From Fibrobacter sp. (GTDB lineage: Bacteria > Fibrobacterota > Fibrobacteria > Fibrobacterales > Fibrobacteraceae), in contig JAKSIF010000004.1 of the NCBI GenBank assembly GCA_024398965.1, forward strand, positions 62,001 to 126,000: a stretch of 64,000 nucleotides of DNA, given 5' to 3'. Of this stretch, positions 1-64,000 are shown in pieces. A model generated the notes under the pieces. It did no database searches. It had not been told where the DNA came from and worked only from the letters and a program-made list of their open reading frames with translations. Every line of letters starts with the position of its first letter. The first letter of the stretch is position 1. Made by a program: the position numbers and the translations under genes.

Positions 1-210
1 GTTAAGGCCCAAGGTTCCGTCGCCAGTGCCGAAGGCGATCTTTGCATCGGCTTCAGAGAGGCCTGCGCCGCCCTGCCAGGTATTATGAACCATGCCGCCG
101 AAACCGCGAATGACCTGATGTTCTTCACCAACGTCCACATTCACGGTAGAAGCCCCTGCGATAGCAGCAGCGCTGAGGCAAAGAGCGAAAAATTTTTTAG
201 AGAGTTTCAT
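1..210 (-). CDS. Secreted GH30-type glycoside hydrolase, N-terminus only
   Basis: Only the first 70 residues are in the window; the gene runs off the left edge. The protein begins with a Sec signal peptide (MKLSKKFF, then an Ala-rich core, likely cleaved near AIAGA-S). The mature start has VDVGEEHQVIRGFGGM followed by HNTW and LSEADAKIAFG, which resembles the N-terminal strand and first loops of GH30 xylanase/glucanase-type enzymes (the family signature is close to 'QxIxGFGG'). The inferred role is extracellular hydrolysis of a plant cell-wall polysaccharide such as glucuronoxylan. The start is set by ATG at 208-210, preceded on the minus strand by an AAAGGA Shine-Dalgarno. The catalytic acids lie outside the window, so family and activity are inferred from the N-terminus alone. 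Confidence 0.72.
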   Translation of the reverse strand, partial: MKLSKKFFALCLSAAAIAGASTVNVDVGEEHQVIRGFGGMVHNTWQGGAGLSEADAKIAFGTGDGTLGLN

Positions 211-256
211 AACCAAACATCCTTTTCTAATTGTTTCCCTAACACTAACCAGTCTA

Positions 257-262
257 AATATA
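257..262 (-). promoter_or_regulatory. -10-like hexamer of the GH30-type gene
   Basis: TATATT on the minus strand, the same hexamer found before many genes here. It leaves a leader of about 40 nt carrying an AAAGGA ribosome binding site. No clear -35 box is seen. The palindrome at 304-322 is centred about 53 bp upstream. Confidence 0.5.
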
Positions 263-303
263 TCCCTAAAAAACGCCCCAAAAACATGGCTGAACATATC
301 CAT

Positions 304-322
304 TATGGACAATATGTCCATA
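304..322. promoter_or_regulatory. Palindromic operator TATGGAC-N5-GTCCATA
   Basis: A perfect inverted repeat with 7-bp arms around AATAT. The core TGGAC-N5-GTCCA recurs at 2780-2794 and, with one imperfect arm, at 62261-62275. Each time it lies 53-56 bp upstream of a -10-like hexamer, about where a class I activator binds. No partner protein can be assigned from the sequence. Confidence 0.6.
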
Positions 323-350
323 AAAAACGCCCCGGGAAAAACCCGGGACG
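321..350 (-). terminator. Intrinsic terminator with no gene directly upstream
   Basis: Read on the minus strand: CCCGGG, a TTTTT loop, CCCGGG, an outer CGT/GCG extension, then T6. It sits between the 3' end of the lipoprotein gene, which has its own terminator at 531-566, and the GH30 promoter. It would insulate that promoter or end a short RNA from 351-530. Confidence 0.6.
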
Positions 351-422
351 TTTCGGATGTGTGTTTATGGAGGTCTTTTGATATTTCAAGGAATCAAGGA
401 TATTCCCCATTCCTCTCTAATC

Positions 423-434
423 TTTACATGTAAA
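423..434. repeat. Perfect 12-bp palindrome TTTACATGTAAA, copy 1
   Basis: Identical to the copy at 461-472, with 38 bp between centres. It lies in the gap upstream of the GH30-type gene. Two exact copies in one intergenic region suggest a dimeric DNA-binding protein site. Confidence 0.55.
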
Positions 435-460
435 AAAATACCATCTTAAATCACGATAGA

Positions 461-472
461 TTTACATGTAAA
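461..472. repeat. Perfect 12-bp palindrome TTTACATGTAAA, copy 2
   Basis: Second identical copy, 10 bp before a third palindrome at 483-499. See copy 1 at 423-434. Confidence 0.55.
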
Positions 473-482
473 ACAAATTCCC

Positions 483-499
483 GTGGATAAAATATCCAC
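483..499. promoter_or_regulatory. Palindrome GTGGATA-AAA-TATCCAC
   Basis: A perfect 7-bp inverted repeat with a 3-bp AAA centre, between the lipoprotein terminator (531-566) and the TTTACATGTAAA pair. It could be an operator or a small hairpin. With the neighbouring palindromes it accounts for most of the 380-bp stretch 211-590, which has no convincing coding sequence. Confidence 0.4.
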
Positions 500-530
500 A
501 GGGTTGAATTTGCATACAAAAGATTAAAAC

Positions 531-566
531 AAAAAAAGCCCCGCCCTTCTGTTCGTTGGGCGAGGC
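531..566 (-). terminator. Intrinsic terminator of the lipoprotein gene
   Basis: On the minus strand GCCTCGCCC pairs with GGGCGGGGC (one U-G wobble) across an 11-nt loop and is followed by T7. It starts about 25 bp after the stop codon of the lipoprotein at 591-1844. Confidence 0.85.
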
Positions 567-590
567 GAGACTTTTAAAATGGGGATCAGG

Positions 591-1844
591 CTAAGGTCTT
601 TCGAATTCCTTGACACCGAAGATTTCGATATCATCGACCCAGAGGTCGTAACCCTTACCACCACCGAAGATGCTGATGTTGGTCACATGATCCTTTACAG
701 CTTCCCAGCCGATGTTTCCACCATTGGTGTCTGTTTCAGGATCCCTGAAGTCGGAAGGAACTACAACAATACGGTTCCATTCGCCATTGATAGACTTATG
801 AGCCCAAGCCTTACCGGACTTGTACTCAGAAGTGCTGTCTACAAGCACATCGAAAGCAATGCTAACCCACTGGGTATCTGCATCTGCACTTCCTCGAATC
901 CACAGTACGACAGAGTCCATAGTGCTGAAGTCCTGCATTTCAGAGAATGCGTGGCCAATCAAAGCCCAGTTATACAGGGAATCGTTGGTATACTCGAAGT
1001 GTGCAGCCAGGCCACTGCGGCCCATTCCGGCCTCGTCGGCAGAAAGCTTTCCAGTAGCATGCTTAGACAAGGCCGTATACCAACCATAGGTACTGTCTTC
1101 GAAATCTTCGAACATGGTGGGAGATACGTTGACCGTGTCACGAGGAGTGCCGATCACGACATCTTCAACGGCTTCGTCGGATGCAAGGGAAACAGTATGC
1201 TTACCAACCGGCATGTACTTGTCGTAATTCTGGATCTTACCCGTTTCATCAACATAAGGCTGAACAGAATATACAAAGGCCAGCACAGACAAATCGCCTT
1301 CCGGCACAGACGGGAACTCGAAGTTACCGAGAGTGTCAGTCTTGACAGTGTAATCCAAGCCAACGATACCAACACTCACCGTCTTTGCTGCAGCAGGCAG
1401 AACTACCTGACCCTTGACGGAGGCTGCCGGAGTCATAACCACTGTATCAGAGAATGCAGAATCATCCTCGGCAAGAGTAAAGTGAATTGCACCCTTCATG
1501 TCTTCGCCATTACGGGCTTCGATCACATAGCTTCCTGCCTTAAGGGAATCAATAATGACAAGACCACTATCGTTGGTCTTGGCATTAACAAAGCCCTTGG
1601 AGTAATCATCCTTATTAAAGCGAATACCAGAGCCAGCAACAAAATCATCAGGACGGACAATCACCTGCATGCGTGCAGCAGGCTTGCCGTTGGAATACTG
1701 GACAACGACAGCATTGTTTGCAACGGAGTTTTCTGTTTCCAACGTTGAACCTGCGGTATTGGTATTATCACCGCAAGCAACGATGGATGCTCCCGTAGCA
1801 GCCATCAGCAAAGCTAATCCATAATAACACACCGTCTGTTTCAT
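591..1844 (-). CDS. Surface lipoprotein paired with TIGR02147 regulator (pair A)
   Basis: A 417-residue lipoprotein. The signal peptide ends in a lipobox (SIVAC, Cys 24), so the protein is probably anchored in the outer membrane. Residues about 45-125 and 130-190 look like two small beta-sandwich domains of carboxypeptidase-regulatory/CnaB type, the second with VGIVGLDYTV and a DTLGNFEFPSVPEGDL turn. The last 170 residues start with FEDFEDS and end with LWVDDIEIFGV, the pattern of CIA30/CBM11-like galactose-binding folds, so carbohydrate binding is inferred. Its ATG overlaps the stop of the upstream TIGR02147 gene by four bases (ATGA), implying translational coupling. The same architecture occurs at 17531-18802 and 36675-38423. 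Function is unproven. Confidence 0.82.
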   Translation of the reverse strand: MKQTVCYYGLALLMAATGASIVACGDNTNTAGSTLETENSVANNAVVVQYSNGKPAARMQVIVRPDDFVAGSGIRFNKDDYSKGFVNAKTNDSGLVIIDSLKAGSYVIEARNGEDMKGAIHFTLAEDDSAFSDTVVMTPAASVKGQVVLPAAAKTVSVGIVGLDYTVKTDTLGNFEFPSVPEGDLSVLAFVYSVQPYVDETGKIQNYDKYMPVGKHTVSLASDEAVEDVVIGTPRDTVNVSPTMFEDFEDSTYGWYTALSKHATGKLSADEAGMGRSGLAAHFEYTNDSLYNWALIGHAFSEMQDFSTMDSVVLWIRGSADADTQWVSIAFDVLVDSTSEYKSGKAWAHKSINGEWNRIVVVPSDFRDPETDTNGGNIGWEAVKDHVTNISIFGGGKGYDLWVDDIEIFGVKEFERP

Positions 1845-2704
1845 TTCGACTCCCTTGCGTCGTCCTCCGTTTCCTTAGCCGTTGGAACCCCTCCCTTACG
1901 GGCCACCGGATAGAATGCCAAAGAAAGCTGCATTACACGGTCTGGGCTCTTAGCGCTATCGACGCGTTTTTGAACAAGACGTCTAAATTCCTTGAGCATA
2001 TCGCCCAAATCATCAAAGCACGCCTGATCAACGGATAATGTAAGAGTAGAAATATTTCGTTCTTCGACAGGAACATTATCCAAAGAATCACTGGCCAAAG
2101 CAAGCACTTGTTTTTGGAATTTGCGTACAGCAACCTTTTTTTCGGGGCCAGAGGCAGTCAAATGAGCTTCGGAAAGAGCAAGTCTACCAGAAGCCATCTT
2201 CTTGACAAAACCAACCTCGAGCAAGGTATCGATTGCTTCCTGAGCCTGAGCCTCCGTAATCGGGGGGCAAATGTCATGAGCAATCTGCTTCAGATTCACG
2301 ACGCCGCCGTTCAGTTCAAGATAGGCACGGACAGCAGGAATCCACCAGTTTTCCAAAAGCTTGAGCTCTGCAGCCTGAAGGCTATGGCGGTCCACATCAC
2401 GAAGGGACAAAGCCTTTGCCATCATTTCTTCTTTTTTTGCCTTATCCTTAGTGACCGCAGCAGTATAGAGCAGGTCAAAGTACTCAGCCTCACGACCAGT
2501 GAGTGCCAAGATTTCCTTTGCAGAGGAAAGAGCATGAGCAGGCAGATGCTGCTTTTTCTGCAACACACGGTATAGATAGCTGGAGTCGAGCCCCAGCTTG
2601 TCACCCATCATACGGTAGCTGTAGAAAGGCATTTCAGCCTTCTTGCGATCGTAGTAAGACTTCAAAAAGTCGCGGTAATCCGCAATGTCAGAAAAAGTAA
2701 CCAT
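1841..2704 (-). CDS. TIGR02147 family protein (DUF4423), putative DNA-binding regulator, pair A
   Basis: A 287-residue soluble protein of the TIGR02147 family, which is expanded in Fibrobacter. The N-terminus carries the family start 'DYRDFLKSYYD'. Residues about 33-55 (MMGDKLGLDSSYLYRVLQKK) read like an XRE-type helix-turn-helix. A second winged-helix-like region follows at about 140-180 (ITEAQAQEAIDTLLEVGFVKK). The C-terminus has the conserved 'RNIST...D.L.EFRRLVQ' and 'DRVMQLSLAFYPV' blocks seen in both paralogues here. A transcription-regulator role is inferred from the HTH and the coupled lipoprotein; it is not established. ATG at 2702-2704 has GGAAAG upstream and a TACATT hexamer at 2732-2737. 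Confidence 0.85.
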   Translation of the reverse strand: MVTFSDIADYRDFLKSYYDRKKAEMPFYSYRMMGDKLGLDSSYLYRVLQKKQHLPAHALSSAKEILALTGREAEYFDLLYTAAVTKDKAKKEEMMAKALSLRDVDRHSLQAAELKLLENWWIPAVRAYLELNGGVVNLKQIAHDICPPITEAQAQEAIDTLLEVGFVKKMASGRLALSEAHLTASGPEKKVAVRKFQKQVLALASDSLDNVPVEERNISTLTLSVDQACFDDLGDMLKEFRRLVQKRVDSAKSPDRVMQLSLAFYPVARKGGVPTAKETEDDARESK

Positions 2705-2731
2705 AATAGTCTTTCCAATTTTAACAACTAT

Positions 2732-2737
2732 AATGTA
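2732..2737 (-). promoter_or_regulatory. -10-like hexamer of pair A
   Basis: TACATT on the minus strand, 27 nt before the TIGR02147 start. The leader has a GGAAAG ribosome binding site. The palindrome at 2780-2794 is centred about 53 bp upstream, the same geometry as for the GH30-type gene. Confidence 0.45.
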
Positions 2738-2779
2738 GACTCTGGGTTAACAAAAAGAAACCTTTTTAGAAAATCATCA

Positions 2780-2794
2780 TGGACGTTTTGTCCA
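2780..2794. promoter_or_regulatory. Palindromic operator TGGAC-N5-GTCCA
   Basis: A 5-bp inverted repeat around GTTTT with the same core as the site at 304-322. It lies in the shared control region of pair A (minus) and the Fic-type gene (plus). Confidence 0.55.
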
Positions 2795-2802
2795 AGCCCC
2801 CC

Positions 2803-2816
2803 GTGACAATGGTCAC
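2803..2816. promoter_or_regulatory. Palindrome GTGAC-N4-GTCAC
   Basis: A perfect 5-bp inverted repeat with a 4-bp centre, 8 bp after the TGGAC site in the same divergent intergenic region. Short enough to occur by chance, but it resembles the half-sites of dimeric regulators. Confidence 0.3.
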
Positions 2817-2946
2817 AACCGCGTTTTTCAGCGAAAAAGGCCAATTTTTCACAAACAAATTCATAAAAGATCGCTAGTTAAATTTCTTGTAAAAAATTTC
2901 ATTATCCACATTTTAAGGGGAGTTAACCGTGTGAAAGCCTTGTAGA

Positions 2947-2975
2947 TTTAATATATTAAACGCAAAAAATGCGTT
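2947..2975 (+). promoter_or_regulatory. Promoter and leader palindrome of the Fic-type gene
   Basis: TTTAATATATTAAA (2947-2960) is a perfect 14-bp palindrome containing TATATT. It runs into AACGCA-N5-TGCGTT (2959-2975), which would lie at the very 5' end of the mRNA as a hairpin or an operator over the start site. No Shine-Dalgarno is visible before ATG 2984. Confidence 0.45.
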
Positions 2976-2983
2976 ATTAAATC

Positions 2984-3961
2984 ATGCTATACATACACCA
3001 ATACCCTGATTGGACCAGATTCCGCTACGACCACAAGCACGTCATAAACGCCCTCGGCGAAGTCCGCAAGGCACAAGGCAAGCTGATTGCCATGGCTCAG
3101 ATTTGTAACGGCGCCGACATGGAGCAGCAAATACTTTTACAGGAAATGGTCGATAACGCAGCCATTGACGGCATCCAGCTTCATGCGGACGACCTAAAAA
3201 AGGCAATGGACAACATCCAAGCCACAGACAAGCCCATTTCTGCAGAAAGCCTGCTAAGCTGGCATGCATCAATCATGCAGACGGGAACCTCCCGTTTCCG
3301 CACACTGGATTCAGAACTGCGATGCAGCCTGGGCGAAAAGCAACTTTCTTTTTCAGGCCCCCACCATGAGACATTGTTTCAGCAGGTAACCAACTTTACC
3401 ACCTGGGTAAGTATCGCAAATCTCGACGGGATCATCAAGGCGGCCATATCGCATTTCTGGCTCTTGACACTACGCCCGTTTGCAAGGGGCAACGGCCGCG
3501 TAACCCGCATGATTACTGCGATGGAACTATCCAAGTCCAGCGATGGAGCCCCCTACCTCTACCCCATCAACACACAAATCCTAGAAAAGAAGGACGAGTA
3601 CTTCGACATTCTGAACAGAACCCAAAAAGGAAGTGGCGACATTACGGAATGGATCCTCTGGTTCTTGAATATCCTGCAACAATCCATTGAGAAAAGCCTG
3701 GCTAAGCTGACCGAACGCGCAGACAAGATCCGTTTCCAGCAACGGTTCGCAAATATAGCCCTCAGCATCAGGGAACAAACTATTGTAGACGCAGTTTCGA
3801 CTGGCAAGTTGCCTCAGCAATTCTCGGCCAAGGACGTAGGAGCCCTGCTCAGTGCAAGTCACGACACCGCTCTTCGAGAAATCCAAAGCCTTATTGCAAA
3901 GGGTGTGTTCAAGGCCGCAGCCAAGGGCGGCAGAAGTCAAAGATATTGCCTGGCCGAATAA
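2984..3961 (+). CDS. Fic/DOC-family protein with altered catalytic motif
   Basis: A 325-residue protein with the architecture of DUF4172-type Fic proteins: an N-terminal region (YIHQYPDWTRFRYD...RKAQGKL, 1-40), a Fic domain (about 95-215) and a C-terminal winged-helix-like segment (about 270-325). Fic enzymes AMPylate target proteins using HPFx(D/E)GNGRxxR. Here the loop reads LRPFARGNGRVTR, so the catalytic His is Arg164 (codon CGC at 3473-3475). The inhibitory helix (S/TxxxEG in the family) is NAAIDG at 58-63, with Glu changed to Asp. The GNGR anion-binding loop remains. AMP transfer is therefore probably lost or changed; a DNA-binding or phosphotransfer role is possible. It is divergent from pair A and convergent with the next gene. 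Confidence 0.85.
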   Translation: MLYIHQYPDWTRFRYDHKHVINALGEVRKAQGKLIAMAQICNGADMEQQILLQEMVDNAAIDGIQLHADDLKKAMDNIQATDKPISAESLLSWHASIMQTGTSRFRTLDSELRCSLGEKQLSFSGPHHETLFQQVTNFTTWVSIANLDGIIKAAISHFWLLTLRPFARGNGRVTRMITAMELSKSSDGAPYLYPINTQILEKKDEYFDILNRTQKGSGDITEWILWFLNILQQSIEKSLAKLTERADKIRFQQRFANIALSIREQTIVDAVSTGKLPQQFSAKDVGALLSASHDTALREIQSLIAKGVFKAAAKGGRSQRYCLAE

Positions 3962-3971
3962 CGGTCTGGTA

Positions 3972-4766
3972 TTACTGGAGCATCCTCAGCGCATAATCCA
4001 TCGCCAGGATAACCATTAAAAGCCCTAGCCCATTCTTCGGGCGATTCGCCCTGCTCAAGGGGAAGAACATGTTCGCCGCGAATAGCAGTGAAACCATAAG
4101 AACCGCAACGGCAATTTCAAGCGCCTGGGAGCCAGTCGCCACGCACAGAAGCCCTCTATAGGAACCCGTTACCAAAGCAGTTATAGAAAGAACCAAACCG
4201 TAAAAAGTAACTGCAGAAGCCAGCTTCTGATGGCGCATCCAGTATACAAAAAGTTTCTTGTAATCCCGTTCCTTCTTCAAGAAATACCTGATTACAATCA
4301 ACAGTACAAAGGCAATGCAAGGCATGGCAAATACGGCAACCGGCAACACATCCTCGATAGTTGCAAAACCGCTCAGGCCGCAATTGATTCCTATAAGAAG
4401 AAGGCTCATAAAGACCCCTGGAACCAGCAACCCATAGAAGATGATAAAGTAAACCAGCCCCTTTATATCGGGCAGTTTCTTCTGGGGCTTAGGATCGGGG
4501 AAAACAGCGGTAATACGGTCCAGCACGCCAATGGAACGGAAGGTTTTTGCACCACTGTCGGTTTTCTTCTCTTTACGACGCTTAGACTTTTCCGCCTTGA
4601 GATTATCCAATTCCTCAATACGAGCTTCCACAATCTTGAGGCGTTCGGGCGTACGATCCTTGCGAACCACATCCAGGACTTCGTAAAGTTCCCCGTAGGG
4701 AAGCTTCTGAATCTGTTCCTTGTAGCCCTTCAGATACTCTTCGGTAAAGTCTTCGTTAAAAATCAT
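3972..4766 (-). CDS. Membrane protein of unknown function
   Basis: I do not recognise a family. The N-terminal 95 residues are charged and helical, with a basic stretch (KSKRRKEKK) and a probable short coiled coil. About five hydrophobic helices follow: near GLVYFIIFYGLLVPGVF, LPVAVFAMPCIAFVLL, AVTFYGLVLSITALV, IAVAVLMVSLLFAANMF and the C-terminal LGLLMVILAMDYAL. I chose ATG 4766 (MIFNEDF) over the in-frame TTG six bases upstream. There is no Shine-Dalgarno; TATATT lies nine bases before ATG, suggesting a leaderless or nearly leaderless mRNA. The gene is convergent with the Fic-type gene, with a 10-bp gap. Confidence 0.75.
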   Translation of the reverse strand: MIFNEDFTEEYLKGYKEQIQKLPYGELYEVLDVVRKDRTPERLKIVEARIEELDNLKAEKSKRRKEKKTDSGAKTFRSIGVLDRITAVFPDPKPQKKLPDIKGLVYFIIFYGLLVPGVFMSLLLIGINCGLSGFATIEDVLPVAVFAMPCIAFVLLIVIRYFLKKERDYKKLFVYWMRHQKLASAVTFYGLVLSITALVTGSYRGLLCVATGSQALEIAVAVLMVSLLFAANMFFPLSRANRPKNGLGLLMVILAMDYALRMLQ

Positions 4767-4775
4767 AGTCAAAAG

Positions 4776-4781
4776 AATATA
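4776..4781 (-). promoter_or_regulatory. -10-like hexamer nine bases before ATG 4766
   Basis: TATATT on the minus strand. It abuts and partly overlaps the T-tract of the terminator at 4781-4807. Confidence 0.4.
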
Positions 4782-4807
4782 AAAACATCCCGCGCATGGC
4801 GAGATGT
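4781..4807 (-). terminator. Intrinsic terminator of the H1-like gene
   Basis: On the minus strand ACATCTCGC pairs with GCGGGATGT (one wobble) around CATG and is followed by TTTT. The T-tract merges with the promoter hexamer of the next gene. Confidence 0.75.
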
Positions 4808-4836
4808 CTTTATAAAAAATTACGTATAAAAGTTTT

Positions 4837-5238
4837 TTACTTCTTGGTCAACTTCTGAAGCATCTTAGCCAAGTCCTCAAAACCCTTCTGGGCTTCGTCA
4901 GCGGCAATGCTTGCTCCAGCAATCACACCCTGCACAAATGTCTTGCACAAAAGGGTGTTGATATCAGTATCGTCGATTTCGTCCTGCTTGAAGAGGGTCT
5001 TGATATCAGCCTGGACAGCCTTGTAGTACTTGCCCTTGAGAGCTTCGTCTACAATGACGCCCATGGGACCGCCACCCACAACCTCGATGCCGGACTTTGC
5101 GGACTTTGCCGTTTTTGCGGCGGCCTTAGGAGCAGCCTTCTTTGCAACGGGCTTCTTAGCAGCAGCTTTCTTTGCGGCAGGCTTTGCAACCTTTGCGGGG
5201 GCCTTGGTTGCCTTAGCAGCAGTTTTCTTTACAGCCAT
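4837..5238 (-). CDS. Histone-H1-like Lys/Ala-rich tail joined to an unknown domain
   Basis: A 133-residue protein. Residues 1-48 are almost only Lys, Ala, Pro and Val in AKKxA/PAKK repeats, like the tail of histone H1 or bacterial H1-like nucleoid proteins; binding to DNA or RNA is inferred. Residues 50-133 form a compact, mixed-charge domain I do not recognise (GGGPMGVIVDEALKGKYYK, then a helical C-terminus ending LAKMLQKLTKK). The order, basic tail first, differs from H1-like proteins made only of repeats. A strong AAGGAG Shine-Dalgarno precedes ATG 5238 and TATATT lies at 5271-5276. It is a single-gene unit with terminators on both sides. Confidence 0.8.
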   Translation of the reverse strand: MAVKKTAAKATKAPAKVAKPAAKKAAAKKPVAKKAAPKAAAKTAKSAKSGIEVVGGGPMGVIVDEALKGKYYKAVQADIKTLFKQDEIDDTDINTLLCKTFVQGVIAGASIAADEAQKGFEDLAKMLQKLTKK

Positions 5239-5270
5239 GATAATCTCCTTGTGTTATTTTGTTCATTTTT

Positions 5271-5276
5271 AATATA
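5271..5276 (-). promoter_or_regulatory. -10-like hexamer of the H1-like gene
   Basis: TATATT on the minus strand, 32 nt before ATG. AAGGAG at 5245-5250 is the ribosome binding site, so this transcript has a normal leader, unlike the leaderless class. Confidence 0.5.
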
Positions 5277-5300
5277 AACAAAATTTGAAAATGAAGGCAA

Positions 5301-5330
5301 ACAAAAAATCCCCGATTTCTCGGGGATTTA
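5301..5330. terminator. Strong hairpin terminator
   Basis: AAATCCCCGA and TCGGGGATTT form a 10-bp stem with a TTTC loop. On the minus strand it is followed by T6, ending read-through from glucokinase before the H1-like promoter. Confidence 0.85.
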
Positions 5331-5337
5331 TACGCTA

Positions 5338-5379
5338 GATCCTTCGACTCCGCACCTTCGGTGCTTCGCTCAGGATGAC
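5338..5379. repeat. Intergenic hairpin repeat of the 'CCTGAGCGAAG' type
   Basis: On the minus strand it starts GTCATCCTGAGCGAAGCACC and ends with GAAGGAT. The ends (ATCCT/AGGAT) and an inner GCACC-TTC-GGTGC pair. Similar 'TCATCCTGAGCGAAG' intergenic repeats are known from many bacterial genomes; its role is unknown. It sits between two terminators. Confidence 0.6.
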
Positions 5380-5400
5380 AAAAACGCCTTTGGCGTTTTT
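5380..5400. terminator. Terminator directly after glucokinase
   Basis: AAAAACGCC-TTT-GGCGTTTTT, a symmetrical hairpin with A and T tracts, beginning one base after the glucokinase stop. Confidence 0.75.
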
Positions 5401-5401
5401 A

Positions 5402-6469
5402 TCACTTCTGCAGGTTGAGGCTTGCGTTAGCAGCGCCGTAGAGGCTAATGCTGTAATCCTTGATGATGTACACCGGGATCTTGTTCAGGAGCGGGCGAAT
5501 GTTCGGGTTGTAGTTCTTTTCGAAATACTGCATGAACAAATTATCGCGTTCCAGCCAGCGCAGGTCCTTCTGCACGGTACCGCCAGCCAGGTAGAAACCA
5601 CCGAGGGGCAGGAACAAGGTGCAAGCGTCAGAAGCGAAACGGGCCAGCATCTTCACGAAGAGGCGCATCATTTCTGCAGCAACCGGATCGTTGTCGCTTG
5701 CGCGGGAAATGTACTTGGGGCGATCGTTAGGTTCGGTTTCTTCGATCTTCTGGAAGTATTCGTTGCTCGGAACGCCGCGGGTTTCCTTCCACCATTCATA
5801 CATGTTACGCAGACCCATGCCAGATACCAGCGGTTCTACACCAGGAACGGTGCCCAGCTTCTTTGCCATGTAGTCATGGAATTCCTGGGAGTCCTTGTCG
5901 AAGGGTGCGAAAGTAGAGTGGCCGCCTTCGGAGGAAGCGGGAATGTACTTCTGACCGTCGAATGCCAGGAAGCCAACGCCCATGCCAGTACCCGGGCCAA
6001 TCACAGCCTTGGTAGCAGCCTGGGGAGCCGGGGAAGAACCGTCGGTGTGGATCAGCTTGTGGATCTGTTCCGGATCGTCAACGTCCAGAGTGGGGATGCC
6101 GTAGCTGATGGCCATGAAGTCGTTAATCACGAGAGTGGGAATGCCGGTAGCTGCGGTGAGGGCATCGCCATCCACAGACCAGGGCAGGTTGGTCATGACG
6201 CACTTGTTGTTTGCCACAGGACCAGCGGCGCTAATGCAAATGTGGGTGGGCTTCAGTTCTGCGCGGGCTTCGGCAGCAATCTTCAAAGTTTCGCGGATGG
6301 GAGTGTCCAGACCGTCGATGTCCTTGGAGGGGCAGACAGTTTCCAAAATCAGGGTGAACTTGCCGTCCTTGTAGCCTACAAGACCCAGGTTGGTGTTGGT
6401 ACCACCGATGTCGCCAGCCAGGACGAGACGGTCAAACTTTGCGTCGGGATTCTTCCATTTGATTTCCAT
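5402..6469 (-). CDS. glk: Glucokinase
   Basis: A 355-residue cytoplasmic kinase that phosphorylates glucose with ATP at the start of glycolysis. It fits the group A (E. coli Glk, PF02685-type) family: the phosphate-1 motif LAGDIGGTNTNLGLV at 17-31, TNLPWSVDGDAL, the catalytic Asp in LVINDFMAISYG, the adenosine-region PGTGMGVGFL, the EGGHSTFAP glucose loop and C-terminal FYLAGGTV. Length is slightly above the usual 320 because of an N-terminal extension and an insertion near 235-260. The ATG at 6467-6469 has GGAG upstream. In a fibre degrader it would feed glucose from intracellular cellodextrin cleavage into glycolysis. A palindrome covers its likely transcription start. Confidence 0.95.
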   Translation of the reverse strand: MEIKWKNPDAKFDRLVLAGDIGGTNTNLGLVGYKDGKFTLILETVCPSKDIDGLDTPIRETLKIAAEARAELKPTHICISAAGPVANNKCVMTNLPWSVDGDALTAATGIPTLVINDFMAISYGIPTLDVDDPEQIHKLIHTDGSSPAPQAATKAVIGPGTGMGVGFLAFDGQKYIPASSEGGHSTFAPFDKDSQEFHDYMAKKLGTVPGVEPLVSGMGLRNMYEWWKETRGVPSNEYFQKIEETEPNDRPKYISRASDNDPVAAEMMRLFVKMLARFASDACTLFLPLGGFYLAGGTVQKDLRWLERDNLFMQYFEKNYNPNIRPLLNKIPVYIIKDYSISLYGAANASLNLQK

Positions 6470-6507
6470 AATAAAACTCCAGATTTAATAAAATCCACAG
6501 AAAAATA

Positions 6508-6530
6508 ATTACGTCTCGTAATCTAGTATA
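6508..6530 (-). promoter_or_regulatory. glk promoter with overlapping operator
   Basis: TATACT on the minus strand (6525-6530) is followed at once by the 15-bp palindrome ATTACG-TCT-CGTAAT (6508-6522), which would cover the transcription start: a typical repressor position. The leader is about 45 nt. Confidence 0.45.
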
Positions 6531-6555
6531 AGATTGGATAATCCGTTTGTTTTTT

Positions 6556-6618
6556 TTGACAATATGGGGCTGTTTTTCGATATAACACATAGAAACATCC
6601 TCCATTTAATCGTATATT
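6556..6618 (+). promoter_or_regulatory. recC promoter region
   Basis: Two alternatives are visible. TTGACA (6556-6561) and TATAAC (6581-6586) with a 19-bp spacer resemble a sigma-70 promoter. TATATT (6613-6618) lies six bases before ATG 6625 and would give a leaderless mRNA. There is no Shine-Dalgarno, which favours the second. Confidence 0.4.
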
Positions 6619-6624
6619 GCCACT

Positions 6625-9600
6625 ATGCTTCACCTAAAGTTTGCATTGAATCTCGAGAATTTGGCCGACGAAATGATCGACGCCATTTCCGCCAGCTGGA
6701 AGAACCCCTTCGTGTGCCCTATCGTGGTCTTTCCGGACCCCAAATTGGAACAGTGGTTCAGACTCCGCTGGATTCAGAAAAAGGGAGCATTGGCTGGTCT
6801 CAGCACCATGATGATCGACCGATTCCTTATGGAGATTCTTGTTGGCGAAGACTCCAACAAAAAAAAATTGTCGGCGGACATGTTATGCAACGTGATTCTT
6901 GCCTACTTGAAGATGAACGATGATGGCGAGCCCAATTATTTAAAACTTGGAGATGAAGTTCGACGTTACCTAGTCATTGAAGATTCCGTCGGAAACGCCC
7001 AGCTGGACGAAACCCATCTTTTTGACTTCGCACAAAAAATAGCCTCTTTATTTCTGGAATACGAGACCAGTCGTCCTAGGGACTTTGCAAAAAACTCCGA
7101 TGGTAGCACAGCCTATGGCATTTTAGACAAATGGAAACAGGGCGCTTTACAACCATTCTTCGCTTCCAACCCAAAGGGTGATATTGCTGTTCGCGAAAAA
7201 TGGCAGCAAAAACTTTACTCCGCCATTTTCCACCAGCACGGCAACGAAGATTCTCTGCTTACGAAGGTATTCAAGGCAGAAGCAGACCGTAAGCAAGATG
7301 ATCAAATCACCTATTTGACCATTCCGTTTCTTTACTACAGCTGCTTTGATGAAAATGGTAGGGCAAATTTCCATCTCGAAAAAATTCAGGATCAACCTCT
7401 GTTCATTTTCGGTTTGTCTGGCATGGGGCAGTTCTACCGCGTCATCCTCCATAAGTTCGCCGAGGAACATGACGTTTACGCCTACATTCAAAATCCCTGC
7501 ATGGAATTCTGGGAAGATATCGCTAGCGACCGAATCGTAAACAACAAAAGTAGAACACATGATTTACGCCGCAAATGGTCCGCCACCAATGGAGCGTGGA
7601 GCGACAGCGAAGGTCATGACCTTGGCGATGTAAAGGCCCGCATGGACGTGAACCTGGACGACGAACGAAATGACACACGTCCAGAAAACGCAAAGGCCAC
7701 AGATCCTGACGACATTTCTGAATACAAAAATCCTGCCGAAGAAGAAGCGGAGAACACTCTTCTTTGCACTTGGGGCCGTTCTGGACGTGACAACATAAAG
7801 CTTTGGTGTCAAGCCGCCAACTACGATTTTGATTTTGACGTAAGCAATGGCAATGCTGTAGAGGCAAGAGATTTGCCGCAAGACTCTTTGCTGCACAAAT
7901 TGCAGTTCGCCATCGCAAACCGCATCAACGTGATTTCCGGGATAAGTTCTCAAAACATCGCAGGGAGAAGCAGTGCAGATACCAGTCTCACATTGACTGC
8001 CGCCCCCACAAAAATCCGCGAGATGGAAGCGCTCCATTCAAGCATCTGCAAACTTTTGCAATCAGGCGCTAGAGTCAGCGACATTCTGGTAGTATCTCCA
8101 GATTTGGACAGCTATCGTACCGCCATCAAGACCGTTTTCGACCAGACACCAGATCGTCCGAATCATGATAGCGGTAACGAGAGCCTTCACGTACCTTTCT
8201 CTATCGTAGATTCTCCGGCACACAGTTCCCTGACAGAAACCGCCCTTAACGATTTATTCGCCATACTAAACGGAAAGACCATCGGGCGTCCACAGTTTTT
8301 CAGCCTGATGCGCAATCCCGTCGTTCAACACACTCGCGGGATTCAAGAAGACGAAGTCAACGATTGGGAGACTTGGATTGAAGAAACCAACGTCTATCGC
8401 GACCGCATTTCTAAAAGGCAGGACTGGATCGATGGAGTCCGCAGATTATTGCTTGCTAAGATGACCAAGAATCTGGTAAAAGTCACCGATGAAAGCACAC
8501 TGAAACCCTATTCCGATATGGCAACTGGCAACAACGCAAGCCTTTGTCGTTTTGTAGAAGCCATCAATGATCTTAAGGATTGGATTACCTTTGGTTCCCA
8601 GGAAAAAACTTCCGATCTAAACAAGCTTAGCGATCACTTGAATGCATGGCTAGCCATGACTAGCGTTCCTGACAACTTCACTGGGGAAACCATCGTCTTC
8701 AAGCGAATCACAGAATCCGTCGATAACCTGCATTACCAACTGGACACAGGAATTGACGCCATTTCCTTAAAGATTATTGAACAAAGCTTAATCACTGCGG
8801 CCCAAGGTTCTGCCTACAGTTGCGGAAACCTCTTTGTGAATGGCATAACCTTCATGAAGTTCATTCCAAACCGCATTATTCCTGTAAAGCATCTGTTCTT
8901 TATCGGCGGAGATTCCATCAACTTCCCTGGAGCAAAACAGCAAAATACCTTGGATTTGCGCAAGTCCTGCCGCCCCTGGCCAGGAGACGATTCCCCCATT
9001 GCCAAGCGCCGCTACGCATTCCTTTGCCAGTTCATGAGCGTTAGCGAAAGTTTCCATATCAGCTACGTAGATCAAGACATCCGAAAGGATGCAGAACTGT
9101 ACCCCACTTCCGTGGTCAATGACATCCAAAAATTCTTGGCGAAGAATTCCATTTCCTGGAGCAAGGAAAAAATTTCGTTGGATGAAACCCGCGACACATC
9201 GGAGCTGTTCACACCCAAGAGCCTTCGCAACAAGAAAGCTTATGTTGACATGATTCATACAGGTAATGCCAAGGCAATTACCAACCGTAAGGTTCGTGGA
9301 GACGAAGCCACCGACATCAAGAACATCACCATCAAGATTCCCGAAAGAGTTTCGCTATTCCAGCTGCGCAAATTCCTGGATGATCCTTTTGAATTTCGCA
9401 TTAGCCTCATGATGATGGAACAGGAAGACGACGACCCTGAAAAGGAATTGTTTGAGCCCATCTATTTTGACAAGATGGAAGAAGGTAACCTGCTAAAATT
9501 GATGCTGGCCGCAGTCCTTTCCGGCAAGGAAGATGAACTGGAAAAATTCAAGCGCGAAGCACACCTGAAAGGAAAAATGCCGGACCAAATTTTCAGTGAT

Positions 9601-10350
9601 AAAATTTGGAAGGATTTAACAAACAAGAAAAACATCATTCTAGTCCAAATGGGTGATGAAAAGATTCAGGACCTAAGAGAAAATTGGACCTACAAGGATC
9701 GAATTCAGGATTTACAGTTACTTCGCGGAGATGGCACCAAATGGAACCTTTCCGGGACTATGGATTGGTGCAACAACGCCAAGCTAGAAGATGTTTCAGA
9801 AATTATTTCCGTTACCTCTTCCGAGCAGTCTGCCGACAAAATCAAATTCAGTAAGTATACCAATCCCTACATCAAGGCGTTGGCGTTACTGGCATTGAAA
9901 TGTGAAAAGCATCCTGAGAAAAAAGACGAAGAACAATCCATCGGCATCTCCATCTACTCCTGCGACCAAAATATGGGTGGCCCTGCAACCACATCGGTTT
10001 CCATGACTCCTGCAAACGCAAAGGCCATGCTGGAACGTATCTATTGCGAAGCCTTTGGCAGCCAGGCACAAAATGTGATGCCTTACAGCAAGGCTGTTCC
10101 TGCAGATCTCCTTGATGAAATCAAAGATTCCGACGACATATATGATTACAGGAGCAAGTTACTGGACGGACCCTGGGCCTACTTTGGAAAGAAGGCTCTT
10201 TTTGACCCTGCAAAAGACGTAGGCTTTGATGCGGACAATTTCCAAGAGCAATGGATTGACGCCTGCAACAAGATGAAATCACTTATGCAAATCAAGGCGT
10301 ACGAAAAACCAGCGAAAGCAGCCAAGTCTACAAAAAAGAAGGAGGCCTAA
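6625..10350 (+). CDS. recC: RecBCD nuclease/helicase subunit RecC
   Basis: 1241 residues, the usual size for RecC (exonuclease V gamma). The N-terminus (NLENLADEMIDAIS, then VVFPDPKLEQWFRLRW and STMMIDRFLMEIL) matches the RecC start; NRIIPVKHLFFIGGDSINFPG and the KRRYAFLCQFMSVSESFHISYVD-like stretch match the core; the C-terminal third is a RecB-nuclease-like fold without an obvious catalytic triad. RecC holds the complex together, splits the strands and recognises Chi. The region 310-390 is acidic and poorly conserved, possibly an insertion. First gene of recC-recB-recD; its stop TAA is followed directly by the recB ATG. No Shine-Dalgarno is seen. Confidence 0.93.
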   Translation: MLHLKFALNLENLADEMIDAISASWKNPFVCPIVVFPDPKLEQWFRLRWIQKKGALAGLSTMMIDRFLMEILVGEDSNKKKLSADMLCNVILAYLKMNDDGEPNYLKLGDEVRRYLVIEDSVGNAQLDETHLFDFAQKIASLFLEYETSRPRDFAKNSDGSTAYGILDKWKQGALQPFFASNPKGDIAVREKWQQKLYSAIFHQHGNEDSLLTKVFKAEADRKQDDQITYLTIPFLYYSCFDENGRANFHLEKIQDQPLFIFGLSGMGQFYRVILHKFAEEHDVYAYIQNPCMEFWEDIASDRIVNNKSRTHDLRRKWSATNGAWSDSEGHDLGDVKARMDVNLDDERNDTRPENAKATDPDDISEYKNPAEEEAENTLLCTWGRSGRDNIKLWCQAANYDFDFDVSNGNAVEARDLPQDSLLHKLQFAIANRINVISGISSQNIAGRSSADTSLTLTAAPTKIREMEALHSSICKLLQSGARVSDILVVSPDLDSYRTAIKTVFDQTPDRPNHDSGNESLHVPFSIVDSPAHSSLTETALNDLFAILNGKTIGRPQFFSLMRNPVVQHTRGIQEDEVNDWETWIEETNVYRDRISKRQDWIDGVRRLLLAKMTKNLVKVTDESTLKPYSDMATGNNASLCRFVEAINDLKDWITFGSQEKTSDLNKLSDHLNAWLAMTSVPDNFTGETIVFKRITESVDNLHYQLDTGIDAISLKIIEQSLITAAQGSAYSCGNLFVNGITFMKFIPNRIIPVKHLFFIGGDSINFPGAKQQNTLDLRKSCRPWPGDDSPIAKRRYAFLCQFMSVSESFHISYVDQDIRKDAELYPTSVVNDIQKFLAKNSISWSKEKISLDETRDTSELFTPKSLRNKKAYVDMIHTGNAKAITNRKVRGDEATDIKNITIKIPERVSLFQLRKFLDDPFEFRISLMMMEQEDDDPEKELFEPIYFDKMEEGNLLKLMLAAVLSGKEDELEKFKREAHLKGKMPDQIFSDKIWKDLTNKKNIILVQMGDEKIQDLRENWTYKDRIQDLQLLRGDGTKWNLSGTMDWCNNAKLEDVSEIISVTSSEQSADKIKFSKYTNPYIKALALLALKCEKHPEKKDEEQSIGISIYSCDQNMGGPATTSVSMTPANAKAMLERIYCEAFGSQAQNVMPYSKAVPADLLDEIKDSDDIYDYRSKLLDGPWAYFGKKALFDPAKDVGFDADNFQEQWIDACNKMKSLMQIKAYEKPAKAAKSTKKKEA

Positions 10351-13300
10351 ATGGAAAGTTTTAGCTTGAAAAACTTTGATCCAAAACAAAGCCTCTTTAT
10401 AGAAGCTTCTGCAGGAACTGGCAAAACCTATACCATTCAGCTCATGGTTTCCAAGCTGATTAGCCAGGGTACACCTCTCAAGAAAATTCTCATTGTCACT
10501 TACACAGAAAAAGCCGCAGGCGAACTGAAGGACCGCATCCGTAAAAAGATTAACGAGGTTCTTGAATCCCGAAAAATCAACAAGGATGACCCAGAGGGAT
10601 TCGAACTATCCAAAGACGTACTCGCCCTTTTTGCAAAGGCAAATCAAGACGTTGACAACGCAGCTATTTTCACCATCCACTCCTTCTGTCAAAAGGCTTT
10701 GAAGGAATACGCTTACGACGCCGGCAGGCCCTTTGACATGTCCATGGTTGATGACGCCAACGTCAAATCTTTGGTGGAACAGTACATTCGCGATGTATGG
10801 GTAAACGACGAAAACTTCAAGAAAATTTTAAAGGGAAATAAAACTGAATCTCTTGCCAACAAACTGACAACAACAATCATTGCAGCAGTCAACAACTACA
10901 AAGGCCGCAGCAAAACTCAAGAAATTATTCCACTAGATAAGCCCTCTTTGCCAGAAATTAATGGCGTTTCCATTTCTCTTGATGTCCTAGAAGAAATTGC
11001 TCAAGCAGAGACCTTCAACGACTTAAGGGTAATTCCCAGCTTAGAAGAGGAATTGAAATTTTTCGAAGAAGTTGTTGGTTCCGAAAAACGCGCAGAAGAT
11101 TTTGTAAACGAAATCAAGTCCTGGAGCAAAGACAAGAAGGAACTTTTCAATGGCCGTTCTTTCCAAGCTCGCTATTTCAGCAGTGAACTTACAAGTCATT
11201 TTAACGCCCTTAAGAACATCAAGGATTTTATAGCAGGCATCGGAGCAAAACTTCAAACCGTTCAATACGAAAGTTTTGTGTGCCAGCAGATTCCTGTCAT
11301 TTTTGATCAATGGCAAAAACAGAAAAAGGATAGTAAGGAACAGTCTTTCAATGACATGATTCTTTCTGTTCACAAGGCCATTACGGAAGGCGACAACCTC
11401 AAGGAAAAACTTCGTCAACAGTATAGCTACGCCATCATCGATGAATTCCAGGACACCAATAAACTGCAGTGGGATATTTTCCGTACTGTTTTCTTAGAAG
11501 GCCCAAAACATTCCATCTTTGTGGTGGGTGATCCCAAGCAATCCATTTACAGTTTCCAAGGTGCAGATGTCAATGTCTATAAAGACGCCATTGACGAAAT
11601 CAAGAACGGAGCCTCCCTCAACAACAACTTCCGCTCTACCACAGGAATTATTGAAGGTTGCAATGAACTTTTCAAGGGTTCGTTTTTCACCCCTGCAGAA
11701 GGTGTGAAAAAGCTGATCGATTTTCAGCCCTCCGGCGCTCCGGCTGATGAAAGTCAAGTCAAAGTCCCTCCCATTGTAAATGGTAAGGAAGTCGCCCCTG
11801 TCTGGATTAGCGAGAACGAAATTTCCAGTTTGGACTTCGCCCGTACTGCAGTTTCCAAAATCGTAGAATGGTGTTCCTTCAAAGAAGGCAAAACAAACCT
11901 TCAGGTTTTTGACAAGAAAAACTGCCGTACGTACCGCAACGTCACTTTTAAGGATTTTGCTGTACTGGCACGTACCCGCAGCGAAATGGAAATCATGGAG
12001 GACTCCCTCCGTTACGCAGGCGTACCTTTTAGCCGCTATAAGGATAGCAACCTCTTCAACAGTCGCGAATGCGCCGAATGGATTGCCTTGTTCCGAGCAT
12101 TGAATGCGCCAGATTTTTCTGCGTGGAATAGAAGGCTATTAAGCGAAGTTTTGATTACGGATTTCTTCAAAACCGTTTTCACAAAGAATGTTGATTCTGC
12201 CGTAGACCACAGCATGGACGAACTCCATTATGTGGACAGCAAGGTGTTTGATGATCCCAACAACCATCAGCGAAAATTGCTGAACGCTTGGAGAGAATTG
12301 GCCCTAAAGCATCGCTATGCAGAAATGTTGGAGCGCATCTATGGCGATACCCAGATTGAGCAGCGCCTTATGGACATTTCCAAGCTGCAGAATCTGGCCA
12401 AGCTTCGTCAAATCGGAAATTACGCTATCGAATTCCTGTATAGCCACAATTGCTCCCTTGAAGATTTGGTTCGCCACTTGGAAGGACTTTCTGCATTCCG
12501 CGAAGACGCCGATGACGAAGATGGCAGCCTTGTAGAAAAAGGCACCGATTATGATGCCGTACAGATTATGACAATCCACGCATCCAAGGGTTTGGAATTT
12601 CCTGTGGTTATTTCTGTAGCGGGTTTTAAGGGCATCAACAATAGTACCAAAGGGCCATTCCTGTACCACGCCGATGACGGGATTCATCTTGGCTTAGGAA
12701 GCTGTGCCCAAAAGGCCCGCAAGGATGAAGAACTGGAAGAATGGAAACGTTTATTCTACGTAGACTTTACCCGAGCCTCTTCCATTTTAATGTTGCCCCG
12801 CTACGAAAACTGGACCAAGAAAAAGAAAGACGGCACCATTGAAGTAAAACCTGAATTTGAATTTCTACTCAATTCCCATAACGAATTTTGCAAGAACGCC
12901 TCCTGTGTAGAAAACGACGGGGATAGGGCTTTGAAATACCCTTGTTATACGGTTTTGAAAACGGATAGCAACTGGAGTATTGGCGAGAAAAAAGAACAGG
13001 TCAAGAAAAACATTCTGCTACCCATCAGCGAAAACGATTCAGCAGTAGAAACCAGCGAACTCGTGGAAGAAAAAATCCAGGTCCAAAAATTCGCCATGGA
13101 AAATCTGCAAATGCGTGTGCCCCAAGCCTGCATTATGCAGTATTCCTACTCATCCCTTTCTGGAAAGGCCGACAACGGCATCAGTAACGAAGACGACACC
13201 CCGCTGGACCAAAACGGCGACGACGGTGACGACGTTACAAGAAAAAACAAAGTTTCCATCAAATCCATTGACGTAAACGCAGTAGATTGTAGCCAACCTT

Positions 13301-14097
13301 TTGAGGAATCTCAAGATTACCAAAGCCATTACGACGAAAGTATCCACAAGTTCCCCCGAGGAAGTAAGCTAGGTAATGCCATACACCACGTTTTTGAACG
13401 TGCAAAATTCTTCGAAATTGGCCGCACCCTGCCCACTCTGGAAAGTGCCCTAGTCGACATCAAGTCCATCAACGTAATCGAAGACGAATTCAAGAACGAG
13501 GCATTGCCCATTTGGAACCATAAGGAAGCATGGACTAAAATCGCCATCGGTTACTTGTGGAATACGTTGAACGCAAAGCTACCCACCATTGAAGGGAACG
13601 TTACCACCGGCGAAACCTTTTGCCTTACTGAAATTCCCTTGACAGATCACAAGGCAGAAATGCAGTTCAATCTGAATGCTACCGACGATTCGCAAGTTCT
13701 GCACCGCTTCTGCAAAGGTTTCATCGACTTGATGTTTGTCCGTACAGACTCCTTGGGCAACAAACGCTACAGTATTTTGGACTGGAAGTCCGACGTCATG
13801 GAAGAAAACCGCTACACGCCTACCGTACTGAAGGAACGTGTGGACGCAGACTACTCCATCCAGCGAGTTCTATATAGCTATTGCCTGATTCAATGGCTAA
13901 AGCAGTTCTACGGCGAGGGCACCGCAGAAAATCTCTCGGAAGAAGAAATCTACCAGAAACATTTTGGCGGCATCTATTATGCTTTTGTCCGTGGAACCCA
14001 AGGCGGCACCAGCAAGGGCATTTACGCCCAAACTTGGAACAGCTACGACCACCTTAGGCTCGCCTACGCAGAAGTTAAGAAACTTATGAGCAGGTAG
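10351..14097 (+). CDS. recB: RecBCD helicase/nuclease subunit RecB
   Basis: 1248 residues. UvrD-type 3'-5' helicase: Walker A EASAGTGKTYT (18-28), FTIHSFCQKAL motif, Walker B IIDEFQDTNKLQWD (about 362-375), VGDPKQSIYSFQGADV, and TIHASKGLEFPVV (motif V). The C-terminal RecB nuclease has GNAIHHVFE (about 1008-1016), GFIDLMFV, the metal-binding ILDWKSD (near 1144) and the QRVLYSYCLIQWL helix, so the nuclease looks intact. It unwinds and degrades double-strand ends and loads RecA after Chi. It starts at the first base after the recC stop and is followed 11 bases later by recD, with GGAG between, so the three subunits are made together. Confidence 0.96.
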   Translation: MESFSLKNFDPKQSLFIEASAGTGKTYTIQLMVSKLISQGTPLKKILIVTYTEKAAGELKDRIRKKINEVLESRKINKDDPEGFELSKDVLALFAKANQDVDNAAIFTIHSFCQKALKEYAYDAGRPFDMSMVDDANVKSLVEQYIRDVWVNDENFKKILKGNKTESLANKLTTTIIAAVNNYKGRSKTQEIIPLDKPSLPEINGVSISLDVLEEIAQAETFNDLRVIPSLEEELKFFEEVVGSEKRAEDFVNEIKSWSKDKKELFNGRSFQARYFSSELTSHFNALKNIKDFIAGIGAKLQTVQYESFVCQQIPVIFDQWQKQKKDSKEQSFNDMILSVHKAITEGDNLKEKLRQQYSYAIIDEFQDTNKLQWDIFRTVFLEGPKHSIFVVGDPKQSIYSFQGADVNVYKDAIDEIKNGASLNNNFRSTTGIIEGCNELFKGSFFTPAEGVKKLIDFQPSGAPADESQVKVPPIVNGKEVAPVWISENEISSLDFARTAVSKIVEWCSFKEGKTNLQVFDKKNCRTYRNVTFKDFAVLARTRSEMEIMEDSLRYAGVPFSRYKDSNLFNSRECAEWIALFRALNAPDFSAWNRRLLSEVLITDFFKTVFTKNVDSAVDHSMDELHYVDSKVFDDPNNHQRKLLNAWRELALKHRYAEMLERIYGDTQIEQRLMDISKLQNLAKLRQIGNYAIEFLYSHNCSLEDLVRHLEGLSAFREDADDEDGSLVEKGTDYDAVQIMTIHASKGLEFPVVISVAGFKGINNSTKGPFLYHADDGIHLGLGSCAQKARKDEELEEWKRLFYVDFTRASSILMLPRYENWTKKKKDGTIEVKPEFEFLLNSHNEFCKNASCVENDGDRALKYPCYTVLKTDSNWSIGEKKEQVKKNILLPISENDSAVETSELVEEKIQVQKFAMENLQMRVPQACIMQYSYSSLSGKADNGISNEDDTPLDQNGDDGDDVTRKNKVSIKSIDVNAVDCSQPFEESQDYQSHYDESIHKFPRGSKLGNAIHHVFERAKFFEIGRTLPTLESALVDIKSINVIEDEFKNEALPIWNHKEAWTKIAIGYLWNTLNAKLPTIEGNVTTGETFCLTEIPLTDHKAEMQFNLNATDDSQVLHRFCKGFIDLMFVRTDSLGNKRYSILDWKSDVMEENRYTPTVLKERVDADYSIQRVLYSYCLIQWLKQFYGEGTAENLSEEEIYQKHFGGIYYAFVRGTQGGTSKGIYAQTWNSYDHLRLAYAEVKKLMSR

Positions 14098-14108
14098 GAG
14101 AACGTAAT

Positions 14109-16244
14109 ATGAATTTTATTGAATCTAAAAACTTTGAGGAATTCTACGACGGTCTTAAAGAGATGCGCGGCATTTCCGCCATTGACAAACATCTTTTGAA
14201 TCTGCTTTTCGAAATTCAGCCTGGTATGAATTTAGAAGTCCAGAAATTTCTGGCACTATGTTTTTCGCTTCTGGATGACGGCAACACCCGCCTTCCCATG
14301 GACACCGCCCTTTTTGAACAAATGTGGTTCCGCAAATGGCAGGGGCTTGTACAACTGAATATCAGTGCATCGGAAACGGAAGTAGATGAAGCCGATTTTC
14401 CCGCTGCTGAAAATTTTTCTGACATAATTGCAAAGGGCGTCACCGAGCTAAGTTCTCTAAAATATTCGGAAATCATTGAGGGTCGTTCCGGCAACGAGCC
14501 TATAGAAAACGACGACTATTCCAAGCCCTTTATTCTTGCTGCTGGCAAAATTCCCTATCTGTATTTCGCGAAGCATTTTAATGCCAAATGCTACATTGAA
14601 AAATCAGCTTCATTGCTTTTCAAGAATGGCAACGTTCCCGCTACCGACGCAATCCTGAATTGCATTAAGGAAATTTCCAACATTCGTAAACCCATCAACG
14701 GCAAGCCCTTCCTGGTGAACGAGCAGCAGGCCACAGCAATTCTTCGCGGCCTTAACGAGAACCTGATTATTACCGGTGGCCCCGGCACCGGCAAAACCAC
14801 AGTAGTGCTGTACATCTTGTGGAAGCTCCTTCAATCCAACCCTGAAATGTTGGACTGGTCCATCTATTTGGCAGCCCCCAGCGGCAAGGCCGCCGACCGT
14901 ATGCGAGAGAGCCTTTCCGATGGTCTCGCTGCAATTAACGACGGCATTCGCGAAAGCGAAATCTGCGCCCCCATTTTCAATAAGCTGAAGAACTTGGAAA
15001 GCAGCACCATTCATCGCCTGCTGAAGTTCTCACGAGAAAAAGGGGACTTTCACTATAACAAGGATGAACAGTTCTCAAAGAATTCAATCTTCGTCATTGA
15101 CGAAGCCAGCATGATTGACATTGAGATGTTCGCCGCTCTGTTGCAGGCAATTCCCGAAGGCGCCCGTCTCTTTATCCTTGGCGATCCGTACCAGTTGCCG
15201 TCTGTAGATTCAGGCGCTGTCTTGGGCGAAATTCTCAAAGCTAAAAACAGCGATCGAAATTTCACAGTGAAGTTGGAAATTTCCAACCGCTTTACCGACG
15301 ACTCCCTTATCGGCCGCCTCGCCCATGAAATCAAGGTTGTTGCGGAATCCAAGGAACCTACGCATTTCAAGCCCCACAACTTCTTGCTCCATCCCGCTCT
15401 CAGTAGCGATGGCGACACCATGTCCTACGCCAATTACGGATCCGAAAAATCAAAGGACCTGGTTTCCTACTATCGCCTGGAATCCGAAAGCGAAATCAAG
15501 ACTCCTAAGAAATTAGAGGAAAAACGGATAGAAAAAATCGTCAACGACTGGATAGGCAATTTCACACAGCTTTCCCAGTTGGCAGAACAAATCCACCCAA
15601 GTCAGCCTACCGGCGAAACAGCCCTTCGTGACGAACTCTGGAATTTAAGTCTCACCCAACGCATGCTTTCCGCAGAACGCCGCGGCGCCCGTGGCGTAGA
15701 CAATCTGAACAAGAAAGTTTGCAGCAAACTCCGCGCCCTCTGGAAAAAGTCGGTTCAGTCCGCAGACAGCCAACCCAGAAATAATCGAAGCCAATCCGAC
15801 ATTACTCAAACCATTCAGGATTCTGGATATTTCCCCGGTCAACTTTTGATCATCACCCAAAATCAGGAGATGTACAAGTTGTACAACGGCGATACTGGCA
15901 TCGTTGTATTCGAAGGATTCACGCCGTACCTGATGTTAAAAAAGGCTCCGCCCCAGGATAGCAATGTCACCCGCGATAATTACGTTTTCTACCCTCTGTC
16001 GGTTCTACCGGAAGATGCCATCGAAAGCGCTTTTGCCATTACCATCCACAAGTCCCAGGGTTCAGAATACAAGCACGTGACCATGTTCCTTCCCAAACAG
16101 AAGGGTCACCCTCTACTTACCAACCAGATTCTCTATACGGGCATTACCCGCGCCAAAGAGTCGGTAACCATCGTTGCTTCTCCAGAAACCTTCAGAGCAG
16201 CCTGTTGCACCGTCACCGAACGGGAAACCGGTATTGAGCTATAA
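14109..16244 (+). CDS. recD: RecBCD helicase subunit RecD
   Basis: 711 residues, the size of RecD (exonuclease V alpha), a 5'-3' SF1B helicase. An N-terminal region of about 200 residues contacts RecC. The motor has Walker A ITGGPGTGKTTVV (about 220-232), VIDEASMIDIEMFAALL (about 329), LFILGDPYQLPSVDSGAVLG, FAITIHKSQGSEYKHV and TGITRAKESVTIV. Between about 395 and 560 there is a charged, variable segment larger than in E. coli RecD. The ATG has GGAG eight bases upstream. Last gene of the operon; a weak hairpin and then a repeat-rich gap follow. Confidence 0.95.
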   Translation: MNFIESKNFEEFYDGLKEMRGISAIDKHLLNLLFEIQPGMNLEVQKFLALCFSLLDDGNTRLPMDTALFEQMWFRKWQGLVQLNISASETEVDEADFPAAENFSDIIAKGVTELSSLKYSEIIEGRSGNEPIENDDYSKPFILAAGKIPYLYFAKHFNAKCYIEKSASLLFKNGNVPATDAILNCIKEISNIRKPINGKPFLVNEQQATAILRGLNENLIITGGPGTGKTTVVLYILWKLLQSNPEMLDWSIYLAAPSGKAADRMRESLSDGLAAINDGIRESEICAPIFNKLKNLESSTIHRLLKFSREKGDFHYNKDEQFSKNSIFVIDEASMIDIEMFAALLQAIPEGARLFILGDPYQLPSVDSGAVLGEILKAKNSDRNFTVKLEISNRFTDDSLIGRLAHEIKVVAESKEPTHFKPHNFLLHPALSSDGDTMSYANYGSEKSKDLVSYYRLESESEIKTPKKLEEKRIEKIVNDWIGNFTQLSQLAEQIHPSQPTGETALRDELWNLSLTQRMLSAERRGARGVDNLNKKVCSKLRALWKKSVQSADSQPRNNRSQSDITQTIQDSGYFPGQLLIITQNQEMYKLYNGDTGIVVFEGFTPYLMLKKAPPQDSNVTRDNYVFYPLSVLPEDAIESAFAITIHKSQGSEYKHVTMFLPKQKGHPLLTNQILYTGITRAKESVTIVASPETFRAACCTVTERETGIEL

Positions 16245-16251
16245 ATGTATG

Positions 16252-16278
16252 AAGCCAATCACCCTGCAAAGGCTTTTT
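16252..16278 (+). terminator. Weak terminator after recD
   Basis: AAGCC and GGCTT pair across a 14-nt loop and are followed by TTTT. The stem is short; the larger inverted repeats downstream may do the work instead. Confidence 0.35.
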
Positions 16279-16332
16279 CACCATGAAAACACGTATTTGC
16301 AGTCATTGATTCCACCAAAAAACACGAAAATA

Positions 16333-16369
16333 GGTTACTAAACGGTAATTTTACACTGATTTAGTAACC
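16333..16369. repeat. Inverted repeat GGTTACTAAA-N17-TTTAGTAACC, copy 1
   Basis: Perfect 10-bp arms with a 17-bp centre, followed by CATTTTT. First of three copies of the same 37-bp design in the 429-bp gene-free stretch 16245-16673. The centres share no sequence, so the arms are what is conserved. Confidence 0.8.
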
Positions 16370-16427
16370 CCATTTTTAAACATTTCAGCAAAACTCTCAC
16401 TAATTCATAGGAAAAGTCAGTCGATTC

Positions 16428-16464
16428 GGTTACTAAACCGACTTTCCACCCTACTTTAGCAACC
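16428..16464. repeat. Inverted repeat GGTTACTAAA-N17-TTTAGCAACC, copy 2
   Basis: Same arms and same 17-bp spacing as copy 1, with one mismatch in the right arm, followed by TTTTTC. It starts 95 bp after copy 1. Confidence 0.8.
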
Positions 16465-16501
16465 TTTTTCTCTGCAAATAGAGCGAACAAACTAATAAAA
16501 G

Positions 16502-16538
16502 GGTTACTAAACACAACCTTGAAGGGATTTTAGTAACC
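16502..16538. repeat. Inverted repeat GGTTACTAAA-N17-TTTAGTAACC, copy 3
   Basis: Perfect arms and again a 17-bp centre, followed by TATTTTT. It starts 74 bp after copy 2 and ends 136 bp before the TIGR02147 start codon. Confidence 0.8.
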
Positions 16539-16647
16539 TATTTTTACAAAAATCCCTCAAAATATGTTCCAAAAAGGAGTGTTGAGAATTGGTGTTGTAA
16601 ATTAGGCAACGGAAGTTCAACACCGTCAACGATTTGTAATATTTTCT

Positions 16648-16664
16648 TATCTTTGGGTATGTAG
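16648..16664 (+). promoter_or_regulatory. TATCTT hexamer followed by an in-frame ATG-TAG
   Basis: TATCTT (16648-16653) is followed five bases later by ATG TAG (16659-16664), in frame with the true start at 16674. The usual leaderless geometry here would place the mRNA start at this start-stop pair, leaving a leader of about 15 nt for the regulator gene. Confidence 0.4.
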
Positions 16665-16673
16665 ATTATAGAT

Positions 16674-17531
16674 ATGCCTGAAGTATTAGAATATTTGGAA
16701 TATCGTGAGTTTTTGAGAGATTGGTTTGTCGAAACAAAGAAGGACAACCCATTTACCTCATACCGCTATCTTGGCCAGAAGACCGGCGTAGACCCGGCCT
16801 GGCTTGTTCGTGTATTCCAGAAGGAAGGTCACCTGAACGAGAGCACCCTGCCGGTGTTCATCCGCCTTTGCGGCCTGGACGACCGTCGTGCCGAATACTT
16901 CAAGACCCTTTACCGTTTTAACAAGACCAAGGCGAAGCAGGCTCTTTCCGAGCTTTACTACCGCCTTATGGAACTGCGCTCCCTGGAAACCCGCGTGCTT
17001 TCCACCCCGGAACTTTCCTACTTCGGAAGCTGGGCCTGCGCAGCCCTTCGCGCCCTCATCGGCATTACCAAGGACACCAGCGACATTAGCAAGCTGGGTT
17101 CCAACCTGACTCCCGCCATCTCCCAGGATGAAGCCCGCAACGCCCTTGGCGTCATGAAGCAGCTGGGCCTTGTGGTTCCCGACGGCAATGGCGGTTGGAA
17201 CATTACCGACCAGATTATCAGTACTGGCGGCGAAGTCAAGAGCACTGCCGTCCGCGACTTCCATAGACACACCATGGAACTGGCATTGGAATCCCTGGAC
17301 CGCCACAAGCCCGAGGATCGTGACATTTCCAGCGTGGTGTTTACTGCCGACGAGTCCGACTTGCCGGAAATTCGCCATCGCATCGAGGAATTCCGCCGTG
17401 GACTCCTTCAGTTCGCCCGCAAGAGCGAACGAGCCGATCGCGTTTACGCCCTGAACGTGGCCATGTTCCCGCTTTCCAACAAGGTTGACGACCCTTGCAC
17501 AGGTTCTGAACCGCCTCAAGGGGGAAAGTGA
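16674..17531 (+). CDS. TIGR02147 family protein (DUF4423), putative DNA-binding regulator, pair B
   Basis: 285 residues, a paralogue of the proteins at 1841-2704 and 38420-39256. It has the family start (EYLEYREFLRDWF), an HTH-like segment at about 32-55 (YLGQKTGVDPAWLVRVFQKE), a second helical/winged region with SQDEARNALGVMKQLGLVV, and the C-terminal RDISSVVFTAD...EFRRGLLQF...NVAMFPL blocks. The role is inferred to be transcriptional control linked to the coupled lipoprotein. Base composition is more GC-rich than in the neighbouring rec genes, but the N-terminus aligns in length with its paralogues, so ATG 16674 is the right start. The stop TGA overlaps the next ATG by one base. Confidence 0.85.
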   Translation: MPEVLEYLEYREFLRDWFVETKKDNPFTSYRYLGQKTGVDPAWLVRVFQKEGHLNESTLPVFIRLCGLDDRRAEYFKTLYRFNKTKAKQALSELYYRLMELRSLETRVLSTPELSYFGSWACAALRALIGITKDTSDISKLGSNLTPAISQDEARNALGVMKQLGLVVPDGNGGWNITDQIISTGGEVKSTAVRDFHRHTMELALESLDRHKPEDRDISSVVFTADESDLPEIRHRIEEFRRGLLQFARKSERADRVYALNVAMFPLSNKVDDPCTGSEPPQGGK

Positions 17532-18802
17532 TGAACTTTAGCAAGGATTTTTTATATCTTTCAAGTGTGCGCAAGTCATATAGAACATCTGCACGCCTTG
17601 TAAGGAGCGTTTCAACTGCTGCCGTGGCCCTCGGTTTTGGCCTCGGTCTTTCCGCATGTTCCGATAACGCAAAGATTGCAGGTGGCGGCCCCTCTGGCAC
17701 AGAAGCCGGCAACGCCATTACCGCACAGATTTTAACAGCAGACGCAAAGCCTGCCGCACTGGCCAAGGTCAAGTTGACTCATGTCGACGCCCTGGACAAT
17801 ATCGGTTCCTATACCGCAGAAACCGATAACGACGGTTCCGTCACCATTGCAAACGTTGCCGACGGCAGCTACATTCTTGAAGCAGCTCAGGGCAATGGAG
17901 CTCTCCAGGTGAACGTGAATATGGCAAGCGAAAGCGTCGATCTCGGTTCCAACAACCTTGCAAAGATGGTCTCTGTCTCCGGCTCCATCGACAACGCCTC
18001 CGAAGGTACTGTCAGGGTTCGTGGTCTCGACCATTCCGCAGCAGTTGTCAACGGGGAATACTCCCTGGATTCCCTGCCGGCAGGTCACCTGGACCTGGTA
18101 TTCATTCCTAAGGAAGCCTCCAAGGACACCATCAGTTCCTACATCAGGACTGTGGCCGGAGAAAGCGCAACTTCCAGCACCTTCGCGGGAGAAAAGGATG
18201 CCCTCCTATTGGACGATTTCCAGGACCATAACAACCAGCACCGTTTCGGCCCCATGTACTTCGGCCCCAGCGATGGCGGCTGGTGGTACCTCTCCCATTC
18301 CGAAAACGTCATTGCTACGAATGGGCTTGACTCCAAGGGCTATCTCAAGCTGGATAAGGATGGAGACAACTACTTCGTTCATGCCACCCTGGATTTTGAT
18401 ACCTATAAGGATTCTCTTTTCTACGACGAAAATGACAACAGAATCTGGCCCTGGGCAAACCTTGGCGTAGGCATCGGCAGCAACGACAAGTCCATCTGCT
18501 ACGACCTCACCTCTGTCAGCTCCGTGGCATTCATGGCCAAGGGCGATGGCTATTTCAAGTTCGTACTTGTTGACGAATCCCACAAGACCGATTCCTTCGA
18601 CGGTGTTTTTGCGGAAGCCGAATACCGCCTGTCCGACGAATGGACTCGTTACGAAGTCAACCTTGAAGGTATTGTCGACAAGAACCGCGGAAGCCTGAAG
18701 TGCGTTACACTGCTTACATGGTCCTTCACGGAATCCATCGATTTCTGGATGGACAATGTTGAACTTGTGGGTGGCGACCGCCTGAGCATCTGGCCTAGGT
18801 AA
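17531..18802 (+). CDS. Surface lipoprotein paired with TIGR02147 regulator (pair B)
   Basis: A 423-residue lipoprotein. A long positively charged N-region leads to a hydrophobic core and lipobox GLSAC. GGGPSGTEAGNAITAQIL then opens two small beta domains (about 55-130, 135-200) with the paralogue motif VRGLDHSAAVV and SLDSLPAGHLDLVFIP. From about 215 the C-terminal domain begins LLLDDFQDHNNQ and ends IDFWMDNVELVGG, the CIA30/CBM11-like pattern of a galactose-binding fold. I chose ATG 17531, with AGGGGG upstream, over the overlapping GTG at 17528. The stop overlaps the methyltransferase start downstream. Ligand unknown; plant polysaccharide is a guess from the organism. Confidence 0.82.
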   Translation: MNFSKDFLYLSSVRKSYRTSARLVRSVSTAAVALGFGLGLSACSDNAKIAGGGPSGTEAGNAITAQILTADAKPAALAKVKLTHVDALDNIGSYTAETDNDGSVTIANVADGSYILEAAQGNGALQVNVNMASESVDLGSNNLAKMVSVSGSIDNASEGTVRVRGLDHSAAVVNGEYSLDSLPAGHLDLVFIPKEASKDTISSYIRTVAGESATSSTFAGEKDALLLDDFQDHNNQHRFGPMYFGPSDGGWWYLSHSENVIATNGLDSKGYLKLDKDGDNYFVHATLDFDTYKDSLFYDENDNRIWPWANLGVGIGSNDKSICYDLTSVSSVAFMAKGDGYFKFVLVDESHKTDSFDGVFAEAEYRLSDEWTRYEVNLEGIVDKNRGSLKCVTLLTWSFTESIDFWMDNVELVGGDRLSIWPR

Positions 18803-19632
18803 TGGCGAACGCTGTTACATCCAACCAGACTGACATTTATAAAAACCTTGAACAGGTGGTTCGCAAGTACGCAACCACCTGTTTTTTGCGCCCGGTGGCA
18901 GACCACACCCGCGAGGCATTTGCAGAAGCCCTCAGGTTCATAGAAGAATTCTACAAGAACCGTGGATCCTCCGACCGCGAAAAATGCACCGACGAACGCA
19001 CTGCCGCAACACCCATTGAAATCGTCCTCGATTCCGGCTGCGGCACAGGCGAAAGCACTCTTCACCTGGCCCGAAAATTTCCAAACGTTCCTGTTATCGG
19101 CGTAGACAAGTCCGCCATGCGGTTGAACAAAGCGGGAAACATCCACCAACTGGAACAGCTTTCCGAAACCGCCTCCAGCCAGAGTGAACAGGCCATTCCA
19201 GAAAATGCCTTCTGGGTCCGCGCAGAGCTTTTGGACTTTTGGCGGCTTACCTTGGACGCAGTCAATGCGGGCGCCCTCAAGATTCTGCATCACGCCGTAT
19301 TCTACCCCAATCCCTGGCCCAAGGAAAGCGAAGCTACAAGACGTTTCCACCTGCACCCCATTTTCCCAACCATGATGGCATTAAGCCCTGTAACAGAAAT
19401 GCGCACCAACTGGGAAATTTACGCCAAGGAATTTGCAGAAGCCTCACGTATTCTTGGCGACGTTGCAAGGCAGAACAACTTAAACGTTTCGGCATCCTTG
19501 CCAGCAATTGCCTGCACCTCGCCCGCAATTATCTGCGAGCCCTTTGACCCTGTACATCCCGAAACCGCATTCGAGCGCAAATACAAAGAAGCCCGCCAGC
19601 AGTTGTGGCGGGTTCTAGTAAAGCCTCAATAA
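18802..19632 (+). CDS. TrmB-like SAM-dependent tRNA methyltransferase
   Basis: 276 residues. It has the Rossmann SAM motif I DSGCGTGESTLHLARKFP, motif II VIGVDKSAMRLNKA, and YPNPWPKESEATRRFH, a variant of the 'DPWPKKRHxKRR' motif of tRNA (guanine-46-N7) methyltransferase TrmB; TNWEIYAKEFAEAS matches the TrmB 'TDxxxYxxxx' end. Expected role: m7G formation in tRNA variable loops. The motif is divergent (Asn for Asp, KESEATRR) and the N-terminus is longer than in TrmB, so another nucleic acid substrate is possible. ATG overlaps the preceding stop (TAATG), so it is translated with the lipoprotein, an odd partner. Confidence 0.75.
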   Translation: MANAVTSNQTDIYKNLEQVVRKYATTCFLRPVADHTREAFAEALRFIEEFYKNRGSSDREKCTDERTAATPIEIVLDSGCGTGESTLHLARKFPNVPVIGVDKSAMRLNKAGNIHQLEQLSETASSQSEQAIPENAFWVRAELLDFWRLTLDAVNAGALKILHHAVFYPNPWPKESEATRRFHLHPIFPTMMALSPVTEMRTNWEIYAKEFAEASRILGDVARQNNLNVSASLPAIACTSPAIICEPFDPVHPETAFERKYKEARQQLWRVLVKPQ

Positions 19633-19639
19633 AGCGGAA

Positions 19640-20863
19640 TTAAAGCTTTCTGTCCTTTATCCAGTTCAGATAAGCCTTGGTGCTGCGAGTAAATTTCACT
19701 TCCACCTTGGCACCTTCCTTCACGATAAATTCGCTAAGGCCATACTTGCTGCCATCAGTGCGGCCCCAGTCATAGGTATAACCAAGACGAGTCCAGGGGA
19801 AACCACCTTCGCGACCGTATGCGGCTTTTTGGTTTTCATCAAACCAGTTCTTAAACCACATGGCGCTTTCACTGTCGTCTTCCTCAAAGGATCCGGAGAA
19901 GGCTACATTCATCACGCTGCTGGTGGGATCGGGAACAAATGCAGGACGGAACACGTCCTTGACATCAGCCCAGAAAACAGTAAAGTGGGATGCATCATTA
20001 TCCGGAGACTTACCCATCAGCTGTTTCAGGCGCAGATTCCAGTTGGTCACCTTGTCCTTGTTTTCCTGGAACCACTTGAGAAATTCCTTGTCGGAATAGG
20101 CCCACACAACTTTGTCGTGAATCGTTACGAATTCACCATCCTTGAACTGATCCGCATCATTGTGCCATGTTACAAGAACAACCTGGGAATTATCTGCACT
20201 CAACGTAGCCATGTTGGAGTTTCCATCCAAGGCAACCAGAGGATAGATGTCATCGCTAGTCAAAGACGGTGCAGCTTTAAAAGCGGCTTCGTACAGGGCA
20301 TTGTTCAGGGAATCCTTATCCATAAAGGAAACCGTATTGCCCTTAGTATCAATCACATCGCAATAGGGAACGTTGTCTACATCCAAGGCGACTTCGTTCA
20401 TCTGGAACTGTTCCTTAATCAAGGCGTCGTTGTGAGAGAACAGGTTGTCGTTTTCCAAGAAGGAAATCACAATCTTGCAGAAACCGCTTTCGGGAATCTT
20501 TACCGCAACGGGGAAAGCCTTCTTACCATTATCCGCAGTATCGAGCACTAGCTTGTTTTCATTTTCGCCGCAGGTATACTCATAGGAATTGAGCATGGCA
20601 ACACCGGGCTTCATCTCGCTGAAGAACAGATTGTCCTGTTCCTTGCTCCAACCGGACTTCACCATAATCTGGTTCCCGCCCAAAGTCATGAACTGGGGAT
20701 TTACATCTTCACAGTAGAAAGCAGCCTGGCGGAACACGCCAATGATGCCTGTTTTGTCCTTGTAGGTTTCAGCCTTGTTCAGCTTGGCTCCACCTGCGCA
20801 TGCAACCAGGGTTGCGCCCATGGCAGCAGCAGTAATTCCGGCAAATAAAATTTTCTTGTTCAT
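19640..20863 (-). CDS. Lipoprotein of unknown function
   Basis: 407 residues with a clear signal peptide and lipobox (TLVAC, Cys 22), so membrane-anchored, probably at the outer membrane. The mature part is about 385 residues of mixed beta structure. It contains FRQAAFYCEDVNPQF and YEYTCGENENK near the N-terminus with Cys residues that could pair, and FSGSFEEDDSESAMWFKNWFDE and TRLGYTYDWGRTDGSKYGLSEF near the C-terminus. I do not recognise the family. It has its own TATATT promoter and an AAAGGA ribosome binding site. The 3' end faces the methyltransferase gene with a 7-bp gap. Confidence 0.75.
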   Translation of the reverse strand: MNKKILFAGITAAAMGATLVACAGGAKLNKAETYKDKTGIIGVFRQAAFYCEDVNPQFMTLGGNQIMVKSGWSKEQDNLFFSEMKPGVAMLNSYEYTCGENENKLVLDTADNGKKAFPVAVKIPESGFCKIVISFLENDNLFSHNDALIKEQFQMNEVALDVDNVPYCDVIDTKGNTVSFMDKDSLNNALYEAAFKAAPSLTSDDIYPLVALDGNSNMATLSADNSQVVLVTWHNDADQFKDGEFVTIHDKVVWAYSDKEFLKWFQENKDKVTNWNLRLKQLMGKSPDNDASHFTVFWADVKDVFRPAFVPDPTSSVMNVAFSGSFEEDDSESAMWFKNWFDENQKAAYGREGGFPWTRLGYTYDWGRTDGSKYGLSEFIVKEGAKVEVKFTRSTKAYLNWIKDRKL

Positions 20864-20879
20864 CTCTCGTCCTTTCTAA

Positions 20880-20900
20880 CAGAGAAAAAATATAACAAGA
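20880..20900 (-). promoter_or_regulatory. Promoter of the lipoprotein at 19640-20863
   Basis: TATATT on the minus strand within this stretch is followed by a T-rich leader and AAAGGACG before ATG, a normal leadered gene. No terminator for the expansin gene is obvious in the 70-bp gap, so some read-through is possible. Confidence 0.4.
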
Positions 20901-20933
20901 TTTTCAAACAGACCCGCAGGCCTTCAAACAAAG

Positions 20934-22055
20934 TTATTCCCGATACTCGTACAGGTAATAGGTCGCCTCGCCCTTGGTAAGAGCGGAACCCTTAATAAGC
21001 CAAGTATCAGGAGTGCCCGACCTGTAGGAAACCACAATGCGGATTTCATCATCGGACTGCAAAACGGACTGGGGCACGGTCCAGAAGTTTTCCGCTTCTA
21101 TGGCATATTTAAGAGCTTCGCCGTCGTCGGAAGAATTTGCCGAAGCAATGGAAATTCCAGTTACAGCGTCCTTGGGATTACGAATTTGGATAATGCTCCA
21201 ATAAGGCCCGGCGCCTTCCTTGACCCAAACGGCAGTGGAATCTCCCCACACGCCTTTGACTCCTTCACAAGAGACAAATTCCCACTCGCCATAATAGCGA
21301 CCAACGGTTTTCCCCATCACATCACTGGCGGGAGCACCGCCCAAGTCAACACCACAGCTTTCGTCGGGGCAGCGGTCCGTAATGCGAACGGTTACCCGCT
21401 TCCAGCCTTCGGGAGTCTTAGCCTTTACACGGACACAACCTCCACAGGCAAGGCCGCCATTCCACGGGCCCTTATCGTCGCCACTGGATACATTCACATG
21501 AATTGCTGCATAATACTGAATGTTAGTCTGTCCGTAATTGCAGGCGCCGCCAAGGCTTGTTTCTTTTTCGGTAATGCTTCCGTAAGTAGTAACAGAGCCC
21601 TTGCCACCAATTTCTGTAAGCTCAGGATCCTGCGCGGTATAGTTGTCGCATTTCTCGCATTGTCCGCCAGCGTCGTCCATGAACCAGTCCTGTGAAGAAC
21701 TGCTTAAGGCTTCCTTCGAGGAGGATGATTCCAACGCTGAAGAGGAACTTTCTGCAGCAACTTGGGAAGACGACAACTGTACGGATGAAGACTGTTCGGA
21801 CGAGGACTGCGGCAGACCGGACGAAGAAATCTTTTCTTCGGCAGAGCTTACCGGCTCATCAAAAAGGGTGGAGGAACTGGAGACCTCGACAGAGGAGGAT
21901 GAATGAGCCTCACTGGGGGAATCGCTTCCGCAGGCAACAAGGAGGGTCGCTCCCATTACTGCCAACACAAAACGGAACACTTTACCCGTCTTGGCACCCT
22001 CTGCGCCATACTTTCGGCTCAGCCGTACCAAAGCGGATTCTCTTTGCTGGGGCAT
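20934..22055 (-). CDS. Expansin-like lipoprotein
   Basis: 373 residues. Signal peptide with lipobox LLVAC (about residue 42), then a Ser-rich linker of about 85 residues. The next domain is a double-psi beta-barrel of expansin type: GSVTTYGSITEKETSLGGAC, YYAAIHV, GGLACGGCVRV, VTVRITDRCPDESCGVDLGG and ASDVMG, with the Thr, the catalytic-like Asp in TDRCP and four or more Cys. The last 100 residues (GPYWSIIQIRNPKDAVTGISI) fit the expansin C-terminal CBM63-like domain. Expansins loosen cellulose/xyloglucan contacts without hydrolysis, which suits a fibre degrader. The start overlaps the stop of the preceding gene by one base (TAATG). Confidence 0.88.
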   Translation of the reverse strand: MPQQRESALVRLSRKYGAEGAKTGKVFRFVLAVMGATLLVACGSDSPSEAHSSSSVEVSSSSTLFDEPVSSAEEKISSSGLPQSSSEQSSSVQLSSSQVAAESSSSALESSSSKEALSSSSQDWFMDDAGGQCEKCDNYTAQDPELTEIGGKGSVTTYGSITEKETSLGGACNYGQTNIQYYAAIHVNVSSGDDKGPWNGGLACGGCVRVKAKTPEGWKRVTVRITDRCPDESCGVDLGGAPASDVMGKTVGRYYGEWEFVSCEGVKGVWGDSTAVWVKEGAGPYWSIIQIRNPKDAVTGISIASANSSDDGEALKYAIEAENFWTVPQSVLQSDDEIRIVVSYRSGTPDTWLIKGSALTKGEATYYLYEYRE

Positions 22056-22675
22056 TACCAGTCCTTCGCGGGCCTGGCCTGGCCACGGACGGGTTTCCAG
22101 GGCTTGCGTTCGCCATTCTGTTCGTCAAAATCCTTCAGGAGCTGAGCTGCAGCCTCGGGACTCATTTGATCGTTAGGAATTTCGGGCGGCATCTGGTCCA
22201 GGGCATCATCCTGGCTATCGCTAGACCCCTGCTGATCCTCGGGCTGATTCGGCTGTTCTCCTGCACCGCCTTCGCTACTGGAACTTTCGGCACTGCTGGA
22301 ACTCTGTCCGCCGTTCTGGTCCTGATTCTGTTGATCGTCACCCTGACTGCTGCTGGACTCACCAGAGCTGGAATTACCCTGGTCACCGTTTTGGTTCTGG
22401 TCTTGATTTTGGTCCTGGTTCTGATCGTTCTTAGGATCGTTCTTCTTATTTTCGTTCTTCTGCTCGTCCTTGGCCTCGTGAATACGATCCAAAAGCATCT
22501 GCAGTTTCTGGTCATTGGGATAATACTGCAAGCCCTCATTGCAGGTAATTTCTGCAGTGGGCAAGCGATTCTCGATATACTGGAAGGCGGCGTCGCTATA
22601 GTAAGCGCTGGCAGACTTGGGAGCAGCAAAAGCGGCAACAGCCAACAAGGCGACGACTAGGATCAATCTTTTCAT
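22055..22675 (-). CDS. Periplasmic Gln/Asn/Ser-rich protein, BatC-like
   Basis: 206 residues. Signal peptide (MKRLILVVALLAVAAFA, cleavage near SASA). A short helical unit follows (YYSDAAFQYIENRLPTAEI, LQYYPNDQKLQMLLDRIHEAK), resembling a degenerate TPR pair. Residues about 75-165 are low complexity with NQDQ repeats and Ser-rich blocks; the C-terminus is PEIPNDQMSPEAAAQLLKDF. The arrangement, TPR plus Gln/Asn-rich tail, is like BatC-type proteins of Bat operons, though no BatA, BatB or BatD is seen here. It overlaps both neighbours by one base, so TPR protein, this gene and the expansin are translationally coupled. Function unknown. Confidence 0.7.
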   Translation of the reverse strand: MKRLILVVALLAVAAFAAPKSASAYYSDAAFQYIENRLPTAEITCNEGLQYYPNDQKLQMLLDRIHEAKDEQKNENKKNDPKNDQNQDQNQDQNQNGDQGNSSSGESSSSQGDDQQNQDQNGGQSSSSAESSSSEGGAGEQPNQPEDQQGSSDSQDDALDQMPPEIPNDQMSPEAAAQLLKDFDEQNGERKPWKPVRGQARPAKDW

Positions 22676-23436
22676 TAGATTACCTCCAGGTCGTTGTCGG
22701 TATTGCTTGCATCAATCTTTGCCTTCGGCTTACGGCCGGCCTTGATTTCAATGACATCGTCAATGCGCTGCACATAGGCGTTCAACTGGCCAGCAGTTTC
22801 ATCCTCGGCAATAATGTTTTCCAGCAGAGCCTTGGCTTCGTCGTACTTGCCATCCTTGCTGAGCTGAAGGGCACGAGCCAAAGCCTCCTTGGCCTTTTCA
22901 CTTAAAGGCGGCTGTTTCTGGTCGTTATCCTGATCCTGGTTCTGGTCCTGATTTTCTTTCTGCTTGTCCAGTTCTTCCTTAAGCTTACGCTGGACAATTT
23001 CCACGTTCTTCTTTGCGTTTTCAAAGCCATTGTCAAGATCGATAGCCTTTTTCAAGTAGGCGACCGATTCACGCCATGCGGCAATACGCTCGCTAGGTTC
23101 CGAGGCCTTTTCTCCAATACGGAAATGGGTATTGGCCAGGTTGTAGGCGGACTTGGCAGCAAGTTTTGCATCGGGCATGCGCACGGCACTTTCCAACTCC
23201 TTCTTGGCCTCGTCGTAGTTACCCAGCTTATACTGGCAGGTACCGATATTGTAGAACAGCAGAGGGTCGGCAGGATCCGCCTCACGGGCCTTCATGTACT
23301 GTTCAAGGGCGCCAGCATAATCGCCAGCCTTAAAAAGCTTGTTGCCATCGTTTATGGGGCGAGCGTTCACACAGGCCGCACAAAAGCCAAGCACAGCAAA
23401 AGTGAGAAATACTTGTTTCAACAAAAAACTTTTCAT
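22675..23436 (-). CDS. TPR-repeat protein, BatC-like
   Basis: 253 residues. The signal peptide ends near FCAACVNA; the Cys could be a lipobox (GFCAAC) but the context is not ideal. At least two canonical TPRs follow (NDGNKLFKAGDYAGALEQYM..., LLFYNIGTCQYKLGNYDEAKKEL) plus a third at YNLANTHFRIGEKAS. A NQDQNQDQDNDQ spacer near 165-180 is shared in style with the next gene, and a further TPR-like helix pair is LSKDGKYDEAKALLEN. It resembles BatC/aerotolerance TPR proteins. Role: a periplasmic protein-protein scaffold, inferred. First gene of the unit leading to the expansin. TATATT lies eight bases before ATG and no Shine-Dalgarno is seen. Confidence 0.8.
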   Translation of the reverse strand: MKSFLLKQVFLTFAVLGFCAACVNARPINDGNKLFKAGDYAGALEQYMKAREADPADPLLFYNIGTCQYKLGNYDEAKKELESAVRMPDAKLAAKSAYNLANTHFRIGEKASEPSERIAAWRESVAYLKKAIDLDNGFENAKKNVEIVQRKLKEELDKQKENQDQNQDQDNDQKQPPLSEKAKEALARALQLSKDGKYDEAKALLENIIAEDETAGQLNAYVQRIDDVIEIKAGRKPKAKIDASNTDNDLEVI

Positions 23437-23444
23437 CGTTCAAG

Positions 23445-23450
23445 AATATA
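23445..23450 (-). promoter_or_regulatory. -10-like hexamer eight bases before ATG 23436
   Basis: TATATT on the minus strand, followed by CTTGAACG and ATG. This fits a leaderless or near-leaderless mRNA. Confidence 0.45.
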
Positions 23451-23481
23451 CAAAAACCGCTTGAGAAAAACCTTCTTTAGG

Positions 23482-25239
23482 CTAAACTACATTTATCATA
23501 AGCAATGCTGAAGCCACGACAAATATAACCACCTGGGCATATCCGAAAACTTTCCACTTGGTTGAAGATCCATCTACATGCAGCCCCATGGAAACAAAGG
23601 GAATAAAGCTCAACAGAACCGGGACGATATAACGGAAATCATTACTGCAGGAGAATGGAATCTTGTTGCGGAGGAAAGCCAGTGCAGCAACAAAGGCCAC
23701 CGCCTGCAATAAAAGAATCCAATGCACGCCGCGCAGCTTAGTGCTCCAGAATCCCCTAGCAGCCACAACAAGCATTCCGAGGAAAGACATACTTATGACT
23801 GTAGCAAGAATCTTGCCCATTGCCGTTTCAAGAAGTTTAAATTCGCCAAACAAGGAAGTCTTGAACATGTAATTCAAGAAATATTCCCTGCCAAGGCCAT
23901 CTGTCCACGGACTCGTATAAGGTTCCGTCAAGAAACTTTTTAAGTCAAAGTAAACGAAATTGCCGATAGCATTTCCGATTTTTAAGCCAGAATGGAGACT
24001 CTGGGAATTACCCACAAGGTCGGAATCCCCAAGCAACCGGTCAACGGCCACTCCAGCAATGGTCAAGACAAAAATCAGCCAGCCAGCGACTTCTGTTTTA
24101 GAGGGAATGAGAGAACGGAAGTTCGTCACATAGCCACCGACCGCGAACAAGGCAAAAGTTCCCAGTGTGACCATTCCCGTGGACTTTGTCCAGATGGCCA
24201 AGGCTGTTGCAACGGCGGCAATTACCAAATACTTCCCTACCCCACTCTTCAGGTACTTATATCCACACAAGACACAGACCGCATGCAGCAAATAGAACAG
24301 TTGATCATTTCCTATGCGAGGCGACACCAGAATCAACACAGGCCAGAACGCCATCAACGACGTAGCGACCTTAAAAGGAGCCCCCGTAAGGAATTCCTTA
24401 AAGAAGCCACAGGCCACAAACAGGAACAGAATAGAGAACAACAGGCTTTCAACCTGAAGACCTTCCAAGGCCAGTGGGCCCGAAATGCGTCCCATTTCCC
24501 ACGCAGGCACTGAAGCCACAAAGTATACCGGAGGATGGTAGCAGGTCCAACATTCATTATCTGCCGGAATAGCATGATTCTCAGCAATGTATTTCACGTA
24601 GGCAACATGACCATCCACATCGTGACCAAACTTGTCGTACTTAGGCAGGTCCAGGTAAAAGCCAAAACGAAGCGCAACTCCAAGGGCTATCATGACAGCC
24701 ACAAGTACGCCGACCTTCATACGCCTTGCGAAGAGCAAGGAAAGAATTGCCAGTAAGATCATGGCAAAAATCCGCAAACAGCTTGCCATGGTGTCCGCCT
24801 TTTTTTCGATAAGAACATCAACACCACCGTTTCCGCCCTTATTCGTGACGGCCACCTCCACCTCGGCACCATCCTTCACATTCAAGCCAGCCAATTCTTC
24901 ATGGTTCAAAACAAAGCCGTGGCCATAATCACACAGGCCAGTTCTTCCAGCCAGGGAAACCTCTTCCCCGTTAACGCGAAGAGCGGTTGCGCAGTCGTCA
25001 GGAATAATCCGTAAGTCAAATTCTTTTTCTAAAAGATTGGAAACCTTAAAGGAGACGTTAAACGGTTCCTCAAACTTTTGTGCCACAGGAAGCGTCGTTT
25101 TTTCCGCAGGCTGGTTTCCGACCTGAAGCTTCGCGTCCTTTATACCCACTCCACTTACGCAGCAGGCCGCCGCTACAGCAAAAAGCAAGATGCTTACGTA
25201 AAGTTCCGGTGTATGCAGAATTCTTCTAACAAAAGCCAT
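23482..25239 (-). CDS. GT-C fold membrane glycosyltransferase (GT39/83-like)
   Basis: 585 residues with about 11-12 transmembrane helices. After a first helix (14-32) there is a 115-residue extracytoplasmic domain (about 35-150) unusual for this family. The typical GT-C signature follows: helix, then HDVDGHVAYVKYI (206-218), where the acidic pair lies on the first large loop, and CYHPPVYF (233-240), as in PMT/ArnT-type enzymes that use polyprenyl-phosphate sugars. Expected role: sugar transfer to a surface glycan or protein on the outer side of the inner membrane. It ends an operon with the FAD oxidoreductase and GtrA, which supports a polyprenyl-linked glycan pathway. Donor and acceptor unknown. 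Confidence 0.8.
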   Translation of the reverse strand: MAFVRRILHTPELYVSILLFAVAAACCVSGVGIKDAKLQVGNQPAEKTTLPVAQKFEEPFNVSFKVSNLLEKEFDLRIIPDDCATALRVNGEEVSLAGRTGLCDYGHGFVLNHEELAGLNVKDGAEVEVAVTNKGGNGGVDVLIEKKADTMASCLRIFAMILLAILSLLFARRMKVGVLVAVMIALGVALRFGFYLDLPKYDKFGHDVDGHVAYVKYIAENHAIPADNECWTCYHPPVYFVASVPAWEMGRISGPLALEGLQVESLLFSILFLFVACGFFKEFLTGAPFKVATSLMAFWPVLILVSPRIGNDQLFYLLHAVCVLCGYKYLKSGVGKYLVIAAVATALAIWTKSTGMVTLGTFALFAVGGYVTNFRSLIPSKTEVAGWLIFVLTIAGVAVDRLLGDSDLVGNSQSLHSGLKIGNAIGNFVYFDLKSFLTEPYTSPWTDGLGREYFLNYMFKTSLFGEFKLLETAMGKILATVISMSFLGMLVVAARGFWSTKLRGVHWILLLQAVAFVAALAFLRNKIPFSCSNDFRYIVPVLLSFIPFVSMGLHVDGSSTKWKVFGYAQVVIFVVASALLMINVV

Positions 25240-25253
25240 AAAGAGACTCTCTG

Positions 25254-26876
25254 TTACTTTTTACCTTCGTGATATTCTTCTTCGGTGTTCACGTTCCATA
25301 CATCGTTCTTGTTCGCAGAACCTTCACGAATGCACTTTACCGTTTCCATGGCAGTGAGCATACTGTGGTCCATGTTGTTGTACTTGTGCATGCCGTTTCG
25401 ACCCATCAAGAAAAGATTTTCCACAGGGTCTAGGAATTCTCGAATTTTATGGAATTCACCGTAGGTACCAAAGTAAGCCGGGTATGCCTTCTTGATATGG
25501 AAGCATACGGAATCACGGACATCTTCCGGTTTCGCCACATGAATCTTGTCCAGTTCTGCAATGGCGAACTTGATAAAGTCGCTGTCCGGCATATTCCACA
25601 TGTCATCGCCTTCGTTGGCGAAATATTCCAGACCGATCCACACCTTGGACGGATCGCTGACCAAGTAAGGGCTCCAGTTGTTAAAGATCTGGATTCGACC
25701 TAGCTTCACATCATTTTCCTGAACATAGATCCAGTTGTCCGCAACGAACTTCAACTTGCTTTCGGGCGTTCCTTCCTTTGCAGGATTCTTGATCAGAAGC
25801 TTATCCAGCAGAAGCCCCACAGTCATAAAGTCACGATACACGAGACCGTTAGCCACTCGCTTAACATCTTCCGGCACGGGGACCGATGTTTCGTCCATGG
25901 CGGCTACCAGTTCCTTGACCGGCATGGTACTGAGGAAGTAGTCGCAAGGAATGGTTTCGACAGAATTGCCTCGATCAACCACAACACTATCAATGCGGTT
26001 ACCGCTACGATTCACGCGAACAACCTTTGAGTTCATGTGGATTTCGCCACCCATTTCCTGGACCTTGGCGGCAACGGTTTCCCATAGCTGGCCCGGACCA
26101 TACTTGGGATACAGGAATTGACCGATAAGGCTTGTCTCCGTATTCTTTTGACGGATGTCGCCCTCAGTTTCCTGACACTGCTTCTTGGAAGCAAAGATCT
26201 GCTTTACAGCATGCAAAACGGTCTTTGTAATGGACAAGCCCTTAATTCGCTGGCCACCCCAGTCAGGGCTGATTTCGCTACAGGGAACGCCCCATACCTT
26301 TTCGGTATAATCCCTAAAGAAGGTCCTGTACAGTTCAACGCCAAAACGATTGATCATGAAATCTTCCAGGCTCTTTTCCTTGCGGGCAGGGAGAAGCTGA
26401 ACCTTGATGTAGCTCATGCCGATCTTGAACATGCGCCAAAGTCCAAGGTTTCGAATTGTATCACCGTTCAAGGTGACAGGATAATCAAAAAGTTTGCGAA
26501 GGAACAGGATTCGACTGAGACGACTGCGGCACAGCATTACAATGTCGTCAACCTCGGGATTTGGGCCACCTGTGGTCAAGGGGACCTTGCGTCCTATGGC
26601 CACATCATCCCTACTGGGAGCACCCTGAAGAGGTAGGATATTCTGCCACCAGTCCATTACGGTATCGCTCTTGCTAAAGAAACGATGACCACCGATATCC
26701 ATTCGATTGCCGTTGTGCTTTGCAGTCCTGGAAATACCGCCAATCACATCCTCGGCCTCAAAGATGATCGGCTTTACATCCGTCGTACGCAAAAGTTCCA
26801 ATGCGGCAGTAAGGCCAGCAGGACCTGCGCCAGCAATTACCGCAATTTTCTTAGAACCATTTCTTTCTGCAATCAT
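25254..26876 (-). CDS. FAD-dependent oxidoreductase, UDP-galactopyranose mutase-like
   Basis: 540 residues from ATG 26876. The N-terminal Rossmann motif is [16 protein letters not shown] (14-29), followed by the [23 protein letters not shown] loop typical of amine-oxidase/UGM/protoporphyrinogen-oxidase-like flavoproteins. [19 protein letters not shown] and the C-terminal [19 protein letters not shown] segment complete the FAD site. Many genomes carry such genes in surface polysaccharide clusters, and the neighbours (GtrA, GT-C transferase) fit that; a sugar-nucleotide or polyprenyl-sugar oxidoreductase/mutase is inferred. I preferred ATG 26876, with GGGAAG upstream, to the TTG at 26897. Confidence 0.85.
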
Positions 26877-26905
26877 ACACTTCCCTTTGATATCCAATCC
26901 AAATC

Positions 26906-27346
26906 CTAGGCCTTGTTTCCGCGGAACAGAACCAACTTACGGGCCCCAAAATTCCACATAAGGACAACCACCGCTGCAACAATCTTTGATACAATTTCAA
27001 GCCAGCCCAGTTCGTCCACCATTAAAAGCATTGCGACTTCATTGATGCCAACTCCTGCAAAGCCAACCAAGGCGAATATGGCAAACTCAGCAGACTTCTT
27101 CTTTTCAAACTGCCGTTCACAGGCAGTAAAAACCCAGGCAACGCTCAAGGCGTAATTCAGAATCAATCCCGCCAGCAAGCCAACCAAGTTCGCCAACAGG
27201 TAGTGTAACTCCAGAACGTAAAGACACAGGGCAAACAAGCCAAAGTCTACGACAAAGGCCAGGCCACCTGTAAACAGGTAGCGCATAAACTGTCCCGCAA
27301 GGGATTTACGCGGTAGCCTTGTGCGAAGATTGTTAAAAAGACTCAT
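26906..27346 (-). CDS. GtrA-family membrane protein
   Basis: 146 residues with four transmembrane helices and the GtrA signature: [20 protein letters not shown] at helix 1, [21 protein letters not shown] at helix 2, [19 protein letters not shown] at helix 3 and [19 protein letters not shown] at helix 4. GtrA-type proteins are thought to move polyprenyl-linked sugars across the inner membrane for surface glycan modification. Upstream gene of the unit GtrA, FAD oxidoreductase, GT-C transferase. TATCTT lies seven bases before ATG with no Shine-Dalgarno, so the mRNA is probably leaderless. Confidence 0.9.
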
Positions 27347-27353
27347 CTACGCA

Positions 27354-27359
27354 AAGATA
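27354..27359 (-). promoter_or_regulatory. -10-like hexamer seven bases before the gtrA-like ATG
   Basis: TATCTT on the minus strand (context TATCTTTGCGTAG-ATG). The TATnTTTG form resembles the Bacteroidetes -7 element. Confidence 0.45.
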
Positions 27360-27420
27360 CATTTTAACTTCACGGATATTTGTCTGTATGCACGTCAATC
27401 CGCATAATAGGCGGAAATTG

Positions 27421-27447
27421 AAAAAGAAGGGCGCCCTAGGCACCCCT
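27421..27447 (-). terminator. Terminator of the M18 aminopeptidase gene
   Basis: On the minus strand AGGGGTGCC and GGCGCCCTT pair (with wobbles) around a TAG loop and are followed by CTTTTT. Confidence 0.75.
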
Positions 27448-27480
27448 CATATAATTCAGATTGTATCATATGGCTGATTG

Positions 27481-28734
27481 TCAGCTGAAGAAGGTCTTCA
27501 CCAACTTAATCATGTCCTCATGATCCTTCGCCGCGATCATCTCGCGAATGCTGTGCATACTAAGCATGGGTTCACCAATATCCACCGTGGGAACGCCTAG
27601 ATCCGCAGAGATGGTAGGGCCTACGGTGCTGCCACAAGGCATATCGTTACGAGTAACAAACGTCTGGCAAGAAATGTTACTTTGTTCACAAATAAGTTTA
27701 AATCTTGCAGATGAATAGACATCGCTGGCATAACGTTTTTGTGAATTCGTCTTCAAAACCACTCCGCCACCAAGGATAGGACTATGGTTTGATTCATGTT
27801 TCTGCGGGAAGTTGGGATGACAAGCATGAGCCATGTCAATGGACAGAGCCATAGAAGCGGAGAGCACAGAGTTTAAAGTAGAAAGGGCCATTCCAGAAGA
27901 TGCCCAGACATCTTCGAGAAAGGAACGCAAGAAATTGCCTGCGGCACCTTCACGAGTATTACTGCCCACTTCCTCATTGTTAAGGAAGGCTGCCACGATA
28001 AAATCCTTCTCAAGAGAACAGGATGCAACGACCGCATCTGCAATAGCATGACAACTGCTCAAGTTATCCAAGCGACCAGAGTAAATCCATTCGTCATTAA
28101 GACCGCCAACACTAGCAGACTGAACATCGAACAGCTGCACATCGAAATCAAGGAGTCGCTCTCCAACAGCCAGTTCCTTCTGGAGATTTTCAACAAAGGT
28201 ACTACCGCCGGCAGCAGACCAAAGGGCATCCAGATCCGTTTGAGGATTCACCTTCAAACCGTCCTGGTTGACGCCTCGATTCAAATGGATTGCCAGCTGG
28301 GGAATGCGCAACAATTTGCTTCCGCGTACAAGCCTGGTCTGAACATTTCCATTCTTCTCAAATGCAAGAATTCCGGCATAGCCCAGGTCGCGATCCAACC
28401 AGCTGGTAAACAAGGGGCTTCCGTAAATTTCAGAATGAACTGTCATGACACCAGCGCCAACCTTGTCCGGATTGGGAGTTACCTTAAGAGCAGGAAAATC
28501 CGTATGGGCAAGGGCAATCCTGAACTTGGATTCCATAGAAGGATTTCTTGGAACACGGACTGCAATGACTGCTCCACCTCGTTCAAAGAAGAAGGATCTA
28601 CCCGCCTTGGTTCCAGACTTTGAAGACAAAGCCTTATTTCCATCCTCAAAACCATTTTCAAGAAGCATTCCCTTAAGACACTCTACGGTGTGGTAGGGAG
28701 AAACTGCCATATCTAGAAGATTCAAAAATTCCAT
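27481..28734 (-). CDS. M18-family metalloaminopeptidase
   Basis: 417 residues, the usual size for M18 (aspartyl aminopeptidase/ApeB-type) enzymes, which are cytoplasmic dizinc peptidases removing N-terminal residues. Visible signatures: SPYHTVECL near the N-terminus, the zinc ligand AHTDFP (H77, D79), GRLDNLSSCHA with the bridging Asp, the FLNNEEVGSNTREGA catalytic Glu pair, the zinc-binding Asp in SIDMAHACHPN and the final His in LSMHSIREM. The His-Glu-Ser stretch KHESNHSPILGGGVVLK is also typical. All ligands are present. It is a single gene with its own terminator and a leader containing AAGGAAG and AAAGGGA. Divergent from the MCE-type gene. Confidence 0.93.
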   Translation of the reverse strand: MEFLNLLDMAVSPYHTVECLKGMLLENGFEDGNKALSSKSGTKAGRSFFFERGGAVIAVRVPRNPSMESKFRIALAHTDFPALKVTPNPDKVGAGVMTVHSEIYGSPLFTSWLDRDLGYAGILAFEKNGNVQTRLVRGSKLLRIPQLAIHLNRGVNQDGLKVNPQTDLDALWSAAGGSTFVENLQKELAVGERLLDFDVQLFDVQSASVGGLNDEWIYSGRLDNLSSCHAIADAVVASCSLEKDFIVAAFLNNEEVGSNTREGAAGNFLRSFLEDVWASSGMALSTLNSVLSASMALSIDMAHACHPNFPQKHESNHSPILGGGVVLKTNSQKRYASDVYSSARFKLICEQSNISCQTFVTRNDMPCGSTVGPTISADLGVPTVDIGEPMLSMHSIREMIAAKDHEDMIKLVKTFFS

Positions 28735-28844
28735 TTTTTATCCCTTTTTCTTCCTTGAAAAATAGAAATATCCTTCAAACTAGATCATACGATGCTTTTT
28801 GCAAGATATTTGACAGCATTTTACAAAGGATAGGGGAAAATTTA

Positions 28845-28850
28845 TATATT
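28845..28850 (+). promoter_or_regulatory. -10-like hexamer seven bases before the MCE gene
   Basis: TATATT followed by AAAGCCC and ATG. No Shine-Dalgarno, fitting a leaderless mRNA. Confidence 0.45.
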
Positions 28851-28857
28851 AAAGCCC

Positions 28858-29865
28858 ATGGCATTTAAACCATTGAAGCGAATTAATTGGATGGAGATTT
28901 CCGGCCTTCTGGTCGGCATATTCTTTACTATCGCCATCATGGTTTTTGGCATCGTACTTTACGCAAAGCTGTTCTCCACCGGCATGATCGGCGTGGAAGA
29001 ATACAAACTGCACAGTAACTTTGAAAAAGCTTTCGGTCTTAGACCAGGCACCCGCGTCCAGATTAGCGGTGTAGACGTAGGTCAGATTTCCGATATGGAA
29101 ATTGAAGGCGAAGGCGTCAAGATGGAATTCGTCATCCGCAAGCAGTACCAGCCCTGGATTACCGACAGCGCCAAGGTCTTTGCCATGCGTGACCAGAACA
29201 TGATTTCCGCCCGAATCATCAATATCGATGTTCGTCGCGGAAAGGGAAAGGTTCTTGAAGACGGAGACTTCCTTCCTCCAGGCCAGGCTCAGGATATCGA
29301 AACCGTTCTTGAAACAGCAAACCAGCTTTTGGGCCGTGTAAACCAGCTTATCGATGGCGTAGACACATTGCTTGTCATGGCCATGGATACCGGAACCACG
29401 GTCGGCGCCCTGTTTGGCAGCCGAGCCCTCTACGACAATATCAACAAGCAGCTCAACCGACTGGACGACATTACTTTCATCGGCAAGAAGGTGCTGTTCC
29501 AGACCTCCGGCCTTTTGGACAGTATGCAAGTTCAGGTGCCCTCACTTCTGGGCAAGGTTGATGTCATTACCGACAGTGTAACTGTCATGCTTGGCGACCT
29601 GAAACCCCTGCCCAAGAAAGTGGACGCCCTTATGGATAACGTCGGCGACATGATGGGCAAGGTTGACGCAACTCTTGGAAAGGCAGACAACTTGCTGAAC
29701 GACGTAGGTCAGTTGACTTCTGGCCTCGGCGACTTCATGGAAGCCACCGAAGCCACACTGCAGAATGCAGACGACCTGATGAGCGGTATCTCCAACATGT
29801 GGATTATCCGCAGAAGCCTACCCAGCAAGGATTCCGTACCCTTCATGGTGGAGACCCTATGGTAG
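28858..29865 (+). CDS. MCE/MlaD-family lipid transport protein
   Basis: 335 residues. One N-terminal transmembrane helix (about 13-36) is followed by a single MCE domain (about 45-130) with KAFGLRPGTRVQISGVDVGQISDMEI, the usual 'GL..G..V...G..VG.V' pattern. From 135 to 310 the protein is helical with repeated LxxV/DxL heptads (LLGRVNQLIDGVDTLL, MGKVDATLGKADNLL), as in MCE proteins that form a periplasmic tunnel or needle. MCE proteins carry lipids between the membranes with MlaE/MlaF-type ABC partners; neither partner is next to this gene. The stop overlaps the following gene by seven bases. Confidence 0.88.
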   Translation: MAFKPLKRINWMEISGLLVGIFFTIAIMVFGIVLYAKLFSTGMIGVEEYKLHSNFEKAFGLRPGTRVQISGVDVGQISDMEIEGEGVKMEFVIRKQYQPWITDSAKVFAMRDQNMISARIINIDVRRGKGKVLEDGDFLPPGQAQDIETVLETANQLLGRVNQLIDGVDTLLVMAMDTGTTVGALFGSRALYDNINKQLNRLDDITFIGKKVLFQTSGLLDSMQVQVPSLLGKVDVITDSVTVMLGDLKPLPKKVDALMDNVGDMMGKVDATLGKADNLLNDVGQLTSGLGDFMEATEATLQNADDLMSGISNMWIIRRSLPSKDSVPFMVETLW

Positions 29866-30650
29866 CGCGCAAGCCTAAGCACTGGGTACGAGTCGCTGCA
29901 ATGGCCTTGATTATGGCTGCTGCCGGCGTTGCGGAGGCTTCCGAGTCCGGAACCCTCTCCTATCGCGCACAACGTTCTTTTAACAACGGCAAGTTTGCAA
30001 AGGGCTACAGCCAGTTGGAACGAGCCCTGCTAGCTAGCCGCAAGGAAGCGGACCTGCTTTCCGAAGGTCGAGTCCTTATCGCCATGGCGCAGATCCGCAC
30101 CATGAGTCTAGACCTTGATCTGGCAGATTCCCTACTGTCCATCGTCCGTAACGATGTACTGGATCAAAGCACTCGAGTGCAGCTGGCCAAAGGCAAAATA
30201 GCCCTTCTAAACGCAAGGGACAAGTTCAAGGAAGCCGCCAGGGCCTGCGCAGACATTCAGGAAGAAACTCTTAAAAAGGCCGACGAGAACAACCAGGCAG
30301 CATTCTACGGTGAATGCGCCATCGCCCAGGCAGCAAGCGGACAGTCGGACAAGGCTCAGGAATCCCTCAAGATGGCGGGCAAGCGCTCCGACAAGAAGAG
30401 CGGATTCTACGCCTACACCGCAGCTCGCATGGCAGAACTCTCTGGCAGCAGCGAAGCAGATTCCCTCTACCGCGTCGCAGAAGCTAAAGCCATCCAGGGC
30501 AACAAGCCCTACAACACAGCCACCATCCTCTACCATCGCGCTCAGCTGAGGTCCACCTCCAAGCAGGAGGCCGAAGACCTGAAGCTTCGCTGCAAGAACG
30601 CCTTTGAGCTGATGGGCCTTCCCAACAACGCCAAGCGTTGCGAAGAATAA
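29859..30650 (+). CDS. Secreted helical (TPR-like) protein coupled to the MCE gene
   Basis: 263 residues from ATG 29859, which overlaps the end of the MCE gene (stop at 29863-29865). The longer reading from 29799 would place a non-signal segment in front and is less likely. A signal peptide (HWVRVAAMALIMAAAGVAEA) is followed by helical repeats rich in Ala and Leu with TPR character (RAQRSFNNGKFAKGYSQLE, AFYGECAIAQAASGQSDKA, ATILYHRAQLRST). No enzyme motif is seen. Context suggests a periplasmic partner of the MCE protein; that is inference. A strong bidirectional terminator follows. Confidence 0.78.
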   Translation: MVARKPKHWVRVAAMALIMAAAGVAEASESGTLSYRAQRSFNNGKFAKGYSQLERALLASRKEADLLSEGRVLIAMAQIRTMSLDLDLADSLLSIVRNDVLDQSTRVQLAKGKIALLNARDKFKEAARACADIQEETLKKADENNQAAFYGECAIAQAASGQSDKAQESLKMAGKRSDKKSGFYAYTAARMAELSGSSEADSLYRVAEAKAIQGNKPYNTATILYHRAQLRSTSKQEAEDLKLRCKNAFELMGLPNNAKRCEE

Positions 30651-30700
30651 ACGAAAAAGCAAACACGCAACACGTTTATCGGTTCTAGTGAAAGATTGCA

Positions 30701-30727
30701 AAAAAGGCGCCAGCAAGGCGCCTTTTT
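30701..30727. terminator. Bidirectional terminator between convergent genes
   Basis: AAAAAGGCGCC, loop AGCAA, GGCGCCTTTTT. The A and T tracts flank a GC stem on both strands, so it can serve the MCE unit (plus) and the pyrF unit (minus). Confidence 0.92.
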
Positions 30728-30752
30728 ATACATACCAAAAGATTGACAGAAT

Positions 30753-31619
30753 TTAGTTTCCTGATACGGGCGCTGTTGTATCGGCAGCCACGTTATCCGT
30801 TGCCAGGGAATCCACGGGCGGATCCACATTCAGGGAATCCTTGGCCGGTTCCTCAACCTTCTTCATGGAAAGCAGCTGATTATACACCACAGCCGGGTGA
30901 ATCTTGCCTTCGGCCATGCCATCAATAAGAGTCTTGACCTTCTGGAAATTTTCGTCCTTATCCTTATCAGCAATCAATCCCCGGTAACCAAGCAAGCGCA
31001 AGGTCTTCGCGTAGAATCCAGTGCGGAATGTCTTGAAGCGAGGCTGCATCACGTCGTTGAGCAGGGCTTCCAGGGCAAGTTCCGTCTGCATGTTATCCAG
31101 CTCGAAACTGCGGTACATGGTGCGGACATGTTCAGGAATCGTGGTGTCAGGACTATCAAAGTAGGGGCGCATTACATCTGCAGCAGCTGCCTTATCGGGA
31201 TAAGGACCGCGAGCCAGACGCAAGGCATAGTAAAGGGCTAGGCGCCACTGCTCGGGAAAAACCTTTGTGGCCCTACGAAGCACAACAAAGTCGGAAGTAT
31301 CGGGAGCATCCACCGGGGTTACGCCACCTACGAAATAGTAGGGAGTGTAAAACAGGCTATCCAGTTCCGTACAGAGGTTTGCCACATGGCCCAGGTAGGC
31401 ATATTCCTTACCCGTCAGGTAGCTTTCGCCAAGCTCCGTAAGGCCCTTGATCCAGAAGAGGCCCGCCACAGAAGCGTCGTGACCTGCGGCCACGTAACGT
31501 ACAGAGGAGGCCTTGGGCAAGAAGGATTCATCAAAGTTGGTATCGGGAAGAGGCTTTGCCAAATGGAAAGCCGCTGCCACCAAGGCTATCGCCAATATGA
31601 GAGCACCCAGATACCGCAT
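30753..31619 (-). CDS. Membrane-anchored protein of unknown function
   Basis: 288 residues. An N-terminal hydrophobic segment (YLGALILAIALVAAAFHLA) acts as a signal anchor or uncleaved signal. The rest is predicted soluble and helical with Tyr/Leu-rich repeats reminiscent of TPR/SEL1 (VAGLFWIKGLTELGESYL, WRLALYYALRLARGPYP, DNMQTELALEALLND). The C-terminal 35 residues are Asp/Thr/Ala-rich and disordered. Not recognised. Last gene of the minus-strand run ispA, dxs, SpoU methyltransferase, pyrF, this gene; 16 bp separate it from pyrF and AAAGGG lies upstream of its ATG. Confidence 0.7.
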   Translation of the reverse strand: MRYLGALILAIALVAAAFHLAKPLPDTNFDESFLPKASSVRYVAAGHDASVAGLFWIKGLTELGESYLTGKEYAYLGHVANLCTELDSLFYTPYYFVGGVTPVDAPDTSDFVVLRRATKVFPEQWRLALYYALRLARGPYPDKAAAADVMRPYFDSPDTTIPEHVRTMYRSFELDNMQTELALEALLNDVMQPRFKTFRTGFYAKTLRLLGYRGLIADKDKDENFQKVKTLIDGMAEGKIHPAVVYNQLLSMKKVEEPAKDSLNVDPPVDSLATDNVAADTTAPVSGN

Positions 31620-31635
31620 TCGATGTCAAACCCTT

Positions 31636-32526
31636 TTAGCGAAGGCTGTCAGCAAGACGTTCCAGAGCGTCAACGCATTCGCTTGCGAACGCCTCAGGCT
31701 TGCCGCTACGCTGGTAGGCAAAGTTCAAACCGCTGGAGCTGTTCAACACGTGGAACTTGCGCTTGCCACCACCGTTCTTGATGGCGTTAAGCACAGTCTT
31801 TGCATCGCCGCCCTGACCACCGGGCACGCCGGGAATAGACACGCCAGGAATCAAGAAGGGAATTTCGTGCTGATGGGCAACAGTGTAGGCAGTAATCTTT
31901 TCCAATTCCTCGGGGTGCGTTGCACCAACCACTGCACCGAAGAAACCCATGTTTCCGTCCCATTCCATGATCTTGTCGGCCACATGGTAGAAGGCTTCGT
32001 TCACATCACGAGGATCGTCGCTACCAATGACAGGCATGTCCTGGAAGTCGTGAGCGCCCTTGTTGGAAGTGCGGAGCAGAACGTAGGCACCGTTCTCAGT
32101 TCCTTCGCGAACAAAGGGATTCACGGAATCGGAACCCATCCAAGGAGAAACGGTTACGGCATCAGCCTTGTACACGTCGAAGGCTGCAGTTGCATAGGCA
32201 GCACTGGACTTGCCGATATCGCCGCGCTTGGCATCAAGAATCACCGGAATGCCGGCACTCTTGTAATCTTCAATCAGCTGCTGCAGGGTAAGCATTGCCT
32301 GAACGCTTACGCATTCGTAGTAGGCGCTATTGGGCTTGACTACGGCAGGCTGCACGTTGCGCTTGAGGCAGCATTCCAGAATTTCGGAATAGAAAGCCTT
32401 GATCTTGTCTTCTGCAGAACCTGCGGAAACGCAAGGGTCTATGAGCTTCAGGACAGGGTCCATACCCATGCAGACCGGATTGCCGCACTTTTCAACACGC
32501 TGTTCTAGACGATCATGAAAGTTCAT
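31636..32526 (-). CDS. pyrF: Orotidine-5'-phosphate decarboxylase
   Basis: 296 residues, the longer type-2 PyrF form. It catalyses the last step of UMP synthesis. Evidence: FHDRLEQRVEKCGNPVCMGMDP at the N-terminus, AVVKPNSAYYE, the catalytic VILDAKRGDIGKSSAAYA (Lys-Asp charged network), DAVTVSPWMGSDSVNPFV and the phosphate loop LIPGVSIPGVPGGQGGDAK. All motifs are intact. It sits 13 bases after the methyltransferase stop and before an unknown membrane-anchored protein, an operon without other pyr genes. Confidence 0.95.
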   Translation of the reverse strand: MNFHDRLEQRVEKCGNPVCMGMDPVLKLIDPCVSAGSAEDKIKAFYSEILECCLKRNVQPAVVKPNSAYYECVSVQAMLTLQQLIEDYKSAGIPVILDAKRGDIGKSSAAYATAAFDVYKADAVTVSPWMGSDSVNPFVREGTENGAYVLLRTSNKGAHDFQDMPVIGSDDPRDVNEAFYHVADKIMEWDGNMGFFGAVVGATHPEELEKITAYTVAHQHEIPFLIPGVSIPGVPGGQGGDAKTVLNAIKNGGGKRKFHVLNSSSGLNFAYQRSGKPEAFASECVDALERLADSLR

Positions 32527-32539
32527 CTTAACCTCGACC

Positions 32540-33808
32540 TTACTTGAGTTCGTCCTGAATCAGGGCAGCTTCGTAGGAAAGAATACCGTGAGCCACGGAA
32601 ACGTTCAGGGATTCCAGATCGCTGCTCATGGGGATCTTCACAGTTTCGTCGGCAAGTTCAATGAAGTAGGGGTTGGTGCCGGCACCTTCGTTACCCACGA
32701 GGAAAGCCATCTTGCGGAGCTTGTGCTGGGGGATTTCACCAAGAGACTGCTTACCGTGAAGGTCAGTAGCGATGATAGTGTAGCCCTTGCTACGCAGGAA
32801 ATTGATCTGGTCAATGAGATCTACATCAAATTCAAAGGGAACACGGAGGAAGGTACCCGAGGAACCGCGGACAACCTTGGGGTTGAAGGGGCTGACGGTA
32901 CCACGACCGAGGATCATGCCACCAGACTTGAAACCGAGACTGGTACGGAAGAGAGTACCAAGGTTACCCGGATCCTGAACAGCGTCAACAAGAGTCAGGA
33001 TGCTACGGCTGGTATCGTATACCGGCTTGGTGCTTGCGATACGGGCAACAGCGATTACACCCTGAGTTGTAACGGTAGAGGACAGCTGCTTCATCTGGTC
33101 GTCGGTCAAGATATTGATCTTGATTTCGGCTTCGTTGATGGCATCGATGAGAGCTTCGTCGTTGAAGCTTTCCACCATATAAACGCCGCTCACCAATTCA
33201 CGGTGATGCTTGACAAGTTCTTCGACCACATGGACGCCTTCACCCAGGAAACGGCCTTCGCGTTCACGGCCCTTTTCGGTAGTGAGAGCAAGGAGCTTAC
33301 GGAACCAAGGGGGATTGGAAACGACATCTTCGCTTGCTTCCACCTGGGCAACGCGTGCTTCCAGTGCGGTTTCATCCAACACCTCTTCGACATTGCCTTC
33401 TTCCTTCTGCTCGGGGCGCTGACGATAGATAGGAGCGCCTGCCTGAGCAAAGTCACGACGGGGGCGACGGTCATCGCGGCCGCGGCCACCGAAGCCACGG
33501 CGTTCTTCACGGTTACGATCTCCGAAGGGACGATCGCCAAAACGGCGGGGACGACGTTCACGATCAAAGGGGCGGTCACCATCACGACGGTCATCGCGGT
33601 CGCGGAAAGGACGGTCGCCATCGCGACGAGGACGGTCATCGAACCTGCGGTCATCACGGCCACGGAAAGAGGGACGGTCGCCAAAGGATCTGCGGTCGCC
33701 GCGACCTTCGTCGCTACGAGGGTTACGGCGGTCAGTAGCTTCGCTTACACCGAACTTGCGGTTCAGGGTAGACTTTACGGTACGCTTTTCGTTATTTTCT
33801 TCGCTCAT
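32540..33808 (-). CDS. SpoU/TrmH-family RNA 2'-O-methyltransferase with Arg/Asp-rich tail
   Basis: 422 residues. The C-terminal 270 residues are a SPOUT methyltransferase: a substrate-binding part (FRKLLALTTEKGREREGRFLGEGVHVVEEL), then motif 1 LTLVDAVQDPGNLGTLFRTSLGF, motif 2 FLVGNEGAGTNPYFIELAD and motif 3 VKIPMSSDLESLNVSVAHGILSYE. It likely methylates a 2'-OH in 23S rRNA or tRNA. Residues about 22-130 are a low-complexity tail of repeated RDDRR, DRPF, RRDGDRP and GRGRDDRR, resembling RGG/RD RNA-binding tails, absent from typical RlmB/TrmH. This tail may increase RNA affinity. In the operon after dxs with a 16-bp gap. Confidence 0.9.
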   Translation of the reverse strand: MSEENNEKRTVKSTLNRKFGVSEATDRRNPRSDEGRGDRRSFGDRPSFRGRDDRRFDDRPRRDGDRPFRDRDDRRDGDRPFDRERRPRRFGDRPFGDRNREERRGFGGRGRDDRRPRRDFAQAGAPIYRQRPEQKEEGNVEEVLDETALEARVAQVEASEDVVSNPPWFRKLLALTTEKGREREGRFLGEGVHVVEELVKHHRELVSGVYMVESFNDEALIDAINEAEIKINILTDDQMKQLSSTVTTQGVIAVARIASTKPVYDTSRSILTLVDAVQDPGNLGTLFRTSLGFKSGGMILGRGTVSPFNPKVVRGSSGTFLRVPFEFDVDLIDQINFLRSKGYTIIATDLHGKQSLGEIPQHKLRKMAFLVGNEGAGTNPYFIELADETVKIPMSSDLESLNVSVAHGILSYEAALIQDELK

Positions 33809-33824
33809 AATTTTTCCATTTTAC

Positions 33825-35699
33825 CTAGGACTTTAGCTTGTCCATAATTTGTTTGGCGACGGATTCCCCGTCAATTTTCAAAAGTTTATACAAGGCGGAA
33901 ATTTCACCCTGTTCCACAAAGTTATCCGGAAGGCCAAAGCGCAACAAGCGCTTGTCTGTAAGGCACATGTCCATAAGAAGTTCACCGATGGCGGAACCAT
34001 AGCCGCCCACCAGGGTGTTATCTTCCAAGGTAACGATTACCTTGTGGCTTTCAAGAAGGCTTCGGTAGCATTCCTGGTCCAGCGGCTTGATAATACGGGC
34101 ATCCACCAAGGTGGGGTTGTATCCGTTCTCGCGCAGGACCTTTGCGGTCTTCTTCAATTCATTAGTCATGAAGCCAGCGCCCAGCAGCAAGATGTCCTTA
34201 CCCTGTTCAAGAACCTTGGGCAATTTGCTGTCAAAGTTCTCTGCAGGCGGGAGCAGTTCTTCTGCCAGAGCTGTACCGCGGGGATAGCGGATGGCAACAG
34301 GCCCATTCATGTCGATGGATGCCTGGATCATATCCCTAAGTTCATTTTCGTTGGACGGAGCCAAGATGGTAAGACCAGGCACAGTCCTCAGGAAAGACAA
34401 GTCAAAAGAGCCGTGATGAGTAGGACCGTCGGCACCAACAAGGCCGGCGCGGTCAAGAACCAGAACTACGTGCAAATTCTGCAGCGCGATATCATGGATA
34501 ATCTGGTCGTAGGCTCTCTGCATAAATGAAGAGTAGATGGCCACCACGGGAACAACACCGTCGCAAGCCAAACCTGCAGCAAAGGTCACCGCATGTTCTT
34601 CGGCAATACCCACGTCGATAACACGGTCCGGCAGTTCCTTGGCCACAATGTCAAGACCGCAGCCCGTGGGCATGGCGGCAGTAATACCGATAATACGGTT
34701 GTCCTTCTTGGCAAGCTCCAGCAAGGTCTTTCCAAAGACGCTGGTGAGCGACGGATTCTTTCCGCCAGGTACCAGCGGGAGACCGCTTTCCGGATCGAAG
34801 GGGTTGCAACCGTGGAACTTGGTGGGGTTCTTGACTGCAGCATCAAGACCGCGGCCCTTCTCAGTAAGGACGTGCACAAGGCACGGGCCCGGCTGATTCT
34901 TGACACGTTCAAGAATCATCACCAGTTCATGAATGTCGTGACCATCAATTGGTCCAAAGTAACGGATGCCCAGGTCCTCGAAGAACTGACCGGGTTTCAC
35001 AGCAGTCTTTGCAGCGCCTTCCACCTGCAGGAACAGGTCGCGGAAACGACTACCAAGAACGCCAGGCAGACGCTTCATCAGGCGGTCCAGGTCGGAACGC
35101 ATCTTGTTGTAGACCGGATCGGAAATAACGCGGTTCAGGTACTTGCTGAAACCACCCACGTTAGGAGCGATACTCATCTTGTTATCGTTCAAGATGATGG
35201 TCATGTTCTGCTTGGAAATGCCAGCATTGTTGATGGCTTCGTAAGCCATACCGCCAGTCATGGAGCCGTCACCAATAACGGCAACAACACTGTTGTGACG
35301 GTTAAAGTGGTTACGGGCAACAGCAAAGCCAAGGGCCGCAGAGATAGACGTCGTGGCATGGCCTGCACCAAAGCAGTCATACTCACTTTCATGACGCTTA
35401 AGGAACCCAGAAATGCCATTCTGCTGGCGAAGAGTTTCAAAGCGGTCGAAGCGGCCAGTCAAAAGCTTGTGCACATAGGCCTGGTGGCCAACGTCCCACA
35501 CGATCTTGTCGTCGGGCGTATTGTACACATAGTGCAAGGCAAGGGTCAGCTCAACCACACCCAGACTGGACGCAAGGTGACCGCCATGCTTAGAAACCTG
35601 GCCAATAATCGTCTCGCGAATCTGAGTTGCGAGAGCGCTCAGTTCCTCGACAGAACAATGCTTAATGTCCAGGGGGGACTTGATGTCTTTTAAATCCAT
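33825..35699 (-). CDS. dxs: 1-deoxy-D-xylulose-5-phosphate synthase
   Basis: 624 residues, the normal length. A thiamine-diphosphate enzyme condensing pyruvate and glyceraldehyde 3-phosphate, first step of the MEP isoprenoid pathway. Evidence: TIGQVSKHGGHLASSLGVVELTLALH, DVGHQAYVHKLLTGR, the ThDP/Mg site VIGDGSMTGGMAYEAINNAG, DGHDIHELV, the catalytic-Glu region VGIAEEHAVTFAAGLA and transketolase C-domain ILLLGAGFM. It overlaps the ispA stop by one base (TAATG), so the two isoprenoid genes are translationally coupled. Confidence 0.97.
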   Translation of the reverse strand: MDLKDIKSPLDIKHCSVEELSALATQIRETIIGQVSKHGGHLASSLGVVELTLALHYVYNTPDDKIVWDVGHQAYVHKLLTGRFDRFETLRQQNGISGFLKRHESEYDCFGAGHATTSISAALGFAVARNHFNRHNSVVAVIGDGSMTGGMAYEAINNAGISKQNMTIILNDNKMSIAPNVGGFSKYLNRVISDPVYNKMRSDLDRLMKRLPGVLGSRFRDLFLQVEGAAKTAVKPGQFFEDLGIRYFGPIDGHDIHELVMILERVKNQPGPCLVHVLTEKGRGLDAAVKNPTKFHGCNPFDPESGLPLVPGGKNPSLTSVFGKTLLELAKKDNRIIGITAAMPTGCGLDIVAKELPDRVIDVGIAEEHAVTFAAGLACDGVVPVVAIYSSFMQRAYDQIIHDIALQNLHVVLVLDRAGLVGADGPTHHGSFDLSFLRTVPGLTILAPSNENELRDMIQASIDMNGPVAIRYPRGTALAEELLPPAENFDSKLPKVLEQGKDILLLGAGFMTNELKKTAKVLRENGYNPTLVDARIIKPLDQECYRSLLESHKVIVTLEDNTLVGGYGSAIGELLMDMCLTDKRLLRFGLPDNFVEQGEISALYKLLKIDGESVAKQIMDKLKS

Positions 35700-36586
35700 T
35701 ACTTAACCCTAGTAATGATGAATGCAGCAATGGAACGAAGAATGGTTGTATCCCGCTTCAGGCTGTCCAGAGCACGGATGGATTCTTCGTAGAGTTCGTG
35801 AGCTCTTTCGCGGGACTTTTCCAGACCCACCAGGGCAGGATAAGTGGCCTTGCCCTTTTCCACATCGGATCCAACATCCTTGCCCAGTTCCTCGGTAGTA
35901 GAAACGATATCCAGGATATCGTCCACAATCTGGAAGGCAAGACCGATGGAACGGCCGTAGTCGCGAATAATCTTGATTTCTTCCTCGGAAGCATTTGCCA
36001 AGCGAGCACCAACTTCCAAGGAGGCTTCGATAAGGGCTGCCGTCTTGTGGTAGTGGATGTAGTCTACCAGTTCCAAGTCCACCTGCTTACCTTCGCTTTC
36101 GATGTCGATCATTTCGCCACCGATCATGCCGTAGGTACCAAGCAAGTGTGCAAGAATTTCAATAGCCTTGGCATTGCCGGTCTTGCCCATCATTTCGAAG
36201 GCGTGGATGCAAAGGGCATCGCCAGCCATCACAGCGGTAGCTTCACCGAACTGCTTGTGGGAAGTAGGCTTTCCACGGCGGAAATCGTCGTCGTCAATGC
36301 AGGGCAGGTCATCGTGAATCAGGGAGAAGGTGTGGAGCATTTCCAACGCACTCATAGCGTAGTCCACAGAGTTACCCTTGCCTTCGAACATATCAAAGGC
36401 GGCACGAACAAGAGCCGGACGCAGGCGCTTGCCGCCAGCGAACATGGAATAGCGCATGGCCTCATGGAGGCGGCAGGGGCGATCCGTTACCGGGGGCAAA
36501 AGTTCATCAAACTTGGCTTCCGCTTCCTTGGAGATGCGGGACAAATAATCGAGAGCTACAGCAGCTTCTTTTTCAAGATTTTCCAT
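35699..36586 (-). CDS. ispA: Polyprenyl (farnesyl/geranylgeranyl) diphosphate synthase
   Basis: 295 residues from ATG 36586. It makes linear isoprenyl diphosphates from IPP and DMAPP. Evidence: KRLRPALVRAAFDMF, first Asp-rich motif HDDLPCIDDDDFRRGKPTSH (DDx4D, IspA type), KTAALIEASLEVGARLA and the second motif FQIVDDILDIV. Product length is not certain from sequence; farnesyl or geranylgeranyl diphosphate is likely. An in-frame upstream start at 36655 would add 23 residues across a terminator and is rejected. TATCTT lies six bases before ATG with no Shine-Dalgarno. First gene of the operon with dxs. Confidence 0.93.
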   Translation of the reverse strand: MENLEKEAAVALDYLSRISKEAEAKFDELLPPVTDRPCRLHEAMRYSMFAGGKRLRPALVRAAFDMFEGKGNSVDYAMSALEMLHTFSLIHDDLPCIDDDDFRRGKPTSHKQFGEATAVMAGDALCIHAFEMMGKTGNAKAIEILAHLLGTYGMIGGEMIDIESEGKQVDLELVDYIHYHKTAALIEASLEVGARLANASEEEIKIIRDYGRSIGLAFQIVDDILDIVSTTEELGKDVGSDVEKGKATYPALVGLEKSRERAHELYEESIRALDSLKRDTTILRSIAAFIITRVK

Positions 36587-36592
36587 ACCCCA

Positions 36593-36598
36593 AAGATA
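36593..36598 (-). promoter_or_regulatory. -10-like hexamer six bases before the ispA ATG
   Basis: TATCTT on the minus strand (TATCTTTGGGGT-ATG), leaderless geometry. Confidence 0.45.
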
Positions 36599-36601
36599 CT
36601 T

Positions 36602-36629
36602 AAAAAGGGGCCCGCACGTGGGTCCCTTT
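36602..36629 (-). terminator. Terminator of pair C lipoprotein
   Basis: Plus-strand AAAGGGGCCC and GGGTCCCTTT pair around GCACGT; on the minus strand one A-C mismatch occurs and TTTTTAAG follows. It ends the lipoprotein transcript just before the ispA promoter. Confidence 0.7.
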
Positions 36630-36674
36630 CCGCATATTAGCCCCCAATAGGGCATTCAAATCTATGTTTCAAAA

Positions 36675-38423
36675 CTAGTACAGCACGCCGTAAATCTTTA
36701 CATCGTCTATGAAGATTTCGTTTCCACCACTGGGGAAGAAATGCAGCTGTTTCACATGGTCCTTGACACTGTTCCAGGCCTTGGCGCAAGACCATATTTC
36801 ATCGGCGTTGATGCAAAGTTCAGAAGGCTTGACTACATACTTCTTCCAGTCACCAGTCAGTTCGATCCAGTCCGATGCAGCCTTATCCTTCTTGGTGTAG
36901 GATTCCCAGTTTTCCAGAGAAACCTTGACCTTGCCGTAAGACTTGCTGGAACCAACCTTAACTCCCTTGGCGTAGAACTCAATGGAATCCACAGCGGAGA
37001 AATTCCTGACCTTGTCCATGCCGGTACCCACAAGCACCCAGGCGTAAGGGTCCATTCCTATTTCGTAGCGGGTATAGAAGACATTGGAGCCACGATCTTC
37101 ATCCATCTGCAGATGGTCTGCCAGCAGGTGGGTTCCATCCACCTTGCCGTTCGCAAACTTGAAAGTAGAGCCTTTGTACAGGGTATCCACGCTCATGTAC
37201 CAGTTCGGATCATCTTCCTCGAAGTCATACAGGAACTTCACCGGGTTCAAGCCCACAAAACCTTCCTTGGGAGCCTTGATAGACCACTCCACAAAGGGAA
37301 CGCTATCCTGCTCGTGTACAAAGTAAATCGTCAGGGAATCGCCTGCAGGAAGTGCGGGCAAAACATAGGCGCCAATCTCGTTTGTCTTTACCAGAACATC
37401 CAATCCGTAAACGCCAACCCATGCAAACTCTTCACCACTATCAAGAGTAACCTGGCTTGAAATCGCAGAGGACTCAGCCAATTTCAAGGTATCTATTTTA
37501 GACAAACTAATGGCATCATAGACCTTGGAGAAGGAACTTACGCCAAGAGTTGCAGTCAAGCGGTATTCCCCAGAATCGGGAAGGGTCATAGCGACCTTTC
37601 CATCTAAACCTGCAACCAGGTCGGCCTTGACAAGGTCGTTCTGCAAGGTGAAGGCTTCCACCATGTGGTCCTTAAGCCTGATGGATACGGATGCATTTGC
37701 CGCAGGGGTTCCATCTTCTTGCAGGATGATAATCTTCTTCAGTGTATCCACAGGAGCTTCCAGGGAGTCCGCAGGATCTTCCTTGGTGGAGTCGACCGGG
37801 GCCACCACCGGCTCCTTATAGCTTTCGTAGGCAAACTCGGTGGGAGTAAAGTAGACCTGTTCCTTGGACAGAACCTTCTCGTAGTCTTCACTGACAAAGT
37901 ACAGCTGCAGGGAATCGTTTGCCGGCAAGGCAGGAAGAACGAACACGCCATTAGCGTCAGAAGGCACCAGGATGTCTGTGCCGAGCACACCCACCCAAAC
38001 AATGCCGGAGCCATCGGGAATGTCGGTCTCGCCCTTCATGACTGCAGTTGCCACCAGGGGAACAGAGTCAAGGGCTGCATAGCTCTCTGCGGAAACCACC
38101 TTGGTAAAGGCAGCACCATTGTATACCACAGTCAAACGGAAATCGCCCTTCTCAGGGACATCAAGGTTAAAGCGACCCATGCTGTCGGTATAGGCGTCAG
38201 CCACCACGATGGAGTTTTCCGCCTGAGCGGAGGCAGCCATGTGATCCACTTTTCTCAAGGCCACGCGGGCATTGGGAGCAACCTCGCCATCGACGTGAGC
38301 AACGATACCGTTTGTGGTGATGCTACCAGGACCACCAGCAACCCCTTTCTCATCGGAACAAGCCAGCATACTCAAAGAGCCGGCTATTGCCAGGGGCAAA
38401 AGAAAATATGAAAGCTTTCTCAT
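36675..38423 (-). CDS. Surface lipoprotein paired with TIGR02147 regulator (pair C)
   Basis: 582 residues, the largest of the three paired lipoproteins. Signal peptide with lipobox SMLAC (Cys 22), then GGPGSITTNGIVAHV. The small beta-domain pair seen once in the paralogues is duplicated: block 1 about 35-205 and block 2 about 230-385, both with 'WVGVxGxDxLV', 'GxxVLPALPAxDSLxxYFV' and a KxDHM motif, separated by a Pro/Asp/Ser linker (VDSTKEDPADSLEAPVDTL). The C-terminal domain starts NPVKFLYDFEEDDPNWYMS and ends IFIDDVKIYGVLY, the CIA30/CBM11-like galactose-binding pattern with SVDSIEFYAKG. The ATG overlaps the regulator stop by four bases (ATGA). Confidence 0.83.
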   Translation of the reverse strand: MRKLSYFLLPLAIAGSLSMLACSDEKGVAGGPGSITTNGIVAHVDGEVAPNARVALRKVDHMAASAQAENSIVVADAYTDSMGRFNLDVPEKGDFRLTVVYNGAAFTKVVSAESYAALDSVPLVATAVMKGETDIPDGSGIVWVGVLGTDILVPSDANGVFVLPALPANDSLQLYFVSEDYEKVLSKEQVYFTPTEFAYESYKEPVVAPVDSTKEDPADSLEAPVDTLKKIIILQEDGTPAANASVSIRLKDHMVEAFTLQNDLVKADLVAGLDGKVAMTLPDSGEYRLTATLGVSSFSKVYDAISLSKIDTLKLAESSAISSQVTLDSGEEFAWVGVYGLDVLVKTNEIGAYVLPALPAGDSLTIYFVHEQDSVPFVEWSIKAPKEGFVGLNPVKFLYDFEEDDPNWYMSVDTLYKGSTFKFANGKVDGTHLLADHLQMDEDRGSNVFYTRYEIGMDPYAWVLVGTGMDKVRNFSAVDSIEFYAKGVKVGSSKSYGKVKVSLENWESYTKKDKAASDWIELTGDWKKYVVKPSELCINADEIWSCAKAWNSVKDHVKQLHFFPSGGNEIFIDDVKIYGVLY

Positions 38424-39256
38424 TTTTCCTTCTCCTGAAGGGGTTTAACAAATGCCAGGGGGAACAGCTGAATATTCAACTGGAAAATCGTGTTGTCTCC
38501 CGAACCTTCCTGAGATAAACGTAGTAAATCCGTGCGGAATTCGTTGATCTTTTCACGAATCAGCTGGATATCATCCATGTTAAACGTCATGGTGACGGTG
38601 CTGATATCGCGAAGATGGGGAGCATGGCGTTCCAGGGACTCGCCTGCAAGCGCGATGGTATCTTTCTGGAACTGACGGACAGCGGCAGAGCGCCAGTTTC
38701 CACCGGTGCTGACGAAAGTGTCGTTCACCTTCCAGAATCCCTCGCGGTCCGTAGAAATCATGTTCAAGTCGGCAAGGAGCTGAACGGCGGCCTTGGCCTC
38801 CTTGACGGTAATCTGCGGGGTACAGCACTCCGCAAGGCCCTCGTAGTCATCCTTGAAACGGCTAATGCCGATAATGGAACGGATGGCGTTGTAGTACCAA
38901 TGGCGATAGAATTCCAGTTCCTTCTTGGCCAGAAGCTTAAGGGAAACACCCTTCAAGGCCTGCATGCGTTCGTAATGCTGCAGGGCCTCATTGTCGGTCT
39001 TTGCACGACCGAAGAACACCATTTCAGTCCAGTAGGCAGTTTCCTTTTCGTCTAGCCCGAAAAACTCCGCCAGCGGCTTAATATAGCTGGTAGATAGATG
39101 AATCTTGCCCTGGGACATCCTCAGGAGGTTACCGGGGTCGGCACCAATCTTCATGGCCATGTAACGCCAGGAAATAATCGACTTACGCTGTTTAAAGTCA
39201 TCAAACGCGTCGCGCAACCACTCACGGTAATCGGTATATTCAAATATCTGCTTCAT
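38420..39256 (-). CDS. TIGR02147 family protein (DUF4423), putative DNA-binding regulator, pair C
   Basis: 278 residues, paralogous to 1841-2704 and 16674-17531. Family start FEYTDYREWLRDAFDDF, HTH-like YMAMKIGADPGNLLRMSQGK (about 31-50), a central ITVKEAKAAVQLLADLNMIS winged-helix-like unit, and the C-terminal RDISTVTMTFN...EFRTDLLRLS...NIQLFPL blocks. Role inferred as a regulator. TATCTT lies seven bases before ATG and no Shine-Dalgarno is visible, so this copy is probably leaderless, unlike pair A. Upstream is the diguanylate cyclase/small lipoprotein unit on the same strand. Confidence 0.85.
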   Translation of the reverse strand: MKQIFEYTDYREWLRDAFDDFKQRKSIISWRYMAMKIGADPGNLLRMSQGKIHLSTSYIKPLAEFFGLDEKETAYWTEMVFFGRAKTDNEALQHYERMQALKGVSLKLLAKKELEFYRHWYYNAIRSIIGISRFKDDYEGLAECCTPQITVKEAKAAVQLLADLNMISTDREGFWKVNDTFVSTGGNWRSAAVRQFQKDTIALAGESLERHAPHLRDISTVTMTFNMDDIQLIREKINEFRTDLLRLSQEGSGDNTIFQLNIQLFPLAFVKPLQEKEK

Positions 39257-39263
39257 AACCTAA

Positions 39264-39269
39264 AAGATA
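39264..39269 (-). promoter_or_regulatory. -10-like hexamer seven bases before pair C
   Basis: TATCTT on the minus strand (TATATCTTTTAGGTT-ATG). Leaderless geometry. Confidence 0.42.
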
Positions 39270-39302
39270 TATCAGCCCGCAATGTAAACAAAGCGTTGCA
39301 AA

Positions 39303-39698
39303 TCAATCTCCGTTGTTGAACTTTACAACAACATTAAGGTCCTTGTCACAGGTAGCAATCCATTTGCATTCCGGGGAGTTTTCCAAGGAGGAATCGTCGC
39401 AGAACCCTTTAAATTCAAGGATTTCGGGATTTTCGCCATTCGCCCCATAGAACACGTTGTAGCCCAAAAGTCCAGCCTTGGACTTGACTACAGGTTCTTC
39501 GCCCATAAGACGACCTGTGATGAAGATTACACAATTATCCTTGTTTTCCAGCTGGGACTCATCCTGCCCTGGTTCGGCAATCCAGCGAATCTGGATCGGC
39601 CTAAAGTCAGCCTCAGGGTCCTGCTTGGCGCAGCCGACAAGGCCGACCACAGGTCCTAGACAGAGTGCCAAAGAGGTAAGTATCCTGGAACAAGCCAT
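39303..39698 (-). CDS. Small lipoprotein
   Basis: 131 residues. Signal peptide with lipobox GLVGC (Cys 23). The mature part of about 108 residues has several Cys (DNCVIF, GFCDDSS, PECKW, ATCDKD) that could form two disulfides, and a beta-rich pattern (IQIRWIAEPG, CKWIATCDKDLNVVVKFNNGD). Not recognised. It starts 18 bases after the diguanylate cyclase stop, so the two are probably co-transcribed, and it is followed by pair C on the same strand without an obvious terminator. Confidence 0.72.
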   Translation of the reverse strand: MACSRILTSLALCLGPVVGLVGCAKQDPEADFRPIQIRWIAEPGQDESQLENKDNCVIFITGRLMGEEPVVKSKAGLLGYNVFYGANGENPEILEFKGFCDDSSLENSPECKWIATCDKDLNVVVKFNNGD

Positions 39699-39716
39699 GA
39701 CCTACCCAGGGAGACC

Positions 39717-41045
39717 TTAGCGGACTCGCTTGAAAGTTGCGCTGGTAACGCGGTTTCGACCGCTTTCCTTGGAAGCGTACAGAGCCTTGTCTGCACGTTC
39801 AAACAGACGCTTGGGATCTTCGCCGGCCACCATTTCGGCAATACCGAAGGAGCAGGTCACCTGCTGCTGAGGAATCAGCTTGGCATTCTCGATTGCCATA
39901 CGGAGTTTTTCAGCAAGGAATTGAGCGTTCTGGATAGGCGTATCCGCACAAAGAATCACAAATTCTTCACCACCCCAACGAACCAGGGCGTCGGTATTGC
40001 GGATCTTGCTCAGGATCAACTTTGTAAGACCGACAAGGACCTCGTCACCCACGTTATGGCCATAGGAGTCATTGATATTCTTGAAGTGGTCGATGTCCAA
40101 GATGATGAAGGATACAGGACTATCGTTCTTGATAAGATTTTCCTGTTCACGGAGCAAAATGCTGCTGAAGCCAGCACGGTTGAGACATCCAGTAAGGGGG
40201 TCTTCCTTACTGCTCTTCTCGTACTCGCTCTTCTCGATTTCCAGGGCGCGCAAGTTCTTTTCCAGTTCCTCACGTTTCTTCTTGGCTGCAGCTCGTTCAC
40301 GGCTATAATCAAAGAAGCGGATAATCAAGATAATGAAGAAGGTCACGAACCACATGGCCACCAGGGCCGTCACCAGCTTTTCCTTCTGGATCATCTTGCC
40401 CTTGAAGCAAAGGCCGCGAATTTCCAAGGTTCCGTAACCAAGGGGAGCGTTGGTACCTGTCTGGATTTCGATAAGGGGAATGTTGCTCAGGTCTACACGG
40501 GCATTATGAACGTTGATCTCGTTCTGGGCAACCCACCAACCGGCCACACGGAATTCCTGGGGAACAAAGACGGCAGGGTACTTTTCTTCTAGAGGGAAGA
40601 ATTCAATTTCGTTAAACTTGAGGGAGGTTTCGTCGCCTTCGCGGGAGAACGCAGGATCAAAGCCACGCATGTAAAGACGAACGGTTCCTTCGCCACGGGG
40701 CTTTACCCATACAAAGATGCTGTCGTACTGAGACAAGTCCTTGCCATGAGCCTTACCATCGCCGAGGAAGATCTTGAGACCCACGTAAGGATAGGCATAC
40801 CCCTCGCGAAGCTCGTAGTCGACCACGATAGAAGAATCGGTCTTGCTCAACTGGACGGCAGAAGAACCGCCATCAGCAGAGTCCGTCTCCACCATCAGGT
40901 AGGGATAGTCCACAAGATTCAACATTTCGATCTTGTCCAGGCCATTCTGATAGGACAAGATGGCGATGACCGTAACAGCCAACAGCACCACAATCAGAAT
41001 GTTCATTCTGAAAAGAAGATAAAGCTTTTCCAAAAGAATCGACAT
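39717..41045 (-). CDS. Membrane diguanylate cyclase with carbohydrate-binding-like ectodomain
   Basis: 442 residues. TM1 about 12-31, a periplasmic domain about 35-222, TM2 about 225-245, a coiled coil (about 248-285, KKKREELEKNLRALEIEKSEYEK) and a GGDEF domain. The active site is GGEEF and an RNTD I-site lies five residues before it, so synthesis of c-di-GMP with product inhibition is expected. The ectodomain contains DLSQYDSIFVWVKPRG, TVRLYMRGFDP and GYGTLEIRGLCFKG, which resemble the DSxxFxxKG and DDxEIxG patterns at the lipoprotein C-termini here: a galactose-binding-like sensor. The trigger could be a sugar or another surface component. The promoter TATATT is at 41081-41086. Confidence 0.9.
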   Translation of the reverse strand: MSILLEKLYLLFRMNILIVVLLAVTVIAILSYQNGLDKIEMLNLVDYPYLMVETDSADGGSSAVQLSKTDSSIVVDYELREGYAYPYVGLKIFLGDGKAHGKDLSQYDSIFVWVKPRGEGTVRLYMRGFDPAFSREGDETSLKFNEIEFFPLEEKYPAVFVPQEFRVAGWWVAQNEINVHNARVDLSNIPLIEIQTGTNAPLGYGTLEIRGLCFKGKMIQKEKLVTALVAMWFVTFFIILIIRFFDYSRERAAAKKKREELEKNLRALEIEKSEYEKSSKEDPLTGCLNRAGFSSILLREQENLIKNDSPVSFIILDIDHFKNINDSYGHNVGDEVLVGLTKLILSKIRNTDALVRWGGEEFVILCADTPIQNAQFLAEKLRMAIENAKLIPQQQVTCSFGIAEMVAGEDPKRLFERADKALYASKESGRNRVTSATFKRVR

Positions 41046-41080
41046 GGGTATCTACAACCTAACCGGATGATTTGCTTGAT

Positions 41081-41086
41081 AATATA
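41081..41086 (-). promoter_or_regulatory. -10-like hexamer of the diguanylate cyclase gene
   Basis: TATATT on the minus strand, giving a leader of about 30 nt without a good Shine-Dalgarno. It lies just downstream of the CE2-type esterase gene, whose terminator is not evident. Confidence 0.38.
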
Positions 41087-41112
41087 TAAAATCGCCCCCC
41101 TGTAGCAAGGGA

Positions 41113-42216
41113 CTAACGCCTCATCCAACCGCTTAGACGGCCAATAATGGGCCTAAGGGTGTCAGCAAGTTCCTTCTGGGAAGGTTCATTGGGATGTCCG
41201 TGGAGGCCTTCATTCACAGTTTGCACCGTCACGAACTCCACATCCTTCTTGCCAGCGGCGATTTCCGCATCGTAAACCTGTTTTACGGTGGGAGTCAGGT
41301 CGTCATTAGGCCAAATCTTGGTTGAAACCAGCAGGAACTTTACACCGGGATGGGCGGAGCGAAGCTTGTTCAGCATTTCCGCATAGGTTTTCTTGAATTC
41401 ACCCTTATCTCCGTAGGGAGGATTTCCCTGGAAATCGTTGATTCCAAGGAAAACTACAATGACCTGAGGGTGGAAGTCTTCAAAATTCCACATCAACTTG
41501 GAGGAATCTGCCGGATTGGACAGCTTCGCCACATCAACTGGGGCTTCGCCGGGCACTGTGTACTGGTACAGACGAGGAATTTTCCACTCAGAAACGATAT
41601 TATCGTAATTACGGACAAGTCCGCGACCGCTGAAGGCGTTTACCTGGAAATTCGCCTTGTATCCATCGGCAAGCAGGAAGGCATAGCTCTTGGAAGCATT
41701 TGTAGTCTCAAAGACGTGGTCTTCCTGATCACTGACATGGCCCTCAACACCGTAGCCCACGGTAAAGGAGTCCCCTATAAATTCAATGCGGCGACTGTTA
41801 TGCTTTGGAGCATCCAGGAACTTGCCCTTTGCATCGGTCTTGATGCCAAAAAGGGTTACCCCACCCGGATTGCTTTCACTGATTTTGATCAAACGATAGA
41901 GGTGAGGCTTACCATCGGCAGCAACCTTAACCTTGTGCCTTGCTTTATCACCAGAAATAAACAGACCAATCTGCTCGCCATCCTGATCAACACGCCAGCG
42001 GGCCTGGCCCTCTATTTCAAACTCCAGGGAAGATGCCTGAGCATTGAACTGGACCATGGCCGCAGGAGCACTTGTGCGGCAGAAGCTTGCCCCATGTTCC
42101 CAACGACCGCTAAAAAGAAAATCCTTGGAGCTATTCAAATTGCCCTCCGCTGCAAAAATCGTCGACGACAAAGCCAACGCAAATACTACAGAACATAACT
42201 TACGTTTTCCAACCAT
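41113..42216 (-). CDS. Secreted SGNH carbohydrate esterase, CE2-like
   Basis: 367 residues from ATG 42216. Signal peptide (KLCSVVFALALSSTIFA, cleaved after FAA). An N-terminal beta domain (about 25-135, ending YRLIKISE) precedes an SGNH hydrolase: block I EFIGDSFTVGYG with the nucleophilic Ser, the Gly of FSGRGLVRN, block III VFLGINDFQG, and the C-terminal GLHGHPNEPSQKELAD with the catalytic His. This two-domain order matches CE2 acetylxylan esterases, which remove acetyl groups from xylan or mannan. The longer frame to 42312 overlaps the divergent cytochrome gene and is rejected. Confidence 0.85.
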   Translation of the reverse strand: MVGKRKLCSVVFALALSSTIFAAEGNLNSSKDFLFSGRWEHGASFCRTSAPAAMVQFNAQASSLEFEIEGQARWRVDQDGEQIGLFISGDKARHKVKVAADGKPHLYRLIKISESNPGGVTLFGIKTDAKGKFLDAPKHNSRRIEFIGDSFTVGYGVEGHVSDQEDHVFETTNASKSYAFLLADGYKANFQVNAFSGRGLVRNYDNIVSEWKIPRLYQYTVPGEAPVDVAKLSNPADSSKLMWNFEDFHPQVIVVFLGINDFQGNPPYGDKGEFKKTYAEMLNKLRSAHPGVKFLLVSTKIWPNDDLTPTVKQVYDAEIAAGKKDVEFVTVQTVNEGLHGHPNEPSQKELADTLRPIIGRLSGWMRR

Positions 42217-42276
42217 ATGGGGAATAGTAGAAAAAGGTTTTCGAACAAAATTGCAAAATAGTGTAAAAACTCTTAC

Positions 42277-42282
42277 TACATT
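42277..42282 (+). promoter_or_regulatory. -10-like hexamer of the cytochrome gene
   Basis: TACATT, directly abutting ATG 42283 and six bases before ATG 42289. The leaderless spacing seen elsewhere favours 42289 as the start. Confidence 0.4.
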
Positions 42283-42288
42283 ATGGGT

Positions 42289-42777
42289 ATGAATTGGCGA
42301 AAATGGAAACAATTCGTCCGGCGAGGCTGCATTCTCGCCCTACTGGCCTACAGCATCATGCTGGGCGTTTCCGCATTTGCAGACAACGTCACAAAGGATG
42401 AAAGATCACCATCCATCCAGAAACCCGCCCCCGGATCAGAGGGCGACACCTTGACTCGGGAAGATGCCCGCATGGCACTTCTAGTATACAAGATTCTCGA
42501 CAAGAACGGGAACATCCAGGGAGCCAACCTGGAAAAAGGAAAAAAACTATTTCTGCAGAACTGCAGGCCTTGTCATGGAGACGATGGTAGAAGGCTGAAT
42601 TTCGCACTACTCACAGAAGCGCCCATATACATGGGACAGAGGGCACGGGAAGACATGCCCACATTCTGGCACCAGGTGAATTTCGGGGACGAAGAGCGCA
42701 GCATGCAAGCCTATATCGACGAGTTCACCTTGCAGGAACTCATAGACATTGCAGGCTTCGCCCAGACCCTACCCTAG
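42289..42777 (+). CDS. Mono-heme c-type cytochrome
   Basis: 162 residues from ATG 42289 (42283 would add two). A signal peptide or anchor (CILALLAYSIMLGVSAFA) leads to an exported domain. One heme motif is present, CRPCH (CxxCH, about residue 96), within GKKLFLQNCRPCHGDDG, a class I cytochrome c pattern. A Met in EDMPTFWHQV could be the distal ligand. An EF-like segment DKNGNIQGANLEKG precedes it. It should carry electrons in the periplasm. A lone c-type cytochrome is unexpected in a fermentative anaerobe and no partner or maturation gene is nearby. Convergent with the next gene by 8 bp. Confidence 0.82.
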   Translation: MNWRKWKQFVRRGCILALLAYSIMLGVSAFADNVTKDERSPSIQKPAPGSEGDTLTREDARMALLVYKILDKNGNIQGANLEKGKKLFLQNCRPCHGDDGRRLNFALLTEAPIYMGQRAREDMPTFWHQVNFGDEERSMQAYIDEFTLQELIDIAGFAQTLP

Positions 42778-42785
42778 CGTGAGGG

Positions 42786-44669
42786 CTATAATTCTTTCTT
42801 TCCGATAACCTTGAGCTCTCGAATAAAGCTCAAGTCAAGGGTTTCGTGTTCCTGCGCTCCGTAAACCTGGATATCCAAAGTCTGGGGCGACTTGGCCAGA
42901 CGAAGACTGTGAACAAAGAATACCTTTTCCACTTCCTTGGCGGTACGCTTGGCGGGATCCTTGACCTTGGCGCCAACCAAAGTGCCGACAGTCTTCGCAT
43001 AACGCAGAACCTTGACCAGGTCAAAGGTACTGAGCTGCTGATAGGTGTTGCCGTACTTCGTGGAATTGAGAGCTGTCTGGATTGTACCTTCGTCGGCGTC
43101 GTCCTTAAGTTCATAGTCCGGGGCCTTGGTATCATGCCAGGTGCAGACAAAGTCCTTGCGCCATTCCTCTGCGGGTGCGGCAGCCCTGTTTTCATTCCTT
43201 CGTTCCACGAAGGGGCAGTAACCAAAGTTCTCCAGGAATTCAAACACGCGACTTTCACATTCCGGTTTCAGGATAAAGCCATAGCCCGGAATATACTCCT
43301 CGGTGCATTCCACAAACTGCGGGAACTTGGACAGCTGCGCAAGCACACCTTGATCCTCGATCTTTAAAAGACGAACCGTCTGGACCTTGGCGCCGTAATA
43401 GGAGGCGTTCCATTCCTCGATAGTCGAGGCCACATTTTCGGGAGGCTTAATCCAAGTCTTGAAATGTTCAATTTCGGATTCCGGAAGACCGCACTTCAAA
43501 CCCTGCACATAAGTTTCGCGATTTAGGTTGAATCGCATGTACACTTCGTCCGTTTCCACCTTGGCAAGGCAAGCCAAGGTAAACAGCACTCGGGCAGAAG
43601 TTCCTGTTGAAGTAATCAACTCAAAGTTCGGAAGGCAGGAAATGCTTTGTTCCGGGATGGATGCCATCGACTTCTCCACCCAGTCCTTACCAGACTGATC
43701 TAACACCACAGAAGAAATCTTGCCTTTTGCCATCTTAAACTGAACAAGACCCAGGAGCCAAAGTTCTCGCAGAACGCGGGGCAGGTAATCCCAGGGCAAT
43801 TCCTTGTTCTTGTCTTGCAGACGGGAACTGGGATCAAGAACCCACATAAGGTAAGAAGCCTCCACGATGGACTTCGGGGATTCCAATTCCTTAAGTAGCT
43901 TGGCGCAATGACCGCGATCTCCACGGAAACGTTCCTTAAGCCACCAGGATAGAACATCCTGGTGAAGCCTGAAACCATTCTTACGGATGAAATCAAGCGC
44001 TGTTTCAGAAGGAACCAAGCAAGAATCCTCAAGTTCCAGCCATTCGTTCTGAATCAGGAAATTAAAGATCAGGGATAGTTCATTCTCTGCAGCACGTTCA
44101 GACACCTGCTTTGCAGCAACAAGAGCATCAAGGCAAATCTGATAGCTGCGCCTGTGAATGGCACCGCTGGTGTTAACCTTCAGTTCCTTGCGCATTGCAA
44201 AGGATAGTACAAGACAGATATGCCAGTCAATCAGATTCTGGTAGGTTGAGAAAGTCCCGTTGTCGGAAACCTCTTCCTCCGGCTCATACTTCACCGCGTC
44301 ATAAAAATCCGAAAAACCGTAATAGACAAAATTCGAAGCGGATGCAGTACGCCACAGCACAAAATCGCGACACATGTCCAACAAAAACTTTTGAAGGTCA
44401 CGGCTCTTGCTCACGGGAACTGTCAAGCGAAGTTCCGTGAGAGAAAGTCCACGTTTGTCGCTACGATAGATGAGGCTAAGACAACGACGCTGCCAGGGTT
44501 CCATCTTGGAAACTTTCTCGGCAACACGCTTCTTATCGGCAAAATGCTTCAACACATCCGACTGAATCAGAGCGTTGTTCAGCAAGCCTTTCTGACCAAA
44601 AGCTCTCGCATGGACACTGCGCAGGAGCTGCTTGGACATCCCATCAAAAAAATCATTCAGTACAATCAT
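42786..44669 (-). CDS. Helicase-associated (Helicase_C_3/XPB-N-like) domain protein
   Basis: 627 residues with no Walker motif. Residues about 330-440 (SCLPNFELITSTGTSARVLFTL, VYMRFNLNRETYVQGLKCGL, PPENVASTIEEWNASYYGAK) match the XPB/Ssl2-like helicase-associated domain that in other bacteria occurs alone or beside a DNA helicase. The N-terminal 300 residues are helical with HTH-like segments (LSLTELRLTVPVSKSRDLQKFL). A role in DNA repair or as a helicase accessory is inferred. It lies 28 bp after the DnaQ-DinG gene on the same strand, which strengthens that. No own Shine-Dalgarno is clear. Confidence 0.72.
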   Translation of the reverse strand: MIVLNDFFDGMSKQLLRSVHARAFGQKGLLNNALIQSDVLKHFADKKRVAEKVSKMEPWQRRCLSLIYRSDKRGLSLTELRLTVPVSKSRDLQKFLLDMCRDFVLWRTASASNFVYYGFSDFYDAVKYEPEEEVSDNGTFSTYQNLIDWHICLVLSFAMRKELKVNTSGAIHRRSYQICLDALVAAKQVSERAAENELSLIFNFLIQNEWLELEDSCLVPSETALDFIRKNGFRLHQDVLSWWLKERFRGDRGHCAKLLKELESPKSIVEASYLMWVLDPSSRLQDKNKELPWDYLPRVLRELWLLGLVQFKMAKGKISSVVLDQSGKDWVEKSMASIPEQSISCLPNFELITSTGTSARVLFTLACLAKVETDEVYMRFNLNRETYVQGLKCGLPESEIEHFKTWIKPPENVASTIEEWNASYYGAKVQTVRLLKIEDQGVLAQLSKFPQFVECTEEYIPGYGFILKPECESRVFEFLENFGYCPFVERRNENRAAAPAEEWRKDFVCTWHDTKAPDYELKDDADEGTIQTALNSTKYGNTYQQLSTFDLVKVLRYAKTVGTLVGAKVKDPAKRTAKEVEKVFFVHSLRLAKSPQTLDIQVYGAQEHETLDLSFIRELKVIGKKEL

Positions 44670-44697
44670 TGCTCACCTAAAAAACAGGAGTGCAAAT

Positions 44698-47418
44698 TTA
44701 GATAATGAAATTCTTTATGTCATTCACGTTTTCGGCAACCTTCTGCTTCATATTCCAGATTCTGGAGAAGGTCTTGCCATAATGCTCATTCACAACGCGA
44801 TTGTCTAGAATCAGGACCTTGCCGGAGTCATTCTCGGTACGAAGCAGGCGGCCAAGTCCCTGGCGCAGCTCCATGTAGGCTTCCGGAACAAAGTAATCCT
44901 TAAAGGAATTCTTGCCTTCGGCCTTCATCTTGTTGGAAACACCTGCAACCAGCGGGTCCATAGGATTGGGGAACGGAAGCTTGGGAATGACCAGAAGCTT
45001 CAAGGCATCGCCCGGGAAGTCAACCCCCTCCCAAAGAGTCTGACAGCCGAGAAGGCAGGCGCCCCGTTCCTTACGGAACATGGATACAAGACCATCCAGG
45101 GAGCCATCTACATGCTGGCACAGAAGCAGTTTGTTCTTTTGTGCAAACAGAGGAGCGAGAGCCGCCTGTGCTTTCATCATTGCAGAGATACTGGTGAAAA
45201 GCACCATGGTATTTTCTGTTGACTCCGGAAGAATCTGGCACAAAGTATCGTTCAAGGCATCGTTGTATTCAGGAGCGGAAGGCTTGGGCAAATACTTTGC
45301 CACCATCACGGAACGCTGTTCTTCCTTGAATATTTCGTTATAGACTCTTAGGAAGGGAACCTTGCTTCCGGTAAGCTTATCCATCCCCATCTTTTGAACA
45401 AAGTAAGCTAAATCGCCTTGGACAGCAAGGGTTGCCGAGGTAAAGGTGGCCGACTTGATCCAGGGGTAGAATTTTTCAGTCCAGGCAGAGCCAGAATTCA
45501 ATGGGTAGGCATGCAGCTTAATGGTATGAGGATTGAAAGGTTCTTCCATGAAGAAGACCCAGTCCTCGCGAGAAGCCTTTACCAGGAACTCAAAGTCCGA
45601 CACGAACCTGGAAATTTCAGTCATTCGCCCGTTAAGATCGCTCATCAAACCAACCAGGCGTTCCCCAAGTTTCTTTGCAGCAACACCCGATGCAAGGGAT
45701 TCTGCAGCCTTGAGAGTCTTTGCACACTGGTCAAGGAAAGACGCAGGATCCGCATCATACTCAGCCATGACACTGGACGTATAGGTAAAACCGTTACGAG
45801 TCTTCTGCTTGGCAAGCTTCTTGCCGATTCTCATGAAGAAACGATGCAATGACTTTTCCGTTTCAGAAAGGGCTTCCAAAGTGTTGGCACACGCTTCGTG
45901 AAGTTCCACTTCCTCTGCTGGAATCTGGGCCTGGATTTCTGCAACAAGGCCATCCTGCTTACTGCGGGAAGGAACCAAAGTCTTGATGATATTGCGAAGA
46001 CCAAAGAAGGAAATCGACCTACCAAAAGTCTGGTTACTGATTTCCGGCAAGCGGTGGGCTTCGTCAAATACAATATGCTCGTACAATGGCAGAAGCGCGA
46101 ATTCCAAGGACATGTCCGAAAGGAACAGGGAATGGTTCACTAGAAGCAGGTTGGAATTCATGGCGCGACGCTTGGCTGCCATGGCAGGGCACTTCAGATA
46201 ATGAGGGCACTTTTCACCAAGGCAGGACTTGGCAGAACTTGCCATCTTTGACCAAAGGACACGATTACGTCCCTGGCTAAAGGAGGTACACTCATTCACG
46301 TCACCGGTGGTCGTCTCAAAAACCCAGGGCACAATGGCCATGAAGGAATCGCGTTCCTCAGGCAGCAAAAGATTTTCGGAAGAGTCTAGAATCTCCTGGA
46401 ACTTTCTCAGGCACAGGTAATTTTCACGACCCTTCAATACAGCAGGTTTCAGCTTGCCCTGGTACAGATTGGCAATAAGGGGAATATCCTTACTCCACAG
46501 CTGATCTTGCAAAGTGCGGGTGGCGGTACTGATGACTACACGTTCGCCGGAAACGGCCTTATTGGCTGCAGCAACCAAGTAGGAAAGAGACTTACCAGAA
46601 CCCGTCGGGGCTTCAAGAACACAAAGGCCACCCTTATGCATGTTGCGTTCCACGACGGAAGCAAGATCCTGCTGGTTATGGCGCACCTGGAAATTTTCCA
46701 TCTTCTTTGCCAGAAGTCCGTCTTCCTTGAAGAATTCGCTTACCCTAGGAGCACGGGATCTTTCCGCCACATCTTCCAAGGGTACATCGGGAAGCTTATA
46801 GTTCGGCAAAGTCTTTTCACCGGATTCACAAGGCCAAATCATGGACCAGTCAGAGCCCTTGGCGACACGGGAAAGTGCATCAGCAAGCCAAGGATCAGCA
46901 CACTGGATTTTTTCAAGAGCCATCACAAAGAGACGGCCACATGCGTCTGCGTCGGGCAAGGCGCGATGGGCCCTGCTACGGGGAATATCCAGTTCTTGAA
47001 CCAAGGTTTCAAGGCGATGGTTGGGAATGTTCTGGTAGGCAATTCTAGATACCGTCAGGGAATCCCACACCGGGTGGTTGTCAAAATTCAAACCCACCTT
47101 TGCAAAAGTCTGGCGCAGGAACTTGGAATCAAAATTTGCGTTATGGGCAACAATGGGCAATTCACCGATGAAATTGAAAACCTTGCCCGCTAGGGTTGCA
47201 AACGTTTCAGCACCTTCCAGGTCAGCCTTGCTGATACCGGTAAGATTTTCAATAAAAGGGCGAAGCTCCGCTACAGTCGGCTTGACAAGATAATCCACAG
47301 ACTCGCCGGGAACTCCATTCTCGAAACGGACAAGGGCCACCTCGATGATTTCATCCTTTTCAAAATCAAGGCCTGTGGTTTCCAAATCAATGGCAACAAA
47401 AGAGGGAATCTTTTCCAT
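44698..47418 (-). CDS. DnaQ exonuclease-DinG helicase fusion
   Basis: 906 residues from ATG 47418 (GGAAG upstream; ATG 47430 would add four). Residues 1-180 are a DEDDh 3'-5' exonuclease: FVAIDLETTGLDFEKDEIIEVA (ExoI), PIVAHNANFDSKFL (ExoII), HRALPDADACGRL (ExoIII). From about 235 an XPD/DinG-type helicase follows: LEAPTGSGKSLSYL (Walker A), an Fe-S Cys cluster region (SCLGEKCPHYLKC), IVFDEAHRLPE (DEAH box), FTSISAMMKAQAAL and the C-terminal LRQGLGRLLRTENDSG motif VI. It should unwind and trim DNA in repair. It is part of the minus-strand run after the Ig-like lipoprotein and before the helicase-associated protein. Confidence 0.93.
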   Translation of the reverse strand: MEKIPSFVAIDLETTGLDFEKDEIIEVALVRFENGVPGESVDYLVKPTVAELRPFIENLTGISKADLEGAETFATLAGKVFNFIGELPIVAHNANFDSKFLRQTFAKVGLNFDNHPVWDSLTVSRIAYQNIPNHRLETLVQELDIPRSRAHRALPDADACGRLFVMALEKIQCADPWLADALSRVAKGSDWSMIWPCESGEKTLPNYKLPDVPLEDVAERSRAPRVSEFFKEDGLLAKKMENFQVRHNQQDLASVVERNMHKGGLCVLEAPTGSGKSLSYLVAAANKAVSGERVVISTATRTLQDQLWSKDIPLIANLYQGKLKPAVLKGRENYLCLRKFQEILDSSENLLLPEERDSFMAIVPWVFETTTGDVNECTSFSQGRNRVLWSKMASSAKSCLGEKCPHYLKCPAMAAKRRAMNSNLLLVNHSLFLSDMSLEFALLPLYEHIVFDEAHRLPEISNQTFGRSISFFGLRNIIKTLVPSRSKQDGLVAEIQAQIPAEEVELHEACANTLEALSETEKSLHRFFMRIGKKLAKQKTRNGFTYTSSVMAEYDADPASFLDQCAKTLKAAESLASGVAAKKLGERLVGLMSDLNGRMTEISRFVSDFEFLVKASREDWVFFMEEPFNPHTIKLHAYPLNSGSAWTEKFYPWIKSATFTSATLAVQGDLAYFVQKMGMDKLTGSKVPFLRVYNEIFKEEQRSVMVAKYLPKPSAPEYNDALNDTLCQILPESTENTMVLFTSISAMMKAQAALAPLFAQKNKLLLCQHVDGSLDGLVSMFRKERGACLLGCQTLWEGVDFPGDALKLLVIPKLPFPNPMDPLVAGVSNKMKAEGKNSFKDYFVPEAYMELRQGLGRLLRTENDSGKVLILDNRVVNEHYGKTFSRIWNMKQKVAENVNDIKNFII

Positions 47419-47439
47419 ATGCACTTCCATTATCGAAAT

Positions 47440-49203
47440 CTAGGGCAGAGACGGCACTGCAGGAACAAGCTGTTCCAGGGTATTTTCACCGTTGCCGATT
47501 TTCAGGGTATCATTAATTGCACGCCAGGGCGATCCGTAGCGGAAAGGTTCAACGGAGCCACCATCCGGAATAACCTTACCCTCTTCCGGGTAATAGTAGT
47601 CCATAAAGTATCCGCCTTCTACCAGGTCGCTAAAATTAAATTCTCCGTTCACACACTTTTCGATAAAGTCGGAACCGGATTCAATAGAATGTAAACGGAC
47701 AAGTGCACCATCCTTTGCCCCGGGAATTTTTCCACGAAGAGTTGCCAGTTTCAACTTGCTTACCGTTTCAATCTTTTGAAGTTTCTTGTACTTAAGCTCG
47801 ATGACCGTATCGCGAATTCCATTGCTGTCGGCAGCAGCCAAGGTTGTATCCATATAGCCCATCAAGAAATTCATGGCCAAGTCAGTCTGCCAGGGAGCAG
47901 TCTTCACCACTGCAAAGCGGACAGGGTCCACCTTCACCACTTCCATCTTTACCGTATCCTTGTTGATAGCCATATAGAAGGTATTTTCTAGGGAATCCAG
48001 CTTGGGCTTATCAAAGATGACATACAGGGAATCATCCGGAAAAACGGACTTTGCTCGAGATGCCATGTAGGCACTGTATACGACCGGAGGCATGGTGTCA
48101 TTTTCCATCTTATTCCATTCCCATTCAACTTCGTTACGTAATGTGTCAAGGGGACGGAACAGGGAGTCCTTCGCTATGCTGCAGGCAAACTTGTAAAGGA
48201 TTTCACTCTTGGGAGCAGGGTCGAAATAGAAATTCGGCTTTGCAGACCTGGGGCTCCTATACACAAGGCGAGGATAAATCTTCTCGTTTTCCGGAGTTGT
48301 CAGATAACAGTTGGCTGTATCCATAAAGACGGAATCCAGATACACGTTTCTTGAGAAAGTCGCTTCCAGGATATTTGCGTTAGGCTGATTCACCGATTCC
48401 AGTTCCAGCTTGGTGGAGTCCATGTCGGCAACAGCAAGCCATAAGGTATCCGTTGTCGCTTCCGACAGCGTCAAGTCCGCAGTCCATATGCCAACGTGTT
48501 CCGTTGCAAGTTCGATTTTCTGGTTGCCGTTTCCGTCGGCAAAGGCCACCACACGATAGCGGCCTGCCTTCAGCCCCGTCAGGGTGAAGTTGCCGGCACT
48601 GTCTGCACGGGTCATGTACAGAGGGGGTTCCTTCAGCAGCATGGGCAAGGAATCAAGCGCATGCGTCGTAGTATCGCGATACTTGTCCAGATAATGACGA
48701 GTCTCGCGGTCCGCACCCATCAGGAAAAGCCCAACGCTGGGATACTCCTTCTTCCTAGCCATGGCGTCCGTCACAAGGACTCGCCCCGTAAGAGTCAGGG
48801 AGTCGATGATGGCCCCTGTGGAAAACACCACCTGGAAAGGCTTGGCCAAAGCGTTTCCCCTCAGGTCCTTGATGCCGCCGGCGAAAGTCACCGTGTAGGT
48901 AGTACCTGTATCCAGCACCGCCCTGGAGGTCAACTCCAGAGTCTTGCCGTGAACATCAAAGCGAAGCTTCTTCTCGATGGGAGGCGATATGGAAACCGCC
49001 CCGCGGGGAACGGAGGCATTAATCCATTCGTCAAATTCCAGCTTGATATAAAGTTCGTTGGGATGGTTCGTGGTGTTGGGCGCAGGATAGACGCCCGCCA
49101 CACGGGGCGGCAACTTGTCCTCGGGACCTCCCGAGGGCGCCACCTGCGTTGCGCAGGCTATAAGCAGGCACGCGGCCACCACATATAACAACCAACGTTT
49201 CAT
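47440..49203 (-). CDS. Lipoprotein with N-terminal Ig-like (Big_5/SbsA-type) domain
   Basis: 587 residues. Signal peptide with lipobox LLIAC (Cys 17), then APSGGPEDKLPPRVAGVYPAPN, the typical start of an Ig-like domain lipoprotein common in the Bacteroidota/Fibrobacterota group. Residues about 30-130 form the Ig-like fold (LYIKLEFDEWINAS, LELTSRAVLDTGTTYTVTF, GGIKDLRGNAL). The middle (about 180-240) has a prealbumin-like SAGNFTLTGLKAGRYRVVAFADGNGNQKI, and the rest is beta-rich. Role unknown; outer membrane location inferred. Its ATG overlaps the lepB stop by one base, and AGG-type signals are lacking, so translation is coupled. Confidence 0.87.
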   Translation of the reverse strand: MKRWLLYVVAACLLIACATQVAPSGGPEDKLPPRVAGVYPAPNTTNHPNELYIKLEFDEWINASVPRGAVSISPPIEKKLRFDVHGKTLELTSRAVLDTGTTYTVTFAGGIKDLRGNALAKPFQVVFSTGAIIDSLTLTGRVLVTDAMARKKEYPSVGLFLMGADRETRHYLDKYRDTTTHALDSLPMLLKEPPLYMTRADSAGNFTLTGLKAGRYRVVAFADGNGNQKIELATEHVGIWTADLTLSEATTDTLWLAVADMDSTKLELESVNQPNANILEATFSRNVYLDSVFMDTANCYLTTPENEKIYPRLVYRSPRSAKPNFYFDPAPKSEILYKFACSIAKDSLFRPLDTLRNEVEWEWNKMENDTMPPVVYSAYMASRAKSVFPDDSLYVIFDKPKLDSLENTFYMAINKDTVKMEVVKVDPVRFAVVKTAPWQTDLAMNFLMGYMDTTLAAADSNGIRDTVIELKYKKLQKIETVSKLKLATLRGKIPGAKDGALVRLHSIESGSDFIEKCVNGEFNFSDLVEGGYFMDYYYPEEGKVIPDGGSVEPFRYGSPWRAINDTLKIGNGENTLEQLVPAVPSLP

Positions 49204-50591
49204 TAATCGATCAGCTGAATAACCTTGCCCAGACGAGACCAGCGAATCTTAAAGGGCAGACGCCACCAGGTAAAGGGATTGCCCAGGGCGAAAGTCTGGT
49301 CGTCGTTCTCGAAGGAGAAGTAAATCACGAAGGCCTTGGCCTTAATGTTTCGCAGGGACACAAAGCCCCAGTAGCGGCTATCCGCAGAGTTATCGCGGTT
49401 GTCGCCCATCATGAAGAACTGGGGAGTCTTGACTACATAATAGTCCATAGGCTTTCCGCCAAGAGAAAGCTTGCGACGGATTTCAAACTTCGGGGCTGCA
49501 ACCACCGCACTGGAATCAACCGCGGTAGAATCCGTTGCAGAGGAATCCAAAGAAGCGCCTGCACCTTCGTCGGCTTCAGCCTGGTGATTCAACATGGCAA
49601 CATTACCTTCCAAGTCCTTCAGCAAGGAACCTTCGAAGCTCATGTAACTCACTTGCCTTGTCATGCCACCCTTAGCGTGGGGATCAAGCATGGGCAGGTA
49701 GCCAATGCGAGCCAGCTCCTTGAAATAGGCAAAGCTCATGACACCGGAAACAGTGTCGCCCTGGGTAAGACGCTGCTGCATCACCATGCGGTTGCGGCGG
49801 AACAACTCATTCAAAGCTAGGCCACGGTCATTTTCCACCGGAATCTTAAAGTTTTCAAAGTCGTAGTTGTTGACTTCTACACCGTCCTTGAAAAGAGCCA
49901 AATCCAAGGCAACAGATTCATCCGGATTTTCCTGGGCCACCAGAGAACGAAGCCACCACAGCATATCCAGGGAAAGAGAATCAACATACAGGGTATCGCC
50001 CACGGAAGGAATCACAAAGGGAGAACGTTCGTCGCGGGGAGATGCAGTCCTGACAGCGGCGGTCCACTTGCCTCGACCCGGCAAAGTATCCTGGCGAACA
50101 CCATTCACATAAAGACGTCCAGCCTTCATGGCAACCGTATCACCACTGGTGGCAACGCAACGCTTGATGTAATCCTTGGGGCCATCGGCATAGTGAATCA
50201 CGTGGGGCTGTCCATCTTCGGGCTCGTGATCCCAATAGAAGTTGCCAAGCATCAACGCGTTAAAAAGATGGGTGTAACGGCTAGGATTTCCATCTGGATA
50301 TTCCGGCTCGCCGGGATAGCGGAAAATCACTACATCACCAGGTACAGGCTCCGCATAGCCAGGGAACTTCTGGTTGCTGAAAGGTATCGGCGAACCATAC
50401 GTAAACTTGAGGCCAAGCAAAAAGTCACCGGTCTTGAGAGTATCTTCCATTGACCCACTGGGAATCTGGAACGCTTGAATCACGTACTGGATTACAATCA
50501 AGGCCAGAGCCACAGGAACAATGATTTCACGGAAAAGGCCCTTAACAAAGCCCTTTGCGGAGAATTTCTTTTCTTCTGATTCCATTTCCAT
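49203..50591 (-). CDS. lepB: Signal peptidase I with a large insertion
   Basis: 462 residues, longer than the 300 or so usual for LepB. It cleaves Sec and Tat signal peptides at the outer face of the inner membrane. One N-terminal helix (IIVPVALALIVIQYVIQAF, 23-41) leads to box B IPSGSMEDTL with nucleophile Ser47. PVPGDVVIFRYPG is box C, DYIKRCVATSGDTV holds the general base Lys143 (box D), and FFMMGDNRDNSADSRYWG is box E. About 220 residues between boxes D and E, with an Ala/Asp/Ser-rich linker near 345-365, have no counterpart in short LepB. Follows the LytTR regulator by 8 bp. Confidence 0.94.
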   Translation of the reverse strand: MEMESEEKKFSAKGFVKGLFREIIVPVALALIVIQYVIQAFQIPSGSMEDTLKTGDFLLGLKFTYGSPIPFSNQKFPGYAEPVPGDVVIFRYPGEPEYPDGNPSRYTHLFNALMLGNFYWDHEPEDGQPHVIHYADGPKDYIKRCVATSGDTVAMKAGRLYVNGVRQDTLPGRGKWTAAVRTASPRDERSPFVIPSVGDTLYVDSLSLDMLWWLRSLVAQENPDESVALDLALFKDGVEVNNYDFENFKIPVENDRGLALNELFRRNRMVMQQRLTQGDTVSGVMSFAYFKELARIGYLPMLDPHAKGGMTRQVSYMSFEGSLLKDLEGNVAMLNHQAEADEGAGASLDSSATDSTAVDSSAVVAAPKFEIRRKLSLGGKPMDYYVVKTPQFFMMGDNRDNSADSRYWGFVSLRNIKAKAFVIYFSFENDDQTFALGNPFTWWRLPFKIRWSRLGKVIQLID

Positions 50592-50599
50592 TCCAAGTA

Positions 50600-51370
50600 T
50601 TAAAGGGAACGAACTTTCTTGACAAAACTACGGCTAACCAGAAGCTGGGTAGCGTTGCGATCCTTGAGAATCATGACCATTCGACCAACGTCGGACTTTC
50701 TGCATTCTGCGATGTAGTCGATGGCAACGATATTGGACCTATGGATTCTCACGAAGTCCCTAGGGTTCAACTTCTTTTCCAACTCAACAAGAGGCGTATC
50801 GATAACGTACTGATTGTTGTTGGTATAGACAGTTGTGTACTTTTCTTCGCTATGGAACCGGACAATTTCGTCCACGTTCACGAAAATAATCCGATCCCCC
50901 AGCTTTACTTGCAGTCGCTGCATGTAGCCAGCACCATTATTCACCAGGTCCTTCAACTTATCCCAGGAAAAATCACCGACTTCTGCCGTTTCCGTTTCGG
51001 CAGCAGGCAACCTCCTACGAACTTTCTCGATAGCGGCAGCAAGGCGCTCCGGTTCCACCGGCTTCAGCAGATAATCAACCGTATCCTCGTTAAAGGCCTG
51101 TACTGCAAAATTGTCGTACGCCGTGGTAAAGATTACCAAGGGAACTTCATCCTTTTCAAGTTTATGGAGAACATCGAAGCCATCCATGTCCGGCATCTGT
51201 ATATCCAGAAAAACCACGTCAGGCAAAAGTTCCTTGATGCGTTCTATGGCCTGGATTCCGGAACCAGCCTCCCCTACAACCTCTATCTCCGAAGCATAAG
51301 GTTCCAGTAAAGACTGCATACGCTTTCTTGCCAGCGGCTCATCATCAACAATAAGAGCAGAAAACTGCAT
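50600..51370 (-). CDS. LytTR-family response regulator
   Basis: 256 residues. A receiver domain (1-120) has the acidic pair VDDEPLA, the phosphoacceptor in VVFLDIQMPDMDG (Asp 56), the Thr of IFTTAYD and Lys of YLLKPVEPE. A LytTR DNA-binding domain (about 155-256) has RLQVKLGDRIIFVNVDEIVRFHSEEKYTTVYT and PRDFVRIHRSNIVAIDYIAE. No histidine kinase is adjacent; the upstream NlpE-like lipoprotein overlaps its start by one base, suggesting a link with envelope sensing (inference). The lepB gene follows directly. Confidence 0.94.
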   Translation of the reverse strand: MQFSALIVDDEPLARKRMQSLLEPYASEIEVVGEAGSGIQAIERIKELLPDVVFLDIQMPDMDGFDVLHKLEKDEVPLVIFTTAYDNFAVQAFNEDTVDYLLKPVEPERLAAAIEKVRRRLPAAETETAEVGDFSWDKLKDLVNNGAGYMQRLQVKLGDRIIFVNVDEIVRFHSEEKYTTVYTNNNQYVIDTPLVELEKKLNPRDFVRIHRSNIVAIDYIAECRKSDVGRMVMILKDRNATQLLVSRSFVKKVRSL

Positions 51371-51843
51371 TACTTCTCCTTAGAGGAATCCGATTCAACA
51401 ACAGCCTTTACTGTTGCAACAGGAGCCTTGAAAATACGGATGAGATCCATGGGCATTCCGCTTTCATCTTCGTAAACAGTACCTGCACTAGTCAGGAAAC
51501 TGAGATTTCCCGAAGCAATTCTCTTAAAGTTCCAATGCGTGGTACTGTCAGACAAAGTGATTTTAACCGTACTGTCGGTAACCACGTAGATTCCCGCCAA
51601 GGAATCCACCTGCAGAGTGTCGGCAATTTTCGTTTGCACAATGCTTGCAGACATATCCTCGTTCAGAGTCACGCGAACCATTCTTGCCTTGCAATCGTCA
51701 CAAGGCATGCGACCCGAATAAAGACCGGGTACATCCTTGGGTAATTCAATAGGAGCAAGATCCGGTAGGGGTTCGGACTTTTCTTCTGAACACGCGACAA
51801 AAAGAGTCGCCGCGATAAACAACGGGGCTACAAAGTACTTCAT
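51370..51843 (-). CDS. NlpE-like lipoprotein
   Basis: 157 residues from ATG 51843 (an in-frame GTG lies six bases upstream). Lipobox LFVAC (about Cys 18). The mature part has PGLYSGRMPCDDCKARMVRVTLNED, the CxxC beta-barrel start of the NlpE N-terminal domain, and a lipocalin-like run of strands (GIYVVTDSTVKITLSDSTTHWNF). In E. coli NlpE is an outer-membrane lipoprotein that senses surface contact and copper and signals to Cpx. The neighbouring LytTR regulator makes a comparable envelope-stress role attractive, but this is inference. Confidence 0.85.
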   Translation of the reverse strand: MKYFVAPLFIAATLFVACSEEKSEPLPDLAPIELPKDVPGLYSGRMPCDDCKARMVRVTLNEDMSASIVQTKIADTLQVDSLAGIYVVTDSTVKITLSDSTTHWNFKRIASGNLSFLTSAGTVYEDESGMPMDLIRIFKAPVATVKAVVESDSSKEK

Positions 51844-51887
51844 GCCCACAATTTAGCAATTTGAAATTTAAAGGAAAAAATTTAAGG

Positions 51888-52961
51888 TTAAAAACCGTTG
51901 GAACGAACGACCCTAAAGCCCACCATTTGACTCTGATACAGCGGATCTTTTTTATTTCGTTCGGCAGCCGCCAAAGCGGAAGCCTTATCGGACCAACCAC
52001 CACCGCGGACCACTCGATAATCCCCGTCAACAGCCCCTGTATAGTTCAGAGAACTCGTTGTGGGATAAGTTCCATACCAATCGTTCATCCATTCAGCCAC
52101 ATTGCCGCCCATATCATACAGGCCATAAGCATTTGGCTTATACTGAGCTACTTTTACCGGGCCATTAGTTTGTATATAATAAGCGTATTTGGAAGCAACA
52201 TCCGTATCCCAATAGTAGGTCGTCGTTGTTCCCGCACGATAAGCAATTTCCCACTCCGTTTCTGTAGGAAGTCGAACTGCCCTTACCTTAAAATCAACAC
52301 TTAAGTTTTTCAAGTAGCGGGAATCACCAACGCCTTCATAGACATACGCCGTATCAAGGCCAGCAAGTATAGACAAGGCGTTACAGAATAGAACTGCATC
52401 GAACCAATTCACGTTTGCAACAGCGATGCTGTCCCCTATTTTATCCATCAATGGAATTTCACCCATCACTTTTTCATAAAGACCTTGGGTAACCTCAAAT
52501 TTTGATATTGCGAAAGAATCCACCGAAAATGAAGCAGAGCCTCGTTTTAATGTTGTTCCCGGAATGACAACCAATCCAATAAGGGAATCCAGTTTTGCAA
52601 CGGGATCAATGTTGTTCAGCGAATCTGCTCTTGCAATGGAGTCAAGAAGGGCCAGACTGTCACAAAGGACTTTCAACGAGTCAAAGATAACTAGGCTATC
52701 ACAAAAGGCTAAGGTAGTATCGGGTTCAGTCTCGCAAACAGAAGCAAGGGAATCCCGTCGTTCGACGTCCAGACAGACGCTTTCGTAATCTTCTGTACCA
52801 GAACTCGACGAAAACGCGCTACTAGATGATTTTGCCCTAGAACTGGACGAAGGAGTATCAATTTCGACGGCATCACCATCTGCAATAGAGGAACAGGCTA
52901 CAAAAAATAGTATAGCCCATACCCCAACGAACAAGTTCCTGATGGCAGCACCTTTCTTCAT
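51888..52961 (-). CDS. Lipoprotein with SUMF1/FGE-like domain and Asp-Ser-Leu repeats
   Basis: 357 residues. Lipobox FFVAC (Cys 23) and a Ser-rich linker (35-55). Residues 88-128 repeat Asp-Ser-Leu/Ile every six or seven residues (CDSLVIF, DSLKVLC, DSLALL, DSIARA, DSL), an amphipathic, probably coiled-coil stalk. From 130 on a formylglycine-generating-enzyme-like fold follows: FAISKFEVTQGLYEKVMGE, WFDAVLFCNALS, VRLPTETEWEIAYRAG, YGLYDMGGNVAEWMNDWYG, YRVVRGGGWSD, MVGFRVVRS. The catalytic Cys pair of true FGE is not seen, so it is probably a binding or structural domain. Its ATG overlaps the M6-like stop by one base. Confidence 0.87.
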   Translation of the reverse strand: MKKGAAIRNLFVGVWAILFFVACSSIADGDAVEIDTPSSSSRAKSSSSAFSSSSGTEDYESVCLDVERRDSLASVCETEPDTTLAFCDSLVIFDSLKVLCDSLALLDSIARADSLNNIDPVAKLDSLIGLVVIPGTTLKRGSASFSVDSFAISKFEVTQGLYEKVMGEIPLMDKIGDSIAVANVNWFDAVLFCNALSILAGLDTAYVYEGVGDSRYLKNLSVDFKVRAVRLPTETEWEIAYRAGTTTTYYWDTDVASKYAYYIQTNGPVKVAQYKPNAYGLYDMGGNVAEWMNDWYGTYPTTSSLNYTGAVDGDYRVVRGGGWSDKASALAAAERNKKDPLYQSQMVGFRVVRSNGF

Positions 52962-55900
52962 TATCGAATCACACCGATTCTATACAGTTTCTGCTTAGTC
53001 TTTCCGGACTTGAACTTCACCTGCAGGCGAGCAGAATACACATCGGAGCCAAGCTTAGACAAGTCCAGATTTTCAAACTGGTTGCGACCACGAACTACAT
53101 CGGACATTTTCTTCTTGTAAACGCAAAGGCCAGTAATATCGTAAAGTTCCAATGTAGCAGACTTGGCCTCGGCTCCAATTTCAAAGCGAGCCTTGGCAAT
53201 ACCTCCACGAACCGGATTGGGGAACATAAAGAACTCTGTAATTTCATCCTTGGCCTTGACTTCATCCACCTTCTTCAACTTGGAGGCGTCAAGGAATCCT
53301 ATGCGCTCGTTGCCGCCGGCAGGAAGAGTCCATGCGGCAGCATTATCAGCGGCATCGGTAGAGGCCTTCTGCAGACGGAATGCAGTTGCTCCGCTACGAT
53401 GGAAAGCGTAAAGTTCCGGACCTGCAGACTTCTTCGAAGATATCGCATCGGTCACAAAAATACTCATGGGGTAAATGGTTCCCAGGGAGTCCGCATACTC
53501 AAAGCTTCCTGCAGCCAGCGGGAACTGGTCCTTTATCTGCTTGCCCTTGCCTGTATAAGCATACACTAGGCCGTCACTGCTAGGCACAAGAATCTCGGGA
53601 ACATCGTCTCCGTCAACATCAACCAAAAGGGGATCGCTAAGGAAACCCGTCACAGGTGTACCGCGGCTAAGCGTTACCGGGAAATTCGGCAGGGGAACTC
53701 CAAAACGGTCCAAAGCATACACCAGGTTGTCGCCCAGGAAAACAACTTCGGGATAGCCGTCATTGTTAATATCGCCCAAGGCAATGCCAGAGGTTTCGTC
53801 CTGAATACCGCTGGTACCCGAAGCGCCACGCTTGTAATTCTTGGTCCACAGAACCTTAGAACCCGATACAGCCCTCACAGTACCGCGACTGCCCACAGCA
53901 ATAGCTTCACTTCTACCATTGCGATCCAGATCCGTACATGCTATACGGAATCGTTCCTGGCTTTTAACACTCGAAGAACCTTCCGATTCCATGGCTCCTA
54001 AGGAAACCCAGCTCTTGCCGGCTCCTGCAGGGACTTGCCTTATCACGCCAGCGTCGCCCACGGAAACGATAAAGGTACTATCACCATCAAGACAAAGAGC
54101 CATATCCTGAATATCGGAATCATCCCAGAGCACTGGCGGTTCTCTTTCCGAAACCATTTCTCCATTCTTGACCGGAATTCGGAAAATTCGCTTTCCCTGG
54201 GCAAAGAAAATCTGGTTTTCGTAAATCATGGGGCCCACCGTGGCAGAATCCGTCAGGTGGATTTCCTTCTGTACAGGAATTCCTGCGCTAAAGCTGGTGC
54301 GAACCAAGGCATTCCTATGAAGACTATAGACATCCTTGCCATCGCTGGCAATACCTACCAGCGGGCCGTAACTGGGACCTACACGGTACAGGGGAACCTT
54401 CTCCTCCACCACCTTATTGGCAAGGCGGGTTACCGTCACGGAAGTATCCGCATCAAACAAGGTATCGCCCAAGGCATTGAAAACCTGCAGGTTACCGTCC
54501 TCTGCGGCGACAACCAGCAACTTTTCTCCATCATTTTCCGGATCGTCAATAAACACGGCTCCGCGAACAGCAGAATTCAAACCAAGTTCACGGGGGAATC
54601 CGCTACCTTCGATACTTCCGTCATCAATGGAAATAGTGACTTTCATTTTCAGCGCGCCATAGTTCACCACGCTATCGCCCATGAAGCCATTGGGTGTCTT
54701 TTCCTGGCGGGCATCTTCGGGAACCTCTACGGAAATCTTGATACCCGTATAACCGCCCTGGGTCGTCCTGGTATTTGCATAACCGTCGGCACCGATGGAC
54801 TTTACCACGTCATACTTCTTCTTTTCAGCAAAGCGCTTATGAGGCAACAAGTCGGAACCTGCACCGTAATCGTAGGTATCTTCGCCAAGGGCGTTCTTGA
54901 AAGTCTTGCCAATGCTAAGCACACCGTCGGATTCCACCATGGCAATGCCGAATTGATGGTCGCGCAAGGTATCACCGCCCCAGAAGTTGGCTATACCATA
55001 TTCAAGGGTCTCACGCAGATACCAGTCATTAACGCGCCATACAACAATACCGCTGGCGGGAATGCCTGCATCAAGGGAACTTACATCAAGGATAATGCCG
55101 CTCGCCTTCTTCTTATTGACAGAGCACTTGCCCTTGGTACAGATACTGTCCTCGAACACGTAGTTAAGGCTATCGACGGTTACGGTCTTAATCAAGGTGT
55201 CGTTGCCATCGTCGTCATCACCGAGAACAACACTGACGTTACCATCCTTGTCCCAGGAACGTTGGCGGTTTTCAATAAGCAGGTATTCGCTACCGCTAAG
55301 AGGGACCTTCACAATTTCCGTACCTAGGCCGGTTCCGGCGGCGGAAACTTCCACGGTCACAGGCTTCCCCGCTACCGGGCGAACTTCCTTCACCTGGCTC
55401 CAGCCCATGTAGGCGCGCTCCCAGGCTGCAGGCATCGAAGGCAGGAATCCATTGCCGGCGTTATATCCGGCAAAGTCCATCATGTCGTAGTAGCCAAGGC
55501 GGGAAATTCCGGTCACCACATCGTAGGTGTTGGGCATTCCCAGTTCACGGCCAATCTGGTTCACCATAATACCGTTCACGCCCCAGTTCAAGCCATCCTG
55601 AGAAGCTGTCTCGCTCATGACCATGATAGAACGCAAGGTGTCGATGGCAGACTTTTCGAGAACGATTCCGTTGGGAACCTTGCGAATGGAATCCTTGGAA
55701 ACGGTATCCGCATAGCTGGAAATATTTTCAAGAGTGTCGGGCAGATACTCCCAGGCGCCAGCATCGATGTATACATCCATGAAGTCAGCAGGAGTGTCGG
55801 CACCCTTGGTGCCCATGCTACCGCCATCCACCAGGCGGCTCGCACCAGCATGAATAATCATGTAGGCTCGCTTGGTCGAGGGATTTTCAGAAAGCGGAAT

Positions 55901-56371
55901 TTCAAAGGGGGATTCACCGGACTCGTGGGCAGCCATCACAGCATCATAAACGAACTGTAGATAGTCTCGGCTTCGGGCATCATCGAACTCGGCCGTCTTT
56001 TCGCCCTTCAGCTTGCTTGTACGGTTGTAATCGATAATCTGCTTCTTCAGCTTATAGGCGCTGGACGTTTCCGGGAAGATCCTGGACTTGATTACCAGAT
56101 TTCCGTTACTTGCCTTCTGGTAGTATGCGTTGGCAAAGTCAAAATGCTTCTTCCAATAAGGAACGCTGTTACGACGACCCGTCGGATCCAACTTGTAGGA
56201 TTCCTTCTTCTTGGTGTCAGAATCAAAAAGGCCCGTTCCCGTTGTCAGGGAATTATCCGGTTTTTCCTCAGCGAACTGCACGCGAATGGCAAACACTTCC
56301 AGAGTGTCCACGGCAAAACTAAAAGCAGCAAGCAAAAGCAAGTAGATAACGATATTTCTAGTAAACTTCAT
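52961..56371 (-). CDS. Secreted M6-peptidase-like protein with lost catalytic motif and T9SS tail
   Basis: 1136 residues from ATG 56371, with GAGG upstream; GTG at 56374 is rejected. Signal peptide (NIVIYLLLLAAFSFA). Residues about 25-330 follow the M6 (immune inhibitor A-type) metalloprotease pattern (IRVQFAEEKPDN, YYDMMDFAGYNAGNG), but the zinc motif HEFGHxLGLPxxYD is NQIGRELGMPNTYD (271-284): both His and the Glu are gone. FG-GAP-type repeats follow (IALGDINNDGYPEVVFL, LLVDVDGDDVPEILVPS). The last 90 residues (FMFPNPVRGGIAKARFEI, TLELYDITGLCVY, KLYRIGVIR) look like a type IX secretion sorting domain. So a secreted, surface-attached non-peptidase is inferred. Confidence 0.85.
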   Translation of the reverse strand: MKFTRNIVIYLLLLAAFSFAVDTLEVFAIRVQFAEEKPDNSLTTGTGLFDSDTKKKESYKLDPTGRRNSVPYWKKHFDFANAYYQKASNGNLVIKSRIFPETSSAYKLKKQIIDYNRTSKLKGEKTAEFDDARSRDYLQFVYDAVMAAHESGESPFEIPLSENPSTKRAYMIIHAGASRLVDGGSMGTKGADTPADFMDVYIDAGAWEYLPDTLENISSYADTVSKDSIRKVPNGIVLEKSAIDTLRSIMVMSETASQDGLNWGVNGIMVNQIGRELGMPNTYDVVTGISRLGYYDMMDFAGYNAGNGFLPSMPAAWERAYMGWSQVKEVRPVAGKPVTVEVSAAGTGLGTEIVKVPLSGSEYLLIENRQRSWDKDGNVSVVLGDDDDGNDTLIKTVTVDSLNYVFEDSICTKGKCSVNKKKASGIILDVSSLDAGIPASGIVVWRVNDWYLRETLEYGIANFWGGDTLRDHQFGIAMVESDGVLSIGKTFKNALGEDTYDYGAGSDLLPHKRFAEKKKYDVVKSIGADGYANTRTTQGGYTGIKISVEVPEDARQEKTPNGFMGDSVVNYGALKMKVTISIDDGSIEGSGFPRELGLNSAVRGAVFIDDPENDGEKLLVVAAEDGNLQVFNALGDTLFDADTSVTVTRLANKVVEEKVPLYRVGPSYGPLVGIASDGKDVYSLHRNALVRTSFSAGIPVQKEIHLTDSATVGPMIYENQIFFAQGKRIFRIPVKNGEMVSEREPPVLWDDSDIQDMALCLDGDSTFIVSVGDAGVIRQVPAGAGKSWVSLGAMESEGSSSVKSQERFRIACTDLDRNGRSEAIAVGSRGTVRAVSGSKVLWTKNYKRGASGTSGIQDETSGIALGDINNDGYPEVVFLGDNLVYALDRFGVPLPNFPVTLSRGTPVTGFLSDPLLVDVDGDDVPEILVPSSDGLVYAYTGKGKQIKDQFPLAAGSFEYADSLGTIYPMSIFVTDAISSKKSAGPELYAFHRSGATAFRLQKASTDAADNAAAWTLPAGGNERIGFLDASKLKKVDEVKAKDEITEFFMFPNPVRGGIAKARFEIGAEAKSATLELYDITGLCVYKKKMSDVVRGRNQFENLDLSKLGSDVYSARLQVKFKSGKTKQKLYRIGVIR

Positions 56372-56430
56372 CACATCCTCAATCTACAAAAATCATCTAA
56401 CGCAAATTCTCAAGCAGACTTTCACAAAGG

Positions 56431-57207
56431 CTATTGTGCCACGGGCTTGAAACTCTTTGGAACGTTCAACTTCCAGGTTCCACCGCTAAAGGGCTTCCCG
56501 TGGTTCACCTTCTTCACCCTGATTTCCAGAAAACGTTTCCCGTTACGTTCAAAAACGATGGTTTCAGGCAAAGTCTGGCCCTCAAATTCTCGGAAATCGG
56601 AATAGCGCAAGGTCTCGGGCTTTCCATCGCGGCCGGCGTAGCTCAACCGGGTAACACGGGAACCCTGACGATCATAGGTAAAATGCCGGCCATTCACATC
56701 CACAGCCTCCACATTCTCGCCATCCTTAAGTGCCTCTCCCGAAATTTCAGGAAGAAGCTTTCCCTCGAACAAGGCCGCCACCTGGTGGATATGAACCAGA
56801 GGGAGAGTGTTGTCATTCAAGAGGCCCACCATATATCCAGCACCCTTCACGTAAAGTTTTTCCGTAGGGAATGTCATAGTCCAGCCTTCTTCCGTCCAAA
56901 GCATGGATGCAACCCCAATGCCCATGGGACCGGTCAATTCCAGACGGTAGCGCTTGCCGGGAACAGAAAACAGGACTGCATCCAGATTCTGGTCATCCCC
57001 ATTCTGGACAATGGTCAGCTTGAACTTTGCACGAAGGCTATCCTGGGGAGCGGCCTCCACTCGGGATTCTCCTGCCGGCAAGGAAGACGCCTTGCTACCG
57101 GCACACCCTGCAGCAAACAGACAGAAAGCCAACAGGCACAAAAGCAAGGTGATCCCGCCGCAGCGAGATTCCTTCAAGCTAGATTTACGAGAGATCTTCA
57201 GCGGCAT
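56431..57207 (-). CDS. LolB-like outer-membrane lipoprotein
   Basis: 258 residues from ATG 57207. The signal peptide is preceded by a basic N-region and ends in a lipobox FAAGC (about Cys 35). The mature part has a LolA/LolB-type fold: LRAKFKLTIVQNGDDQNLDAVLFSV, RYRLELTGPMGIGVASMLWTEEGW, a LPLVHIHQVAALFEGKLLP helix and LRYSDFREFEGQTLPETIVFERNGK, as in DUF4292/LolB-like lipoproteins of this phylum. It may bind and insert lipoproteins; this is a family-based guess. The GTG at 57213 is an alternative start. Last gene of the minus-strand run from purA. Confidence 0.75.
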   Translation of the reverse strand: MPLKISRKSSLKESRCGGITLLLCLLAFCLFAAGCAGSKASSLPAGESRVEAAPQDSLRAKFKLTIVQNGDDQNLDAVLFSVPGKRYRLELTGPMGIGVASMLWTEEGWTMTFPTEKLYVKGAGYMVGLLNDNTLPLVHIHQVAALFEGKLLPEISGEALKDGENVEAVDVNGRHFTYDRQGSRVTRLSYAGRDGKPETLRYSDFREFEGQTLPETIVFERNGKRFLEIRVKKVNHGKPFSGGTWKLNVPKSFKPVAQ

Positions 57208-57216
57208 GACCACCGC

Positions 57217-59178
57217 CTATTTTTTCTTGTTCAAAAAACGCTTGGCCTCAGGCGTCTTCAGGAAACGCAGAGCCTCGGGATTCTTGGGACGCAAGGTACG
57301 GAGTTTCTGGTAAGACGCCGTAGCATCTTCATACATACCGAGTGCAGCTTCAATGGCACCACGATGTTCCCAGTATACCGGATCGTTTTCAATAGTCTTG
57401 CCAGAAACAAGCTTGATCGTTTCCAGGGCTTCAGTAAACTTACCCATGCGGTATTCACCCCAAGCCTTGGAGTCAAGGTATGCATCCGAGGGAGCCTTGG
57501 ACTTTTCCGTAGCCAAGGCCTGCAGCACCATCTGGTAGCCCTTTTCCACATCCTCAGCACTACGGTTCCTTTCAATCAAAGTATAGCCGTAATAGTTCAG
57601 CAACTCGGGGCGGTCCACCTTGTCTGCGCGAGAGGAATCCAACAAAAATTCAAACAAAGCGTAGGACTCGTCGCTCATCTCACAACGTTCCAGGATCATG
57701 GCCTTCTGGGACATGATATCGTAATTATCCGGTTCCAGGGAGAGGATTTCGTCAAAGTACTTCAAGGACTTCTTGCGGATTTCAAGAGCCTTCTTGTTCA
57801 CAGAAGTGTCTCCCTTGCCAGCTTCCACAATGTCCGTCGCTTCGGAATTCAACATACGGGCGTAAAAACTGCGGTACAGGACCTTATTCTGCTGAACCTC
57901 GACTTTCATCTTCTCCAAAGTGGCAGAATCAGCCACACCGGCCATAGGATTCCACTTGTCCCACACGGCAATAAGGGAGTCCAGCATCTTGTAGGCCTTG
58001 TCGTACATTTTCACCATGCCGTAACTCATCGCAAGCATGGCCTTATCCCCACCCATGGCTACGGAGTCCGCCTTTTCAGCATAGCGAACAACTTCCTTAT
58101 ACTGCTTTTCCTTGAAAGCGATATTTGCCAAGGCGTGGTAGGCGTTAGTCACATACACCCTGTTTTCCGCAGAACCAAGATGTTCCGCAGCATACGTCAA
58201 GTGAACCTTGGCGCTATCCAACTCCCCGTACAAATGCTCATAATGGCCCAGGAAATTTGCCAGCACCGCAGTACGAACTCCATCTTCGTAATACTTTTTC
58301 TTCAGCAAGGCAAATGCGCTATCACGGCTGGTCTCTGCCATGTTTGTCATCAACAGGACAACCATGGCTTCATCTTCGGAGGTTGTTCCAGACAAGGTAT
58401 CCACAATAGCCTTCACCTCGCCCATTCTCTTCTGGAATACCAGGCCTTGAACCATCTGGGTCAGCAGTTTCTTGTCGCCAGTGGCATCGTGAGCCTTTCC
58501 AAAAAGTTCAACAACTGCAGAATCCCGATGCAAATCCAAAAGCAGATTCAGCTGACGCTGGAAAAGGGACTGCATGTAGTTGACATGAGGCAGGAGCAAA
58601 TCGTAGATACGGACAAGTTCTTCTTCGTCGTGAATGGCTTCCAGAAACAGGCTGTAGTCATAAAGCAAGGGCATGTCCTGATAGCGGGCGGAATCCAGCG
58701 CTGCCTTGAAATACTTGCGACTGGAATCGGCGCGGCTTGCCTTCACATAGAGATGCGCAAGAATGGACAACTGGGATGCAGTAACCTTTCCTTCAAGCTT
58801 GTTGGCTCGTTCCGCATTTACAAGGGCAACAGAATCAGCGCCCTGGGCAGCAAGGATTTCAACCAGCTTGAACGCAAGGAATCTGTTATAAGGATCCGAT
58901 TCGGCAGCATGCTGCCAGAACACGTTTGCCAAGGTCTTTTCGCCACGAAGTTCCAAAAGGGAGGCCCTGATAAAGGACTCGTGGGCAGCATCGATATTCT
59001 GGGGAAGCCTAGCTTCTTCGACAGGTTGTTGCTTGCCCTGGGCGGCAACCGCAGCGGCAATGGCAGCAGAGTCAGCCGCAGTCAATACGGCGGCATCCTT
59101 CTTCGCAGGAGCAGAACTGCATGCACTCATCACAAGTGCAGCCAGCATCATCAGCGAAAAAAGAACAGCCTTCTTCAT
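57217..59178 (-). CDS. TPR-repeat lipoprotein
   Basis: 653 residues from ATG 59178; GGAG precedes it, whereas the longer reading from 59196 has none. Lipobox ALVMSAC (Cys 19). The rest is a long array of TPR-like helix pairs, for example NVFWQHAAESDPYNRFLAFKLVEIL, ILAHLYVKASRADSSRKYF, LGHYEHLYGELDSAKVHL, YHALANIAFKEKQYKEVV and LLNYYGYTLIERNRSAEDVEKGY, with the last one ending SYQKLRTLRPKNPEALRF. It is probably a scaffold at the inner face of the outer membrane. It lies between the PASTA protein and the LolB-like lipoprotein in one operon. Confidence 0.85.
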   Translation of the reverse strand: MKKAVLFSLMMLAALVMSACSSAPAKKDAAVLTAADSAAIAAAVAAQGKQQPVEEARLPQNIDAAHESFIRASLLELRGEKTLANVFWQHAAESDPYNRFLAFKLVEILAAQGADSVALVNAERANKLEGKVTASQLSILAHLYVKASRADSSRKYFKAALDSARYQDMPLLYDYSLFLEAIHDEEELVRIYDLLLPHVNYMQSLFQRQLNLLLDLHRDSAVVELFGKAHDATGDKKLLTQMVQGLVFQKRMGEVKAIVDTLSGTTSEDEAMVVLLMTNMAETSRDSAFALLKKKYYEDGVRTAVLANFLGHYEHLYGELDSAKVHLTYAAEHLGSAENRVYVTNAYHALANIAFKEKQYKEVVRYAEKADSVAMGGDKAMLAMSYGMVKMYDKAYKMLDSLIAVWDKWNPMAGVADSATLEKMKVEVQQNKVLYRSFYARMLNSEATDIVEAGKGDTSVNKKALEIRKKSLKYFDEILSLEPDNYDIMSQKAMILERCEMSDESYALFEFLLDSSRADKVDRPELLNYYGYTLIERNRSAEDVEKGYQMVLQALATEKSKAPSDAYLDSKAWGEYRMGKFTEALETIKLVSGKTIENDPVYWEHRGAIEAALGMYEDATASYQKLRTLRPKNPEALRFLKTPEAKRFLNKKK

Positions 59179-59185
59179 GGGAGAA

Positions 59186-59968
59186 TTACTCCACAATTAC
59201 AAAATTAATCTTGGAATCAGGAGGCAGATAATCGCCATGCTTGGGAGAGGTTTCGATCACAGCGCCAGGCACAGGATTTTCCATGTCCTCGGGAGCCTTG
59301 GCTCGCTTAATCTTGCCCACTACAAACCCAAGCTTTTCGAGCTTCGGGTAAACATCATCAATCTGGATTCCGGCAAAGTCCGGAAGCAGAGTCTTGCCTG
59401 TGGTTACGCCAGCGGAGATAACGACCTTCACCGTATCGCCCACGCGAACTTTTTCGCCGGCCATGGGGATGGTACGAATCACCACACCACGAGGAATACT
59501 CTGATGAGCGCCCTTCACGATTTCACCCTGCACAAGTCCTGCGCGGGTAAGAGAAATGCCGGCCTGTTTCTGGCTCTTTCCGCGAAGGTCGGGAATTTCC
59601 ACCTGGCGAAGGCCCAAGCTGCGAGTCAGTTTTACAGTGCGGCCCAATTTTGCCACACGCCCTGCAGCAGGCATCTGGACAAGAACCTTGCCAGAATCAA
59701 TAGTCGCATTGTAACGTCCTTCCTCAAGCCATTCGTACTTGAAACCAGCCTCGGTCAAGGCCTTCTCGGCATCTTCCTGAGACATTGCTTCCAGATTGGG
59801 GACCTTACCTGTTGCAGCGAAGGCGCCCGAAAAAATAGGCATCAGCACCTTATCAACGGCAACAGCCAAGATAACAACGAATACGACCCAAATGGCAAAA
59901 GCCTTTGGCACAGGAGATGTTTTTACCCAGCGGCCCAAAGACAAGAAGAAAGACTTTAATTTGTTCAT
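59186..59968 (-). CDS. Membrane-anchored protein with three PASTA domains
   Basis: 260 residues. One transmembrane helix (about 22-45, PKAFAIWVVFVVILAVAVDKV) and three PASTA domains in the periplasm (about 56-118, 122-188, 194-258), each ending in the typical 'VG..V...IS.G/VE' strand (VGDTVKVVISAG, DSKINFVIVE) and containing PGxVxxxxPxxGxxV-like turns. PASTA domains bind peptidoglycan or beta-lactams and usually sit on Ser/Thr kinases or PBPs. Here there is no kinase domain or neighbour. A cell-wall binding or divisome role is inferred. The stop lies 7 bp before the TPR lipoprotein gene. Confidence 0.88.
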   Translation of the reverse strand: MNKLKSFFLSLGRWVKTSPVPKAFAIWVVFVVILAVAVDKVLMPIFSGAFAATGKVPNLEAMSQEDAEKALTEAGFKYEWLEEGRYNATIDSGKVLVQMPAAGRVAKLGRTVKLTRSLGLRQVEIPDLRGKSQKQAGISLTRAGLVQGEIVKGAHQSIPRGVVIRTIPMAGEKVRVGDTVKVVISAGVTTGKTLLPDFAGIQIDDVYPKLEKLGFVVGKIKRAKAPEDMENPVPGAVIETSPKHGDYLPPDSKINFVIVE

Positions 59969-60003
59969 AATAAAATCGTTTATTCGCTTTTCAGCAAATC
60001 ACG

Positions 60004-60714
60004 TTAGCCCTTGGTGGCCTTTTCCTGCAGGACGTTCTCGTCGAAAATAACGATATCCTTACCAGTCATGGCAATGGCGTTGGCCTTTACCAACATAGAG
60101 CAAATGCGGCTAACGGTTTCGCGGGTAGTACCGGACATGTCAGCCAGCTGCTGCTGAGTGGGGCGGTTGTGAATCACGGTCACCATATTGCCGTTATCGG
60201 CGTGAATACGGACACCACGTTCTTCCATGAGGTTAAGGAGAGTACCTGCCACACGGCCGCTAACGGACATGGTGGACAAGGAACCAATCTGCTTATTGGC
60301 CTTACGCAAACGCTTGCTCAACTCAGAGAGCAAAGCCATGGAAATTTCAGGAGACTGGCGAATCAACTGGATAAAGGACTCGCGGCGGATGATCATCATC
60401 TGAGCATCGGTTACCGTACGAACGGAGGCGGACCTGGGTTCGCCGTCGATAAGGCTCATTTCGCCAAAGAAGTCGCCACGTTCCAAGAAGGAGAGGATGG
60501 TCTCGCGACCATCAACGCCCGTAATATAGACCTGGACGGAACCGGAAGCAATGAGATACAGGGCCTGCATCGAATCATCGCCTTCCAGCACCACAGTTTC
60601 ATCTCGGTTGAAGTCCTGGACAACAACTAAATCAGCCAGCAAAGCAAGCTGTTCTTCGTTCAATTCCGAAAAAAGTTCAACGCCCTTCAGAAGGCCAACT
60701 ACATTACTGTCCAT
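60004..60714 (-). CDS. Crp/Fnr-family transcription regulator
   Basis: 236 residues. A cyclic-nucleotide-binding beta-barrel (about 10-130) carries a phosphate-binding-cassette-like segment GDFFGEMSLIDGEPRSASVRT, close to the CRP 'GELALIxGTPRAATV', so a nucleotide ligand is possible. A long dimer helix follows, then a winged HTH (about 160-225) with recognition region TQQQLADMSGTTRETVSRICSML. No Cys cluster for Fe-S or heme is present, so it is more CRP- than FNR-like. It has a good AAGGGG Shine-Dalgarno. Its targets are unknown; the TGGAC-N5-GTCCA palindromes here are possible but unproven sites. Confidence 0.92.
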   Translation of the reverse strand: MDSNVVGLLKGVELFSELNEEQLALLADLVVVQDFNRDETVVLEGDDSMQALYLIASGSVQVYITGVDGRETILSFLERGDFFGEMSLIDGEPRSASVRTVTDAQMMIIRRESFIQLIRQSPEISMALLSELSKRLRKANKQIGSLSTMSVSGRVAGTLLNLMEERGVRIHADNGNMVTVIHNRPTQQQLADMSGTTRETVSRICSMLVKANAIAMTGKDIVIFDENVLQEKATKG

Positions 60715-60737
60715 AAAACTTCATTCCCCTTAGATGA

Positions 60738-62021
60738 TTAGTCCATGTCAACGATGATGCTCTGATCGCGCTTTGCACCGATAGAGATCATACCAATCTT
60801 TACGCCAACAAGTTCTGCCATGCGGTTCAGATACTTGCGAGCATTTTCCGGAAGGTCTTCCATCTTACGGCACTTGGTGGTGTCGCACTTCCAGCCCGGC
60901 ATTTCTTCGTAAACCGGCACGCAACGACCGACCTTGGACAGCTGGTTCGGGAACACTTCGATCTTTTCGCCATCGCATTCGTAGTGAGTGCAGATCTTGA
61001 TGGTGTCGAAAGTATCCAGAACGTCCAGCTTGGTAATTGCCAAGTGAGTGAGGCCGTTAACGATTGCAGCCTTGCGGACAACCGGAGCGTCGAACCAACC
61101 GCAGCGACGATTACGACCGGTGGTTGCACCGTATTCATTACCGATCTTACGGAGGGTGTCGCCCATTTCGTCGAGAAGTTCAGTGGGGAACGGACCGTTA
61201 CCAACGCGGGTGGTGTAAGCCTTCACAACGCCAACAACCTGGTCGATGGCGGTGGGGCCAATGCCTGCGCCGCAGCTTGCGTAGCCAGCCACAGTGTTGC
61301 TGGAGGTCACGTAGGGGTAAGTACCCTGGTCCACGTCAAGGATAGTTCCCTGAGCGCCTTCGAACACCAGCTTCTTGCCTTCCTTAACAGCCTGGAAAAG
61401 AAGGGCGCTAGTATCACGAACGAAAGGCTTGATCTTCTGGCCCAGTTCCAGGTAGTCCTTGATGACTTGTTCCGGATCGATTTCAGGAACATCGTACATC
61501 ACCTTGAATTCTTCGTTATGAACCTTGGCCATAGCTTCGACGCGGGGGCGCAGTTCACGTTCGTCCATGAGGTCGCCAACACGAACACCGATACGGTTCA
61601 CCTTGTCGCTGTAGCAGGGGCCAATGCCGCGGCCGGTAGTACCGATAGCAGCCTTGCCAGCCTTCTTTTCCTTGGCCTTGTCCAAAGCAGAATGGTACGG
61701 GAGCACAACCTGGGCATTGTCGGCAATGAACAGGTGACCTTCCGGATTGATTCCCTTAGTATGGAGATCGGCAATTTCAGCCAAAGTCTGAATCGGATCC
61801 AGCACAACGCCGTTACCGATAACACAAATCTTGTCGTCATGCATGATGCCGGACGGAATCAGGTGGAACACGAACTTCTTGTCACCTACTTCCACAGTGT
61901 GGCCAGCGTTTGCACCGCCCTGGAAACGCACAACGATATTTGCGTCCAGAGTCAAGAAGTCAACAACCTTGGCCTTACCTTCGTCACCCCACTGGGAGCC
62001 GATTACAACACGATTTGCCAT
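60738..62021 (-). CDS. purA: Adenylosuccinate synthetase
   Basis: 427 residues, normal length. It joins IMP and aspartate with GTP in AMP synthesis. Evidence: GSQWGDEGKAKVVDFLT (P-loop-like, first catalytic Asp), QGGANAGHTV, GTTGRGIGPCYSDKVNRIGVR, LVFEGAQGTILDVDQGTYPYVTSSN and TTGRNRRCGWFD, all intact. Upstream of ATG 62021 lies AAGGATAT as ribosome binding site. It is the first gene of the run purA, crp-type regulator, PASTA protein, TPR lipoprotein, LolB-like lipoprotein, separated from the regulator by 23 bp. Confidence 0.97.
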   Translation of the reverse strand: MANRVVIGSQWGDEGKAKVVDFLTLDANIVVRFQGGANAGHTVEVGDKKFVFHLIPSGIMHDDKICVIGNGVVLDPIQTLAEIADLHTKGINPEGHLFIADNAQVVLPYHSALDKAKEKKAGKAAIGTTGRGIGPCYSDKVNRIGVRVGDLMDERELRPRVEAMAKVHNEEFKVMYDVPEIDPEQVIKDYLELGQKIKPFVRDTSALLFQAVKEGKKLVFEGAQGTILDVDQGTYPYVTSSNTVAGYASCGAGIGPTAIDQVVGVVKAYTTRVGNGPFPTELLDEMGDTLRKIGNEYGATTGRNRRCGWFDAPVVRKAAIVNGLTHLAITKLDVLDTFDTIKICTHYECDGEKIEVFPNQLSKVGRCVPVYEEMPGWKCDTTKCRKMEDLPENARKYLNRMAELVGVKIGMISIGAKRDQSIIVDMD

Positions 62022-62260
62022 ATATCCTTCGTTTTTTTTGTGATCCAGCAGACGAAACTCTCTTGAGCAGACTGCAGATCGATTGATTGTTAAACAGGAA
62101 ATAAGCTACCCAGGGTGTTTCCCTGAGCCCTTTTTCGCCCCTAAAATAGAAATAGCGAAGAAAGATGAATGGCAACCAGCACCAGAAAAACCGCAAAAAA
62201 AGCGCATTCTTGCCATTCAAACATATTCATTCACCCCTAAAACGACAATGGAATTGGTCA

Positions 62261-62275
62261 TGGAAGGATTGTCCA
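62261..62275 (+). promoter_or_regulatory. Imperfect palindromic operator TGGAA-N5-GTCCA
   Basis: The right arm GTCCATA is identical to that at 304-322; the left arm has TGGAA in place of TGGAC. It is centred about 55 bp upstream of TATATT at 62321-62326. Confidence 0.45.
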
Positions 62276-62320
62276 TAAAAAAGGAAGTGCACAAGTGAAA
62301 AAAATAATGATACAATTGAT

Positions 62321-62326
62321 TATATT
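62321..62326 (+). promoter_or_regulatory. -10-like hexamer of the collagen-like gene
   Basis: TATATT, 24 bp before ATG 62351, with GGGATGA as a possible weak ribosome binding site in the short leader. Confidence 0.42.
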
Positions 62327-62350
62327 TAGGTTGTATAAAATGGGATGATT

Positions 62351-64000
62351 ATGAACAAAAAAAAGACGCTCTTTACAACTGCCGCCGCGGGCCTTGCTAC
62401 ATTGATCGCCTGCTCAGAACAGTCTAATACTGCCAACAATCAAGAAATTCTTGATGCGCTCAACAACAAACAAGCAATCACCTGTACTACAGCAAGCCTT
62501 GAAGACGAAAGTGGCATCAGCATCATCTGCGGAGGCGACACCATAGGTGTCGTGCTTAACGGCAAGCCTGGTAAAGACGGAAAAGATGGCAGCTCTTGCG
62601 TAATTCTACCCCTACCCGATCTTGATGCCCATAAGGTTGTGTGCGACGGAGACTCCGTCGGCGTTCTTTACAATGGCGAAAAGGGCGACCCCGGAGAGGA
62701 CGGCGTAAGATGTTCTGCTAAGGCCGTTACCGACGAAGAATCCGGAAAGAGCGGTTTCTCTATTCAGTGCGACGACGAAGACCCCGTTCTCGTATGGAAC
62801 GGAGCCGACGGCAAGGACGGCGTAAGATGTTCCGCTAAGGCCGTTACCGACGAAGAATCCGGAAAGAGCGGTTTCACTATTCAATGTGACGACGAAGACC
62901 CCGTCCTCGTATGGAACGGAGCCGACGGCAAGGATGGTATTAACGGCGTTGATGGTAAGGACGGTCAAGACGGTGCACCCGGTAAAGACGGCGAGCCCGG
63001 AAAGGACGGCGTAAGATGTTCCGCTAAGGCCGTTACCGACGAAGAATCCGGAAAGAGCGGTTTCACTATTCAATGTGACGACGAAGACCCCGTCCTCGTA
63101 TGGAACGGAACCGATGGCAAAGACGGTCAAGATGGTGCACCCGGTAAAGATGGCGAGCCCGGCAAAGATGGTCTTAACGGCGTTGACGGTAAAGATGGCG
63201 AGCCCGGTAAGGACGGAACCGCCTGCTACGTAACCGAAAGCCAAGACATCGAAGGATTTGACGTATTTTGCGGCGATGAAAAAGTCGGCACGCTAATGAA
63301 CGGCGAAAAGGGCGATAAAGGCGATACTGGTGAACAAGGTCCCCAAGGTGAGCAAGGCGAACAGGGCATCCCTGGAACAGGCTGCACAGCAACACCCATC
63401 TCTGACGAAGAATCTGGCAAGACCGGCGTTCAGGTAACATGTGGCGATTCCGATCCCGTTATCGTGTGGAACGGCGAAAAAGGTGATAAGGGTGAAACTG
63501 GTGAACAGGGGCCCCAAGGTGAGCAAGGCGAACAAGGTCCCCAAGGTGAGCAGGGTCCCCAGGGAGAACCCGGCAAGGATGGGCAAGACTACACTCCCTC
63601 CAGTTCTTCCGTAGAATCCAGCGACAGTGAAGAGTCTTCCTCAAGCACTGCAGAACTTTCCGAAGAATGCAGAATCATGCGCTCCACCCAGGATGATTTC
63701 ATTCCTCTAGAAAATGTATTCGGCTGCCTTCTTCCCAATGAAAAAGTAGCCTTCGTAGTACGTCACGCCGAACGAGACCCCGCATCCGGCACAGAGGTCG
63801 ACGTCAACGAAAACGGTCGTGCACAAGCCCGCTATCTCGGTCAAAAGCTTGCACCCCTTGGACTAGAAAATTTCTTCTACATGAACACCAACGTGTACCG
63901 TACCAGAGGAACAAATCTCTTCGTGTCTCGTGGTAAGGGAGAAACCCATGTGGATTCATTAACTCTATACAATTCCTCAAGTAGCACATTCCACCTGCAG
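62351..64000 (+). CDS. Collagen-like lipoprotein with C-terminal histidine-phosphatase domain, partial
   Basis: 550 codons are in the window and the gene continues past the right edge. Signal peptide with lipobox LIAC (Cys 21). Residues about 45-415 alternate Gly-X-Y stretches ([38 protein letters not shown]), which can form a collagen-type triple helix, with a small module repeated four times: C-S/T-A...TDEESGKSG...QC...DPVLVWNG, each with two Cys. A Ser-rich linker (about 416-435) follows. From about 455 the sequence [13 protein letters not shown]...[20 protein letters not shown] matches the start of the histidine phosphatase superfamily (catalytic RHxE). The rest of the domain, with its second His, lies outside the window. 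A surface enzyme on a triple-helix stalk is inferred. Confidence 0.85.
62702..63120 (+). repeat. Near-identical tandem DNA repeats within the collagen-like gene
   Basis: A unit of about 117 bp starting GGCGTAAGATGTTC begins at 62702, 62819 and 63008. Units 1 and 2 are directly adjacent; unit 3 follows 72 bp of extra Gly-X-Y codons. Copies 2 and 3 are almost identical even at third codon positions, pointing to recent duplication or gene conversion. Confidence 0.85.

Follow-up and report, generated by a model that had tools for sequence, protein, structure and literature searches.

Paired TIGR02147 regulators and lipoproteins in Fibrobacter and their predicted operators at hemicellulase genes

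The window analyzed here is a 64,000-nucleotide stretch of a Fibrobacter genome, and three two-gene modules, each with a TIGR02147 regulator gene followed by a lipoprotein gene, were confirmed at the positions at which an earlier note, made from the sequence alone, had read them. Module 1 is on the minus strand (regulator, 1841..2704; lipoprotein, 591..1844), module 2 on the plus strand (regulator, 16674..17531; lipoprotein, 17531..18802) and module 3 on the minus strand (regulator, 38420..39256; lipoprotein, 36675..38423). The regulator stop and lipoprotein start codons had been described as overlapping, as ATGA twice and TGATG once, and this held in all three modules: the overlap was four nucleotides (ATGA) at 1841-1844 and at 38420-38423, and a single nucleotide in module 2 (TGATG, 17529-17533). 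Orthologs of the regulators were found in 60 of the 61 genomes of the genus for module 1, 49 for module 2, and 51 for module 3. The start of a GH30/CBM6 enzyme gene lies at the left edge (1..210, minus strand) and runs on beyond the window (contig C4:60045-62210). A Fic-family-like gene (2984-3961) is divergent from module 1, and the intergenic region with the predicted module 1 operator is common to both. Upstream of module 3 is a small lipoprotein ORF (39303-39698), the 3' end of which overlaps the predicted module 3 operator, and upstream of that, on the same strand, is a gene for a GGDEF protein (39717-41045).

By score, the three window regulators are members of the family TIGR02147 (Fsuc_second; 189.5, 218 and 337 bits, cut-off 50) and of DUF4423 (PF14394; 93-111 bits, cut-off 30), models that carry no function. 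In the AF2 model of the regulator (pLDDT 80), residues 8-90 resembled HigA and the P22 c2 repressor (Z about 7-8) and residues 109-267 an ArsR/MarR-type winged helix (best match 4g6q, Z 8.7), both as aligned with VIA-align. With Foldseek alone no match reached E 0.001, and the domain assignment rests on VIA-align. Absence of a DNA-binding fold would have counted against the earlier note; an XRE-type HTH and a winged helix were predicted. No sigma-factor domain was detected in the regulators in Pfam and NCBIfam scans, and PDB profile searches by sequence returned nothing convincing for either the regulator or the lipoprotein. The regulator paralogs have diverged to 21-34% identity, with modules 2 and 3 the most similar in the window (34%). 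The TIGR02147 protein is probably a cytoplasmic, DNA-binding transcription activator, and probably a dimeric one, with binding, activation and dimerization all inferred.

All three window lipoproteins had a lipobox cysteine (by sequence inspection and a rule-based scan), beta domains of the CarboxypepD_reg type (Pfam, with weak to strong scores), a G(L/T)D motif and a related C-terminal domain. Two CarboxypepD_reg-like domains were present in the module 1 lipoprotein, and the small beta domains were duplicated in that of module 3. The best match to a model of the C-terminal domain was the CBM11 of Clostridium thermocellum Lic26A-Cel5E (1v0a; Z 10.3, rmsd 3.4, 133 residues aligned), with 6r3m as the CBM11 match in Foldseek (E 4e-5), and the model also matched CIA30 (7zkq, Z 9.2). 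Confidence in this model was limited (pLDDT 62, only three input sequences), and by sequence the Pfam CBM11 model matched neither the window lipoproteins, at E up to 1, nor any of 15 orthologs. Structure prediction, proposed in the earlier note as a check, returned the CBM-type end, and the CBM11/CIA30-like domain that had been read by eye agrees with the structure matches. The end of the lipoprotein is matched best by a beta-sandwich of the CBM type, as far as this model allows, while glycan binding and surface exposure are inferred.

The earlier description of shared beta domains, G(L/T)D motif and CBM11/CIA30-like end was correct for the window, but a CBM11-like end is not the common feature of the family: partner lipoproteins elsewhere end in Laminin_G_3, CBM_4_9, pectate lyase or Fib_succ_major domains. 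Common to the partners were the 20-25 residues after the lipid cysteine, a motif found almost nowhere else. In module 1 this motif is CGDNTNTAGSTLETENSVA (1719..1775, minus strand), with ETEN invariant in 15 orthologs; in module 2 it is CSDNAKIAGGGPSGTEAGNAIT (17657..17740, plus strand), and in module 3 CSDEKGVAGGPGSITTNGIV (38289..38360, minus strand). Similarity between unrelated pairs of lipoproteins was above the shuffled level in the motif and at the shuffled level in the next 60 residues. The motif was among the best conserved stretches in orthologs of the window lipoproteins, which overall were 42-53% identical, compared with 80-92% for the regulators. Neither an anti-sigma domain nor a membrane-spanning part for inward signalling was found in the partner lipoproteins.

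The three copies stood for the window, but the genome as a whole contained 24 TIGR02147 matches, 23 of them intact genes. The 24th match (C6:59655-59828) belongs to a GNAT acetyltransferase ORF, the C-terminus of which is made up of the ~58 final residues of the TIGR02147 fold, indicating that this end piece moves as a unit. A lipoprotein gene was directly downstream of 21 of the 23 intact regulators, at a spacing of -14 to +15 nt, and in one case the order was reversed, with the lipoprotein 3 nt upstream, so that 22 of 23 adjoined a lipoprotein. The lone regulator was C30:14193, and the only orphan lipoprotein with the motif was C9:65014. In the sister genome G005, the ortholog of the former (86% identity) is the divergent neighbor of the ortholog of the latter (39%, full length), and with this pair each regulator can be assigned a single motif lipoprotein and vice versa. 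In its own genome, C30:14193 has a convergent lipoprotein ORF downstream (CSDDESSDPV...), which is without the N-terminal motif.

A profile (A2) was built on the 20-25 motif residues of 20 training members and run on the whole of their own genome. It recovered the 20 members and two weak matches, the upstream-placed partner and C9:65014, both of which are accounted for as partners. In G005, which was outside the training set, 14 of 16 matches followed a regulator, one was the divergent partner, and one was non-adjacent. Two stretches of G005 (C1:640-648 kb and C1:716-729 kb) held regulator/lipoprotein modules in tandem, in runs of three that appear to be recent duplications.

The pairing was also conserved across the phylum. 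By an automatic rule, 231 of 240 non-redundant regulators had a lipoprotein ORF directly downstream, and five more were added by eye (~236/240), the corresponding figure for other genes of this DNA being 75 of 696. At least one paired member was present in 76 of 78 regulator clusters (clustered at 62% identity), and the commonest spacing among the 240 was a 4-nt overlap (80 cases). The coupling inferred from three copies was thereby borne out, and the earlier note's refuting outcome, a majority of TIGR02147 genes without a lipoprotein partner, did not arise. Each of the 41 genomes from the first search for relatives had the family, at 2 to more than 50 copies, and pairing was also seen in G040, a genome related only at the level of the phylum. 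A search with a narrower regulator profile found relatives in Fibrobacter only, Bdellovibrio relatives being outside its reach, and a search of viral contigs found no relatives.

Operators were located by footprinting of orthologous promoters; there are no binding data. A separate dyad, some 80 nt before the regulator gene, was found for each window module. For module 1, the dyad TTGGAYAAAANRTCCA or a close variant was the single conserved block in 28 orthologous promoters and, where kept exactly, was 71-93 nt upstream of the regulator start codon; the predicted operator in the window, which is also supported by matches elsewhere in the genome, is TTGGACAAAACGTCCA (2780..2795, minus strand). 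The predicted module 2 operator, GTTGTAAATTAGGCAACG (16594..16611, plus strand), has the form GTTG-N9-CAAC and lies at -80 to -82, relative to the start codon, in 31 of 31 orthologous promoters. That of module 3, GTTGTAAAGTTCAACAACG (39311..39329, minus strand), contains the dyad GTTGTAAAN6CAACG, present in 11 of 11 orthologous promoters. The dyads of modules 2 and 3 were the most similar, as were their regulators. A fourth paralog (C27), 44% identical to the module 1 regulator, had a different, CWTTG-N9-CAAWG-like dyad.

Matrices for these four predicted operators scored 25-29 bits at their own promoters and no more than 14 bits at those of the remaining 22 regulators of the genome. The matrices were trained on the same promoters, and the diagonal is partly built in, so the comparison indicates that the operators differ but is not independent proof of binding. 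Compensatory changes in the module 1 dyad were considered and dropped, as Y..R pairs were counted in all combinations, and no covariation is claimed. Conserved repeated elements (TTTTGTATCAT-like, GTGTTCCC, and AAAGTGTRGAC) were also observed upstream of regulator groups 0, 1, 3, 4 and 5 and may be further operators.

The module 1 dyad TTGGAYAAAANRTCCA was not confined to the module itself, and was also found 74-107 nt upstream of genes for GH10, GH43, GH27, GH2 and GH30 enzymes and esterases. Counted by pattern searches of the whole genome, there were 7 exact matches where 0.14 were expected, and the reversed control gave 1 at one mismatch. The seven exact sites precede module 1, two GH10 genes, a GH30 gene, two GH43 genes and a gene for an esterase-like lipoprotein, and a one-mismatch site is upstream of GH27. 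Two predicted operators of this type are in the window upstream of the GH30 gene, ATGGACATATTGTCCAT (305..321, minus strand), about 95 nt from the start codon, and GTGGATAAAATATCCAC (483..499, plus strand). In other Fibrobacter genomes, the dyad was present in 12 of 14, with 35 occurrences compared to 6 control matches, all 6 in one genome. Twenty-four of the 30 sites examined there were 21-100 nt upstream of the regulator or of GH10, GH43, RGL11, esterase or similar secreted-enzyme genes.

A matrix built from the regulator promoters only was also used to scan the 193-kb contig. Twelve of its 15 matches were at 22.0-64.8 kb, in a 43-kb hemicellulase cluster, where column-permuted matrices gave a mean of 0.6 and a maximum of 3 matches. 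Genes in this cluster encode GH10, GH95, GH2, GH43, GH141-like, GH27 and GH30 enzymes, a CBM6 esterase and a SASA esterase, most with CBM6. The cluster (C4:22000-62000) ends at the left edge of the window, and module 1 is at its edge. A further TIGR02147/lipoprotein module, a fourth beside the window's three, is also in the cluster (C4:40223-42708). Beyond the cluster, this picture rests on a subset of the hemicellulase genes.

Six genomes carried the module 3-type dyad before a GH11 xylanase gene, at a distance of 83-89 nt (GH11 confirmed by Pfam in two of these and identified in the others by near-identical sequence), and the dyad was also found upstream of CotH and feruloyl-esterase-like genes. 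For module 2, there was no second site in the 430 kb or so covered by local matrix scans, except for a chance match inside an ORF, and no regulon was found. The earlier note could not have shown the function of the modules, as the hemicellulase cluster is just beyond the edge of the window and the operators only emerge from comparison between genomes. It is very probable, as judged from site placement in the absence of binding or expression data, that the module 1 and module 3 regulators control these hemicellulase genes.

The predicted operators also had a constant position within the promoters. For module 1, 29 target promoters and 28 self promoters had a TAnnTTT element beginning 58-59 nt downstream of the first position of the operator, and the same spacing was observed for module 3, its GH11 targets and C27. 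In the window, a TAnnTT element (TACATT; 2732..2737, minus strand), the probable -10 element of the module 1 promoter, is 58 nt from the operator start. If TAnnTTT is a -10 type element, the center of the operator would be near -62, a class I activator position (near -61.5), the transcription start site itself being inferred. On the basis of this position, the regulator is likely to be an activator of these promoters, although repression is not excluded.

Taken together, these comparisons suggested that each module is an autoregulated activator switch, with a lipoprotein input, for the degradation of plant polysaccharides. The TIGR02147 activator would bind its own dyad about 62 bp upstream of the transcription start, in class I geometry, and its targets would be its own operon and a set of secreted enzymes: GH10, GH43, GH27, GH2 and GH30 enzymes and esterases for module 1, and the GH11 xylanase and a few others for module 3. 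The lipoprotein would be translated from the same mRNA, mostly via the overlapping stop and start codons, and exported, and its carbohydrate-binding-type end would be the part most likely to meet the polymer. It would then act as the dedicated input partner, reporting which polymer is at hand through the conserved segment by the lipid anchor and a relay that has not been identified. We consider this explanation as a whole reasonably likely, its pairing, paralog-specific operators, regulon, promoter geometry and folds coming from comparison and its binding, activation, dimerization and sensor role from inference.

The sensor role is the least certain of these steps. The earlier note had already suggested that the modules form one system, in which the regulator is coupled to a lipoprotein that senses or binds at the surface; the pairing and the folds support it, and the sensor step is unproven. 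Whether the lipoprotein modulates the regulator at all we regard as an even question. The regulator may instead control the operon and the enzymes in response to an intracellular signal, such as growth rate or a sugar, with the lipoprotein a co-made surface glue or binder. There is no transmembrane link between the two proteins, and the lipoprotein orthologs diverge fast next to those of the regulators. In RNA-seq of strain S85, hemicellulases were low when the cells were attached to cellulose and high when they grew slowly on soluble sugars, for which no polymer sensor is needed (PMC6204037), although this pattern is compatible with both a sensor lipoprotein and a co-expressed binder. However, a mere output gene should often be lost, moved or replaced, yet the pairing is nearly universal in the phylum and survives both reversal of gene order and separation, and one short motif is kept whatever domains come after it. 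An intracellular signal is a possibility that deserves to be taken seriously, though we would not expect it to be correct.

The direction of control is a separate matter. Many XRE-type proteins, including HigA and P22 c2, are repressors, autoregulation is common among repressors, and a position near -62 would be compatible with repression too. Repression of these promoters nevertheless appears unlikely, as the operator center is about 50 bp upstream of the -10-like element, in constant phase in self and target promoters, and clear of the core promoter. It is more doubtful still that another transcription factor binds the dyads and that the TIGR02147 operons are merely members of its regulon. 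Without binding data, such dyads would suit many dimeric regulators, but a separate factor would be needed for each of four dyads at the same place before different TIGR02147 paralogs, the closest regulators of the window have the closest dyads, and the regulators themselves have an XRE-type HTH. Finally, that the adjacency is a by-product of recent duplication of one ancestral pair, without functional meaning, finds some support in the tandem copies in G005 but can practically be set aside, because adjacency and motif persist among regulators at 21-34% identity with lipoprotein bodies at chance level, in several families, and in the phylum-level relative G040.

The autoregulated activator switch has parallels among known systems. 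In C. thermocellum, several paralogous SigI/RsgI pairs per genome each consist of a sigma factor and a transmembrane anti-sigma factor with external carbohydrate-binding domains, and SigI drives its own operon and plant-cell-wall enzymes. The modules described here are similar in being paralogous pairs that would control cell-wall enzymes and themselves, which for the window modules rests on operator comparison only. They differ in that an HTH activator takes the place of the sigma factor and the partner is lipid-anchored and without a membrane-spanning part, and they are not members of that system. The regulators of Bacteroidota PULs (SusR, hybrid two-component systems and ECF sigma/anti-sigma pairs) sense through periplasmic or membrane domains, either of the regulator itself or of its anti-sigma factor. 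Local control of polysaccharide-degrading genes and the TAnnTTT-type promoter element are shared with these, but TIGR02147 has no periplasmic or membrane sensor domain. The fold of residues 8-90 is shared with the XRE repressors HigA and P22 c2, from which the regulator differs by its second, winged-helix domain (109-267) and the activator-type operator position.

Fibrobacter species are plant-fiber digesters of herbivore guts. The control of their fiber-degrading enzymes was called unanswered in the S85 genome paper (PMC3079729), and by RNA-seq S85 hemicellulases are tightly regulated in several co-expression groups, with no regulator named (PMC6204037); neither paper names a TIGR02147-type regulator. 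A literature search found no open-access paper naming TIGR02147, and DUF4423 appeared in one only, as an entry in a Bdellovibrio proteome table (PMC12546842). The lipoprotein partner, the operators and the regulon of the TIGR02147 family are new here.

According to the DNA evidence, hemicellulose-degrading enzymes are switched on by at least two of the window's paired regulators, a prediction made without binding or expression data. From it come candidate hemicellulase regulators together with their operators, a list of genes predicted to be controlled, and a layout of the promoters. A broader and more tentative idea, which we offer as conjecture, is that sensing throughout the phylum works through a lipid-anchored glycan-binding protein, without a membrane-spanning part, that instructs its own cytoplasmic activator by way of the conserved segment beside the lipid anchor, with one private pair per plant polymer. 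Possible routes inward would be retention of the regulator by an unprocessed precursor, release of a peptide and its return to the cell interior, or an inner-membrane relay shared by the pairs. The mechanistic question that these modules raise is how information could pass from a lipid-anchored protein to an activator in the cytoplasm, and the role proposed here would be the first function for a family with tens of paralogs per genome across the phylum.
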